IMG/VR virus record: IMGVR_UViG_3300025326_000073
Location: 1-45,439 of that record
Length of the DNA stretch: 45,439 nt
Source: a virus
Strand: one strand, 5' to 3'
Of this stretch, positions 1-45,439 are shown piece by piece. The translations under genes were made by a program, and so were the position numbers. Under the pieces are notes generated by a model. The model worked only from the letters and a program-made list of their open reading frames with translations. It was not told the origin of the DNA and did no database searches. Position 1 is the first letter of the stretch. Each line of letters starts with the position of its first letter.

Positions 1-9
1 CCGCAATTT

Positions 10-135
10 GTGGAGTTCCCCTTCCCACATTTGCATCCTTCGGGATGGTGCGGAACATTGATTACCTGACGGTGTTTGATGAAAATGATGCCGTGGGGAT
101 TCTCTGGAAATACGACAAAGACAACCACAAATTGC
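10..135. repeat. Terminal direct repeat, left copy (circular closure)
   Basis: These 126 bases recur without mismatch at 45314-45439, and one reading frame continues through the joint, so the repeat most simply marks a circular or circularly permuted assembly. Bases 1-9 do not match the sequence before the right copy. Bases 1-13 are the reverse complement of 125-137, so the first nine bases look like a fold-back assembly error rather than phage sequence. Confidence 0.93.
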
Positions 136-1292
136 GGGCCTGGCGCTCTGCGGGGTTTACCCCGGCCGGCACCGCTGGCGCGCAAACTTTTACCGGCACC
201 GCGAATGTTGGTATCTCCGGCACTATCGACGACAACGACGACGCGGCGACTTTGGGACATGCTCTCTATGTCGTTCCCGCGGCTGCGGCCCAGTTTGTGC
301 CTCCGACGTTGGCCGTGGAAGCCTCGGCTACTGGTTTAGTCAAGGACAGCGATAACGCGGCAACGGAGGGCGTAGCTCTTTACGTCGTAGTTGACGATCC
401 TAATTGGTCTGGGACATACCAACTCGGCCACTTTGAGTTTGTCAGTCCGACCAACGCCAACGGCACTTGCACAATTGCAAACGGAGCCGACACGCTTACG
501 TTGTTCGATGATGACGCTGCGGCTACGAATGGAGTAGCTGTGCGGGCGGTTGCGGCCGATGCAGGGTTGGAAGCTACCACTGCGGCTGCTAAAGACATCC
601 TTGTTCCGACCTCCACCGGCAAATATATCCACGTTAATCATGCAACCACTGGCAGCACGCCAGAATTGTATTTTGACGAGGATGCGGCCAACACGTATGA
701 GCGCATCCGGGGGGTTATCGTTGACAACTTAGATGAGCCCTATAAACTCTTGGTCGATACGGCTGCGGCTGAAAATGCCGGGGTTGCGCTTTCGCAAGGT
801 AGCATCGGACGGCTTGGCAATATCGTCACTGTGGGTCCGAAGCCTTTTACCTACCTCGTAGGAGCTTCTGGGCCGGAAGTAACTATTGCATCTCGCCCGG
901 ATGCTGCAAGTCTACCTGGCGCAGTCGCGCTTTATGTTCAAGCGGCTGGTGCTGGTTTCAATGCCGCCAACTTCGGTAAAGAGGATGTGTTTGTGCCCAC
1001 TGCTGGCGGGGACTTCATAAAGGTGGCATATGCGGCTTCGCCCGCTGGTGTGCAGGTCTATGGGTATCCCGAGGGTGCAACTGGTGATCTCAAAATCCTT
1101 GGAGTCATCACGGATAATGCGGACGAGACTTTCACGACCGAAGCTGCTGTTGGTTGGAAGCGCGACACCCCTGCTGGCACCAATAGCACTTCGGCTCTGA
1201 CTGGCACTGCGGTTGCGGCGGCGGCTTTGGTTGAAGATACTGGTTCGGCACTTGCCGCCCAAGTTCTCTATGCCGAGGCTGTTGGCTGGTAA
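12..1292 (+). CDS. Structural protein, C-terminal part (gene starts at 45193)
   Basis: This is the 3' part of a gene whose 5' end lies at the right end of the window (ATG 45193). Joined across the 126-bp overlap it encodes about 467 aa. The frame is open from base 12; the ATG at 45 is internal. The protein is rich in Ala, Gly, Asp and Thr and contains loosely repeated blocks ending in motifs such as ALYVV, each preceded by Asp-Ala-rich stretches (DNDDAAT, DSDNAAT, DDDAAAT). This composition suits a beta-rich, repetitive virion decoration or adhesion protein. It lies downstream of the capsid genes and upstream of tail genes, which supports a virion role. No catalytic motif is seen and no specific function is assigned. 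Confidence 0.85.
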   Translation, partial: GVPLPTFASFGMVRNIDYLTVFDENDAVGILWKYDKDNHKLRAWRSAGFTPAGTAGAQTFTGTANVGISGTIDDNDDAATLGHALYVVPAAAAQFVPPTLAVEASATGLVKDSDNAATEGVALYVVVDDPNWSGTYQLGHFEFVSPTNANGTCTIANGADTLTLFDDDAAATNGVAVRAVAADAGLEATTAAAKDILVPTSTGKYIHVNHATTGSTPELYFDEDAANTYERIRGVIVDNLDEPYKLLVDTAAAENAGVALSQGSIGRLGNIVTVGPKPFTYLVGASGPEVTIASRPDAASLPGAVALYVQAAGAGFNAANFGKEDVFVPTAGGDFIKVAYAASPAGVQVYGYPEGATGDLKILGVITDNADETFTTEAAVGWKRDTPAGTNSTSALTGTAVAAAALVEDTGSALAAQVLYAEAVGW

Positions 1293-1308
1293 TGAACTCA
1301 AAGGGGCC

Positions 1309-1343
1309 TTCCCCACAAGGCTAAATCAGGGAGCCGTGGGGAA
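1309..1343 (+). promoter_or_regulatory. Strong intergenic hairpin between structural genes
   Basis: TTCCCCAC (1309-1316) pairs with GTGGGGAA (1336-1343), and inside it GGCT (1319-1322) pairs with AGCC (1332-1335). The hairpin is flanked by direct copies of GAACTCAAA (1294-1302 and 1341-1349). No U-tract follows, so it is more likely an mRNA-stability or attenuation element than a Rho-independent terminator. The ribosome-binding site of the next gene (AGGAG) lies just downstream. Confidence 0.6.
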
Positions 1344-1361
1344 CTCAAATAGGAGCAACCA

Positions 1362-1673
1362 ATGGCAACTGGTTTAGACTTAAGCGCAGTTCACGTCCTC
1401 AAGAAGATTCCGGGACAGCAAATGTTCCGGGTCGCGGAAACCCATCCAGCGCTGCGCCTGGGTTCCGGCGATAATGTGCTCTACATTCAGCACGGTCGCG
1501 TTTTCTCGGCGGGCGGGGACCATATTCCCTCCGACAAACTCCCGGACTGGTTCAAAGTCGAACTGGAAAAGTGCTCCCAGGATGCCCTTCTGGCGTGCGG
1601 GTATGGCCGAGTCTCTACACCAAAGCCCACTCGTAAACCCAAGGTGACAGAAGATGCCGGCACCCAGTCGTAG
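1362..1673 (+). CDS. Hypothetical virion-region protein, 103 aa
   Basis: ATG 1362 follows a good ribosome-binding site (AGGAGCAACC). The product has a globular N-terminal part and a basic, Pro/Lys-rich tail (KPTRKPKV). No family is recognised. Its 3' end overlaps the next gene by 20 bases. Position among late structural genes suggests a small virion or assembly protein. Confidence 0.75.
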   Translation: MATGLDLSAVHVLKKIPGQQMFRVAETHPALRLGSGDNVLYIQHGRVFSAGGDHIPSDKLPDWFKVELEKCSQDALLACGYGRVSTPKPTRKPKVTEDAGTQS

Positions 1674-2160
1674 TATTTCCGCTTCGTTCACTCGTCCGTC
1701 CAACACCACGGCATACACGGCCGCGGATGTTGTTGCAAATTCCACCACGGCTGCTACTATTCTGACGTTCTCTGGGATTGTATCGGTGCCGGGGGGCTCT
1801 GGAATTATTTCGAGTGCGTGGTTGATCGACTCCGCAGCGGCATCCACCAAGTTGCAAGCGGATTTGTTTTTGTTTGCAGTGGCCCCTGCCACTTACGGCA
1901 ACGACAATGAGGCGTTTGCGCCCACGGATGCTGAAATGTTGGATTGCGTCGGCGTGATTGAATTTGACGGCCCCAACGATTTTGTGGTTGGCAGTGGTAA
2001 TGGTCTGACTCCCGGAGGGTTTTTGGGCGGTCATGGTTCCTTGCGTTTTCAATGTGCCCAGGGTAGCGTTGACCTCTATGGCGTGCTTGTCGCACGCAAC
2101 GCTTACACGCCTGCTTCTGCCGAGGTTTTCAAAATCCTGATTGGCATTACCCCGGATTAA
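1654..2160 (+). CDS. Putative virion decoration or tail-associated protein, 168 aa
   Basis: The protein is rich in Ser, Ala, Gly and Thr and predicted mainly beta-stranded. It resembles in composition a common phage structural protein that follows capsid genes: an N-terminal Ser/Thr-rich strand region, a hydrophobic core (IVSVPGGSGII) and a C-terminal LYGVLVARNAYTPAS stretch. It starts inside the previous gene and ends five bases before the next, so translation is probably coupled. Calling it a decoration or baseplate-proximal protein is inference from context. Confidence 0.7.
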   Translation: MPAPSRSISASFTRPSNTTAYTAADVVANSTTAATILTFSGIVSVPGGSGIISSAWLIDSAAASTKLQADLFLFAVAPATYGNDNEAFAPTDAEMLDCVGVIEFDGPNDFVVGSGNGLTPGGFLGGHGSLRFQCAQGSVDLYGVLVARNAYTPASAEVFKILIGITPD

Positions 2161-2165
2161 TTCTG

Positions 2166-2549
2166 ATGCGGCCAGCCCTAAAACTCATTCTGGTGCTTGG
2201 CCGTGTGGGGGCCTCTCCCCAGTTTCTAGCGGGCGCAGCGGCTTCAATTGCTGGATATGTCATTACCGTAACGGGGACGACTGACGGCGACATCAGCGAT
2301 GGTGTATTTGGTGTCGAATATGGCGTCGGCTCCGGTGGGGTTTATACGGATAGCGTTAATGTTGTCGGCGCTGCGGCCAATCAGTCAATCACACTCGGCA
2401 TACTGGACGGTATCATACCCGGCAACTATTGGAGTGTCTTACTGTATTACAACCTGACCGCAGGCGATCCTGCCGGCAATCGCGTCTACGGCGATGCGCT
2501 TGTAGTTTTCGTAAGCGAATTTGACGGGCTGCTTTTAGGTCAAGGATAG
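2166..2549 (+). CDS. Putative tail/adhesion beta-sandwich protein, 127 aa
   Basis: The first 25 residues are hydrophobic with basic residues (MRPALKLILVLGRVG), followed by a Thr/Gly/Val-rich region (ITVTGTTDGD) like an Ig-like or fibronectin-like beta sandwich. The hydrophobic start might be a membrane signal, but it lacks a clear cleavage site. No family is recognised; virion association is inferred from its neighbours. Confidence 0.65.
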   Translation: MRPALKLILVLGRVGASPQFLAGAAASIAGYVITVTGTTDGDISDGVFGVEYGVGSGGVYTDSVNVVGAAANQSITLGILDGIIPGNYWSVLLYYNLTAGDPAGNRVYGDALVVFVSEFDGLLLGQG

Positions 2550-2551
2550 AC

Positions 2552-3361
2552 ATGGACATCATCACTGCATCTGGTGCATACACAAGTTTGGACGCGGATC
2601 GCGGCGGCGTCGTTAAACTGACCGGCGCTGTCGCGCAGGCCATTACTCTCGATACCACACTTGGCGACAATTGGGCGCAGACGTTCTGGAATCAGAACAC
2701 CGGCGCAGGCGTCAATAACTATGTGACACTGACTCCGAGTAGCGGCACAATTAACGGCGCTGCATCGCTGATCATCTTCTTGGATGATGTGGTCACCGTG
2801 ATCTGTGATGGCACGAACTGGACTGCTATCTATCTCCACCAAGCGCCGATCTTTTCAATGAATGTTGACGACGTAACGCTTGCAGCTTTTGTAAATGGCA
2901 CTACGGACATAGCGTGGCTGGAATCGGGAAGAGGGACGCTGAGTGTTCCCGCTTCTACATTGTATAGATTTAAAGCCCAGATACATACTTACAATTCAGG
3001 AGCGAGAACATCCCACACCACATCGTTCAACTTCCTTGGCGCAGGAACAGCAACGTTAACAGATATCCGGTATCAATGGGTATCTGGGGCTGCTGCGGCA
3101 GGGGGTCAGACAAGCGGAACAAGCGGAAGCGCTGTGGTAGGCACGGCAACGGTTATCATGTCTGCTCAGACAGCAACGGATATGTATACCACGATTAAAG
3201 GCCATTTCCGCACAAATGCGGCAGGCACCATAGTTCCGGCAATTAGGCACAGCGCTGATCCTATTAATGGTGGTGTCATTAAGTCACGCAAGGGCAGTTT
3301 CTTCTGGTGCGAAAAGCTCGGCGCGGCTGCATTAGGGTCATCCGGCCAATGGGCATCATGA
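2552..3361 (+). CDS. Putative tail fibre/adhesion protein, 269 aa
   Basis: The N-terminal half (about residues 1-95) has the pattern of short phage-fibre beta domains: strands, Asn/Gly turns and aromatic residues (VICDGTNWTAIY). The C-terminal half is a second beta-rich domain with Gly/Ser/Thr-rich linkers. The stop codon overlaps the start of the next gene (ATGA/ATGATG at 3358-3363), which indicates coupled translation. It is probably a host-recognition or decoration protein, assigned from composition and context only. Confidence 0.7.
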   Translation: MDIITASGAYTSLDADRGGVVKLTGAVAQAITLDTTLGDNWAQTFWNQNTGAGVNNYVTLTPSSGTINGAASLIIFLDDVVTVICDGTNWTAIYLHQAPIFSMNVDDVTLAAFVNGTTDIAWLESGRGTLSVPASTLYRFKAQIHTYNSGARTSHTTSFNFLGAGTATLTDIRYQWVSGAAAAGGQTSGTSGSAVVGTATVIMSAQTATDMYTTIKGHFRTNAAGTIVPAIRHSADPINGGVIKSRKGSFFWCEKLGAAALGSSGQWAS

Positions 3362-5193
3362 TGAAGTCGTTGCTTGCAGCCTTGTTGCTACTCTGCGCCT
3401 TTGGGGCGCAGGCGGCCACTGTCACCAACGGCCTTGTATCGTGCACTGATACTATCTCTGCCACTCCAACCGCGCCGCAGCAGATTTTTATCGACTGCAC
3501 GGCGACAACCGGGGTGGTAAGTGCGGCCACCAAGCCGTTTCACAGCCTGCTATATCGCGTAAATTTTGGTGATACGGCATTGACCAGCGATCCGAACGGG
3601 ACGGCTTGGGCCAACGCAGCAAACACGACACTCTCTAAAAATCAGGCGGCGGGGGCTGTTTCGGCGCACGTCTACCAGACGGCTGGGACTTATACATGGA
3701 CGGTGACTGTTAGTGATGGCACGGTTACCCGGAGCGTATCCAACACTAACGTAATTGCTTCAGCCGATACCACGTTTGCCGGCGCGGCGACGACTTGCTA
3801 CTACAATACTACGCTTGGGACAGGCTGTCCGGCTGATGCAACTGACGGTGGTGCAACAGACGACTTTGACGGCAAGATTACGTCGGCTGCCTGCAACGCC
3901 GCGACAAAACGCTGCTTGTTTAAAGGCGGCGATACGTTTACTTCCAATGCGCCTGGGACATTCACGGCAGCCGGCCCTAACATGATTGGTTCGTATGGAA
4001 TCGGCAACGCAATCATAGCCACGACGACTAACATCAACGCCATTTCGTTAGCAGCCTCTACGATAGATGACCTGCGCATTGTGGACTTGACTTTTCAAGG
4101 CACCGAATCAAGCGGCAGCGCTGCCGCTATTGTGTTTCCGTCGGGGATAACTGCATCTGGCGTTACGATGTTGCGACTTGTTGGCGCAGACCTGCAAAAC
4201 GCCGGTCTTTCCGGCGGTGGTTCCGCGGGAACTGCTGGCGTTTGCAACCTATGTGTGTTACAGGAAAGCGCGTTCACTGGAATGCTGGCCGGCATGGGGA
4301 CGTTTGGCCGATTCACAAATTCCGCAATTCTCGGAAATTTGATTGGTCCATGTGCGGGAACCTGCGAGTTTCCGTTGCGTTTAAGTAACGCTCAAAAAAC
4401 TGTCATCAGTTTTAATACCCTGACCGGACCGCTGGAGGGAAAGAATACTCTGTCGCTCCGTGCAATAGATTTTGTGACGACAGCAGAAGATACTTTTTAT
4501 GTCATCATTTCGGATAACCACATCAGCACGGATACCCGGAACAATGCACTAGTGACGATTGATCAAGGCGGCGACGGGCAGTTAGATGCCAGGCACTATG
4601 ATATTATCCTAGAGCGAAACTTGTTGGTTTTGGGTGCATATACAGGGGCGAACTCTATTAACTGCATGGCCCTCAAAGGAACTCGGGTCACAGTTAGGAA
4701 TAATATCTGCAATCTGGATGCCGCAACTGTTGCAAATGGAAACGCCTTCACTGTCGCCGGCGGTCCGGGAGTGGAGGTAGCTTTAGATATTAACATATAC
4801 AATAACACTTTGTATTCGAGTAAAGCGGTCACGATTCGCGGTGCGAGCATAGCTGCTGGAGCCACTGAGACGCTCTACAAAAACAATTTGTGCTACTTCC
4901 CAAACACGGTTCCAGCGTCTAATAGGTGCCTCGTAAACTCTGACGGCAGCACAATCGCCGCCACCAATTCAACTGACGCCCAAACTATCAGCGACCCGGC
5001 ATTTGACGGCCCCCTAACCTCAATATTCGGGTGGCGCATCGGGACCGGGAGCTACGCAGCGGAGAATGGGACAGCGATATTTCCGGCAAGCAACGATGAC
5101 TTCTTTCGCTGCGATGACGTGACCGCAAACGAACACATCGGCGCTGCCGTGTCTCGCGTCAGGGCGCGGTGCCGAGGAGTGGCGGGGCCATGA
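3358..5193 (+). CDS. Cys-rich parallel beta-helix protein with signal peptide and PKD-like domain
   Basis: The chosen start is ATG 3358 (or the adjacent ATG 3361), at the stop of the previous gene. The N-terminus is a textbook Sec signal: MMKS, a Leu/Ala hydrophobic core, then GAQA-A with an AxA cleavage site near residue 19. A PKD-like beta domain follows (about residues 20-135, ending in TYTWTVTVSDG), then a long right-handed beta-helix of pectate-lyase type with repeated Asn/Ile/Val rungs (about 180-520). The mature part has about 16 cysteines, many in close pairs (VCNLC, CAGTC), as expected for disulphides formed outside the cytoplasm. The position among tail genes suggests a tailspike or depolymerase, but a signal peptide is unusual for a virion protein. 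A secreted carbohydrate-binding or -degrading protein acquired from a bacterium is the alternative. Confidence 0.75.
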   Translation: MMKSLLAALLLLCAFGAQAATVTNGLVSCTDTISATPTAPQQIFIDCTATTGVVSAATKPFHSLLYRVNFGDTALTSDPNGTAWANAANTTLSKNQAAGAVSAHVYQTAGTYTWTVTVSDGTVTRSVSNTNVIASADTTFAGAATTCYYNTTLGTGCPADATDGGATDDFDGKITSAACNAATKRCLFKGGDTFTSNAPGTFTAAGPNMIGSYGIGNAIIATTTNINAISLAASTIDDLRIVDLTFQGTESSGSAAAIVFPSGITASGVTMLRLVGADLQNAGLSGGGSAGTAGVCNLCVLQESAFTGMLAGMGTFGRFTNSAILGNLIGPCAGTCEFPLRLSNAQKTVISFNTLTGPLEGKNTLSLRAIDFVTTAEDTFYVIISDNHISTDTRNNALVTIDQGGDGQLDARHYDIILERNLLVLGAYTGANSINCMALKGTRVTVRNNICNLDAATVANGNAFTVAGGPGVEVALDINIYNNTLYSSKAVTIRGASIAAGATETLYKNNLCYFPNTVPASNRCLVNSDGSTIAATNSTDAQTISDPAFDGPLTSIFGWRIGTGSYAAENGTAIFPASNDDFFRCDDVTANEHIGAAVSRVRARCRGVAGP

Positions 5194-6173
5194 CCATTCT
5201 CCAAACCACTGCCGACATCATTGACAATGTGTTGTTTCGTGCGGGCGAGCCCACGGACGGCACTAGCGACTTCAACACACACGCCTTGAACCTCGTCGTG
5301 CGTGCCTATCGTGCAATTTGGATGGGCGGGGGCGAGTTTGTCGAGGGGATGAATGAACCCTGGTTGTGGCTCAAAAAAGACCCGCCAGGGGTTATCACAT
5401 TCGTTCCCGTGCGTGATGAGGGGGCCGTCGATGTGACCAACAATAATGCAACTGCCACCTTGAATGCAGCAGCCTTCCTCAACGGTATGGTCAATACAGA
5501 CCTTGACGGGTGGTTCTTCAAGGTTGATACTCACCCGGACGTATTTCGTATTTCGGCACATACCACTGGCAGTCAAGTGCTGACTCTCGACGCCCCCTAT
5601 ACCGGCCCAGATGGTAACGATGTCAATTACAAGTTGATGAAGCTGGAATATTCCTTGGCCTCGGATTTGCTCCGCCTCATCTCCCCCATTCGAGTGCAAT
5701 CCGATAACGAAGATGAAGTGCTCGGTATTGACCTGACAGCGTTGGATCGAGACTATCCTCTCGCTTTGGTCCAAGGCGGCACGCCTGACCGATTTGCGCT
5801 CGTTACCGAAACCAAGATTCGCGTCAATCGCTTCGGTGGAGCCTCTTCTGAGGAACTCATTCGCGGGGAGTATGACTATCTCCAAAAACCTGATGATCTG
5901 ACGGATGCTTCCGACAGCACACCGCTTGTGCCCCTGGAGCACCGCCAACTCATTGCCGATATCGCCCTCTTCTACCTCTTCACTGACAAGGCAGATGCTC
6001 GCGCTGAGGCCCTTGCCATGCAAGCCAAGGCTGGCCTTAAGTCGATGGCCGCAGACAACCGTGCTCGAATGCAGCAAATCGGACGCAACTTTGGGGCCAT
6101 CCTCCCCCGCCAGGATAGTCTCGGACTCAGAAGGCGCATCCTTCGCACCACTTCCGGGTTGATACTGGGATGA
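5190..6173 (+). CDS. Putative head-tail adaptor (gp4/tail tubular A-like), 327 aa
   Basis: The start is ATG 5190, which overlaps the upstream stop (ATGA) and has a GAGGAG-type ribosome-binding site; a longer GTG-started frame is less likely. The N-terminus (TTADIIDNVLFRAGEP, then AYRAIWMGGGEF) is helical and resembles adaptor proteins that dock under the portal in short-tailed phages. The centre carries a beta insert. The C-terminal third is a helix-rich arm ending near QQIGRNFGAILPRQ. The nozzle-like protein follows three genes downstream, as expected in podoviruses. The assignment rests on pattern and gene order. Confidence 0.65.
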   Translation: MTILQTTADIIDNVLFRAGEPTDGTSDFNTHALNLVVRAYRAIWMGGGEFVEGMNEPWLWLKKDPPGVITFVPVRDEGAVDVTNNNATATLNAAAFLNGMVNTDLDGWFFKVDTHPDVFRISAHTTGSQVLTLDAPYTGPDGNDVNYKLMKLEYSLASDLLRLISPIRVQSDNEDEVLGIDLTALDRDYPLALVQGGTPDRFALVTETKIRVNRFGGASSEELIRGEYDYLQKPDDLTDASDSTPLVPLEHRQLIADIALFYLFTDKADARAEALAMQAKAGLKSMAADNRARMQQIGRNFGAILPRQDSLGLRRRILRTTSGLILG

Positions 6174-6358
6174 GTTTTGCCGTCTTGACAGAGAAAGTCC
6201 CTGAAAGTGTTGTTAAACCCGATCCGGTTTGGTTTAACAACTTGGTGGATGATCTCTATTATTCAGGCACAGACCACCCAGGGGCGCGACATCGCATCGT
6301 GGTGGGGTTGCTGTTGGCGTTTGCGGCAGGAGTGAAGGCTTCTGAGCGAGGGGCTTGA
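6170..6358 (+). CDS. Small hypothetical tail-region protein, 62 aa
   Basis: ATGA overlap with the previous gene and TGATG overlap with the next make this a translationally coupled gene. A soluble N-terminal part (VWFNNLVDDLYYSG) is followed by a hydrophobic helix (IVVGLLLAFAAGV). Function unknown. Confidence 0.7.
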   Translation: MSFAVLTEKVPESVVKPDPVWFNNLVDDLYYSGTDHPGARHRIVVGLLLAFAAGVKASERGA

Positions 6359-6717
6359 TGTCTACCACCATTGTCATCCAGGACGCCATGATTAATGCCA
6401 CTTTTGAGGCTGGTGGTGTCGTGTATCACATGGACGGAGACATCTTGGCCTTGTTGAAAGGACTTGAAACTCTCAATGCGGTTTCCGAGATTGTTTCCGC
6501 TAACTTGACCCATTCGGGAAACTACGTGTATGTGTTGACGTTGGCAAATGGACGTATTTGGCAGCAAGAAATGAAGAAGCTCCCCGGCACACCCACCACA
6601 TTTACGCTTCTAGGATTTTGGCCTCAGCCTGAAATTCTAGCCCATCGAGATGCCCGCGATGCGGTGTTGCGCATGATTGACCGCGGTTTTACGTCATTCA
6701 CGATAAGTTTTATCTAG
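6358..6717 (+). CDS. Hypothetical tail-region protein, 119 aa
   Basis: ATG 6358 overlaps the upstream TGA. The product looks like a small alpha/beta protein: strands around TIVIQDAMINATFE and YVYVLTLANGRIWQ, and an aromatic, Pro-rich centre (LLGFWPQPEI). It sits between adaptor and nozzle genes, so it may be a small tail-assembly component. No family is recognised. Confidence 0.7.
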   Translation: MSTTIVIQDAMINATFEAGGVVYHMDGDILALLKGLETLNAVSEIVSANLTHSGNYVYVLTLANGRIWQQEMKKLPGTPTTFTLLGFWPQPEILAHRDARDAVLRMIDRGFTSFTISFI

Positions 6718-6719
6718 CC

Positions 6720-8324
6720 ATGCCCGCCTATACTGGCTACATCATTCCTCTCCCCCTTGGTCAAGGTGGCTTGGTCGGCACCAAAGACCAACAGCAAATC
6801 GCCCCGGACAAGTTGATTGTTGCCCGGAACCTTTCCTATGAAGGTGGGGCCTTGCGTAAGGAAGGGGGCGCAGCCAAATATAATTCGACAGTCATCACAG
6901 GAGCCCCTAGCGTGCTCGGCGGATGGGATTGGTGGCCGTCTGACGGGGTGCAACGGGCGGTTGTAGCCCTGTCTGATGGCACCCTCAAGAAAGACGCCGG
7001 CACGGGAGCCTTTGCCACCACGCTCAAAAGCGGTCTCACCATGTCCAGTGTTGTGCCAGTATTTGTCGAAGCTGGCAAAGAGGCCGCGGCCAACAATCGC
7101 AAACTATTCATATTCACCGGCAAAAACGCCGTGCAGACGCTCTCCGGTGATGGTGCAACCACCGCCGATATTACCACTCCCGCAGCTGATTGGAGTGGCT
7201 CCAATCAACCTTCGTTCGGGCTCAACCACGAACAACGTTTGTGGGGCGGCGGCAATCTCAACGACCCCCACCGCATCTATTATTCCACCACGGCCGATCA
7301 CGAAAACATGACCGGGGCCGGTAGTGGCAGCATATCAGTCTACCCCGGCGAAGGGGAACGGCTTGTGGGAGCCTTGAGTTTCAAAGGGTTGATCGTGCTC
7401 TGGAAGTTTCCACGCGGCATTTACATCGTGGATACCACTGACCCAACTATCTCCAATTGGAAAGTGCGGCGATTGTCGCGTTCGGTTGGCGGGGTATCTC
7501 CCCTCGGCGCAGCCGAAGTGGACAATGATGTGATATTCGTAGATGGGGCTCTCAACTTCCATCTGCTGTCGGCGGTGCAAGAATTCGGGGATGCGGCGGC
7601 TAGCAACCTATCCAAAAAACTTGACATTTACTCATTCATTCAAGATAACTTCAACCAGGCGCAAGCTGCGTTTGCCCGATCTGTCTACTATGCCGCCAAA
7701 CGGGAGTTACACTTTGCCGTGGCCGGGCTTGGGTCTACTGTCAACAACACTCGATTTGTGCTCGATTTCAACCAATCTGAGGGGCTTTTGCGATTTCGCT
7801 ATTCGGACCGGGATACATGCGAGAGTCTGTGGATTCGCAAAGACACCAACAACGTAGAGCGCTTGACCAGCGGGGACAATGCCGGATTCGTGTGGAATAT
7901 GGACAAAACTGCCAAGGATAAGGATGGAAATGGCTATTCCGGGGCCTGGCAGACCGCGTATGTGTCCGGGGACTGGATTGATCCCATTTTGGCAACTGTT
8001 CGCAAAATTGGGCAGTTTCTTGAAATTGTGGTGGCTCCGACAGGCAATTGGAACCTCGACGTGGATATCTTCTGGGATGGCTCCTTGGTGCAGACTGTGA
8101 CCTATAACATGGGGGTGTCTGGGTCGGCCCTGGGCAGTTTCGTGTTGGGAACTGATAAACTCGCGGGGGATCAAATCCTTAGCAGGAAGCGTCGAATTGT
8201 CGGCAGTGGCCGGCGATTATCCATTGCGGGCCGCAACAGCGGGGCCGGCGAGGATTTCTCGGTTGGACACGCCTTTTTGCACTGTTTGGTTGGGGATGAA
8301 CGCCCCGGCCGGGATGCTACCTAA
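6720..8324 (+). CDS. Putative tail nozzle/stabilisation protein (P22 gp10-like), 534 aa
   Basis: The protein opens with a Pro/Gly-rich segment (GYIIPLPLGQGGLVG), then a NLSYEGGALRKEGG block typical of phage nozzle proteins (the first strands of a beta-propeller), then repeated beta-blade-like segments rich in Trp and Gly (GGWDWWPSDG, LWGGGNLNDP, IVLWKFPRGIYIVD). The C-terminal quarter is another beta domain (NWNLDVDIFWDG). Size and place, just after the adaptor-like gene, match the six-fold tail nozzle of short-tailed phages. Overlap with the next gene is TAATG. Moderately sure from domain pattern and synteny. Confidence 0.7.
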   Translation: MPAYTGYIIPLPLGQGGLVGTKDQQQIAPDKLIVARNLSYEGGALRKEGGAAKYNSTVITGAPSVLGGWDWWPSDGVQRAVVALSDGTLKKDAGTGAFATTLKSGLTMSSVVPVFVEAGKEAAANNRKLFIFTGKNAVQTLSGDGATTADITTPAADWSGSNQPSFGLNHEQRLWGGGNLNDPHRIYYSTTADHENMTGAGSGSISVYPGEGERLVGALSFKGLIVLWKFPRGIYIVDTTDPTISNWKVRRLSRSVGGVSPLGAAEVDNDVIFVDGALNFHLLSAVQEFGDAAASNLSKKLDIYSFIQDNFNQAQAAFARSVYYAAKRELHFAVAGLGSTVNNTRFVLDFNQSEGLLRFRYSDRDTCESLWIRKDTNNVERLTSGDNAGFVWNMDKTAKDKDGNGYSGAWQTAYVSGDWIDPILATVRKIGQFLEIVVAPTGNWNLDVDIFWDGSLVQTVTYNMGVSGSALGSFVLGTDKLAGDQILSRKRRIVGSGRRLSIAGRNSGAGEDFSVGHAFLHCLVGDERPGRDAT

Positions 8325-8779
8325 TGTCTAAGTCACAACGGCACGTAAAGGCTCTTCAAGCCCTCAGGGATAAAGGCTCGTCCTTTGTCGAGGACTACTG
8401 CACCTTTCGTAATCGAGAGTTATGGGAGGTTCGCTGTAAAGGGTGCGGCACTATTATTCGCAAGATGCTCCCAATCGAGGAATTGAGTGTCAAAAGAATT
8501 GTGCGCGGAGTTACCCTTATCCAGGAACGCTTAGCGTTGGCATGCCTCGCCAATTATCGAGAGGTTTTGATAGCGTTTGACGATGGTAGTAAACACGTCA
8601 CGCCAATGTGCGTTGAATGCGCTACTACTCGACTGCAAGACAAGGATTTGCTGGAAGCGGTCTACACGGCGGACCTCGAACAGTGGAAACGCGAAGGGGC
8701 GGGTGTGTCCGAAGTGGATGCAAGGCGCAAACCCAATCGCGTAGCCAAGGTGGCTGAACAAATCCGAGGGAACGAATAA
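8324..8779 (+). CDS. Putative zinc-binding hypothetical protein, 151 aa
   Basis: Two Cys pairs (CKGC near residue 38, CVEC near residue 97) suggest a split zinc ribbon. The N- and C-terminal parts are helical and charged, including a basic stretch (DARRKPNRVAKVAEQ). The gene is coupled by TAATG to the nozzle gene and ends at the start of the tail-fibre gene, so a tail-fibre assembly or scaffold role is possible but unproven. Confidence 0.7.
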   Translation: MSKSQRHVKALQALRDKGSSFVEDYCTFRNRELWEVRCKGCGTIIRKMLPIEELSVKRIVRGVTLIQERLALACLANYREVLIAFDDGSKHVTPMCVECATTRLQDKDLLEAVYTADLEQWKREGAGVSEVDARRKPNRVAKVAEQIRGNE

Positions 8780-10185
8780 TGGCTGGCCTCTATAGTCACA
8801 CAACTCGCGCGACAGGCACAACCTTGACTGCGAGCATCTACAACACTGACCATCAAAACCACATTGACAATCAAACGCCGCAGATGACGGATGATTACTC
8901 GTCCAATGTGGCCCAGATGCAGTCCACTGTCAATCCAGGGGGTGTTGGCACAGAGTCCTTAGCTACCACGTTGGCCGGCGAAGTAGAACGCCTGCGATAC
9001 GTCATCAAGACGATGCACGGTGGCGCTCAATGGTATCCCGGTGCCGCGTTTGTTTCCGGCACGGCGTTTGACGCCAAGGGAGATTTACTTGCCGGCACAG
9101 CGGCAGATGCTTTCGCGGCGCTCACAGTAGGGGAAAATAACACAACATTGCTTGCTGCCTCCGATGAAACCTCTGGGCTTCGGTGGGGCGTTATAACGCC
9201 TCGCAACTATGTCATCAATGGCACCTTTGCGGTCAACCAAATCGTTACACCAACCACCACGGATAACAGTTACCCAATTGATGGTTGGAGACTACTACTT
9301 GGTGCAGCCAATGCCGCGACCTTTGAACAAGACACTGCGGATGTGCCCACTGGAGCTGGATACGCTGCCAAGTTGATCGTAGGCTCCGGCAACAATAACA
9401 AATTTGGGTTGTTCTGCCCAATTGAAAACAAGGATATGCTTTCGTTGCGGGGAAGCACCTGTGCGCTTCGTGTGGCCCTCAAGGCAACTGCCGGCCTCGT
9501 CGATGGCACCGGCAAAATTCGCATTGGCATTTTGGAATTCACGGGTTCCGCAGATGCCATTTCCGGCGATCCCATTTCAGCTTGGAATGCGGAGGGCACC
9601 AATCCAACGCTCGCAGCTAATTGGGCATTTGCCAATACGCCAGCGGCTATTGCGGTGACAACTGCATGGGTTAATTATTCCGTGACTGCGGTGTCTATTA
9701 GCGCCAGCGCTACCAATGTTGCGGTGTTGATCTGGTCAGATGATACCACCAATACTCAAACTACCGATATCTTGCGCATCGGAGGTTTTGTCACATTGAG
9801 TCGGGGCTCAGCCTATTCAGTAGCTCACATGGCTCCATTCGAGGAGGAATTGCGGCGCTGCCAACGTTACTTCTACAAGACATTCCCACAGGCGACGGCC
9901 CCTGCTCAGAATGCAGGACTTGACGGCGCAGGTTACGGCATTCGCGGGGATGCTGATGGGCGCATTCAAATCTGGTATCCGGTCACGATGCGCGTCGCTC
10001 CAACCGTTACGCTTTACAATCCAAGCAATACCAACGCACTCGCGCGCAATGTCAGCACGCCAGGGGATTTTTCCACTTCTAGCGCAGTCAGTCCATTGGG
10101 CGATAATGGAGTGTGCGTGCTATTTACCGGTGGCGCAACAGGAGATGCCGGCGCTATTCATATCTCAGCGGATGCCCGACTATGA
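8779..10185 (+). CDS. Tail fibre/receptor-binding protein, 468 aa
   Basis: The N-terminus (residues 1-85) carries the YSHTTRATGTTLTASIYN and HQNHIDNQTPQMTDDYS pattern common to phage fibre anchors, and a collagen-like or coiled region is absent. The middle (about 135-350) is a jelly-roll-like carbohydrate-binding domain (GTFAVNQ, YPIDGWRLLLG). The C-terminal module starts at EEELRRCQRYFYKTF, a conserved sequence at the base of many fibre tips. It probably binds the host surface. The stop overlaps the start of the next gene (ATGA). Confidence 0.82.
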   Translation: MAGLYSHTTRATGTTLTASIYNTDHQNHIDNQTPQMTDDYSSNVAQMQSTVNPGGVGTESLATTLAGEVERLRYVIKTMHGGAQWYPGAAFVSGTAFDAKGDLLAGTAADAFAALTVGENNTTLLAASDETSGLRWGVITPRNYVINGTFAVNQIVTPTTTDNSYPIDGWRLLLGAANAATFEQDTADVPTGAGYAAKLIVGSGNNNKFGLFCPIENKDMLSLRGSTCALRVALKATAGLVDGTGKIRIGILEFTGSADAISGDPISAWNAEGTNPTLAANWAFANTPAAIAVTTAWVNYSVTAVSISASATNVAVLIWSDDTTNTQTTDILRIGGFVTLSRGSAYSVAHMAPFEEELRRCQRYFYKTFPQATAPAQNAGLDGAGYGIRGDADGRIQIWYPVTMRVAPTVTLYNPSNTNALARNVSTPGDFSTSSAVSPLGDNGVCVLFTGGATGDAGAIHISADARL

Positions 10186-10535
10186 CCCCCCGCACTCGCC
10201 AAGTTGTAATGGGCAGCCTCTTCTGGGTGGTGTTTGCATTACCGGCTATCTTAGCCATTGCTTTGCAGCCTCTCGGCATTTTGCTTTACGCTCTCGGCAA
10301 TGACAACATGCGCGCATGGGTATATCGCACGGGCCGCGCTCTTGACCAATTCAATAACGCAGCCTGGTTTGGCGGGCATGCACAAGAGACCATCAGTTCG
10401 CACACTGGCCGATATCTTCGATATGGTGGAAAGTTGCCATGGCGGTTCCGGTTTGTGCATTGGCTCACCAATTGGTTCGAGACAGATCATGTCGTGAAAG
10501 CTATCGAACCAATGTTTCGTGACACATCTTTGTGA
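10182..10535 (+). CDS. Small membrane protein of the lysis region, 117 aa
   Basis: ATG 10182 (ATGA overlap) is preferred to an upstream in-frame start that would lie inside the fibre gene. Residues 9-35 form a long transmembrane helix (WVVFALPAILAIALQPLGILLYAL). The soluble part contains AWFGGHAQETISSHTGRY and then PWRFRFVHWLTNWFETDH, a pattern shared by small phage proteins often found beside holins. Inner-membrane location and a lysis-accessory role are inferred. Confidence 0.72.
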   Translation: MTPRTRQVVMGSLFWVVFALPAILAIALQPLGILLYALGNDNMRAWVYRTGRALDQFNNAAWFGGHAQETISSHTGRYLRYGGKLPWRFRFVHWLTNWFETDHVVKAIEPMFRDTSL

Positions 10536-10552
10536 CGTGCAGAGGCTGAAAC

Positions 10553-10780
10553 ATGGATAGCGTCTTTTCCTTCGTGGCGCAGTTGTTTGGGCGAGTTGAC
10601 AACGTAGCTATCCTCGTTCTGATTGTGTTTGTGACGTTGCTTGCCTGGGCGCATGTGGTATGGCGCAAGGAAGAACGCGAGGACCGCCGGCAGCTTTTGG
10701 ACTTGATTTCCAAAAATACTGAGGCCCTCAACGGAGTCAAACTCGCCCTTACGCTTCTCATTGGAAGGCCACTGCCATGA
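10553..10780 (+). CDS. Holin- or i-spanin-like membrane protein, 75 aa
   Basis: One transmembrane helix (about residues 18-38, VAILVLIVFVTLLAWAHVVW) is followed by a charged, probably coiled-coil region (RKEEREDRRQLLDLISKN). This topology matches class III holins or i-spanins. A GAGG ribosome-binding site precedes ATG 10553. It lies in a lysis cluster with the three-TM holin; it cannot be decided which lysis role it has. Confidence 0.65.
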   Translation: MDSVFSFVAQLFGRVDNVAILVLIVFVTLLAWAHVVWRKEEREDRRQLLDLISKNTEALNGVKLALTLLIGRPLP

Positions 10781-10956
10781 CCTTCAATCAACACTTGTTG
10801 CGTGCGCTATTCCCAAACCGCGAACGAGAGCGCATGGAAATGCGGCACAGCGTCGCCAAAGCCTCTGCCCATGCGGAGGATTTATCCCGAACCATTCTCA
10901 AACTTTTGAAGCGGATGACAAATGATACCCCTTCCAATTCTCGGCCCTATATTTAG
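10777..10956 (+). CDS. Small basic protein of the lysis cluster, 59 aa
   Basis: ATG 10777 overlaps the upstream stop (ATGA) and the frame runs to TAG 10954-10956, overlapping the next gene by 35 bases. The product is basic and helical (LFPNRERERMEMRHSVAKAS, ILKLLKRM), with no transmembrane segment. The overlap pattern supports expression. It may be a regulatory or spanin-like partner of the flanking membrane genes; function unknown. Confidence 0.55.
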   Translation: MTFNQHLLRALFPNRERERMEMRHSVAKASAHAEDLSRTILKLLKRMTNDTPSNSRPYI

Positions 10957-11338
10957 CATCATCGGCACGGTAATCGACCGTGTAATCCCCGACAAGGCCG
11001 CGGCCGAACGCGCTAAGTTGGAATTCGCGGCGGTATCCCAGGCTCAAGAATTCCAACTCGTCCTCAAGCAAATCGAGACGAATCTCGAAGAGGCCAAATC
11101 CCCCAATTGGTTCGTGGCGGGCTGGCGTCCGGCAGTTGGCTGGACTTGTGCGTTTGGGCTCGCCTATGTAGCAGTCATTGAACCGCTTGCGCGATTCTTC
11201 GCCTCTGTGGTGTTTGGCTACGAAGGGGAGTTTCCAGTAATCGACACGACTCTCACCATGCAAGTTTTGCTCGGCCTTCTCGGACTTGCCGGCATGCGGT
11301 CCTTTGAGAAGTTCAAAGAGGTTGAAGGAAGTCATTGA
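10922..11338 (+). CDS. Holin, GTA-type three-transmembrane family, 138 aa
   Basis: The sequence matches the 'holin of 3TMs, for gene-transfer release' family: an N-terminal hydrophobic helix (PLPILGPIFSIIGTVIDRVI), a charged segment DKAAAERAKLEF, the family hallmark FVAGWRPAVGWTCAFGLAYV, then a third helix (VLLGLLGLAGMRSFEKF). Holins permeabilise the inner membrane at the end of infection. The cognate peptidase is probably the M15 protein at 23416-23841, on the other strand. TGATG overlap links it to the next gene. Confidence 0.85.
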   Translation: MIPLPILGPIFSIIGTVIDRVIPDKAAAERAKLEFAAVSQAQEFQLVLKQIETNLEEAKSPNWFVAGWRPAVGWTCAFGLAYVAVIEPLARFFASVVFGYEGEFPVIDTTLTMQVLLGLLGLAGMRSFEKFKEVEGSH

Positions 11339-11733
11339 TGAAACCCCGCGATACGCTGTATCGATTGGCCCGCTCAGGTGGCGAATTCAACAAACTCTAC
11401 GCCATGGTGCGGCGCAGTCGTTATCCAATGCAAAAACTTGAATGGCCGGTGGTGGTGGCAGTCCGGGACGGCGATATAATCGGCTTCATAGCCACGCATC
11501 CGCGAAACGATGCTATCGTCGCCGGCCCCCTTCTACTCAAGGATGAACGCAATCCATTTGTATTCATGCGATTGGTGCAGGCATATGAAAATGTGTTACA
11601 GTGTGCTGGAGTTAAGTCCTATTTATTCAATGTGGAGAAAAGCAACTTTTCATATATCCACAGTGTCCAAGCCGTAGGGGTTCCTCTAATCGCTGAGGAC
11701 GATAACACAATGCTGTTCAAGAGAGAGTTGTGA
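11338..11733 (+). CDS. Putative GNAT-like acyltransferase-fold protein, 131 aa
   Basis: The order of segments (strand VVVAVRDGDIIGFIATHP, helix with RNPFVFMRLVQAYENVL, then strand and SNFSYIHSVQAVG) resembles a small GNAT fold. A comparable acetyltransferase-like protein lies before internal-core genes in T7-like phages, and this gene likewise precedes the ejection proteins. No clear acetyl-CoA loop (R/QxxGxG/A) is seen, so activity is doubtful. Confidence 0.55.
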   Translation: MKPRDTLYRLARSGGEFNKLYAMVRRSRYPMQKLEWPVVVAVRDGDIIGFIATHPRNDAIVAGPLLLKDERNPFVFMRLVQAYENVLQCAGVKSYLFNVEKSNFSYIHSVQAVGVPLIAEDDNTMLFKREL

Positions 11734-11734
11734 C

Positions 11735-12514
11735 ATGGGTGGTGGTGGCGGAGTAACTGTTCCAGGGCCGAGCCCCGAAGAACGAGCATTACAAGCAGAG
11801 CAAGCATCGCTTTTGCGTGAGCAGCGTGATATGCTGTCTCGGCAGATCAGGGAAACCAATCTTCTCGCCCCCATGCTGTTCGAGCAGGCGGGCCTACGCG
11901 CCGTGCGAGATGCCAATGGAGAGATCACCAGCCTCGAACGCATGCCGCTTGAGGAAATGTCTCCTGAGACCCGCCAGGCCGCGGAAATCCAAGACCTGTT
12001 CAGCAAACGCTCGCTTGCCGCCCTCAAGGGTGAGCTTCCCGTCGATCCTGGTCTCCTACGTCGTTTAAACGAGGAAGAAACCACCCTCGGCGAAGCCCTT
12101 CGCAAGGAAATGGGCACAGGCTGGCGCACGTCGTCTCCCGGTATCCAAGCCACCGAAGAGTTCGCTCGCCGTAAATCCGACATCCTAGAAAGTGCTCGCC
12201 GGGGCGATCTAACCCTTGCGGAGCAACTTGGCCAGGCCCGTGAAGCCTCTATTCTCGCTCGGCCGTTCAGCGAGATTGGGGCGACACTGGCTCCATCCCA
12301 ACGATTCGCCAATCCATTCGCCAATGCCTCTGCGACTGGGGCGGGCTATTCTAGCGCTCTATCCCAATACGCCCAGGACCGCAACATGCAGTTGCAGGCG
12401 GCTATCGCCAATTCACAAGCACGGTCATCCAGTGCGGCCGGGTTTGGTAAGTTTGCCGGCGCAGCCCTTGGATCAGTATTCGGTGGTCCGGTCAAACCTT
12501 GGATTTTTGGGTAA
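11735..12514 (+). CDS. Putative internal virion/DNA-ejection protein, 259 aa
   Basis: The protein starts with a Gly run (MGGGGGVTVPGPSPEE), then long charged amphipathic helices (residues 20-180) and ends with an Ala/Gly/Ser-rich, weakly hydrophobic tail (FGKFAGAALGSVFGG). This plan is common in the smallest of the three ejection proteins of podoviruses. Its place directly before two larger helical proteins at the end of the late operon supports this. Sequence-level homology cannot be judged here. Confidence 0.65.
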   Translation: MGGGGGVTVPGPSPEERALQAEQASLLREQRDMLSRQIRETNLLAPMLFEQAGLRAVRDANGEITSLERMPLEEMSPETRQAAEIQDLFSKRSLAALKGELPVDPGLLRRLNEEETTLGEALRKEMGTGWRTSSPGIQATEEFARRKSDILESARRGDLTLAEQLGQAREASILARPFSEIGATLAPSQRFANPFANASATGAGYSSALSQYAQDRNMQLQAAIANSQARSSSAAGFGKFAGAALGSVFGGPVKPWIFG

Positions 12515-12520
12515 CAGGCA

Positions 12521-14227
12521 ATGGCAGACTTCGGTAGTTTTTTTGGTGGAGTAGCCCAGGGTTGGCAGGCCCAAGAGCAACTCAATATCTCCCGCGAGGA
12601 GTTGGAAGTCAAACGCCAGCAGCAAAAGGCCACAGCCAAGGATGTCGAGCACAAAAAACGCATGGAATCCCTTGAAATCCAAGGCAAATTCCGTGCATTT
12701 TCCGATGCCATCGTGCAAGAACCCAACCCCAATCGTAAAGCTCTGATGACTTCGGCGTATCAAAAAGCCTACGAGCAAGTCGTGGGGAAAAAGATGCCGG
12801 CGTTGCTGCTCAATGTTTTGAAGGCCGATCCTGCAACTGCGAGAAGCCTCTTGGATGCCACTGCCAAGCAGGGCATGACCATGGAGGACTTGAATGCGCT
12901 AGCGGAGAACCCCCTTGCCGCTCTCGATGCCCTTGTGTCGTTCAGCAAAGTTTCGCAGGAGGAGGCCGGTCGCAGATTTGCCGGGGGTGAGCCCACCACA
13001 ACGCCACTAGCACCGTCACCCAATGTGCAAGGCACCCCGTTATCCGCTGGCGGGGCTCCAACAGCCCCCATCGACCCACAAGTTGCCCGCGCCACTGACA
13101 TTCGTAACCGTATTGTGGAGGTTCGCCGAAATCGTGAAGGCGTAATGCAGAATACCCGAGAACCACGGGCCTTGACTGCCCAGGTGAAAGGGATTGATGA
13201 TGAACTGTCCCGGTTGGAAGATGAACTGCGGGAGATAACAACCAAACAAGGTGTCACAATTGCGGCGGAGAAACGCCAAACCACGGCGGAGATCGCCCGT
13301 GAAGGCCGGCAACCCGTGCCGGAAGAAGCCTTGCTGCAAGCCCGGCGCGCATTGATAAATCGTGGCTTTAACGAGACCGCGGCCAATGCTATCTTTCCGC
13401 CTGCTATGAAGCGGCTGGATTTCGACGAGGTTTCCAAACGCTTTGGAGCCGGGGCACTTGGGAGTGAAGCCTCGCCCGCAGTTCCAAGTCCCGCAGCCCC
13501 GCAAGCCCCCTCACAGCCAGTCCCAAGTCCTCGCCCCGGTGTATCCTCCACATTCCCGGAAGTGCGCGCGGTAGCCCAACTGGAAGCCGAAACGGATGCT
13601 GCAAAACGCCGATCCCTTGCTGACGCCGCTATCAAGTCTGGGTATAAGTCCTTCGATGAAATCAAAGAACTCGGTATAAGCGCTCGCCGCACAATGGGAT
13701 TGCTGCAACCCTTGGCCGCAGCAGCTCAGACAGTGGGCACCACTGGTAATTTCGTAACTCCTCTTAAGGACGTGATAGCGGACGTGGCAGGGGTGTTTGG
13801 CTCAACCAATCTCAGAGGCAAACAGGAACGCGAACTCATTACCGGCCTTGGCACGCGGTTGGCAATGGAAATTACAACTCTGCAAAAAGGCCAGCAATCT
13901 GATAAGGAATTAGCGTTGGCTTTGATTTCCGTCCCCGGAGCCAAGCTGACCCCACAAGGACTTGCCGTAATGGTCTATGTGGCTAATGAAATGGCCCAAA
14001 AGGCCCACTCATACGATTTGGAAGCAAAACGCTGGATGGCGGAACGCCAAGCCGAAGGCAAAGAATTTGACGCACCGGATCGCCAAGGCCGCTCGTTTCA
14101 AGAAGTATTCGACGCCAACATGGCTTTCTACACTGAAAAAAACGGCACGATGGCAGAACGCACCAGCAAAGCCTTCAAAATTGATCACAAAGCCTTGCTC
14201 AAAGGCATCGTCAAGGCATCCCAGTAA
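12521..14227 (+). CDS. Putative internal virion/DNA-ejection protein, 568 aa
   Basis: The N-terminus (FGSFFGGVAQGWQAQEQ) opens into a long Gln/Glu/Lys-rich helix, followed by helical segments and a Pro/Ala-rich linker (around residues 300-345, with SPAAPQAPSQPVPSP). The C-terminal third is helical (VYVANEMAQKAHSYDLEAKR). It probably enters the cell with the DNA and helps form the trans-envelope channel. No transglycosylase motif is evident. The stop overlaps the next start (TAATG). Confidence 0.65.
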   Translation: MADFGSFFGGVAQGWQAQEQLNISREELEVKRQQQKATAKDVEHKKRMESLEIQGKFRAFSDAIVQEPNPNRKALMTSAYQKAYEQVVGKKMPALLLNVLKADPATARSLLDATAKQGMTMEDLNALAENPLAALDALVSFSKVSQEEAGRRFAGGEPTTTPLAPSPNVQGTPLSAGGAPTAPIDPQVARATDIRNRIVEVRRNREGVMQNTREPRALTAQVKGIDDELSRLEDELREITTKQGVTIAAEKRQTTAEIAREGRQPVPEEALLQARRALINRGFNETAANAIFPPAMKRLDFDEVSKRFGAGALGSEASPAVPSPAAPQAPSQPVPSPRPGVSSTFPEVRAVAQLEAETDAAKRRSLADAAIKSGYKSFDEIKELGISARRTMGLLQPLAAAAQTVGTTGNFVTPLKDVIADVAGVFGSTNLRGKQERELITGLGTRLAMEITTLQKGQQSDKELALALISVPGAKLTPQGLAVMVYVANEMAQKAHSYDLEAKRWMAERQAEGKEFDAPDRQGRSFQEVFDANMAFYTEKNGTMAERTSKAFKIDHKALLKGIVKASQ

Positions 14228-16065
14228 TGCCCTTCACCCCTCGCACCGAAACCGTGATTGAGGAGGGTTTCGTAAATCAAACCCGTGACAATATTGAACT
14301 GTTACGGAAGGAGCTTGCATCGCGGCAAGACCCACGGCAACGCAAAATTCTGCAAGCAGAGCTAGACTCCGAGTTGAAGAAATTAAAAAGCGGCGGGGAT
14401 GATAGACGCATTCCTCTCGGGCTTGAAAGTCGCCTAAGTGGCGCGACCCCGGAAGATCGCCGCATGCCGTTAGGTATGGAGCCTTCCACACTTCCCGACG
14501 TTCCCGCCCCTCCCCCGCAGTTTCGTGGCAGCAAACCCCCAACTGGCTTTGCTGAGACCCCAGGTGGAGCCCCAACCGGCCTTGTGCGAGAGCCTGTGTT
14601 GCCGGCAACAGCGCATCCTCCAATATCCATGCTTGGCTCTCCGCAAACAATGCGGACACTTGTAGAAGGCGCAGGAACCGTTCTGGGCGGTGCTGCTGGT
14701 TCATTGCTTAGTCCGGGTGCTGGCACATTGGCAGGGGAAGCCTTGGGTTCGATGGCGGGCAGCAAACTGTCAGAACTATTCCATCCCACTCCTGACCCTA
14801 ATGCAACCATGCTGGAAACCGGCGTGTGGACCCTTGGGGGCGGCCTGGTCGCCAGAGGGGTCATCGGCCTCGGCCGCAAACTCATTGGCAAACCATCAGT
14901 CGCGGGGCTAGAACTTCAAAAGTTCATGGAGTCCACGGGTCAAATACCACCACTCGGCGCAGTGTGGAATGATTCTGCGGTAGTGAACGCCATCTCGGCC
15001 ATGAGCAAGGCGGATTCAGTATTCGGGAAACGAATGGAAGGAATTCTTGAACGATCCGCCGGGACAATTGACAATTCCGTGCGGATGTCCATTATGGATT
15101 ACATCCGGTCGTATGGAGTCGCCAAAGCCGCGTTCAAGCAAACGGATAACGTGCTTAAGCAAACCGTAAACGAATCTCGTGTAGTGCCCATCGACCTCAA
15201 AACTCTCGATGTCGCCAAAGCCACGTTAAAAGAATACCGTAGCACCGGCACCCTTGGTGAATTGGACAATACTCTGGTCGAAACCTTGACCGCCATAGAC
15301 GCCGCAGTGTCGGCTGGAACTCCTATAAAACAATTCAAACTCAGTTTCAGTGAATCTGAAGCCTTGCGCAATCTACTAAACACACAGTCGAAAGCCTTGC
15401 ACGTGCGAGAAACTGGAGGTCTGCATCCTGCTCTCGGGCCAGAATCCCCCTCGGCGCTTGTGCGAAAATCCGCCACTCGGGTTTCAGAAGCCATCGACAA
15501 CACCATCACAGCCCTGGAAAAGAAAGGCACTCTTCCCGCCGGCCACATGGCCAATTTAAAGGAAGCCCGTGGACTCTGGAAAACTTGGCTATCGGGGGAA
15601 GCCATCATTGATGAGTTGGCAGTGCCGCTTGAAACCGGCAAACAGATGCGGCAGCATCTCACGTCGAACCAGTTGAAGAACGCCTTGACGAATCTGAATA
15701 CCCGCAATGTCAAACTGGGCTATGAATTGGTAGATCAGAAGATGCTTAACGGCATGGCAAGTTTTGCCCGCATGCTTGAAACACTTGAAAAGGCCGGCAA
15801 GACCTCCGCCTTTCAATACAGCGTGCGCGCCGGGCAGGCAATGGCTATCACTGCATCCTTCACTGGTGGGGCCTCCCCGCAGATGATGGCTATCGCCCTG
15901 ACGCCGACTGGAATGGCCCGTGCCTTCTCCGATCCGGCCTTCATCAAATTCATGTTGGAAGGGGCCAAGCTAGCTCCCGGCAGTGCGGAAGCGATCCGAG
16001 CATTTCGCCGTCTTGGAGTTATCGCTACCAAGGAAGGCTACGGCGTTACCGAACGGGAAATCTAG
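14227..16065 (+). CDS. Putative internal virion/DNA-ejection protein, 612 aa
   Basis: The N-terminal 100 residues are charged and Pro-rich (DVPAPPPQFRG), followed by an Ala/Gly-rich hydrophobic stretch at about residues 140-220 (GTVLGGAAGSLLSPGAGTLA, GGLVARGVIGLG) that could insert into a membrane, and then a long alpha-helical body. It is the last gene of the late block. Its stop overlaps the stop of the convergent early block by four bases, with no terminator between. The ejection role is inferred from architecture and gene order. Confidence 0.65.
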   Translation: MPFTPRTETVIEEGFVNQTRDNIELLRKELASRQDPRQRKILQAELDSELKKLKSGGDDRRIPLGLESRLSGATPEDRRMPLGMEPSTLPDVPAPPPQFRGSKPPTGFAETPGGAPTGLVREPVLPATAHPPISMLGSPQTMRTLVEGAGTVLGGAAGSLLSPGAGTLAGEALGSMAGSKLSELFHPTPDPNATMLETGVWTLGGGLVARGVIGLGRKLIGKPSVAGLELQKFMESTGQIPPLGAVWNDSAVVNAISAMSKADSVFGKRMEGILERSAGTIDNSVRMSIMDYIRSYGVAKAAFKQTDNVLKQTVNESRVVPIDLKTLDVAKATLKEYRSTGTLGELDNTLVETLTAIDAAVSAGTPIKQFKLSFSESEALRNLLNTQSKALHVRETGGLHPALGPESPSALVRKSATRVSEAIDNTITALEKKGTLPAGHMANLKEARGLWKTWLSGEAIIDELAVPLETGKQMRQHLTSNQLKNALTNLNTRNVKLGYELVDQKMLNGMASFARMLETLEKAGKTSAFQYSVRAGQAMAITASFTGGASPQMMAIALTPTGMARAFSDPAFIKFMLEGAKLAPGSAEAIRAFRRLGVIATKEGYGVTEREI

Positions 16066-16796
16066 ACAAACCGTTGCAGTTTCTTTTGCGTCACGGTGCG
16101 AGTGTCCCGGAACCAATGGCCACATCCGTTGCATTGATACCGAGGGTATTTATAAAGACGCAGCACTCTGTAACCGTGCCTGGTATAATGATGACCACCA
16201 CATTGCGGGCATACCACGGTTTCATCATGGGCTCCATGGCTTGGATGACCTGGTATCCACGGCAACATCTTTTCATATAGCCGTTCCAGTCCGTGCACGT
16301 CCCCAATGTTGTATTCCTTCATCAAGTCCCATGCAGCCTTGTCACCTGCCATGCATTGCACCCACATTTCAAATCCAGTATGCCGCACCTTTTGACCAAG
16401 TTTGAGGGTCTGCAATACGTAATCCAATTTGTTGCTTGGGAACCGAAACTGAGAACGAACCGCGGATAGCAAATCTACCTGCTTGTAGGGCGCGGGAGGT
16501 GTGAAGCCGTGAGTGATAAACTCTTTGTTGAGGGTGGGGATGTCAAAAGACTTCCCGTTGTAATGCACAACTACGTCGGCCTGATTGAGCATAGTGTGAA
16601 TGCGTTGCAACATGCGACGTGGCCGCTCCGTGTGGATGGAGGACCACTGCACCTGGGATTTCTTGTGCCACTTAGCGGCCCAACACAGCACATATCCATT
16701 ATTGACAATGCGTGCCGTGGGGATGTTTTCCTTCCACAGTCCCCACACATAGGCTAGGTTGGGGGCGGTCTCGATGTCGAGCAGCAAAATCTTCAT
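16062..16796 (-). CDS. DEDD-family (RNase H-like) exonuclease with C-terminal zinc ribbon, 244 aa
   Basis: The start MKILLLDIETAPN has the DxE of exonuclease motif I (D7, E9). VVVHYNGKSFDIP gives motif II (N and D), and EYNIGDVHGLERLYE gives motif III (D), so this is a YprB/DnaQ-like 3'-5' exonuclease fold. The C-terminus (about 190-235) is a zinc ribbon with CPQCGGHHYTRHG and CNGCGHWF, which resembles DNA-contacting ribbons of transposases and helicase loaders. It is the last gene of the early transcript. A role in DNA processing, repair or host DNA breakdown is inferred. Confidence 0.82.
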   Translation of the reverse strand: MKILLLDIETAPNLAYVWGLWKENIPTARIVNNGYVLCWAAKWHKKSQVQWSSIHTERPRRMLQRIHTMLNQADVVVHYNGKSFDIPTLNKEFITHGFTPPAPYKQVDLLSAVRSQFRFPSNKLDYVLQTLKLGQKVRHTGFEMWVQCMAGDKAAWDLMKEYNIGDVHGLERLYEKMLPWIPGHPSHGAHDETVVCPQCGGHHYTRHGYRVLRLYKYPRYQCNGCGHWFRDTRTVTQKKLQRFV

Positions 16797-16815
16797 TTGC
16801 CCACCTCGCTAGGCA

Positions 16816-17115
16816 CTAAGTTCCCTGGCGCACAAGATAAGTGACAAATTCCGGATTTTCCTTGAACACCGCAAACAATCCACATGCAAGCGCATGGACT
16901 TGTTCTTCCGTCATCTTGAGTTTCAGGCTCTCATCTACCGCGTGGATGACTTCATGTAAAAGCGCATCTCGTTCGATATCCGCATCAAGCCCACTAGTGA
17001 TACGAATAGCCGCATTGTCCATCGTCATCATGCCGTGGGTGTCATCGGCTTCAGTCCATGTCATGTAACGGATAGTGAAAACTTTCCCCAACACTCGAAC
17101 CCGATCTGGGATCAT
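16816..17115 (-). CDS. HExxH putative zinc metallopeptidase, 99 aa
   Basis: ALLHEVIHAVDE (H54, E55, H58) is a zinc-binding HExxH helix, followed by MTEEQVHALACGLFAVFKEN, which could give the third ligand. Small proteins with this layout are frequent in phages and are related to ImmA/IrrE or SprT-type minimal peptidases. The start ATG overlaps the upstream stop (ATGA, 17112-17115). Substrate unknown; removal of a host regulator is one possibility. Confidence 0.78.
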   Translation of the reverse strand: MIPDRVRVLGKVFTIRYMTWTEADDTHGMMTMDNAAIRITSGLDADIERDALLHEVIHAVDESLKLKMTEEQVHALACGLFAVFKENPEFVTYLVRQGT

Positions 17116-17459
17116 TGCTGCCCCTTCGCTTTCAACAACTCATGCAGGTAACCTTGCGCATTGAAGATGAGCGCACAGATGTCCTCTTCAATATCAACTG
17201 CGGCTAAAGGGTCTCGCACACCCCACCCACGATGACGTGTCCACCAATGAATGAAGTGGCGAAAGGCCCCTTTCATGTAGGCGGCCAAAGGTATACCTTT
17301 TTGCCAGTTGTCGCTATCGCGCAACGTCCCATCTGTTTGCTTGCGGTTCTTGTTCATGTATTCCCCAAAGCGTTCGATCACCAAGGGGGATAAAAATCCT
17401 TCGTAGTCCGGCCGATTGGCATCACTGGCTCTGGTTGCGCCGGATTCAAACGAACGCAT
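17112..17459 (-). CDS. dATP/dGTP diphosphohydrolase-like (MazZ/DUF5664) protein, 115 aa
   Basis: The protein begins MRSFESGATRASD and contains YEGFLSPLVIERFGEYM, DNWQKGIPLAAYMKGAFRHF and ICALIFNAQGYLHELL, the signature of the phage dATP/dGTP diphosphohydrolase family, a MazG-like all-helical fold. The reaction in studied members is removal of pyrophosphate from dATP or dGTP. The ATG at 17459 overlaps the upstream stop (TGATG) and is preferred over longer in-frame starts that run through a membrane gene in another frame. In Z-genome phages MazZ works with PurZ and DatZ, but neither is seen here, so a dNTP-pool or signalling role is more likely. Confidence 0.82.
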   Translation of the reverse strand: MRSFESGATRASDANRPDYEGFLSPLVIERFGEYMNKNRKQTDGTLRDSDNWQKGIPLAAYMKGAFRHFIHWWTRHRGWGVRDPLAAVDIEEDICALIFNAQGYLHELLKAKGQQ

Positions 17460-17806
17460 CACCGTCCCCACCAAGTCTGTGCAATCCGCGCCATCACCAA
17501 CAATCCCAACGCGAACCATGTCCCACCCTTTACGGCATCGGCAAGCAATACCACAGACGCAAATACTCTCAAGGCAGTGGTGCTGAATGCAAATACCACA
17601 AACGCATCGAGCAACGTGGTCTGAGGGATTGTCACCAACCGATACACGCAATACCCAATGGACATTTGCAAGGGCACCCACAGATATAGGTGCGACGGCC
17701 ATGGCCCTGGCAAGGTGCGATACAGATACTCTGCAACAACGGCCGGCAGCGCCGCTCCAAGCCCCCACCAAGTCGCAGGCCCGAACCAATTAAATATGGC
17801 TGACAT
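17459..17806 (-). CDS. Polytopic membrane protein, 115 aa
   Basis: Three or four hydrophobic helices are visible (WWGLGAALPAVVAEYLY, LYLWVPLQMSIGYCVYRLV, TLLDAFVVFAFSTTALRVFA, FALGLLVMARIAQ) with short loops. It is encoded in the early block between a secreted-type protein and the MazZ-like enzyme. This could be a membrane protein for superinfection exclusion or an extra holin, but no family is recognised. Confidence 0.72.
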   Translation of the reverse strand: MSAIFNWFGPATWWGLGAALPAVVAEYLYRTLPGPWPSHLYLWVPLQMSIGYCVYRLVTIPQTTLLDAFVVFAFSTTALRVFASVVLLADAVKGGTWFALGLLVMARIAQTWWGR

Positions 17807-17811
17807 GCGTA

Positions 17812-18186
17812 TCAGTTGACCGGAATCTGGATTTCAACCGGGGCTGCCTGGAAACATGCAAACAGGATTTCTTGGCCATCATCTTTTGAGTCATATAAGG
17901 CATCCAGGTAGTAAAGGGCTTTATCCAGCATTTGTTTGTCAACCTCGACCCCTTCAAGTTCCCGAAGCATTCGGCGCATGTAAACCCACTTCGGCATGTC
18001 GAACGATTTAGCAAACCTGATTTCCATATTGGCGTAGACCAACGCCGCACATTGCTGTGTTGTCATCACATAGGTATTGTCCTGTCCAAATTTATGAGTC
18101 TCGCGCAAATGCATGTCGAGGGACTGGGCTCCCAAAGCTAATACTACCCCTATTAATGCACCTGATGTCAACATAAGCACCTTCAT
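17812..18186 (-). CDS. Membrane-anchored or exported hypothetical protein, 124 aa
   Basis: The N-terminus MKVLMLTSGALIGVVLALGAQS has the form of a signal peptide or anchor. The rest (DNTYVMTTQQCAALVYANME, MLDKALYYLDALYDSKDDGQ) is soluble and helical with two cysteines. It is coupled to the upstream gene by TAATG. A periplasmic or membrane role is inferred; no family recognised. Confidence 0.68.
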   Translation of the reverse strand: MKVLMLTSGALIGVVLALGAQSLDMHLRETHKFGQDNTYVMTTQQCAALVYANMEIRFAKSFDMPKWVYMRRMLRELEGVEVDKQMLDKALYYLDALYDSKDDGQEILFACFQAAPVEIQIPVN

Positions 18187-18491
18187 TACTGCACCGTATG
18201 AAATGTGATCCCTGAATTGTCAAGGCCGCTCAAATAAATGTGATTGAAGGCTTCCTTGAGTTTTGCATCCCCAATAGGCTTAGCTTCGTCTCTGACAAAT
18301 GTTTGCATGCGTTGAAATAAACCCTCTGCATCGAGAGCCTCAGAGGCAAAAAGCATTCGCATTCCGGCAACTGCTAGAAGGGCTGATGGCGGGATTTCCG
18401 TGGAAGCAGTTTTGAGAACTTCAAGCATATTGGTAAACATCATGCTGGCCAGAGCTATTTCAGCCTCTTGAGTCATATTAACCTTTTTCAT
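18186..18491 (-). CDS. Hypothetical protein, 101 aa
   Basis: A helical, Met/Ala/Leu-rich N-terminal half (MTQEAEIALASMMFTNMLEV) and a charged C-terminal half. The gene overlaps the 3' end of the helicase gene by 14 bases and the next gene by one stop/start. Function unknown. Confidence 0.65.
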   Translation of the reverse strand: MKKVNMTQEAEIALASMMFTNMLEVLKTASTEIPPSALLAVAGMRMLFASEALDAEGLFQRMQTFVRDEAKPIGDAKLKEAFNHIYLSGLDNSGITFHTVQ

Positions 18492-19680
18492 GTAGCCCTC
18501 TCGAAATTAACCACAACCCTACAGGGGCCGTGAGAGAAACCCCAACTAAATTGGCCGCAACTGCACTGCGCAGGGCCTCATCAAACTCACGGCTGGATAA
18601 CCGCCTAAAGAAATATTTGTTGTAGATCACGCGCCGAAGCGCCTGCCCCCCTTCCTTCTCAAGCGCAGCCACCAACTGCTGCGCTGCCTTCGGCACATCC
18701 CGCGCGCCGATCACGTTGAACACGCTGTGGATTTGGGGTTCAATCCGCGTCAACTGGCGCTCGGCCTCCTCCAAATGTGACACGTCGATAACAGGAAAGT
18801 TGCCACGCGCGGCGGAAATAATCATGGCAAGTTTGTGCATGTGGGTTTGTTTGCGGGCAGGGTAACCAAGCCATTCCCGGCTGTCCGCGGTGTGTTTGTC
18901 CCAATGGGCATTGTAGTGCGCATCACCGTATACGTAGGCTGCATCGGTCAACTTGTAGGGGCCGGCCAGGGCTGCAATCTGCTTCAAATCCGCCACCAAG
19001 CGCAATTCCATCAAGGGATCGCCGCGAGGTTGCCGGGATAGATAAGGCACTCGTTGACGTTTGCCATCTGCCGTCAAGAAGATCATACGAGAGAATAGCC
19101 CGGAATCGAGAAAGGCTTCCGGGAAGTTGCGGCCGACCCAATTAGGCGTGGTGCAAGCAAACCAATTGAGCCACGGATTCACCAGTTTGTCGTTGCCCTG
19201 GGTCTTGGTTTCTTTCTCGAAGGCTCCCTTCTTGCCATCCCATAGCGCGATCAACGCGGAAATCTGCTTGTCATCCTCTGGGTCGATGAAGTTGCCTAGC
19301 TCGTCGATGGCGCACGTCATGGCATGCATTGGATGATTAATCCCGTCGATCTCAAATGTTTCCCCGGTTGCACCCATCTTCTCGATGAGACGCTGCCACG
19401 TTACAATATCAGGGCCGAAGTTGATACCATCAACTTGCCTTAGCAAGTTAAATCCAATATTCGCAGTGGTCGATTTGGCGACGATGCCGGGTTCTGCCAC
19501 CACTACGACATAAAAATTGGGAATCCACTGGAAGAAAATCTCGTCGATCCATACCCGCCTGCGAAGTGCTCCGGCGATAGTTGACACACCCACCCAATAG
19601 ATGATGTGGAGGGGAGCTTCCCCGATACTTGCGTATTCGACAAACGCGGCAAGCCAGTCATCGAAGTTCCGTGCTGCCAT
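18478..19680 (-). CDS. DUF3987-type replicative helicase/primase-helicase-like ATPase, 400 aa
   Basis: Start ATG 19680; a longer in-frame extension would run into the tRNA. FYVVVVAEPGIVAKSTTANI (K69, S70) occupies the P-loop position and AMTCAIDELGNFI (D126, E127) is Walker B. The architecture follows the DUF3987 helicases: N-terminal helices with HIIYWVGVSTIAGALRRR, the ATPase core, then a helical region with NWVGRNFPEAFLDSGLFSRM (sensor/Arg-finger part) and a C-terminal helical domain. Phages lacking a DnaB homologue often carry this family beside the polymerase, as here. The glycine before the P-loop lysine is replaced by Ala. Confidence 0.75.
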   Translation of the reverse strand: MAARNFDDWLAAFVEYASIGEAPLHIIYWVGVSTIAGALRRRVWIDEIFFQWIPNFYVVVVAEPGIVAKSTTANIGFNLLRQVDGINFGPDIVTWQRLIEKMGATGETFEIDGINHPMHAMTCAIDELGNFIDPEDDKQISALIALWDGKKGAFEKETKTQGNDKLVNPWLNWFACTTPNWVGRNFPEAFLDSGLFSRMIFLTADGKRQRVPYLSRQPRGDPLMELRLVADLKQIAALAGPYKLTDAAYVYGDAHYNAHWDKHTADSREWLGYPARKQTHMHKLAMIISAARGNFPVIDVSHLEEAERQLTRIEPQIHSVFNVIGARDVPKAAQQLVAALEKEGGQALRRVIYNKYFFRRLSSREFDEALRSAVAANLVGVSLTAPVGLWLISRGLHEKG

Positions 19681-19725
19681 TACGCTCTGCTGTCTTGATG
19701 CTGCATATGCACCCGTGCGCTGGTT

Positions 19726-19800
19726 TGGTTGCGGGGGCCGGACTTGAACCGACAACCTCTTGATTATGAGTCAAGCGATCTTCCATTGATCTACCCCGCG
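19726..19800 (-). tRNA. tRNA with CAU anticodon (Met type, initiator-like features), CCA encoded
   Basis: Read 5'-3' on the minus strand from 19800: acceptor CGCGGGG, TA, D-stem GATC/GATC with loop AATGGAA, anticodon stem CTTGA/TCAAG with loop CTCATAA (anticodon CAU), variable AGGTT, T-stem GTCGG/CCGGC with loop TTCAAGT, acceptor CCCCGCA, A73 and genomic CCA. Positions 1 and 72 are C and A and do not pair, and base pair 11-24 is A-U. Both are hallmarks of bacterial initiator tRNA. The three G-C pairs above the anticodon of initiators are absent. Ile2 (lysidine-modified CAU) cannot be excluded. It lies between polymerase and helicase genes and overlaps the end of a tiny gene. Confidence 0.9.
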
Positions 19801-19907
19801 GGCGGTAATACTTTTGGCTTTTTGGGAGCGCGTTTCACCGGAGCCATCAACCCGAAGCTGCGAAGGAATTTGAACAGGCGTCGTTTCAAAGCGCGTTTCG
19901 TTACCAT
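19791..19907 (-). CDS. Possible very basic small protein, 38 aa
   Basis: ATG 19907 overlaps the last codons of the polymerase gene, with GGAG nine bases upstream. The 38 codons end at TAG 19793-19791, which is inside the 5' end of the tRNA. The product is highly basic (MVTKRALKRRLFKFLRS, then VKRAPKKPKV) and has no acidic residue, so it may bind nucleic acid. The good ribosome-binding site and filling of the gap support it; its small size leaves doubt. Confidence 0.45.
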   Translation of the reverse strand: MVTKRALKRRLFKFLRSFGLMAPVKRAPKKPKVLPPAG

Positions 19908-21157
19908 GGTTCTTTCTCCATTTCTCCCCATGACTTCAAGCTCACCTTAAGCTCTGGCGGAATCACCAACGGCTCCTCGTATGGGACAGCTACAGATAGG
20001 AACTGTTCCCGGAGTAGGGGCTTGACAGTTGCCCACTGATTGACTGGGGTTTGACCGACCAGGGAATCGTGCTCGTTGAGCAATAACATAGCATGTGGCA
20101 CTTCACGCCTGATGTTGAGTAATACCCTATTGATTATACAGGCAACTGTGCCTTGGCCGATCCATGCCAGCATGTCCGGCAATTCGTCCTCCGGCCGTTT
20201 GAAGCACACAATACGATACCCAAATCGGTTGGTCAGAATGTGGGGCTTGGCTCGGATGATGGCGTCAATGCGTCGGTGCCACTTTGGAATACCAGGGTTG
20301 AGGCCGGCAAACTGACGCATCAGCCTCTCGGCCTCCACCACTAATATGCCAAGGCTGCTAGCCATCGTGCGCGCCTTTCCGCCGTAATGCCACAAGTGGC
20401 GAGCCTTTTTGGCTAACGTGTAATAGGGTTCGGTGCGGCCGTCCGGCCCCGCGGCGGAGCCAAATACCTCTTTGGCTGTGATAGTGTGGATTTTGACGCC
20501 CTCTCGAAACCATTGCTTGAGATTTTCGTCCCCGCTGTCCCATGCCACAACTTGAGCGTCCGCTCCGGCTAGGTCGGGCTCCCATAGGATATGGCTGGAA
20601 TCCGGCACAACTGCCGTGCGGAGATTTGGCAGCTTAGCTCCCGTGAGCCCACGATCCCCTGTGGTTACATTTTGTAGGTTGCAGCCACGCCAGAAGGCAT
20701 TCTTGCTGCTAGCCCAACGAAAAGTTTCCGGCCCCGCTGTATTGAACGAACAACGCATTCTTCCATCCTCATCGAGCTTGGCTCGGATAAAGTTGGATAG
20801 CATCTGACCAAGCTGGCGGAATTCTAGAATAGCGTAGCAGACCTGACGCAACGCTGGTGTCTGGCGTGCGATCTTGAATAGTGTCTCGTCGTTGTAGGTT
20901 TCCTTCCCGGATTTGCGATCAATACCGGGGCGCTGCCCAAGGGATGCAAACAATTCCTTAATCTGCTTTGACGAACGCGGCATCTTTTCGTTGACCGGAC
21001 TGCCAAGCGACTGGCTAAGCAAATTTAGACGAGTCTGCATAGCAGATTTCACAACACTATCAAGTTGGGCTAGGCGCACTTGGTCAATCCGAACGCCTTG
21101 CAACATCATGTCGAAGGCGACTTCATTAACAGCTTGCTGGATGGCGTAGAGGGTCAT
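19901..21157 (-). CDS. DNA polymerase, family A, polymerase domain only (418 aa)
   Basis: Start ATG 21157 overlaps the stop of a 33-codon gene (ATGA). No 5'-3' or 3'-5' exonuclease domain is present; the proofreading domain is encoded separately at 21914-23113. Palm motif A is EPDLAGADAQVVAW (D195, with D200 where E. coli Pol I has Glu710). The O-helix motif B is KKARHLWHYGGKARTMASSLG, with Tyr258 at the Phe762 position as in T7 polymerase. Motif C is NEHDSLVG (H363, D364), with Ser for the usual Glu. TFRWASSKN and CNLQNV match the conserved T-G-R-SS and PNLQN segments. This is the replicative polymerase. Confidence 0.9.
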   Translation of the reverse strand: MTLYAIQQAVNEVAFDMMLQGVRIDQVRLAQLDSVVKSAMQTRLNLLSQSLGSPVNEKMPRSSKQIKELFASLGQRPGIDRKSGKETYNDETLFKIARQTPALRQVCYAILEFRQLGQMLSNFIRAKLDEDGRMRCSFNTAGPETFRWASSKNAFWRGCNLQNVTTGDRGLTGAKLPNLRTAVVPDSSHILWEPDLAGADAQVVAWDSGDENLKQWFREGVKIHTITAKEVFGSAAGPDGRTEPYYTLAKKARHLWHYGGKARTMASSLGILVVEAERLMRQFAGLNPGIPKWHRRIDAIIRAKPHILTNRFGYRIVCFKRPEDELPDMLAWIGQGTVACIINRVLLNIRREVPHAMLLLNEHDSLVGQTPVNQWATVKPLLREQFLSVAVPYEEPLVIPPELKVSLKSWGEMEKEPW

Positions 21158-21255
21158 TTCAGTCGCACCACGTATACATAGGCCAGCCATACAAGTCCGC
21201 CTGCTATGACAGCCCAGAGGATCAATTCCCACAGCCAATCAGGCCACAAAGTCAT
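21154..21255 (-). CDS. Tiny single-pass membrane protein, 33 aa
   Basis: ATG 21255 overlaps the stop of the upstream 61-codon gene (ATGA) and its own TGA overlaps the polymerase start (ATGA). The protein is MTLWPDWLWELILWAVIAG followed by GLVWLAYVYVVRLK: one transmembrane helix with a basic end. The double overlap suggests real translation and coupling of polymerase synthesis to it. Function unknown. Confidence 0.6.
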   Translation of the reverse strand: MTLWPDWLWELILWAVIAGGLVWLAYVYVVRLK

Positions 21256-21437
21256 AGGAATATGACCCAAGTCCATCCTATAAGACTAACCATTCCAATA
21301 ATTACACCCAATAAGATCAGCCCTTTGCCAACATCTTCCATATCCCCCATGCCTAAGGCATCCCCTAATGTTGCGATTAGCAAACCCCCAATAAACAAAG
21401 TGGCAGAAGTAATCCCACCAGAAACTAATATAGACAT
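21252..21437 (-). CDS. Small two-helix membrane protein, 61 aa
   Basis: Two hydrophobic helices (ITSATLFIGGLLIATLGDAL and GLILLGVIIGMVSLIGWTWV) joined by an acidic turn (GMGDMEDVGK). The 5' end overlaps the upstream gene by 13 bases; the 3' end overlaps the tiny gene downstream. A hairpin-like inner-membrane protein; function unknown. Confidence 0.65.
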   Translation of the reverse strand: MSILVSGGITSATLFIGGLLIATLGDALGMGDMEDVGKGLILLGVIIGMVSLIGWTWVIFL

Positions 21438-21895
21438 TTCTTCAACTCCTCTGGTTTGTCATCCACTCCACACAGGGGATGGTTCTCCAAAAACACATTG
21501 TGTCCCACCTTGAGGGGTCCGAGTGGGGGATACAACCGCGCCAACTTGCGGATGCTCTGCACCAAGGGTTTATGGTAGGAGCCCTGCGCCACTCGCACCA
21601 TCTCCGGCGTCACCCAGGGGCATACATGCACCCGGCGCTGGCAGATCGCCCGGTTGAATACCATCAACCAAGTGGGCACGCCGTAGCGCAGCGCATCAGA
21701 GAGGGGTTTGTTACGGGCAGTGCCGTCCACTATTGTCACAGGGTGGCCACGGAGTAGTTCAATGACCACGCGGTAGGACATGGCGTCGATGCGGAAGTAT
21801 CCGTCCGCGGCATGGTGCCCGTGGCAGGATTGAAACATGCACACGTCGTCGTGGGGGAAGGCGAGGCCGTTACGGATGTTGGCTAGGCGCAGCAT
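21425..21895 (-). CDS. Hypothetical protein between exonuclease and polymerase, 156 aa
   Basis: ATG 21895 is chosen; a TTG two codons upstream is possible. The protein has a His/Cys-rich stretch (FQSCHGHHAADGYFRID), then a Rossmann- or nuclease-like core (YRVVIELLRGHPVTIVDGTA) and a basic C-terminal part. His and Cys residues could bind metal, but no family is recognised. Its position between two halves of the replicase suggests a replication-linked role. Confidence 0.65.
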   Translation of the reverse strand: MLRLANIRNGLAFPHDDVCMFQSCHGHHAADGYFRIDAMSYRVVIELLRGHPVTIVDGTARNKPLSDALRYGVPTWLMVFNRAICQRRVHVCPWVTPEMVRVAQGSYHKPLVQSIRKLARLYPPLGPLKVGHNVFLENHPLCGVDDKPEELKKCLY

Positions 21896-21913
21896 TGTCA
21901 ACTTTTGTAACTT

Positions 21914-23113
21914 TCATTTGTCAACCTCCAAAAACCCCGCCTTCGCCAACAATGGTCTGGTTGTTGCCGCAATCTCCCACGTCGTCACACAATCCCGGCA
22001 GTTATACTGCCACCACTGTGGTTCGTCCTCCGTCTCGATTTCCTTCCCCTCATCTTTCCAGTAGCAGTGCCATGCACAATACATGCTGGATTGGTGAGCA
22101 AGGTCTTTGGGTGTGCCAGGGAACAGCAAATGCTGCCCGATCATGGTATCGTAGTAGAGACTCGGCCTGAACCCAAACAGGGGATCACGGATGAAATACT
22201 GCCGATCATAGTTGAAGTTCTGCCCAATCAAGCGCACGTGATGGTGACGCATGAAGGTCTGAATTTCAGCACATAGATACTTTTCATCGTCTGCCGTCCA
22301 ATAGCGGGTTCCGTCCACGTGCATCAACGGGATACAGATTGCATCCAACTCCGAGAACCCAAACCCAACACAGGCAATGCGGCCGTGACGAGTTTCTACG
22401 TCGCAGGTGACATCCATCCAACCAGCATCCGCGCGATCCCCCCAAGAGCGCAAGGCTTCCACAGCATATTGTGCGGTGCTTGGCACCACAAAGTTATACT
22501 TCGGCATCTGCCTGGAATTCGGCCGTGTCAGCTTGCCCGTGACGCGCTTGCGCAGATCATGCACCACAGTTGCCCGCCACTCCCACATCCGCAGCACATA
22601 GGCGGGGTGATAAGTGGGAATGACGGGTGGAGGCGGTGCCTTGGAAGTCTCATCGTTTAAACGCGCAAGCCATAGCTCGCTTCCATGCCATTGACTGATA
22701 CCCAAATGCCCTGTCAATGCCCACAGGGGCAGATTGCCGAGGCCGATGATGACCTGGGGCCGCGTGCGGAGAATTTCAGCTTCAAGTTCCGCAAGTCCTG
22801 CGGCGATTAGATCGTTATAATACATGTCGTCACGGAAGTGGGGACATCCCATCTTTGCCGCTTTGGATTTCTTGTCCGTCCACCAGGCATGCGTTTTGCT
22901 TTCCAGCTTGTTTCCCGGCGGGCGATATTTGCAGACGTTCGTCACAAAGCACGCGGAACGAGCAATACCAGCGTCTCCAAGCATTGCGTCGAGACACCAA
23001 CCGGATTTGCCGACAAATGGCTTGCCAATGCGTTCCTCATCCGCCCCAGGAGCCTCTCCCACAAGCATAAAGATGGCAGGAATTGGGCCGAACGCCGGCA
23101 CTTTAATTTCCAA
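21914..23113 (-). CDS. Uracil-DNA glycosylase fused to DnaQ-like 3'-5' proofreading exonuclease, 399 aa
   Basis: TTG 23113 is preferred (GGAG seven bases upstream); TTG 23119 is possible, and no ATG lies before the first strand. Residues 10-190 are a family 4/5-type uracil-DNA glycosylase: MLVGEAPGADEERIGKPFVG, FVTNVCKYRPPGNK, VIIGLGNLPLWAL and PTYHPAYVLR (H169, P170). The usual N-terminal CxxC of the Fe-S type is not seen. Residues 230-390 carry exonuclease motifs I (DVE, D238/E240), II (GQNFNYD, N299/D303) and III (YNCRD, Y370/D374). Together with the downstream polymerase they would rebuild a proofreading family A replicase with uracil recognition. Confidence 0.85.
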   Translation of the reverse strand: MEIKVPAFGPIPAIFMLVGEAPGADEERIGKPFVGKSGWCLDAMLGDAGIARSACFVTNVCKYRPPGNKLESKTHAWWTDKKSKAAKMGCPHFRDDMYYNDLIAAGLAELEAEILRTRPQVIIGLGNLPLWALTGHLGISQWHGSELWLARLNDETSKAPPPPVIPTYHPAYVLRMWEWRATVVHDLRKRVTGKLTRPNSRQMPKYNFVVPSTAQYAVEALRSWGDRADAGWMDVTCDVETRHGRIACVGFGFSELDAICIPLMHVDGTRYWTADDEKYLCAEIQTFMRHHHVRLIGQNFNYDRQYFIRDPLFGFRPSLYYDTMIGQHLLFPGTPKDLAHQSSMYCAWHCYWKDEGKEIETEDEPQWWQYNCRDCVTTWEIAATTRPLLAKAGFLEVDK

Positions 23114-23309
23114 TGCCAAACTCCGACTCTAGAGGCTGCGCCCCGGCAAATCTGCGTAGCAGGTGGGCCTTGAGCAGCACAGTATCGTTTGGGTCTGCAC
23201 CTTCATACGCAATCTCGAACCTGTGCCCCTCCCCCCGGCCGATTACAACTCCTATGCGCCCGGAGGGAAGAATGACTCGTTCACCTTCATTGACAAGGGC
23301 GGCAAACAT
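23103..23309 (-). CDS. Small hypothetical protein, 68 aa, SH3/KOW-like
   Basis: ATG 23309 overlaps the upstream TAA (TAATG). The core is five predicted strands (GERVILPSGRIGVVIGRGEG, FEIAYEG, TVLLKAHLLRRFA), like a small KOW/SH3-type barrel used in nucleic-acid or protein binding. It overlaps the start of the glycosylase-exonuclease gene. Role unknown. Confidence 0.65.
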   Translation of the reverse strand: MFAALVNEGERVILPSGRIGVVIGRGEGHRFEIAYEGADPNDTVLLKAHLLRRFAGAQPLESEFGIGN

Positions 23310-23419
23310 TACGAGGTCAGCGCAATGATGGATGCGACCACCATCAGGGCCGGCAATCCTACCACAATGATGACTATCCCCACAATAACGAGCCACAAAC
23401 AATGACGAATGATACTCAT
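23309..23419 (-). CDS. Tiny single-pass membrane protein, 36 aa
   Basis: ATG 23419 overlaps the TGA of the peptidase gene (ATGA), and TAA overlaps the next ATG (TAATG). The protein is MSIIRHCLWLVIVGIVIIVV and a second hydrophobic stretch (LMVVASIIALTS). Being directly downstream of a lytic peptidase, it could be a pinholin-like or regulatory partner, but this is inference. Confidence 0.58.
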   Translation of the reverse strand: MSIIRHCLWLVIVGIVIIVVGLPALMVVASIIALTS

Positions 23420-23841
23420 GGGTAGAATGTCCTCTTGCCTGAGCCCGGTGGCACAGATTGCAGGTGGCACCAACCACTTGTCTTTTCCGGGGCTTCTCGA
23501 TACAATTCAAAACGTTCCAGAATAGCATCATTCAGCCAAAAGTCAAGGTCTCCAAAGGGGTCATACACATCCACGGCCTGCCCACGTTTGTGTTTTGACT
23601 TTGGTGCACCTGTGGTTGCAGTTGAAAGCCGAAAGCCTCCGTCTCCCTTCCCGCCCGGCGATCCTGAAATTTGCGTGCCCGTGTCAGGGTCGATACAACC
23701 CTGGTAAACAAGTCCATCCGAGGCGTGTTCCAGCAACGCGTTAACGCGAGTCAGCAACTCAATTGCATTGCTAACCACAGCCCGGGTCGCGTCAGGATGG
23801 CCGATTTTTGCCCCAAAATATTGCGAAACTGTGATCTTCAT
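23416..23841 (-). CDS. Peptidase M15-family endolysin-like peptidase, 141 aa
   Basis: The segment SKHKRGQAVDV fits the SxHxxGxAxD zinc-binding motif of M15 D,D/L,D-peptidases, and SGWCHLQ supplies the last His (WxH). These enzymes cleave peptide cross-bridges in peptidoglycan. PPGSGKRTFYP at the C-terminus is typical of phage members. There is no signal peptide, so release depends on a holin, probably that at 10922-11338. It stands in the early - block, unlike the late lysis cluster. ATG 23841 has no evident ribosome-binding site and is preceded by an AT-rich stretch (TTGTTAATAATCTAAT on the minus strand), perhaps a promoter. Confidence 0.83.
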   Translation of the reverse strand: MKITVSQYFGAKIGHPDATRAVVSNAIELLTRVNALLEHASDGLVYQGCIDPDTGTQISGSPGGKGDGGFRLSTATTGAPKSKHKRGQAVDVYDPFGDLDFWLNDAILERFELYREAPEKTSGWCHLQSVPPGSGKRTFYP

Positions 23842-23998
23842 ATTAGATTATTAACAAAACTAGTAGGATGACTACGACAAGCCAAAACTTTTGCATTGGA
23901 ACCTCGTTGTGTTACTGCAACCGACTTGAGAAAATCGGTCGTAGAAACACCCTGCCCTTGTGAGGCAGGGGTTCTGGAAGGCAATCAGATTGGACTCG
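23842..23998 (-). promoter_or_regulatory. Leader with two hairpins before the M15 peptidase gene
   Basis: This 157-bp gap contains CCCTGCC (23950-23956) pairing with GGCAGGG (23964-23970) around a 7-base loop, and ACCGA (23920-23924) pairing with TCGGT (23935-23939). Read on the minus strand the strong hairpin comes first and is followed by TGTTT, so it could weaken or stop transcription into the peptidase gene. The AT-rich stretch next to ATG 23841 may be a promoter. No gene is seen. Confidence 0.5.
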
Positions 23999-24508
23999 TT
24001 AAGCCCGCGCGACTGCCACAACTTCGGCGTAGACCTTTTCAGGGTCCCGTTTGTCGGGCCGATGACCAACGCGAATAGTGCCGACGGCGACTTCAAGCTG
24101 TCGGAATGACCAACCTTTTGAGGGGTCAATGCCGGCGAGTTCTTGGAGTTTACCGAGGCGCACGTTTTTGTTGACGCCGCTAGCGATGTCGCCGGAAGCG
24201 GTCAAATCGAGCAGGAAGCGTTGCCGAACAACAGCCTCTTGCAGCCCAAGGGATTCCGCCACAGCCGGATCGTCAATCACCCAATAGAGTTCCAATTCCT
24301 TGCCGCCGAAAATCGTAGAGCCATCAGCTTTCACCAAGTGCACGCCGGTTTTGGCATCTTCGCGGAATGGAACCAGGTTGACTTTCACGGAGCTGGGCTT
24401 CACATGCGCCGGGTAATCAGTGGCCGGGACAGGAGTAAAGTCAGTAGCGGGAACAGCGGATTGTGTTGCATCGAGATACTGATCAGGGTCGAAGGCTTCA
24501 ATGGTCAT
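23999..24508 (-). CDS. Putative phage ssDNA-binding-like protein, 169 aa
   Basis: ATG 24508 follows AGGAC at a good distance; an in-frame upstream ATG gives a longer form. After an acidic, Pro/Thr-rich N-terminus, the protein has DGSTIFGGKELELYWVIDDP, NVRLGKLQELAGIDPSKGWS and GTIRVGHRPDKRDPEKVYAEV, a pattern found in phage accessory proteins thought to be ssDNA-binding (OB-like). It lies near the Sak4-like ATPase and Fe-S nuclease genes, consistent with a recombination or replication role. Assignment is by pattern only. Confidence 0.62.
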   Translation of the reverse strand: MTIEAFDPDQYLDATQSAVPATDFTPVPATDYPAHVKPSSVKVNLVPFREDAKTGVHLVKADGSTIFGGKELELYWVIDDPAVAESLGLQEAVVRQRFLLDLTASGDIASGVNKNVRLGKLQELAGIDPSKGWSFRQLEVAVGTIRVGHRPDKRDPEKVYAEVVAVARA

Positions 24509-24535
24509 ATGCAAATGTCCTATGGATAGTGTATG

Positions 24536-24549
24536 GCGCAACATTGCGC
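24536..24549. repeat. Inverted repeat GCGCAA-CA-TTGCGC upstream of the ssDNA-binding-like gene
   Basis: A 14-base inverted repeat lies in the 96-bp gap (24509-24604), about 30 bases upstream of the start codon at 24508. It could be an operator. The half-site TTGCG also appears in one unit of the array at 36874, but this may be chance. Confidence 0.4.
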
Positions 24550-24604
24550 TCATGGTAAGACTCAAGGGGTGGGGGAGAGTTCCCGAAGTTGGTGAGTGCT
24601 TACG

Positions 24605-25567
24605 CTAAAACATCCTGTCAATGACTTCCACCAAGTAGGCTGAGTCGATGCGCTGAGGGTCTTTGTCTGCCACCTTTGCAAGCAATTCCGCAAAATATGC
24701 GCAATCCACGCCGGTTAGTTGATCTTCCAACACTCTAGGGTTGGTGAGGTCCAGGGCAGCGGCCTGCATTACCATCTTCAACACCTGCCCAGCGGATATC
24801 CACCAGTCGCGTTTGATGAATTTGCGGAGCCGGATCAAGGAACAGATGGGATACAGACTCCCAACGTAGCGAAGCTCTTTTGTTAGCAAGGCTTCGAGGG
24901 CTTGGGGTCGCAATACCAATTGGTCTTGGTCCCGGCGGTAATAGTTCATGCAATGCGCGAAGTCAAAGGTCGAATGAATTTCTTCCGGGTTGCCGGCGAA
25001 CCGCATCACTACTTGAATCTTGTCCGATAGAGTAATAGCGTTGGTGGAAATGAAAACAGGCCGATATTTGGTCTTGTCGGTTCGGGAATCTCTAACAGCC
25101 AACGCCATCGTTTCGGTTTCCTCGTATACCTCTTCGATCTGACCTGGGTCTTGTATCACATCATCAAGGTATTGACCCGCGCGCCCGGCCGGGCCTTGCT
25201 CAAAATATTGGTAGGGCTTAACGGTGCCCTGTTCACTTGCAATTCCGGCGGATTTAACCACGATTTTTGTGCAAATGACACCGCGAATATCCGGTATTGA
25301 CACGACTGAGATATTGCAAGGGATTCCGGCGCTCTGCTTTGGCTTGAACTGCGCGAGATAATAGCGGGCCACTACTAAGGTGGTTGTTTGCGATGTGAAA
25401 TATACATCATAGTCCCGCGCATCTTCGTTCAACAGCAGGGATGCAATGGAACCTCCCGTCACGATGGTATCCCGTAGTATCAATGCTGCCACCACGGGGT
25501 CTGTGACACTTGCAGCCCAATCATCGACTTTGCGGCGCAAATGTGCTTTGATGTTTCGAGAGTTCAT
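24605..25567 (-). CDS. Pol beta-superfamily nucleotidyltransferase-like protein, 320 aa
   Basis: TIVTGGSIASLLLNEDARDYDVYF contains the GGS...DxD signature (G38-S40, D52, D54) of the nucleotidyltransferase fold. The C-terminal half is helical (RLRKFIKRDWWISAGQVLKM), as in RNA-nucleotidyl- or polyA-polymerase-like proteins. Similar phage proteins are usually unassigned; tRNA repair or modification, or an inhibitory transferase, are options. The start ATG overlaps the stop of a decayed reading frame (25564-25656). Confidence 0.7.
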   Translation of the reverse strand: MNSRNIKAHLRRKVDDWAASVTDPVVAALILRDTIVTGGSIASLLLNEDARDYDVYFTSQTTTLVVARYYLAQFKPKQSAGIPCNISVVSIPDIRGVICTKIVVKSAGIASEQGTVKPYQYFEQGPAGRAGQYLDDVIQDPGQIEEVYEETETMALAVRDSRTDKTKYRPVFISTNAITLSDKIQVVMRFAGNPEEIHSTFDFAHCMNYYRRDQDQLVLRPQALEALLTKELRYVGSLYPICSLIRLRKFIKRDWWISAGQVLKMVMQAAALDLTNPRVLEDQLTGVDCAYFAELLAKVADKDPQRIDSAYLVEVIDRMF

Positions 25568-25656
25568 TTTGTTTCCTTTCTGACCCGCTCGCGCATGGCG
25601 AAGTAGTCTTGGTAGAGAATCTCGTAAGCAGCTGCCGTAACTACACGAGTGCTAGA
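25564..25656 (-). pseudogene. Truncated C-terminal fragment, paralogous to the 25928-26755 gene
   Basis: The open frame runs from a stop at 25657-25659 to TGA 25566-25564, without a suitable start. It reads VVTAAAYEILYQDYFAMRER, closely parallel to VVTAIDYNTLRRAYVDLRER at the end of the protein encoded at 25928-26755. It appears to be the remains of a second copy that lost its 5' part. Its stop still overlaps the next gene's start. The gap (25568-25695) holds nothing else. Confidence 0.5.
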
Positions 25657-25695
25657 TCAGTTCTGGCCCCACGCTTGCGCAGGTTCCGCCGGCAT

Positions 25696-25908
25696 CTACC
25701 ATACCATCCATTGGCGAAAACTTGGATGTTTTGCTGCCTCATCCCGGAAGTGCTGTGCCACATGCTCGACAATCAGTGGGTAAGCTTCTCGAATCGCAGC
25801 CTCAACGCCAAATGGACCAGTTAAGTATTCTCCATAGCGGTATGAACATGCTTTCTTTGCAATCTCCAGAATCTTTGCTTCAAGTTCAGGCGGCATTTTG
25901 GTGCTCAT
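25696..25908 (-). CDS. Hypothetical protein, 70 aa
   Basis: ATG 25908 has a strong ribosome-binding site (GGAAGGAG). The product is helical and charged, with KMPPELEAKILEIAKKACSY and YPLIVEHVAQHFRDEAAKH. No family recognised. Confidence 0.65.
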   Translation of the reverse strand: MSTKMPPELEAKILEIAKKACSYRYGEYLTGPFGVEAAIREAYPLIVEHVAQHFRDEAAKHPSFRQWMVW

Positions 25909-25927
25909 TTCCAACTCCTTCCGTTAA

Positions 25928-26755
25928 CTATTGGCAACTAGGCTGGCCGGGCTTGATATCGGCTAGCTCTTTGATGCGCTCGCGCAGATCGACATAGGCT
26001 CGACGGAGAGTGTTGTAGTCAATTGCCGTGACTACACAATGGCGGCGACAAAGAGGACTCTCTGATTGCTCAGCCTCCGGCAGCATTTGCGGCAGGTCGC
26101 GGAGACTGATGAGCTTGTTCTCGTTGCGGAGGCATTTCCACATATTCCTGCACCGAACCACTCCTCTTTCATCCGTATATTCTGCGAGCTTGGCCTGTGC
26201 CGCAGCGAGTTCGAGTTCCAGCATGCAGCCTTCCGCAATCTCGCTTCCTTTATGGCACGCGGCCATCATCCGCGGCGTCCTACCCCACACGGTATCCGCA
26301 GCGGGCGCAGGCTCAGGAAATGCCGCCGAGTGTGACATTCCTGCCTCATTACCTCGGACCTGCATCGCCGCGGATTCGGTTGTATGGCACATAATGGGTT
26401 CAAGGATAAAGTCGCGCAACCCGCTCACCGCTACGTTACCCGTCACTGTGAAGTCCGCAGCGGGCGCAAGAGCAACGGAGCCGGCTGCACCATTGGCGTG
26501 ATCCTGCGTCGCGGCGGATTCGAGAACGTCGGCGGCTTCTTCACGCTCGGCATTGACTTCTTCTTGTTCTTCGATGTTGCTTGGGAATCGAGGGATGCGT
26601 AACCGCCGCACCAGCTCGCTGCGGTCCGGCTGCTCAGGGGCGGCGGCGATCAAAGCTGAATACAGCCGATGGAATGCGGTTTCGTTCAGCCCGAATGAAT
26701 AGGCTATGTCATAAAAGCGTTCTGTCGGCTCTTCCGGCATCAGCTTGGTGGTCAT
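25928..26755 (-). CDS. Ala/Glu-rich modular phage protein (Ea22-like layout), 275 aa
   Basis: ATG 26755 overlaps the upstream stop (ATGA). The N-terminus (MTTKLMPEEPTERFYDIAYS) is compact, the centre is low-complexity Ala/Glu-rich, and the C-terminus carries a Cys/His motif (CRNMWKC) followed by VVTAIDYNTLRRAYVDLRER, a short helical tail shared with the decayed fragment at 25564-25656. The N-plus-tail mosaic recalls lambda-type Ea22 proteins. Function unknown. Confidence 0.6.
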   Translation of the reverse strand: MTTKLMPEEPTERFYDIAYSFGLNETAFHRLYSALIAAAPEQPDRSELVRRLRIPRFPSNIEEQEEVNAEREEAADVLESAATQDHANGAAGSVALAPAADFTVTGNVAVSGLRDFILEPIMCHTTESAAMQVRGNEAGMSHSAAFPEPAPAADTVWGRTPRMMAACHKGSEIAEGCMLELELAAAQAKLAEYTDERGVVRCRNMWKCLRNENKLISLRDLPQMLPEAEQSESPLCRRHCVVTAIDYNTLRRAYVDLRERIKELADIKPGQPSCQ

Positions 26756-27072
26756 GATCTTTCCCATCGCATAAACATATGCTTGAATCTTTCTTTGGCC
26801 GGGAATGTTGAACACCATGAATAGCCTTCAACTGTCGGCCGTTTGCACGTTTTGCACGTAAATCTACGCTCATCTTCGCACCACGAACAATCATCACGAC
26901 GGTAGGCCGAAGATGCTGGATTTGTCCGGGCGTTTCCTTCCAGCAAATACGAATGCTTGAAATGCGCAGGTTTGCCGCATTCATCGCAAGCGATTCGCCT
27001 TAGCGTCTCAGTTATTGTTCTGGTTTCGCCCTCTTCGGGAAGTTTGTCCAACGTGTCATTGAAGTCGCTCAT
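26752..27072 (-). CDS. Putative zinc-ribbon protein, 106 aa
   Basis: CDECGKPAHF, CSWCEDERRF, CKTCKRP and a final C provide at least seven Cys that could hold two zinc ions. The N-terminus is acidic (DFNDTLDKLPEEGETR). ATG 27072 has GAGG upstream. Probably a small nucleic-acid or protein adaptor; no family assigned. Confidence 0.68.
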   Translation of the reverse strand: MSDFNDTLDKLPEEGETRTITETLRRIACDECGKPAHFKHSYLLEGNARTNPASSAYRRDDCSWCEDERRFTCKTCKRPTVEGYSWCSTFPAKERFKHMFMRWERS

Positions 27073-27083
27073 CTTGGCCTCTA

Positions 27084-27392
27084 TTACACCACGTCCGAGC
27101 CATGAGCAAGCACGCTTTGCTGCGGCGTCGGGGTAGTGATATCCTTTCGAACCGCTTCGATCTTGGTAGCATCTCGCATCAAATCCCCTGCATCAAATCC
27201 AAGAGCCTCTATGATTACAGCAAACATTCCTGCATTCAACTCTATAGCTGCGCGGAATTCACTCTGATTAGCTCTTTCGACATACTTCAAAATGTGAGGA
27301 GTAACTGCTACCCACATTGCTAAGGTGGCATATGGCATTCCGTGCTTGGTTTGGAGGTCTTGCATCACATCATCAAACTTGGCTTTGCTCAT
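27084..27392 (-). CDS. Hypothetical protein, 102 aa
   Basis: ATG 27392 overlaps the stop of the Sak4-like ATPase gene (ATGA). The first half (KFDDVMQDLQTKHGMPYATL) is helical and the second contains LNAGMFAVIIEALGFDAGDL. The pairing with the ATPase suggests a partner protein, but no family is recognised. Confidence 0.65.
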   Translation of the reverse strand: MSKAKFDDVMQDLQTKHGMPYATLAMWVAVTPHILKYVERANQSEFRAAIELNAGMFAVIIEALGFDAGDLMRDATKIEAVRKDITTPTPQQSVLAHGSDVV

Positions 27393-28270
27393 TTCGAGGC
27401 TCCTGGGTTGGGGGGGTTTTGTTGAAGTATAGTAGGCTCCATTCGCCCTCCGGCTTTGAGCCACGATGCCACGATGGGTCGGTAGCTTGGAAGCATGCCA
27501 CTTTGCAGTGGCAAATTGCGGCATTTGGACACACGCCCTGGGGCAGCGGTGTCCCAGGTAAACTTGGTTCCTTGGCGGTCGGCAAACGGCATATCGTCAA
27601 ATAAACGTGGTAATTCAGGCGCAAGGGCTCGCCCGAGGGCATTGGCCGTGATCTTGCTCAATCCAACTTCATCCTGACCTCGTTCCGGGTGTGCAATCAA
27701 TACAAAGTGACAGTGAAATTGGCAAGTCAACAAAGTGACCAAGCTCAAAATCGCTTTTTGTCCAATCCCATAGTCGGGCTTGTCCAAAGCTGGCCGCCGC
27801 CCTACAAACATATCCACAGCCATCGTGTTTAAACTCGACAACCCGTCAAGCACCAAGCAACGATCAGTATTCCAGGTTCCAACATTGCCCCACGATTTCC
27901 CGGTGGAGTCTTTGAAGTCCCGCAGCAGTTCAAGCATCTGTCCGTATTGGTTATACTTGCGGCGGTCCCCGGTGGGCATATTGCACAACGCCTTTAAGTC
28001 TTTGGTGTTGATGTCGCGGGCTTGCGTTACTAGTGTATCAAGGTCGCTGCATGGTGGGATGTAGGCCCACGGAATTGCGGGTTCGTCTCGTGTGTCTTTG
28101 CAGACAAGACAGGACGGGGTATCGCATGGTGCCAAAGACCGCATTCCCGGTTCGAGTGCCAACAAGAACGGTTGAATTCCAGTGCCTAGGAGTGTGCGCG
28201 TAACGTGGGTTTTGCCGTTACCCGACTCTCCAACGAGAAATACTTTGAAACCGGGAATGGTAGAGGTCAT
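27389..28270 (-). CDS. Sak4-like RecA/AAA-type ATPase, 293 aa
   Basis: The P-loop is FLVGESGNGKTHVTRTLLG (G14-T21) and Walker B is RCLVLDGLSS (D142). A Cys cluster lies between (CDTPSCLVCKD), and CHFVLIAHPERG resembles the sensor strand of RecA-like proteins. Sak4-type ATPases act in phage single-strand annealing or recombination with an SSB. Nearby genes for an Fe-S PD-(D/E)XK nuclease and an SSB-like protein fit such a module. The ATG overlaps the upstream stop (ATGA, 28267-28270). Confidence 0.78.
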   Translation of the reverse strand: MTSTIPGFKVFLVGESGNGKTHVTRTLLGTGIQPFLLALEPGMRSLAPCDTPSCLVCKDTRDEPAIPWAYIPPCSDLDTLVTQARDINTKDLKALCNMPTGDRRKYNQYGQMLELLRDFKDSTGKSWGNVGTWNTDRCLVLDGLSSLNTMAVDMFVGRRPALDKPDYGIGQKAILSLVTLLTCQFHCHFVLIAHPERGQDEVGLSKITANALGRALAPELPRLFDDMPFADRQGTKFTWDTAAPGRVSKCRNLPLQSGMLPSYRPIVASWLKAGGRMEPTILQQNPPNPGASK

Positions 28271-28515
28271 TTTACATTGTCAAGGCAAAAAGCCAGATTG
28301 CCAATAGCGGTGGCATTTGCGTTGGCCAACTGACCGGCGGCGTTCAATACCTTGATGCAGGCTTCCTGACGCGTTGCTGAAAGCCGTTTAGCTTCTGCTG
28401 CCTGGCCTTCGGCGATACCAGAATGGTATCCTGTGCGGTAGCCTGTATCATAGCCAGCTTGCCGAGAGGCCGTAAGTAACTGACGGAGTTTGGATTGCGT
28501 TTTTGGGAGGCGCAT
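28267..28515 (-). CDS. Hypothetical Gly/Tyr-rich protein, 82 aa
   Basis: ATG 28515 is preferred because it follows AAGGAC. The segment RQAGYDTGYRTGYHSGIAEG is a Gly-Tyr spaced repeat, then an Ala-rich helix (AAGQLANANATAIGNLAF). Coupled to the Sak4-like ATPase. Function unknown. Confidence 0.6.
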   Translation of the reverse strand: MRLPKTQSKLRQLLTASRQAGYDTGYRTGYHSGIAEGQAAEAKRLSATRQEACIKVLNAAGQLANANATAIGNLAFCLDNVK

Positions 28516-28525
28516 GGTAGTGTCC

Positions 28526-28828
28526 TTAGAAGGGAATGTCATTTGGATTTGAGGGTTCCGACTTGAAGTCTAAAGCCAAGAGTTCTTGGGCTTGGTCGTC
28601 GAGTGTTTGGGCCTGCACAAACGCATCCGCCCGAATTTTGGTGGCTTGACTGCGTAGGGCAACACTCACGGTATTGCGCAGGGCGACATCCGTCGGTGAT
28701 TCAAATTCAACTTCGACTTTGCACAACAATGCATAGCCGTATTGGGTCATATCTGTTCCAAAGACATGAAAGCTGAATATCTCGTGGTAGCGGTTCCATT
28801 GAGCATGGATGTAAGCAGTTATTTTCAT
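28526..28828 (-). CDS. Hypothetical recombination-region protein, 100 aa
   Basis: Strands in the first half (ITAYIHAQWNRYHEIFSFHV, YALLCKVEVEFESP), helix-rich second half and an acidic tail. Lies between nuclease and ATPase genes. No family recognised. Confidence 0.62.
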   Translation of the reverse strand: MKITAYIHAQWNRYHEIFSFHVFGTDMTQYGYALLCKVEVEFESPTDVALRNTVSVALRSQATKIRADAFVQAQTLDDQAQELLALDFKSEPSNPNDIPF

Positions 28829-28880
28829 TGGTAGAAGTCCTTAATGTTGGTAATTTAAGTCATGCATGGAATGCATCTGC

Positions 28881-29867
28881 TCATACTTTTGCCAAGGGGT
28901 TCCACTTTTGCCTTACATAGTTGACAGGTATCCATGCATTCGGTTCCCGTGACATGCATAAATCTTTATACGGACATCCGCCGTATGCTGCACATGCGTT
29001 CTTGTGCAATGCCAGGTCCCATTGGTCGTTGAGATATGCATATATCATACGCTTCACATCGCGTATCATTTGCTGTTTCCAGCGCTCTACCATCCACGGG
29101 GGTCGATACGTCAACACTTGGGCATGACCGAATGATTCATCCCGGTTGTATTCACGGCTGAATCGTTCCTCATGTTTGGACTTGCCGCGTCCCACTGTTT
29201 TTGTGATGTCGCCGTCGGGGTCGGGTGCTTCGGTGTATTTGGGAGACAATACGGAAACCCCACGCAATAGCACAGGGCCGGGACCGTCGATGGGCATCTT
29301 TCCCTCCTCCTGGGCAGCCCATACATACCCGGTAAACTGTGAATCCAAGTCCCACTGCTTTGACCACAGAGGGCCAAGGCTCCCGGCAGTCTTGTCATCC
29401 TCAATCACATACAATCCGTTAAGGTCGCCAGGGGCATCACTGCGGCCGACATAGAAAATTTCGCCGCCGTCGTCTGGGTGAGTTACGCCTGGAATTGGCA
29501 CGCGAAAGCGCCACTCGATGTCCTTGGGGATAAGGCCGTCAGTATCCAGCGGCCAGGTGGCGAAGTAATACGGAATTAGTTCCCGCAAAGACGCCAGCGT
29601 CTTGTAGGATGCAGGGGGAGGTTCAAAATCCCCCCAATAGGTCACAGCAGCCTCAACACCGAGTTGAATAGCTTGCGCGGGGGCAATGCCTCGTTCAAAA
29701 TAGGCTCTGCGTGTCGCCTCGAACCCCGCCGCCGCCGCCCCGCCGAAATGTAGATGCACCGATGCGGCCTTGGGAGCCAAGTCTTCGATATAGGCGTAGT
29801 GTGCCTTGGTAGGACATACCACAAAAGCCTCTCGCATGGAATTGTCAATCTCTTTGGGAAAGGACAT
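28881..29867 (-). CDS. PD-(D/E)XK nuclease with Fe-S cysteines (Cas4/RecB-like), 328 aa
   Basis: The catalytic core is YVGRSDAPGDLNGLYVIEDD followed by K159 (D144, D157, K159). An early cysteine (C18 in VVCPT) and three late ones (C292, C298, C304 in CAAYGGCPYKDLC) match the arrangement that binds a 4Fe-4S cluster in Cas4 and AddB nucleases. It probably resects DNA ends for recombination with the downstream Sak4-like ATPase. ATG 29867 follows GGAAG. Confidence 0.82.
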   Translation of the reverse strand: MSFPKEIDNSMREAFVVCPTKAHYAYIEDLAPKAASVHLHFGGAAAAGFEATRRAYFERGIAPAQAIQLGVEAAVTYWGDFEPPPASYKTLASLRELIPYYFATWPLDTDGLIPKDIEWRFRVPIPGVTHPDDGGEIFYVGRSDAPGDLNGLYVIEDDKTAGSLGPLWSKQWDLDSQFTGYVWAAQEEGKMPIDGPGPVLLRGVSVLSPKYTEAPDPDGDITKTVGRGKSKHEERFSREYNRDESFGHAQVLTYRPPWMVERWKQQMIRDVKRMIYAYLNDQWDLALHKNACAAYGGCPYKDLCMSREPNAWIPVNYVRQKWNPLAKV

Positions 29868-29869
29868 TT

Positions 29870-30232
29870 CTACTTCCGATCAAGTTTGACAACGCCAAGA
29901 ACTTTAACTCGATAGGATGTGAATTGCCCTCGGCTAAGGCTACGACGTAGTTTGGTGCCGGCTGGAATGAGGACTTTCAAAATGTTAGCGTCGTGGAGCC
30001 TATTAACCGGACGTTTGCGATACAAGAAAATTCCGAGACTTCGTGCCGGTGCTATTGTAGTTCGGCCAATGCAGTATGTCAAAATAGTGCCCTTAGTTTT
30101 TTCCCCTAAGGGTTCCCGCTGGTGCAGTTTATATTCCGAGACAAATCCCTCATTGGAATGGCGTTTGCGCACCACCTTGTAGGCTATAACGGCTGTCTTG
30201 CGCGTGTAAACATGTTGGGATACCTGACACAT
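29870..30232 (-). CDS. Basic hypothetical protein, 120 aa
   Basis: The start has a very good ribosome-binding site (GGAGG). The protein is basic and beta-rich (KTAVIAYKVVRKRH, GTILTYCIGRTTIA, YRVKVLGVVKLDRK). It may bind nucleic acid; no family is recognised. Stops three bases before the next start. Confidence 0.65.
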   Translation of the reverse strand: MCQVSQHVYTRKTAVIAYKVVRKRHSNEGFVSEYKLHQREPLGEKTKGTILTYCIGRTTIAPARSLGIFLYRKRPVNRLHDANILKVLIPAGTKLRRSLSRGQFTSYRVKVLGVVKLDRK

Positions 30233-30233
30233 A

Positions 30234-30515
30234 TTACCTCCGTTTGAGTTTGAGAGTGTCCGCGTGACGCAATGTCAGCAACCATGGAGCCTTGATTGAG
30301 ATATACATCCGCGTGGCCGCGAATTTGGGATAGTCCTCTTTAAATTCGGAGGCTTCCAGGCTGGATCGAAAGCTGTAAAGGTCAAGGCGTTGATTTGAGG
30401 CGTCCCGGTGCGATTTGAAAGGGCCAAGGATAATCTCTGACTCCCCGCCTTCGATCTTGTCGGCGATTTCGATGTAGTCGCGGGGATAGCGATTCAAATT
30501 AGTGACTCGGGACAT
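30234..30515 (-). CDS. Basic hypothetical protein, 93 aa
   Basis: ATG 30515 follows AAGGA. The sequence (YIEIADKIEGGESEIILGPF, DLYSFRSSLEASEF, ISIKAPWLLTLRHADTLKLK) suggests an alpha/beta protein with a basic C-terminus. It may be distantly related to the preceding gene. Function unknown. Confidence 0.62.
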   Translation of the reverse strand: MSRVTNLNRYPRDYIEIADKIEGGESEIILGPFKSHRDASNQRLDLYSFRSSLEASEFKEDYPKFAATRMYISIKAPWLLTLRHADTLKLKRR

Positions 30516-30530
30516 TGGAGTTCCTTACGT

Positions 30531-30758
30531 TTAAACGATATGATTCCATATGGCGGTAGCTTTAACCACTTCATACTGGCTAATTAGCGGGACAGTATAC
30601 ACACGTCCTGTAGCAAGCTCGACCAAACACCCTTCATTGGTAAGGGTCGTAGGATCACATACAATACACAGATTATGTTCTTCGTTAATCACGGCTGAGC
30701 CAGGTATGATACTTCCGAGAAACTCTAGGTTTCGTGAAACACCCTCTTCAACTCTCAT
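30531..30758 (-). CDS. Hypothetical protein, 75 aa
   Basis: Beta-rich, with two Cys (LCIVCDPTTL) and GCLVELATGRVYTVP, a small barrel-like pattern. ATG 30758 overlaps the upstream stop (ATGA). The stop codon lies within a GTTTAAAC palindrome (30529-30536). Function unknown. Confidence 0.62.
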   Translation of the reverse strand: MRVEEGVSRNLEFLGSIIPGSAVINEEHNLCIVCDPTTLTNEGCLVELATGRVYTVPLISQYEVVKATAIWNHIV

Positions 30759-30925
30759 TTTTCACCTTTTGCTTTGCGAGCTACTTTGACCTTGGCTAAG
30801 GTACATTTCCAACTTCCCATTGTCATGTAGCGTGGTCGAATATCCGTAGGGCCGAGAAGAATAGCCTGAGGGTCTCTCATGCTTGCCGCCCCAAGCAACT
30901 GCATTGCGCGCCAGTTTACGGCCAT
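30755..30925 (-). CDS. Small basic hypothetical protein, 56 aa
   Basis: ATG 30925 overlaps the end of the upstream gene by ten bases. The C-terminus is strongly basic (KVKVARKAKGEK). No family recognised. Confidence 0.58.
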   Translation of the reverse strand: MAVNWRAMQLLGAASMRDPQAILLGPTDIRPRYMTMGSWKCTLAKVKVARKAKGEK

Positions 30926-31221
30926 GGCAGGAAGTCCCGACGGCCACGATGCAGTTCTGCGGTCATGAGCAGACACATAACGCGGAGGGCTGGATCATGG
31001 TTCATATTCGCCCCCAAGCGCCCCCAAATGCCCTGGTCGAAACCTGAACCTGCCCAAATAGCAGCATAGGTGTGCACTGCCGGGACGTGTTGGTAATACT
31101 TGTATTGCCATGCGCCTAGCATGGCCCCTGCTTGGACAACTGCCAGGCAGGAATAGGTTTCCGCGCCTGCGTCAACAAGCTCTGCCGCAAGTCGGTAAAT
31201 CTGGAATGGTGTCGCTTTCAT
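30916..31221 (-). CDS. Hypothetical protein, 101 aa
   Basis: ATG 31221 is preferred to the longer frame through the intergenic hairpins. The protein is helical (MKATPFQIYRLAAELVDAGA, AGAMLGAWQYKYYQHV) with many aromatic residues and a basic C-terminus. It is the first gene after the largest gap in the early block. Function unknown. Confidence 0.62.
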   Translation of the reverse strand: MKATPFQIYRLAAELVDAGAETYSCLAVVQAGAMLGAWQYKYYQHVPAVHTYAAIWAGSGFDQGIWGRLGANMNHDPALRVMCLLMTAELHRGRRDFLPWP

Positions 31222-31486
31222 AATTGTTCGGACTCTGTGGTTAGAGAATAGTTCCCAATTTCTCGAATTTCTTACGTTTCTTCTATTCCAGCCTCTGGAT
31301 GTCCCCCACTTAGCGTGGGAGGCATGCACCAAAATAGTGCAGGTGTCGAAATTTCGACAGGGGGGAGGGGTGTGTTTTTTGTCGATCTAAAATATATTTA
31401 TTAATAATCATACACTTACAAAATACCCTTCTCTCAAATTCTCGAAACATACATCCAGAGGTCAGAATAGGAGAAACCCAAGAAAT
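31222..31486 (-). promoter_or_regulatory. AT-rich intergenic control region with palindrome and hairpins
   Basis: This 265-bp stretch holds no gene. Read on the minus strand it has an AT-rich zone (31385-31440), a pyrimidine run, the 16-bp palindrome at 31344-31359, a hairpin (TGCAC 31325-31329 with GTGCA 31337-31341) and another (CCCAC 31305-31309 with GTGGG 31315-31319), then the start of the 30916-31221 gene. It looks like an internal promoter and operator with a structured leader. No exact promoter can be fixed. Confidence 0.55.
31344..31359. promoter_or_regulatory. Perfect 16-bp palindrome TGTCGAAATTTCGACA (putative operator)
   Basis: A fully symmetric 16-mer, intergenic in the early block. 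Close matches occur at 36411-36426 and in five copies at 36808-36908. This suggests a site for a dimeric regulator, plausibly the HTH protein encoded at 36469-37077. Confidence 0.65.
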
Positions 31487-31639
31487 TTAAGAAATTAGAA
31501 TAGCCTGCACCCAGTAAAGCCGTTCGACTGGCGGCACATACGCAGGAGGGACTGGGCGGAGCCACAACACCAATAGCATTGTAATGGTGGCCCCGATTCC
31601 AATCCCAGTTAATAGACCCCATACATAATCGGTGTTCAC
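31487..31639 (-). CDS. Small membrane protein with GTG start, 50 aa
   Basis: GTG 31639 overlaps the upstream stop (TAGTG). The product has one transmembrane helix (LLTGIGIGATITMLLVLWL) and a Pro-rich part (RPVPPAYVPPVERLYWV). This reading gives a convincing membrane protein, whereas the longer overlapping frame (31434-31670) has no features. Function unknown. Confidence 0.6.
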   Translation of the reverse strand: MNTDYVWGLLTGIGIGATITMLLVLWLRPVPPAYVPPVERLYWVQAILIS

Positions 31640-31932
31640 TATCGCAATTCCTTTCGACGAAACCGTTCAATAAACCGGCCGTCTACTGATACCGCATAGG
31701 CATGCCGAAGCAAGAAAAACGTGCGCCATGCCGTCGAGACCTCGGATATTGGCAACGCTGCCGTTCGGTTCCAGCCGTCGAGCACGTCAAACTCCAATTT
31801 CGGCAAGTGCGCCAGCAATCCAGGTAATGCCTCGACATCTTCAAGTTCCAGCGTAAACGGCACATGTCGATCTTGGTGCCACTTCAATACAACTTCTCTG
31901 TTTTCTTGCTTGACTGCTCGATTACTACGCAT
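31639..31932 (-). CDS. Hypothetical protein, 97 aa
   Basis: ATG 31932, overlapping the previous gene by eight bases. Basic N-terminus (MRSNRAVKQENREVVLKWHQ), then LELEDVEALPGLLAHLPKLE and ISEVSTAWRTFFLLRHAYAV. No family recognised. Confidence 0.62.
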   Translation of the reverse strand: MRSNRAVKQENREVVLKWHQDRHVPFTLELEDVEALPGLLAHLPKLEFDVLDGWNRTAALPISEVSTAWRTFFLLRHAYAVSVDGRFIERFRRKELR

Positions 31933-32143
31933 GATGTTGCTCCTTGAAAATTGCCGCTTCCAAAATGGAATTGGCGGATACCCCGTTAATGCGGTAGCGC
32001 CCATACAAGACAACCCGCAATGCGGATAGTTCGGCGCGATGTTCGGCCGGCGGAAATAGTCCAGCATCGTGCAATAGCTGTAAGATTTCAGTCCGGGTCA
32101 AACCCTGAATGGCCCTGCGTATCAACTCTGCTTCGGTTTTCAT
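31925..32143 (-). CDS. Hypothetical protein, 72 aa
   Basis: ATG 32143 overlaps the upstream stop (ATGA). Helical (MKTEAELIRRAIQGLTRTEI, then ILQLLHDAGLFPPAEHRAEL). The spacing of hydrophobic residues is compatible with a small HTH-like fold, but no clear motif is seen. Confidence 0.6.
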   Translation of the reverse strand: MKTEAELIRRAIQGLTRTEILQLLHDAGLFPPAEHRAELSALRVVLYGRYRINGVSANSILEAAIFKEQHHA

Positions 32144-32793
32144 AGGAAACTCTCGAAACACTCATGGACTAATTGCGTGAATTCATTTTTAGCCGCATCG
32201 TGAGCCGCAGCATAAGCCGCATCGCGAGCTGCTACGCGAGTCGCAGCGCGAGCCGCAGCATAAGCCACAGCGCGAGCTGCTGCATAAGCCGCAGCGCGAG
32301 CCGCAGCATAAGCCACATCGTGAGTCGCAGCGCGAGCCGTAGCGTAAGCCGCAGCGCGAGCCGCATCGTGAGCTGCTGCGCGAGTCGCAGCGTAAACCGC
32401 AGCATAAGCCGCAGCGTAAGCCGCAGGATCGCCAGTCATCAGCCAGTCGAGTATTATCTGATCTGGTTCATACTTCCATTGGGCGAGGCAGGAAACCGCC
32501 TGCATCCGCGCGAAATACCGAAGCATTTCTGTTGCATCCATGCGCACGATGATTTTGCGTTTGCGGCACAGCAATTTATCCGCCTCTTCCTCGACGATAT
32601 CGGCGATCTCAACGAGGCAAAGAGTATCGCCCGGCGCGTATTGCAGTGCGTCGAACGGATTGCGGCTCGCGTGCAGGCCAGACTCGCACATTTTGCACGG
32701 CCCGGAATAGGCAAGCCATTCGCCGTCAGCGGGAATAGGCGAGCCATCACGTAGTATTACGCCTACAAAATGCCATGCTAGATTGGTTTTCAT
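32140..32793 (-). CDS. DUF7666-like protein with Ala-rich tetrapeptide repeats, 217 aa
   Basis: The N-terminal 120 residues contain CKMCESGLHASRNPFDALQY and TLCLVEIAD, a pattern of a phage domain that detects small 'GLHAS...P.DALQY' sequences (DUF7666-like). The C-terminal 85 residues are about 20 copies of [Y/R/H]AAA, encoded by a 12-bp tandem repeat (32191-32426). The repeat would form a long Ala helix with Tyr/Arg/His on every fourth position. Copy number could vary between phages. Function unknown. Confidence 0.7.
   Translation of the reverse strand: MKTNLAWHFVGVILRDGSPIPADGEWLAYSGPCKMCESGLHASRNPFDALQYAPGDTLCLVEIADIVEEEADKLLCRKRKIIVRMDATEMLRYFARMQAVSCLAQWKYEPDQIILDWLMTGDPAAYAAAYAAVYAATRAAAHDAARAAAYATARAATHDVAYAAARAAAYAAARAVAYAAARAATRVAARDAAYAAAHDAAKNEFTQLVHECFESFL
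32191..32426. repeat. 12-bp tandem repeat, about 20 units, coding
   Basis: Units are variants of AGCCGCAGCATA / AGCCGCAGCGCG on the + strand and each encodes four amino acids on the - strand. The units differ mainly in the last bases, which set the Tyr, Arg or His. No spacers, so this is not a CRISPR. Confidence 0.9.
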
Positions 32794-32993
32794 AATTCCT
32801 CTGCTTGTTTAATTGCCTTGACTAAAGCTTCGTGCAACGGCTCCCATGCCTCTTTGTAGGGTGCTAGTTCAAGCTTCATTGTGAGCCGGATGGCAAATTC
32901 CGCAGCCTTAGCCACCCGTAGCAACTCGCGATTTACAGTGCACAGTCTATCGCACTCGGCCTTGCTCCTGAACGCCGGGCGTCGGCTAGTCAT
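32790..32993 (-). CDS. Hypothetical protein, 67 aa
   Basis: Basic N-terminus (MTSRRPAFRSKAECDRLC), then a charged helix (KLELAPYKEAWEPLHEALVK). It overlaps both neighbours by a few bases, as is usual in this block. Function unknown. Confidence 0.6.
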   Translation of the reverse strand: MTSRRPAFRSKAECDRLCTVNRELLRVAKAAEFAIRLTMKLELAPYKEAWEPLHEALVKAIKQAEEL

Positions 32994-33402
32994 GCGCGGC
33001 GGGTTTTCGTGTTTGAGTTGCCAGTCGGGCGAAGGCTAGCGCGCGGCGACGTTTGTATTTTGTTAGGGCTTTCGCGTTAACCTGTTTGCGTTCTGCCCAG
33101 GATTTTGCGGTGATCTGTTGGTATTCCGCCCAGGCTTGCTCTTTAACCCGTTTGCATTCTGCCCAGGCTTTCGCGTTAACCAGATTGCATTCCGTCCGGG
33201 CTTGCACGTTAACCCGAGCGTATTTTGCCCGGGCTGGCGCATTGAGTAAATGTTGGGCAGCCCAGTCCCAATCCCATTTATCAAATTCCGCGAGACATGC
33301 CGCTTCAGTGATATCAATGCCGTCCGGGGGCAGATCGGCGAACGTAGTTATGGCGGGGCCACATGCGCTTTTTTCGCACAGCATTTCGATGGTGATTTTC
33401 AT
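32986..33402 (-). CDS. Protein with 11-residue Ala/Lys/Glu-rich repeats, 138 aa
   Basis: ATG 33402 overlaps the upstream stop (ATGA). After a short domain (MKITIEMLCEKSACGPAITT, WDWDWAAQHLL) the protein has 11-residue repeats such as AWAECKRVKEQ and AWAEYQQITAK, encoded by a 33-bp tandem repeat (33068-33265). Related Ala-Trp-Ala-Glu-Tyr repeats occur in many phage proteins, function unknown. Confidence 0.65.
   Translation of the reverse strand: MKITIEMLCEKSACGPAITTFADLPPDGIDITEAACLAEFDKWDWDWAAQHLLNAPARAKYARVNVQARTECNLVNAKAWAECKRVKEQAWAEYQQITAKSWAERKQVNAKALTKYKRRRALAFARLATQTRKPAAHD
33068..33265. repeat. 33-bp tandem repeat, six units, coding
   Basis: Consensus starts GCTTTCGCGTTAACC and ends TTCTGCCCAG on the + strand; unit boundaries near 33068, 33101, 33134, 33167, 33200 and 33233. 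The units are diverged, so expansion is not very recent. Confidence 0.85.
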
Positions 33403-33674
33403 AGTTGGACTATACCCTTTGACTGAGCGCACGCCAAGCATACTCCATTAACCGTAGTAGTGCTGTGGTGCTGTCGAATAACGCAAAATGAGCGTTCCTT
33501 TTGAGTCATACCAGGCTTGCCCGCCACCTCGGCCACTTGACCGCTGGTCAGCGGCAACGGGTATGAATATCCAGATAGCACGACGGGGGCCAAACTTGAT
33601 ACATCAAGAACTTCTCTATGGTAACGCCCGTTGTGCACATAGGTGGAATACCGCAGATTTGCTATGGTCATCAT
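33399..33674 (-). CDS. Hypothetical protein, 91 aa
   Basis: ATG 33674 overlaps the stop of the preceding gene (ATGATG). The protein (MMTIANLRYSTYVHNGRYHR, VVLSGYSYPLPLTSGQVAEV) is beta-rich with a C-terminal Cys pair (GVCLACAQ). No family recognised. Confidence 0.62.
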   Translation of the reverse strand: MMTIANLRYSTYVHNGRYHREVLDVSSLAPVVLSGYSYPLPLTSGQVAEVAGKPGMTQKERSFCVIRQHHSTTTVNGVCLACAQSKGIVQL

Positions 33675-34042
33675 AGACTCCCAAATGCGATAGGGCATAC
33701 CGGCGACCCTACATTGTGCGCCCACGTTGCCGCAAACTTCCGCTCAAAATCCTCGCGGTTTTTATACCACTCAAGCGTCGTTTTAATTGTAGCCTGTGCA
33801 TTGATTTCGAACAGGCCCTCAAATAGCGCTCGGTGCGCTTGCCAACTTGCGGCAATAGTGCGCCGCCCTCTTGCTGATGAGCGCGCACCACATCCCCGAG
33901 AATCCTTGACCCGCAGGGTAAACTGGAGCGCTCGCCCACACTTCTTCACGTCGTTTAAACGCAGGTTGCCTTCATAGGTGACAGTGTTTAAACGCGCCAG
34001 TATATCTTCAAGTTCTTGCAGCGTGATTCCGTAAATCCTCAT
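33671..34042 (-). CDS. Hypothetical protein, 123 aa
   Basis: ATG 34042 overlaps the next gene (ATGA). Contains TLQELEDILARLNTVTYEGN and a basic SARGRRTIAASWQAHRALFE. Two GTTTAAAC palindromes lie in its coding sequence (33953, 33986). Function unknown. Confidence 0.62.
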   Translation of the reverse strand: MRIYGITLQELEDILARLNTVTYEGNLRLNDVKKCGRALQFTLRVKDSRGCGARSSARGRRTIAASWQAHRALFEGLFEINAQATIKTTLEWYKNREDFERKFAATWAHNVGSPVCPIAFGSL

Positions 34043-34221
34043 AGCAGCTTCTCCCGACATATCCCTTGATCAATTAATGCGCTAGCAGTGCGCCCGAACC
34101 AGCCTTGCAGTTGCCATACCATTTCAGTATCAATCAAATGCTGCCACGCTTCAACGATGCGTGCTGCATCTTCGCAGGGTATAAACCCCTCAGCAATGCC
34201 GACCGCCGTAACGTTATCCAT
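34039..34221 (-). CDS. Small hypothetical protein, 60 aa
   Basis: ATG 34221, overlapping the upstream gene by eight bases. Helical, with CEDAARIVEAWQHLID and VWQLQGWFGRTASALID. Function unknown. Confidence 0.58.
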   Translation of the reverse strand: MDNVTAVGIAEGFIPCEDAARIVEAWQHLIDTEMVWQLQGWFGRTASALIDQGICREKLL

Positions 34222-34558
34222 TGGAACCCTCACTAATAAATTGAGCTTCGACTTGACGCACTACCAACAACACGGAGCGTTGTTGCAACACGCGCCTCGA
34301 AAACTGCGCTAGCTTTTCAGCTTTACAGCTTGGCTGATCGGTCAAGATGACATAGGTCACAGACGGTTCTGTCACCAAGGTTCCGGTGACATCAAGCCAA
34401 CCACCCCAATTGCTACGACGTGAAAACCCGCCAAACTGAAGAGCCGCAGCGGCGTCAATGTCATATAGCGCTTGTATTCGCGCCGCTTCCTCTATGGGAG
34501 TGCCGTCCCCGCAAAACCCTGTGCCAATTGTCAATTCAATCTGGATTGCCTTTTCCAT
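34214..34558 (-). CDS. Hypothetical protein, 114 aa
   Basis: Alpha/beta pattern: MEKAIQIELTIGTGFCGDGT, VTGTLVTEPSVTYVILTDQ, LQQRSVLLVVRQVEAQF. Might be an early host-takeover protein, but nothing in the sequence identifies it. A 55-bp gap (34559-34613) lies upstream. Confidence 0.62.
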   Translation of the reverse strand: MEKAIQIELTIGTGFCGDGTPIEEAARIQALYDIDAAAALQFGGFSRRSNWGGWLDVTGTLVTEPSVTYVILTDQPSCKAEKLAQFSRRVLQQRSVLLVVRQVEAQFISEGSNG

Positions 34559-34613
34559 ATAATCCCTTTCTCTAAATAGTCAAGCAAACAGCATGTCAAG
34601 TTACGACCATGGG

Positions 34614-35003
34614 TTAGCGGCATGCTGCGTTGCCGCAAATCTGACTTGCCGACTGTGGTAACAGCTTGGCCGCGTCAGCCGGCCCAATTCTGACAAAAGC
34701 GGTAGCCGGCTTACCGCAAAAGACTCCCGTTTCTACAATCGCCACGCCAGCCGGGATTACACATTCGGGCGCGTGCGTTAGACCTCCGAATTGGGGCGGA
34801 TTGTATTGAGGTGCCCCCAGAGCAAAGCCGTCAGCCAAGCGCACAGCGGTGTAGGTTGATCGACTTCCGCCACTCCAGTAGGTTCCTGTCAAGCTGACCG
34901 TTTCCACTACGCTGAAAAACGCTTTATGCTTGCGGTAGTGGGGGCTTGCCGCTAGAACCACGCGCTTTACTTCTGGATGTTGGGCTAGTTCGATGGTCAA
35001 CAT
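34614..35003 (-). CDS. Hypothetical protein, 129 aa
   Basis: Begins MLTIELAQHPEVKRVVLAAS, then a predicted beta-rich region with Gly/Tyr/Thr (LTGTYWSGGSRSTYTAV). Start overlaps the TAA of a 29-codon gene (TAATG). No family recognised. Confidence 0.64.
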   Translation of the reverse strand: MLTIELAQHPEVKRVVLAASPHYRKHKAFFSVVETVSLTGTYWSGGSRSTYTAVRLADGFALGAPQYNPPQFGGLTHAPECVIPAGVAIVETGVFCGKPATAFVRIGPADAAKLLPQSASQICGNAACR

Positions 35004-35092
35004 TACAGCACCCCCAAGGCGCGCAACGCCACAATCACGCCACGCGCCAGGATCAATCCTGTTACGACTACTACGATCAGGACTTCAATCAT
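35003..35092 (-). CDS. Tiny single-pass membrane protein, 29 aa
   Basis: ATG 35092 overlaps the upstream TGA (ATGA) and TAA overlaps the next ATG (TAATG). The sequence is MIEVLIVVVVTGLILARGVI followed by VALRALGVL, one transmembrane helix. The double overlap favours expression. Function unknown. Confidence 0.57.
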   Translation of the reverse strand: MIEVLIVVVVTGLILARGVIVALRALGVL

Positions 35093-35367
35093 GCTGATTC
35101 TCCGCGCAAAAATGCCGCTACTGCAAAATGGGCGCGGAAGACTTCCACAGGGTCAAGCCCCGTTGCACTTCCGCCCCGTTGACGTTGCGCATGCGCGCGT
35201 AGCCTTGCCACCTTGACGCCGGACTCATCCCGACTAAACTTGACAAGGCCCCGTCTTTTGAGATTGTGCAATGGGCGCGCGGTATCTGGGGTAACAGTCA
35301 TTTCACCGCCCAAGGCGCGCAACGCCTGTAACACGTCCCGCTGGGGGTCTGTCCATCGTTTAAACAC
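35089..35367 (-). CDS. Winged-helix-like small protein with GTG start, 92 aa
   Basis: GTG 35367 follows AGGTG and overlaps the end of the SprT-like gene by eight bases; upstream ATGs would give a 100-bp overlap. The segment PQRDVLQALRALGGEMTV, then ARPLHNLKRRGLVKFSRDES, has the plan of a winged helix (MarR-like). It may be an early transcription factor or anti-host DNA-binding protein. Assignment is by pattern. Confidence 0.55.
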   Translation of the reverse strand: MFKRWTDPQRDVLQALRALGGEMTVTPDTARPLHNLKRRGLVKFSRDESGVKVARLRAHAQRQRGGSATGLDPVEVFRAHFAVAAFLRGESA

Positions 35368-36058
35368 TGGGCACCTTGATTGCGGGTAGAACCACCAACC
35401 CGCTGGAGGGATCACGCGGCTTTGATTCTTCCTGCGTGAATGCTTGGTTACATTCATCGCAATGCGCGTGAAAACCATCCGATGCGACCCGCACCTTAAC
35501 CGGAGGATTGCACTTGCACTCCCAAAGGCGCAAACGCGAACCCGAGCCCGTGCCGCGTGACTTTCCGCCCTTGACACCTACGCCGGCATGGCACCCACCT
35601 TTTCCGCCAGTGAACTTACTGCTAGCGGCTTGGGGTATGCCGTCTGTCGGCTTTTCCAGGGCGTTGATTAGTGCCCATGCGTCGGCGTCAAAAGACTCTG
35701 GCAAGTAGGCATGCCCTACAGCTTTTGCGTTCAGCAATCCGAGTGATTCGCAGGCCAGCTTCCATTCTTTGTTGTGCCCGCAACCACGGCCGGCGAGAAC
35801 ATGGCCGAGTTCATGCAGGGTAGTCCCTGCCAGCTGCACCGGGTTTTCTTCTCCGAGCGCGCACACTTCCGCTAGTGCGTGGCAGCTATCCACCACTTTC
35901 CAGCTATCGAACATCGTTACGCCGCGCCGACCGCGCGCGCCATCCCCCGATCCGTAGATCAGCTTCGCGCCTGCGATCTTGGCGCGGAATTCTGCATCGC
36001 CAATGCGCGCGGCAGCAATGGCGCGCACTGCGTTGATGTATTCCTCGTGCGTGCACAT
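35360..36058 (-). CDS. SprT-like zinc metalloprotein with C-terminal zinc ribbon, 232 aa
   Basis: TTLHELGHVLAGRGCGHNKEW gives the zinc site H82, E83, H86 and H95, as in SprT/Spartan-type peptidases. The C-terminal part has WECKC and HCDEC, a zinc ribbon. Between lies a Gly-rich, basic linker. It is the first gene of the early block and its ATG follows GGGAG, so it is likely expressed strongly and early. Eukaryotic relatives cleave proteins cross-linked to DNA. Phage roles are unknown; protein removal from DNA or attack on a host regulator is possible. Confidence 0.8.
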   Translation of the reverse strand: MCTHEEYINAVRAIAAARIGDAEFRAKIAGAKLIYGSGDGARGRRGVTMFDSWKVVDSCHALAEVCALGEENPVQLAGTTLHELGHVLAGRGCGHNKEWKLACESLGLLNAKAVGHAYLPESFDADAWALINALEKPTDGIPQAASSKFTGGKGGCHAGVGVKGGKSRGTGSGSRLRLWECKCNPPVKVRVASDGFHAHCDECNQAFTQEESKPRDPSSGLVVLPAIKVPSV

Positions 36059-36259
36059 CAGACTATCTCCCAGTTTTGGCTAGTGTGCGTGATCATGCTC
36101 TACTCTAAGCGAGAATCATGCCAGCCCCCCGCGCTTGCGCGGTAGAGCCATTCCGCCATGTTTTCAAGGAGTTAGGTGCAGTGGCGAGATTCCGCCATTG
36201 CCGTAGTTATGCACAATCTGCCCCATTTGGGTGCGTCCGTGCCCATTTTTGGAATTCCC

Positions 36260-36289
36260 TTGCGCAATCAACGCACTGCGTGTTACAAT
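36260..36289 (+). promoter_or_regulatory. Possible sigma-70-like promoter for the + block
   Basis: TTGCGC (36260-36265) and TACAAT (36284-36289) are 18 bp apart. The -10 is good, the -35 only fair. It faces the HTH gene about 180 bp downstream. Confidence 0.4.
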
Positions 36290-36410
36290 TCGCCCCGCAT
36301 TGGTGCGCTCCCTGTCTGCCTGTCCGCCCCGACACATTATGTCAAATCGGAAATGCCGCGTAGGGTAGCTTCAGCGTGCCCGCGTCATTGCGTCTGGGGC
36401 CGTCCTATTG

Positions 36411-36426
36411 CGTCGAAATTTCGTCA
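36411..36426. promoter_or_regulatory. Operator-like near-palindrome upstream of the HTH gene
   Basis: CGTCGAAATTTCGTCA differs from the perfect palindrome at 31344 by two bases and lies about 45 bp before the HTH gene's start. It could serve autoregulation. Confidence 0.5.
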
Positions 36427-36468
36427 AAATGCACGTCAGAATGAACGAATTGCCGCTGACGTGGCCCA

Positions 36469-37077
36469 ATGGCCATGGAACAGGCGGAAAACAAGGTGCT
36501 GTGGCGAACTTGTCGGCAGATCGCCGCCGGACTCGGACTGTCGTCGACAACGACGTGGCGCATGCTTCGCCGCGGCGACCTACCCGCAATCCGCGCCGGC
36601 CGCGTTTGGTGCATCGTCCCCGCCAGCGTCGCGCCGTATGTTGTCGCCTTGGCACAGCGTGGGGTTGTCGTGCGCCCCGTCGCCGCGCCCACGCCGAAGT
36701 CCGTGTTTAAACGACATGCCTCGCCGCCGCCTGTCGATGTTGCGGCGCAACATGCCGCCGTCGCCGAAATGGTGCGGCGCAGCATGGGGGAGTTGGCACT
36801 CACTGACTGTCGAAATCTCGACATGTCGGAATCTCGTCATATTGCAGTGCAGCATGCCGAAATCTCGACAGTGTTGCGGAAATGCGACAGTGTGGCGGAA
36901 ACGCAACATGGTGCACCGCAGCACGTCCCAGTTTGCTGCGGTGCAGCAGACCCCCTGGGGGGTAGGGTGATGCATGCGGCTAGCTCCCCGCTCTTGGCCC
37001 TGCCCCCGACAAAAAAATACCCCCCAACTGTGCCGAACCCTCGGCCGGAAAGCGAGAGTGCGAATGGCGAAGAGTGA
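36469..37077 (+). CDS. Helix-turn-helix DNA-binding protein, 202 aa
   Basis: The N-terminal 65 residues (CRQIAAGLGLSSTTTWRMLR, then RGDLPAIRAGRVWCIVP) match the excisionase/MerR-like helix-turn-helix used by phage regulators and small terminases. The rest is low-complexity, rich in Pro, Ala and Val. The ATG at 36469 (or 36475) lacks a clear ribosome-binding site. The coding sequence contains five copies of a 16-bp operator-like element in all three frames (36808-36908), so this part of the gene is shaped by DNA-level function. It may be the early/late switch regulator. A small terminase subunit is an alternative because packaging genes follow. Confidence 0.68.
   Translation: MAMEQAENKVLWRTCRQIAAGLGLSSTTTWRMLRRGDLPAIRAGRVWCIVPASVAPYVVALAQRGVVVRPVAAPTPKSVFKRHASPPPVDVAAQHAAVAEMVRRSMGELALTDCRNLDMSESRHIAVQHAEISTVLRKCDSVAETQHGAPQHVPVCCGAADPLGGRVMHAASSPLLALPPTKKYPPTVPNPRPESESANGEE
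36808..36908. repeat. Five-copy array of 16-bp operator-like elements
   Basis: Copies start at 36808, 36824, 36855, 36874 and 36893: TGTCGAAATCTCGACA, TGTCGGAATCTCGTCA, TGCCGAAATCTCGACA, TTGCGGAAATGCGACA and TGGCGGAAACGCAACA. Spacing is 16, 31, 19 and 19 bp, so they fall in all three reading frames of the HTH gene and cannot be explained by protein repeats. They resemble iterons or multiple operators. Confidence 0.72.
36912..36945. repeat. Perfect 12-bp inverted repeat (hairpin) next to the operator array
   Basis: TGCACCGCAGCA (36912-36923) and TGCTGCGGTGCA (36934-36945) are exact inverted copies separated by ten bases. CCCCCTGGGGG follows. The hairpin directly borders the array, so it may be part of a replication origin, packaging site or regulatory RNA. 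Confidence 0.75.
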
Positions 37078-37483
37078 ACCCATTGCGACGGTGCGCGTCT
37101 ACCCAGCCGCGCGGAGCGACCTTTATGCAGAAGTGCGGGTGTGGCGGACACTACGGGACATGCGCCGGTATGCGGCCGGGCGGCCGGGGCGGTTGCGCTC
37201 AGCTTTGGGTCAATGTTGCGGGACGGAGGCGTATCGAGTGATACGCAAGCAGAGACGAAAAACCGGACAGTTTGCCACAGTGGATTTGGCTAAGAACTAC
37301 CTCGGGCCAAGGATAGTGGCGCATGAGATGACGCATGCGGCGCTCCGCTATCGGGACCGGGCAGGCTTCCAGTTGGACTTCACGCCGGACCGGAACTGCG
37401 GGGAGGAACGGCTGTGTTACGCAGTTGGGGATATGTGTAGTCAACTGTGGCGGAAGTTGCGCCGCCGTGGGGTGTGTGATTGA
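37064..37483 (+). CDS. HExxH putative zinc peptidase, 139 aa
   Basis: ATG 37064 overlaps the end of the HTH gene. RIVAHEMTHAALRYR (H87, E88, H91) is a zinc-binding motif, and EERLCYAVGDM may give the third ligand. The N-terminus is basic. It is the third HExxH protein of the phage and the only one in the + block, directly before the packaging genes. Function unknown; TGATG overlap joins it to the next gene. Confidence 0.7.
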   Translation: MAKSEPIATVRVYPAARSDLYAEVRVWRTLRDMRRYAAGRPGRLRSALGQCCGTEAYRVIRKQRRKTGQFATVDLAKNYLGPRIVAHEMTHAALRYRDRAGFQLDFTPDRNCGEERLCYAVGDMCSQLWRKLRRRGVCD

Positions 37484-37944
37484 TGGACGAAATCGACCCG
37501 GCAATCCGCGCTGCCGCCCTTGCGGACACCTTCAAGGCCCTGTCCCGCATGGACCGGGTGCCATTCCGCAAAGTGCTGGCGGATCTACTGGAATGCGCCC
37601 CCACGCCTGAAAACATCCGGGCGTTGGCTGAAAAGTCCCCGGATCGGTGGGCGCAGGCGCTTAGCATTGTGGCGGGGTTGGCGGGATTCGATCGTGGCAT
37701 CGGCCCAACCATCAACCTCTACAACGTGGGGAATATGAGTGATGCTCAGTTGATGGAGCGCCTCTCGGAGCTTGACCGGCAACGAGCCCTGCCGTCCGAA
37801 AAACCCATCGAATTTCTGACAGAAGCGCCGCAGTTATCGGCCGCTGTAAACGTCGACACATCCGATCAAGTGCCGACACCTGCTGTTCAGGAATCCCCAG
37901 TGTCCACGAATCGTGAACAAGGCGCGGGGGTGAACGACACATGA
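37483..37944 (+). CDS. Putative small terminase subunit/packaging protein, 153 aa
   Basis: ATG 37483 overlaps the upstream stop. It is directly upstream of the large terminase and overlaps it by four bases (ATGA). The N-terminal half is helical (ALADTFKALSRMDRVPFRKV, PDRWAQALSIVAGLAGFDRG); NVGNMSDAQLMERLSEL resembles the C-terminal part of small terminase-like phage proteins. The C-terminal tail is Pro/Thr-rich. Assignment comes mainly from position. Confidence 0.6.
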   Translation: MDEIDPAIRAAALADTFKALSRMDRVPFRKVLADLLECAPTPENIRALAEKSPDRWAQALSIVAGLAGFDRGIGPTINLYNVGNMSDAQLMERLSELDRQRALPSEKPIEFLTEAPQLSAAVNVDTSDQVPTPAVQESPVSTNREQGAGVNDT

Positions 37945-39443
37945 CCCGCGACGAACTTGAACAGGCTGTCATCCTCAGGGAAGAGTTGGCAAACAGGCGC
38001 ACAACCGACCCATGGTTTCAATGGGAGCCTAAACCGCGGCAGCGTCCGTTTGTCGAAGCTGTGCTAACGCGGCAAGTATCTGAGGTTTGGTTCATCGCGG
38101 CCAACCGTTCCGGAAAGTCCGATGCCGCCGCTTATATTGGGTCGGCCCTGGCGCGGTTCGGTCGCACACCCCCGAAGTGGGGTTACGGGGGGCAAGATGC
38201 CAAACCAACGCGAGGTTGGGTAATTTCGGCCTCGACTACCGCGAGCCGGGATGTCATCCAACCCAAGTTCTTCGACAATGGCATGGCCGCGGCGGAGAAT
38301 CATGCTCCCTTCATTCCGCAGCGCGAACTTGCAAGTTCCTTCAACATCAACGAGCAAACTCTAAAGCTCAAAAACGGTAGCATCATTGAGTTTAAAACTG
38401 CCGAGGCCAAGGTGTTGACGTTTGCCGGGGGTGGTATTGACTGGGTGCTGATTGACGAGGAGTGTCCCAAGCCCCTCTACGATGAATTGGTAATTCGAGT
38501 GAGTGGTGGTCGTCGCTTGTTGGTTATCGGAGCCTGCACTTTGCTGCCGCCGGAAGGTCAGGTTGGCGGGGTATCGTGGATATTCCCCGAAAAGATCAAA
38601 CCTTGGCTTGCCAACCCGAGGGGGGTGGATTTTGAAATCTATGGGTCATCCATCTATGACAACGATTCCATTCTGCCAAGTGAAATTGCTCGTTTGGAAG
38701 CCCGCTACCCTGTAGGCAGTCCTGAACGAGCCATTCGTCTCGACGGTGCATATCTGCCGGGGATGCAAGGCGCGCGGGCGTATCCATCGTTTGATGCTCG
38801 CATCCATGTTAAACCCCAAGAACCCCCGGAGCCACGCCGGCCGATTTGTTGGATTTGGGACTTCAACGTGGAGCCCATGATCAGTCTCATTGGGCAACGT
38901 CGAGATCATGTGTTCCACATTTGGAGGGAATTGGTGCTGGACGAGGGGGACCTCGACCGGATGGTGCAGTATTTTGCCGAAGCTGTTCCAGGGCATGCTG
39001 CCGAAATTTGGGTCTATGGGGATGCGACGGGGCGTAACCGCCATGCTGCCGCGCCGGGAGGTCGCAGTGAATACCAGATCATTTCCAACGCCATGCGAAC
39101 CTATGGCTGTCCAATGCGTCTAAAGGTTGCAGAGGTCAATCCTTTGGTGACTGATCGCATCAACGCTGTAAATAGGGCATTTAGGGACGAAGAAGGAGTA
39201 GCCAGAGTTGAGATTGACCCATCCTGCACGGAGTTGATTGAGGACTTCGAGCAGGTATTACGGGACAACAAGGGCGGCATCAAAAAGACCCGTAATCGAA
39301 AAGACCCTTACTTTCGGCGCACACACACATCAGATGCTTTCGGCTACTGGATAGCTTATGAAGAGCCGGTTCGATCTACTACAATCGGACAGAAGTTGAT
39401 TGCTGCTATCAGGAATCCAGGCTATGCCTTTGGCCGAAAGTAA
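37941..39443 (+). CDS. terL: Terminase large subunit (ATPase and nuclease), 500 aa
   Basis: The ATPase domain has Walker A FIAANRSGKSDAAAYIG (K59, S60) and Walker B IDWVLIDEECP (D172, E173). The RNase H-like nuclease has conserved acids in ICWIWDFNVEP (D307), WVYGDATGRNRHAA (D361) and RRTHTSDAFGYWI (D464). It cuts concatemeric DNA and drives it into the prohead through the portal. Length is typical. Whether packaging is headful or site-specific cannot be decided, but the circular map suits headful packaging. Confidence 0.95.
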   Translation: MTRDELEQAVILREELANRRTTDPWFQWEPKPRQRPFVEAVLTRQVSEVWFIAANRSGKSDAAAYIGSALARFGRTPPKWGYGGQDAKPTRGWVISASTTASRDVIQPKFFDNGMAAAENHAPFIPQRELASSFNINEQTLKLKNGSIIEFKTAEAKVLTFAGGGIDWVLIDEECPKPLYDELVIRVSGGRRLLVIGACTLLPPEGQVGGVSWIFPEKIKPWLANPRGVDFEIYGSSIYDNDSILPSEIARLEARYPVGSPERAIRLDGAYLPGMQGARAYPSFDARIHVKPQEPPEPRRPICWIWDFNVEPMISLIGQRRDHVFHIWRELVLDEGDLDRMVQYFAEAVPGHAAEIWVYGDATGRNRHAAAPGGRSEYQIISNAMRTYGCPMRLKVAEVNPLVTDRINAVNRAFRDEEGVARVEIDPSCTELIEDFEQVLRDNKGGIKKTRNRKDPYFRRTHTSDAFGYWIAYEEPVRSTTIGQKLIAAIRNPGYAFGRK

Positions 39444-39618
39444 GGTGCCGCGGTGCCGAATTTGCGGAAATGTGTTAGGGTTCTGGCATGCACCGATTGG
39501 TGTTTGCACAGATTGTGTTTTCACCCCGAGGGGTTTGCCGAGTGTGAGCATTCCAAATCCTTCATACGGATTTAGTAGAAATGGCCCAAAAGCGTCCAAA
39601 GACCCGCAGCCCGAGTGA
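39424..39618 (+). CDS. Small zinc-ribbon protein, 64 aa
   Basis: ATG 39424 lies inside the end of terL and the frame runs 38 bases into the portal gene. CRICGNVLGFW and CTDCVFTPRG form a four-Cys zinc ribbon, which argues for a real protein. It may be translated by coupling between terL and the portal gene. Function unknown. Confidence 0.6.
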   Translation: MPLAESKVPRCRICGNVLGFWHAPIGVCTDCVFTPRGLPSVSIPNPSYGFSRNGPKASKDPQPE

Positions 39619-41479
39619 AGAGGTCATCCTGCGCACGGTGCGCGAATACCGCAAGGAAGCCTCGGACGCTCGCAAATCTCGAATGAAGCGTAACCGCCTC
39701 AATTGGGATATGTATTATGGAAACCAGGATTGGTCGCACAAGCAAGAAGGACAATCAACGGAGTTCCTCCCAAAGATGTCCGGGGCGGCCGAGCAGATGT
39801 CTGCATTCGTCAAGCGTGCGCTGGTGCAATTTGGGGATTGGTTCAGCATGGAACTGCCGCAGGGTTCTTTCTTGGCCCCTGAGCAGGCTCGGGCAATGCT
39901 TCGCCTGTTTCTTGAAAACATGGCAGTATCGCGCACTCACACTGGCAGCTTCTACACCCTTGTGTCAGACGCCGTGAAACAGGGTTTGATGGAATCCCTG
40001 ATCATATTGAAAGTGCATGGCCAGCACATGCCAACACGGTCGTGGCGCACGGAGCCCGGCGACCGCATTCTTGGCATCCCAGATTCGTTGACTAGCGACG
40101 ATGCCACAGTGTGGCGGTTGCGCATTGACCTCATCCCTTCCGAGGATTATTACCCTGATCCTACTGGCCGGCACCTTTACGAGATTCACAGCGTCGAACG
40201 AGACTACTTCGACGTGTTGGAATCCGCCGAGCAGGGGCTCTATGACAAGTCCGTAGTAGAGAAGATCACTGAGGATTTCCAACGCGAGGACGAGGACAAA
40301 CGCAAGGCTCGTCACAAGGGCCAAGATGAAACGACTCCCATCCGTAATCGCCGCCGCGTTGTCATTGACGAATGTTGGGGCACTCTGCTTGGGCCTGACG
40401 GCCGGCCGGTTGCCACGGATGTCGTGGTTGCAATCGCCAACAATCGGCACGTGATTCGTCCGCCGGAAAATATTCGGGAAGTGTTCTGGCACGGAGAATC
40501 CCCTATCGTTTCCGCTCCTGTCATCCGTGTTCCACACTCCGTCCATCACAAGGCCCTTTACGATGATGCTTCGGGGTTGAATGTGGCCATTAATGAACTC
40601 TACAATTTGATTCTCGACGGTGGTATTGGAAGTGTTTGGGGCGTTCGCCAGGTTCATGCTAATTGGCTTGCCGACCCGAGGCAGATCAGCAATGGAATCC
40701 CCGCAAACGCTACCCTCGTCCTCAATGAAGAGGCCCCGATGGACGGCAAGGTTGTCGAGACTGTGACCACTGGAAAAGTCCCGCCCGAAGCCATGACTGT
40801 GTTGAACCTCGCTGACCGGGAGTTCCAAGCCGCCGTCAAAACCAATGATACCCGACTGGGTTTCTTGCCGCCGCGGGCTGTCAAGGCGACGGAATTGGTG
40901 CAGGCCGAGCAATCCGGGGCGGTCGTCATTGACGGGTTTGCGGCCGACCTCGAAACTGAGATCATGGTGCCGGTGCTGCGCAAGGCATGGATGTGCCTTT
41001 GTCAGTTTGTCGATGACATTCCGTCCGACGACGTGGTGAAGGCCATCGGAACCAGCAATGCGTTCAAGTTGTCCCAAATGAGCGCCGCGCAGAGGTTTGC
41101 GGCGCTCTCGCATGGGCTTGGGTTCAAAGTATCTGGGTTGACGAACACGTTGTCGAAGGCCCGAGACTTCCAACGCATCATGGCATTGATGCAGGGTATT
41201 GCTTCGACGCCGCCCTTATTGGAGGCTTTCATTCGGCGCATGAGTGCTGACAAGACCCTTGACACTTTGATGCGCGCCCTCAACATCAACCCGGAATCTC
41301 TCCAGATGACGGAGGACGAGCAGAAGGAAATGCCGGCGAAGCTCGCACGCATGGCGATGTTGCAGCAGATGATGCCGCCAGGTGGTGGTAGTCCGCCCAA
41401 CTCAGATGGTGGCGGGGATGCAATGTCCGGGATGAGGTCTGAGATCAATCAAAACGCCGAACCCACACAGGGGTTCTAA
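39581..41479 (+). CDS. Portal protein, 632 aa
   Basis: Large, mostly helical protein after terL. Features common in portals of P22-like size: an N-terminal stretch RTVREYRKEASDARKSRMKR, a wing-like region with WDMYYGNQDWSH, PSEDYYPDPTG and the stem region VHHKALYDDASGLNVAINEL, then a helical C-terminal barrel-like region. The last 40 residues are Met/Gly/Pro-rich (QQMMPPGGG). Twelve copies probably form the DNA channel and the terminase dock. Confidence 0.87.
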   Translation: MAQKRPKTRSPSEEVILRTVREYRKEASDARKSRMKRNRLNWDMYYGNQDWSHKQEGQSTEFLPKMSGAAEQMSAFVKRALVQFGDWFSMELPQGSFLAPEQARAMLRLFLENMAVSRTHTGSFYTLVSDAVKQGLMESLIILKVHGQHMPTRSWRTEPGDRILGIPDSLTSDDATVWRLRIDLIPSEDYYPDPTGRHLYEIHSVERDYFDVLESAEQGLYDKSVVEKITEDFQREDEDKRKARHKGQDETTPIRNRRRVVIDECWGTLLGPDGRPVATDVVVAIANNRHVIRPPENIREVFWHGESPIVSAPVIRVPHSVHHKALYDDASGLNVAINELYNLILDGGIGSVWGVRQVHANWLADPRQISNGIPANATLVLNEEAPMDGKVVETVTTGKVPPEAMTVLNLADREFQAAVKTNDTRLGFLPPRAVKATELVQAEQSGAVVIDGFAADLETEIMVPVLRKAWMCLCQFVDDIPSDDVVKAIGTSNAFKLSQMSAAQRFAALSHGLGFKVSGLTNTLSKARDFQRIMALMQGIASTPPLLEAFIRRMSADKTLDTLMRALNINPESLQMTEDEQKEMPAKLARMAMLQQMMPPGGGSPPNSDGGGDAMSGMRSEINQNAEPTQGF

Positions 41480-41493
41480 TTGGAGAAATTACT

Positions 41494-41718
41494 ATGATGC
41501 ATGAAACACCGTCTATGCCTCATGACTACGAAGCCAAATATGATCTTGAAACTATCGAACGGGCAAATGAAATCAAAGCGGACGCAAGTCGCATGTCCCG
41601 TGTCAAAGCCTACGCCAAAGAGCAGGCCGCCAAGATGGCCAAGATTGCAGGTTATCCCCATTCTACCGAGGCCGCCATGGAATCCATGATGCAGGAAGGT
41701 CATAGGAAGTTGAAGTGA
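41494..41718 (+). CDS. Small head-region protein, 74 aa
   Basis: ATG 41494 follows GGAG. Acidic N-terminus and a Lys/Ala-rich helix (RVKAYAKEQAAKMAKIAGYP). Stop overlaps the next start (TGATG). Function unknown; it may assist prohead assembly. Confidence 0.68.
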   Translation: MMHETPSMPHDYEAKYDLETIERANEIKADASRMSRVKAYAKEQAAKMAKIAGYPHSTEAAMESMMQEGHRKLK

Positions 41719-41900
41719 TGGGACCGAAATCCAAGGGTATCTTGAAAATGTCCTTCTCGGAGGTTTTCGCCAAAACCCCAAAAGCTGTCAAGCGCACCGC
41801 TCGCAAGTTCGGGGAGAAACGCGCCAAAAAGCAGAGAATTGCTATTGCGCTTAACAAGGCTCGACGTGCCGGAGCCCGTATTCCAAAACCCCGGAGCTAA
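41718..41900 (+). CDS. Small very basic head-region protein, 60 aa
   Basis: ATG 41718 is chosen over GTG 41715. Strongly Lys/Arg-rich (AVKRTARKFGEKRAKKQRIA, ARIPKPRS). Could bind DNA in the head or act as a small assembly factor. Similar basic proteins stand next to portals in many phages. Confidence 0.66.
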   Translation: MGPKSKGILKMSFSEVFAKTPKAVKRTARKFGEKRAKKQRIAIALNKARRAGARIPKPRS

Positions 41901-41903
41901 TCT

Positions 41904-42131
41904 ATGCTATCCCCTGCCTATATCAAATCCATTGAGGACTGGCTCAAGTGGTATAATGAGCACCACAACCAGTTGAAATCCGGTCCGCTTGACCGTCGAG
42001 TTGAGTTTCTCGAAAAGGGGATTCGGGGATGCTTTATTATCCTGGCCGGCCTCACGTATGAAGTCGAACGGGTGGATATCGGGGCGCAAGCTAAAGAACG
42101 CAAGCTCATTCTTCCGGTTTCATTCCGATGA
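41904..42131 (+). CDS. Small head-region protein, 75 aa
   Basis: Helical N-terminus (YIKSIEDWLKWYNEHHNQLK) then a charged segment and LTYEVERVDIGAQAKERKL. The stop overlaps the next ATG (ATGA). Function unknown. Confidence 0.64.
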   Translation: MLSPAYIKSIEDWLKWYNEHHNQLKSGPLDRRVEFLEKGIRGCFIILAGLTYEVERVDIGAQAKERKLILPVSFR

Positions 42132-42376
42132 AGCTACGTGATCTTGATGCCATCACGCAAACTCAAGACATCGTGCAGTCTCGCGCCCCGGAACTTCTGC
42201 GCGCTGAGGAGGTCAAGGTAATCAATGAGTTGGTAAGTGCTTACAACTCCGGCAAGTTGCAAGATCGAGACGCTGCGGTGGGTATTGGCACAATTGCCCG
42301 TATTCGGCGTGTTTACAATAACATGCAGCGCACCATCACCCAGGGAATTGACGCAGGCCATAAACTTTCGAGGTAG
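42128..42376 (+). CDS. Hypothetical head-region protein, 82 aa
   Basis: Mostly helical (RAPELLRAEEVKVINELVSA, IARIRRVYNNMQRTITQGID). It precedes the scaffold gene and may be a small assembly factor. No family recognised. Confidence 0.63.
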   Translation: MKLRDLDAITQTQDIVQSRAPELLRAEEVKVINELVSAYNSGKLQDRDAAVGIGTIARIRRVYNNMQRTITQGIDAGHKLSR

Positions 42377-42379
42377 TCC

Positions 42380-43099
42380 ATGTCCGAACCAACCGTATCC
42401 ACAGGTGAGTTGAATACCGACATCCCCATGGCGGCAACGCTGACCAGCCAAACAGAGGTTGAAGTCACTCTCGGCGACAAGTCCTTCAAAGTGTCCAAAG
42501 AAGTCGCAGACGCACTGACCGCGGTTCAAAAAGCTTCGGGGGAGTCTGTTGAAACTCTGACATCTAAAGTGGAGGAGTTGGAAGCGGCCATCAAAGCGGC
42601 CAAGCAGACGCCCGCCCCCGCTGGCGAGGAGGAGTTGGACGTAAATCAATTGTTCGTCAACCCGAAGAAGTTCCTTGACGAGTATGCGGCTAAGATCAAA
42701 GCCGATCTCGTAACCGCCTACACCCAAACGACCAATCAAGACAAATTCTGGCAAGCCTTCTACGAGAAACATGCCGATCTCAAGTCCCATGACTTCTACG
42801 TTAAGGCAGTTTTATCCCGTGAAATGAAAGGGTTATCCAGCTTGAGCGTCGAAAAAGCCATCGACAAGTTGGGGGACACTGTTAAGGGTGAACTCCTCAA
42901 ACTGAGTGGGAAGTCCAGCAAAGGCGGCAAACCCACAACCGAAGGGGGAACTGAACATGTGGTTCGAGAGTCCAAGGAGGATGATAGTGAGGACTCACCT
43001 ACCGAACCCAAACCCGGTGGGGGGCTGGTTGGGTTACTTAAAGCCCGGCGCGAAGCCCGCAGACAAGGTTCCACACTTCAAGCCCGCGTTAAACATTAG
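42380..43099 (+). CDS. Putative capsid scaffold protein, 239 aa
   Basis: An acidic, Thr/Glu-rich N-terminus, coiled-coil-like helix (ESVETLTSKVEELEAAIKAA), a helical centre and a basic C-terminal tail (LLKARREARRQG), the standard layout of scaffolds that bind the capsid protein. It lies between portal and major capsid genes, the usual scaffold position. No protease motif is seen. Confidence 0.78.
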   Translation: MSEPTVSTGELNTDIPMAATLTSQTEVEVTLGDKSFKVSKEVADALTAVQKASGESVETLTSKVEELEAAIKAAKQTPAPAGEEELDVNQLFVNPKKFLDEYAAKIKADLVTAYTQTTNQDKFWQAFYEKHADLKSHDFYVKAVLSREMKGLSSLSVEKAIDKLGDTVKGELLKLSGKSSKGGKPTTEGGTEHVVRESKEDDSEDSPTEPKPGGGLVGLLKARREARRQGSTLQARVKH

Positions 43100-43110
43100 G
43101 GAGTTTCTGA

Positions 43111-44058
43111 ATGGCACAATTCCAATGGCAATTTGATGCGCCTACTGGTGTATTCAAAAACCATGCACTCTCCGCGCAGCTTTACAAAGTTGCCGTGGAA
43201 GATGCTGTTTTTATGGATCACGTCAAACCCGTTGAAGGTTTCGGCAAGAAGATGGGTGAGAATGTGACCCTGAAACGAGTCTCCGCGGTCGCCGAACCGA
43301 CCAGCATTGATCTGGTGGAGGGTGTTGACATCCCCGAAGATACCTTTGCGCTTTCCACGAAGGGTATTACTGTCGGGGAAATCGGCCGTTCTGTGCCGTT
43401 TACGTCTTTTGCCGAGGATTTGTCCTCGCTTGACCTGGAAAATTCCATCCAGAGCGAGTTGAGACGGCAAATGACTCTTGGCCTTGATACCAAGGTGGCT
43501 TCGGCCTTCCGTGGCTCCAACACGAAAATCAAGTATGCCATTACGGGGTTGGCGACCAACAACATCACCACGAATGGCACCTTTGGCGCAACCTCCAGCG
43601 CGAACATGAACGTGTTCCACGCGGAAGAAATCCGGGATTATCTCTACGATACTCTCCGGGCTCCTACGGTTGGTGGGGATTACATCGGCATTTTCCGCAC
43701 CCTTGGCATCCGTGGTCTCAAGCGTGACCCGGATTGGGAAGAGTGGCACAAGTATACCGACCCGACGGTCAAGTTCAATTCGGAAGTTGGGCGGATTGAA
43801 GGTATTCGCTTCATCGAAACCAATCACGCCAATGCCCTCCGCAAAGTCGGCACTTCATCTGTTCTCGGAGAAGGGGTTGTGTTTGGAGAAGATTCAGTTG
43901 CAATGGCGGAAGCCCAGACCCCGGAACTTCGGGCTGGCATGCCGCGAGACCTCGGCCGCTCGAAACTCGTCGGCTGGTATGGCATTCTGGCCTTCGACGT
44001 GGTTTGGGATACCGGCAATGCCGGCCAAGCCCGTATCGTCCACGTCGGCAGTCTATAA
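43111..44058 (+). CDS. Major capsid protein (N4 gp56-like, HK97 fold), 315 aa
   Basis: GITVGEIGRSVPFTSFAEDL, then a long helix (LENSIQSELRRQMTLGLDTK), GIFRTLGIRGLKRDPDWEEW with HKYTDP, and GRIEGIRFIETNHANAL are the expected segments of the N4 gp56 capsid family (E-loop, spine helix, P-domain strand, A-domain). It has the common length for this family and no N-terminal delta domain, in agreement with a separate scaffold. It forms the icosahedral shell. Confidence 0.88.
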   Translation: MAQFQWQFDAPTGVFKNHALSAQLYKVAVEDAVFMDHVKPVEGFGKKMGENVTLKRVSAVAEPTSIDLVEGVDIPEDTFALSTKGITVGEIGRSVPFTSFAEDLSSLDLENSIQSELRRQMTLGLDTKVASAFRGSNTKIKYAITGLATNNITTNGTFGATSSANMNVFHAEEIRDYLYDTLRAPTVGGDYIGIFRTLGIRGLKRDPDWEEWHKYTDPTVKFNSEVGRIEGIRFIETNHANALRKVGTSSVLGEGVVFGEDSVAMAEAQTPELRAGMPRDLGRSKLVGWYGILAFDVVWDTGNAGQARIVHVGSL

Positions 44059-44072
44059 GATAGGAGCGCGTA

Positions 44073-44489
44073 ATGTATAGACCTTTACTTGATGTCGAAC
44101 TTTTCGACGCCGCAATTACGAGCACGGGAGAGAAGGGGGATTACTGCCCTGGCTCTCATGCCGTAATCGTCCGCGAAATCAATGCCGTTGTGGTCGAAAC
44201 CTTAGCAACCACGACCAATGCGGTATTGGCAATTCGCAAGCAATCCACCGCGGGTTCGACTGCGACAACCGATCGCACCTTGATCGACACGATCACAATT
44301 CCAGGCGGGACTGCCGCGGGCAAATCCTACTACGTTACCGGGTTGAACGTGCAAGTGAGCCCTGGAGAAGAGTTGAATGTGGTTGTAACAACCGCCGCAA
44401 CTTCGACGGGGATCACAAAGTGCGTAGCCCGGCTGGATTATGTTCCTGATGTGCCGGCGAACTTCGCTAACAAAGTCCTCAGCGCGTAA
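44073..44489 (+). CDS. Putative capsid-decoration or head-stabilising protein, 138 aa
   Basis: ATG 44073 follows AGGAG. A beta-rich, Thr/Val-rich protein (INAVVVETLATTTNAVLAIR, SYYVTGLNVQVSPGEELNVV) placed immediately after the capsid gene, as decoration proteins often are. No family is recognised. Confidence 0.68.
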   Translation: MYRPLLDVELFDAAITSTGEKGDYCPGSHAVIVREINAVVVETLATTTNAVLAIRKQSTAGSTATTDRTLIDTITIPGGTAAGKSYYVTGLNVQVSPGEELNVVVTTAATSTGITKCVARLDYVPDVPANFANKVLSA

Positions 44490-44492
44490 CGC

Positions 44493-45179
44493 ATGGATTG
44501 GCGACATCCAACAGGGAGAACACCGAAACACGTAGCAGTAGTCGCCTTGGGGCCAAGCAGGGCGAATTACATCAGCCAAGCCACCAGCCACACTCCGCCG
44601 GTCAACCCTGACGAAGTGTGGACGGTGAATACCGCGGTGCGGTGGCTACAGCATGACGTTTGCTTCCTCATGGACGACATGCATGAATTTGCCAAGCACT
44701 TCCCCGAGTATGGCGCGGCGATGCGGAAGGCCCAGTCGCCAATTTTGACGAGTGTGGCGTATCCAGAGTTTCCGAAGGCCGTTGCGTATCCGTTGGCTGA
44801 GGTTTTAAACAACGGCACGGGGCGGCTGTATTTTAACAACAGCGGGCCTTACATTATTGCGTATGCCTTGCTGATTGGAGTTGAGAAGTTGTCGTTGTTC
44901 GGGCTGGATTATTCGTTCCCCGGCTCGGATGCAAGAGAAAATGGGAGAGGGAGCGTAGAATACTGGATTGGGGTTGCGGAAGCGCGGGGGATGCAAGTGG
45001 ATATCACCAAAGATTCCACCCTCTGCGATACCAACCGTGGTCTCTGCTTCTACGGCTACATTCGCCAGCCGGTTATCACTGAGCGACCCTCGGACACCCC
45101 AGGTAAGATTGTGCGGCCGAATCTCGACCGCCTGTCCGACTACCGGGGTGTTACGGAGTTGGAAAACGTAGTTAGATAG
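44493..45179 (+). CDS. DUF115-like Rossmann-fold phage protein, 228 aa
   Basis: AVVALGPSRANYISQATSHT opens like proteins with a DUF115/6-hydroxymethylpterin-type Rossmann loop, DEVWTVNTAVRWL and CFLMDDMHEFAKHF give the family's Asp-rich segment, and YIIAYALLIGVEKLSLFGLD matches the later strand-helix. Such genes lie in head-tail regions of various phages. Whether it acts as a glycosyltransferase-like enzyme or a structural factor is unknown. Confidence 0.68.
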   Translation: MDWRHPTGRTPKHVAVVALGPSRANYISQATSHTPPVNPDEVWTVNTAVRWLQHDVCFLMDDMHEFAKHFPEYGAAMRKAQSPILTSVAYPEFPKAVAYPLAEVLNNGTGRLYFNNSGPYIIAYALLIGVEKLSLFGLDYSFPGSDARENGRGSVEYWIGVAEARGMQVDITKDSTLCDTNRGLCFYGYIRQPVITERPSDTPGKIVRPNLDRLSDYRGVTELENVVR

Positions 45180-45192
45180 CGAGGAAACTGAA

Positions 45193-45439
45193 ATGACTGC
45201 ACTTGTTGCTGCTGATGTCACCATCACGGTTGAAGAACGCAATATCGCCCACAAGAAACGGCGCAATCGCGTCAAGATTGCTTTTGGGGATGGTGCATTG
45301 ACCTATCCTGCCAGTGGAGTTCCCCTTCCCACATTTGCATCCTTCGGGATGGTGCGGAACATTGATTACCTGACGGTGTTTGATGAAAATGATGCCGTGG
45401 GGATTCTCTGGAAATACGACAAAGACAACCACAAATTGC
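45193..45439 (+). CDS. Structural protein, N-terminal part (continues at base 12)
   Basis: ATG 45193 follows GAGGAAACTG. The N-terminus (MTALVAADVTITVEERNIAH, then RNRVKIAFGDGALTYPASG) is the beginning of the protein whose other part is at 12-1292; the first 52 codons precede the internal ATG at position 45. The reading frame is unbroken through the terminal repeat. The full product is about 467 aa, virion-associated by position. Confidence 0.85.
   Translation, partial: MTALVAADVTITVEERNIAHKKRRNRVKIAFGDGALTYPASGVPLPTFASFGMVRNIDYLTVFDENDAVGILWKYDKDNHKL
45314..45439. repeat. Terminal direct repeat, right copy
   Basis: Exact copy of bases 10-135. Collapsing the copies gives a circle of about 45,304 bp. 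Confidence 0.93.

Follow-up and report, generated by a model that had tools for sequence, protein, structure and literature searches.

What is the function of a 16-bp palindrome (TGTCG-N6-CGACA) that stands among the early genes of a viral genome, again just in front of a gene for a putative DNA-binding protein, and then repeatedly inside the coding sequence of that gene? The window analysed here is the whole 45,439-nucleotide IMG/VR record IMGVR_UViG_3300025326_000073, and because its ends overlap exactly over 126 bp we treat its map as a circle of about 45.3 kb. An early/replication block that includes a split DNA polymerase, a primase, a Sak4-like protein and an exonuclease (at 16-30 kb) runs leftward, and a packaging/structural block runs rightward from the helix-turn-helix (HTH) ORF 36469-37077 through the large terminase, an SU10-like portal (39581) and the major capsid protein (43111). 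The gap between the two blocks (Table 1), which we have taken as the divergent control region, is bounded by genes that we judge to be real, because ORFs of greater length that arise by chance extend into it; none of its sigma-70 promoter matches stands above those of shuffled sequence. Proteins with metallopeptidase-like motifs (HELGH, HEMTH) are encoded on both sides of this region, by 35360-36058 (- strand), which heads the early block, and by 37064-37483 (+ strand), the second gene of the rightward block. Two other features of the early side are that a 158-amino-acid ORF within the split DNA polymerase region (21425-21901, - strand) matches the Pfam Rit1 domain above its cut-off (E 2e-8), which is unusual in a phage, and that ORF 32140-32793 contains a strong tandem repeat (32143-32442) encoding Ala/Tyr/Arg-rich sequence of the AAYAAARAA type.

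A pattern search found the palindromes where the first-pass annotation of this DNA had placed them, at 31344, at 36411 and at five positions within ORF 36469-37077. When up to three mismatches are allowed the window holds 12 matches where 1.28 are expected, and none of 100 shuffles reaches 12. The in-gene array, which spans 36808-36908, consists of three good and two degenerate copies. When the degenerate copies at 36874 and 36893 are dropped from the scoring matrix, 5 and 11 non-member positions, respectively, score equally high, and these two sites are credible because they are placed within the array at 19-bp steps. The annotation had proposed a scan of the genome with a matrix made from its seven sites; in the scan that we ran the top non-member is 36182, a palindrome absent from the earlier list, and its position, also within the divergent gap, counts in favor of an operator. 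We regard 36182 as a good site that is not conclusive alone, a score as high as its own being seen in 6 of 200 simulated genomes. Dyad copies beyond chance are present in the control gaps at 31344, 36182 and 36411.

Table 1. Positions of the palindromes, the second motif and neighboring features in the window
Feature	Position	Strand	Remarks
Perfect 16-bp palindrome TGTCGAAATTTCGACA	31344-31359		single copy, early-block gap; 25.8 bits, best in genome
A+T-rich tract, 18% GC	31374-31423		14 bp from the 31344 palindrome, after a GGGGGGAGGGG run; 50-bp windows
Divergent gap, 410 bp	36059-36468		between leftward early block (last start 36058) and rightward late block
Additional palindrome TGGCGAGATTCCGCCA	36182-36197		divergent gap; 18.5 bits
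Near copy of palindrome CGTCGAAATTTCGTCA, 2 mismatches	36411-36426		42 bp 5' of ATG 36469
HTH_17/excisionase-like ORF	36469-37077	+	first gene of rightward block; PF12728, TIGR01764 and phrog_66 matches
Second motif TGCNNNGCARCA	36741, 36773, 36843, 36912, 36937	+	within 36738-36948
Second motif TGCNNNGCARCA	36738, 36934	-	within 36738-36948
In-gene array site 1, TGTCGAAATCTCGACA	36808-36823		pattern search and matrix
In-gene array site 2, TGTCGGAATCTCGTCA	36824-36839		TGCAGTGCAGCA at 36843, exactly 3 bp after
In-gene array site 3, TGCCGAAATCTCGACA	36855-36870		pattern search and matrix
In-gene array site 4, TTGCGGAAATGCGACA, degenerate	36874-36889		weak alone; 19-bp phasing
In-gene array site 5, TGGCGGAAACGCAACA, degenerate	36893-36908		TGCACCGCAGCA at 36912, exactly 3 bp after
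Large terminase subunit	37941-39443	+	phrog_2, E 1.8e-14; packaging module starts about 1 kb past array

Could the in-gene copies simply reflect the protein that they encode? As the annotation had pointed out, they fall in all three reading frames (0, 1, 2, 0 and 1 relative to 36469), and the peptides encoded are therefore unrelated. Seven 16-mers in ORF 36469-37077 retain at least 8 of the 10 conserved arm bases. Synonymous recoding of the ORF leaves 1.95 such sites on average and never more than 6, shuffling of its codon order leaves 0.48 on average and never more than 4, and seven sites are reached in 0 of 5000 trials by either procedure. GC3 is 0.50 in the array codons, compared with 0.72-0.77 upstream in the same ORF. 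Since the number of sites exceeds that of all protein-preserving recodings, and since GC3 drops alongside, the constraint on the array acts at the level of the DNA, and the earlier dismissal of protein-level selection as the cause of the copies holds.

The gene that surrounds the array encodes a protein with an HTH_17/excisionase-like N-terminus and a low-complexity C-terminal half. Its matches to PF12728 (Pfam; E 4e-5, 24.1 bits) and TIGR01764 (NCBIfam; E 3.5e-5, 24.1 bits) lie below the curated cut-offs of 27 and 28.8, respectively, and phrog_66 is matched with E 0.0018. We favor the ORF as a real coding sequence because the gene that follows probably starts (at 37064) within its 3' end; its own start is uncertain, and GTG 36496 has, by eye, the better Shine-Dalgarno sequence. 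A single-sequence AlphaFold2 model of the protein has a mean pLDDT of 45, too poor to judge an HTH-plus-wing fold. No relatives of the protein were found in phages (by tblastn) or in an IMG/VR scan, and scans of IMG/VR that used the HTH, terminase, 37480-37944 and portal proteins yielded between them one relative, a 4.9-kb fragment (L003; portal 70%) that stops short of the array region. Among the early and rightward ORFs of the window that we tested, no other putative regulator was recognised, which counts in favor of an operator. The protein is a possible reader of the palindromes, and might then regulate its own gene as the annotation suggested; linkage to the array alone makes it the first candidate.

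The explanation that we favor, giving it about an even chance, is that the palindromes form a multi-site operator for a regulator of the phage. A protein that binds DNA sequence-specifically, probably as a dimer, and that the phage itself probably encodes, would read the TGTCG-N6-CGACA palindromes at three places, namely the early-block gap (31344), the divergent gap (36182 and 36411) and the array in the first rightward gene. Occupancy of the gap sites would then control both early (leftward) and late (rightward) transcription, and the in-gene array, with its steps of about 16-31 bp, would function as an auxiliary operator that acts cooperatively and might serve as a roadblock, as a DNA-looping partner of the gap sites or as a titrating store (sink). 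We infer that the sites are occupied by a protein, and likewise which protein this may be and what its binding would bring about. In favor of an operator are a site number above that of every shuffle and every synonymous recoding and the drop of GC3 in the array, and the dyads in both gaps together with the phased cluster support the operator-like, multi-site layout that the first-pass annotation proposed, here one that joins early and late control gaps. The tandem repressor operators of temperate phages (lambda OR/OL type) are dyads of about 16 bp, present as two to five tandem copies about two helical turns apart near divergent promoters, and the window sites resemble them in dyad size, tandem number, spacing and closeness to the divergent control region. 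Unlike those operators, the main cluster of the window lies within coding sequence, a less usual location than that of promoter operators. No integrase or CI-type repressor was recognised among the window proteins searched.

Is the palindrome peculiar to this genome? A search for the double-site pattern found tandem copies (two to four) in eleven further IMG/VR contigs: four copies in L010, three each in L013, L041, L042, L052, L054 and L056, and two each in L051, L053, L055 and L022. L041 and L042 share their control region and L052 and L056 are near-identical; because these four and L054 look like one related group, we count about seven lineages. Two of the copies in L013 (G001) read TGTCGAAATCTCGACA, and the third is its reverse complement. 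The arrays in these contigs are mostly intergenic, often at divergent boundaries, and their steps of mostly 16-24 bp can be likened to those of tandem operators; this recurrence counts in favor of the operator explanation. The pair in L051 precedes a small gene whose product is, by eye, RHH-like. TATGCATA repeats (ATGCATAnACTTGG-like) lie beside the palindromes of L041 (9863-10010), L042 (12420-12590) and L054 (10400-10535). There is no such array in three phages whose relationship to the window is in the replication module (L005, L006 and L007), nor in MW202697 (L004), whose likeness to the window amounts essentially to one exonuclease and a tail-fibre piece; MW202697 carries two NtrC-box-like sites (35757 and 35798) and a sigma-54-like TGGCATACTCTTTGCT at 36031. 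The contigs L024-L038 were considered as possible transposon ends (multiple terminal repeats of the IS21/Tn7-like kind), an idea that we rejected since the flanking ORFs are, by eye, ordinary chromosomal genes and not transposases.

The search for a common reader counts against the operator interpretation. No convincing homologue of the window HTH_17 protein was found in the array-bearing contigs, and no shared regulator is detectable by blastp among the window, G001, L010, L041 and L042, which have only tail-fibre-like pieces in common (plus, between L041 and L042, ORFs of the control region). A gene upstream of the sites in L053 matches phrog_66 weakly, but we discarded it as support for a link to the HTH protein, since a second L053 protein does so too and phage OR754314, which has a homologue of the L053 HTH protein, has no sites in the surrounding 10 kb. 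Either different phages use different readers, or the host supplies the reader, or part of the agreement in motif has arisen by coincidence among many unrelated operators. Tandem palindromic operators exist in very many phages, so some of the cross-phage matches may be independent operators that agree by chance.

If a DNA-binding protein of the host, and not of the phage, read the palindromes, it would be explained why unrelated phages that share no regulator have this motif in common, and the limitation of the common sequences to tail-fibre-like pieces fits this. Host input is also thinkable at 31344, where TGCACCAAAATAGTGCA (31325-31341), which is one base off the E. coli NtrC box TGCACCAnnnTGGTGCA (PMC8743547), ends 2 bp ahead of the palindrome. 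In the open-access literature searched, however, we found no described regulator with this palindrome as its motif, and 85,000 species genomes of bacteria and archaea gave few double sites, most of them 8-bp microsatellites, which we set aside; this is unlike a widespread host regulon, and we think a host reader improbable.

Iterons offer a different explanation of sites inside a gene. The array might be a set of iterons within the gene of its own initiator, with 31344 and the neighboring A+T-rich tract as a second origin-like site. Ori-lambda has 19-bp inverted repeats inside gene O (PMC5043065), and SPP1 has oriL, with repeats within gene 38, and oriR as a second site (PMC6316719). The window gene has the same anatomy, a DNA-binding N-terminus with palindromic repeats in mid-gene; several dyad repeats of a size comparable to the 16-19 bp of lambda lie within the coding sequence of a putative DNA-binding protein gene (PMC5043065), and as in SPP1 there is a second locus elsewhere (PMC6316719). 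In addition, arrays occur near replication genes in other contigs (upstream of a primosomal-protein gene in L010 and directly 3' of a primase-like gene in L055), and the cumulative GC skew has its minimum at 36765, 43 bp from the array, and its maximum at 11855, away from the gene-direction switch at 16.06 kb. The skew minimum nevertheless also falls where the genes change direction, third-codon skew is unchanged at 12 kb, and we have set GC skew aside as proof of an origin since it is confounded with gene direction. Unlike lambda ori, the main array has no flanking A+T-rich unwinding tract (no 40-mer within 200 bp falls below 53-57% GC), and only 31344 has one; the HTH is excisionase-like, its gene heads the packaging/structural block and does not lie in the replication block, and additional copies stand in two control gaps. 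Unlike SPP1 oriL/oriR, the second locus is a single palindrome with a nearby A+T tract, and the gene is not followed by a helicase loader or replicative helicase, profile searches having recognised no helicase-loader gene downstream of the HTH ORF. We consider an origin rather unlikely.

The position of the array about 1 kb ahead of the large terminase gene raises a further question, whether it might be a packaging start (pac or cosB-like). The palindromes would then be recognised by a small terminase, which could be the HTH_17 protein (as a Nu1-like winged helix) or the 37480-37944 protein. Lambda, with cosB and the winged helix of Nu1, is a parallel in its excisionase-like HTH, a type that the N-terminus of the window protein also resembles. 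SPP1 offers a precedent, since its pac overlaps promoters, a ribosome binding site and the small-terminase gene (PMC6316719), and in the window, too, repeats that may serve for recognition lie within and near the first gene on the upstream side of the large terminase. In L010, L013 (G001), the L041 group and L022 (G003) the array is likewise placed on the terminase side and precedes the large terminase gene, which makes five lineages with the window, and the exact terminal overlap suits a circular map such as arises from packaging of a concatemer. Unlike SPP1 pac or lambda cosB, however, the window has further palindromes, a perfect one at 31344, at a distance of 5.5 kb, and two in the divergent gap, which is unexpected for a single packaging site, and the arrays of L051 and L055 are not next to a recognised terminase. 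The 37480-37944 protein is the better-placed small-terminase candidate, but no terminase family among the PHROG and NCBIfam profiles is matched by this protein or by the HTH protein. A packaging function seems distinctly unlikely to us.

For an operator read by a phage regulator it is also relevant what else the array contains. A second motif, TGCNNNGCARCA, which the first-pass annotation had missed, is interleaved with the palindromes; seven of its eight matches in the genome fall inside 36738-36948, the number expected genome-wide being about 1.7. Twice in the window the palindrome is followed by exactly 3 bp and then TGCNNNGCARCA (36824 to 36843 and 36893 to 36912), and the identical composite with the identical spacing occurs once in the unrelated viral contig L053 (palindrome at 9121, TGCACCGCAACA at 9140). 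This fixed spacing was spotted after the fact and has three instances in all. At the end of the array (36909-36948) lies a 15-bp inverted repeat (93%), TGGTGCACCGCAGCA / TGCTGCGGTGCAGCA, with a 10-nucleotide loop and without a T run. The window has just two instances of GACAAAAAA beside G/C runs, at 31360-31392 (- strand), adjoining the 31344 palindrome, and at 37004-37030 (+ strand), 3' of the in-gene array, and L022 has CGACAAAAA about 10 bp past its palindrome pair. Recurrence of the composite in L053 hints at recognition by two proteins. It is conceivable, if speculative, that TGTCG-N6-CGACA, 3 bp and TGCNNNGCARCA make up a portable control cassette of unrelated phages that would be read by two proteins jointly, could be embedded in coding sequence regardless of frame and would act as an early/late (or replication/packaging) switch.

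Operator and iteron arrays, including arrays inside phage genes, are already known. We found no operator with this palindrome sequence in the open-access literature, in agreement with what the annotation had stated, and as far as that literature was searched the motif is undescribed. What is new is a defined cis motif for a phage group that has almost no database relatives, and with it control of the early/late switch would be narrowed to a few short sites.
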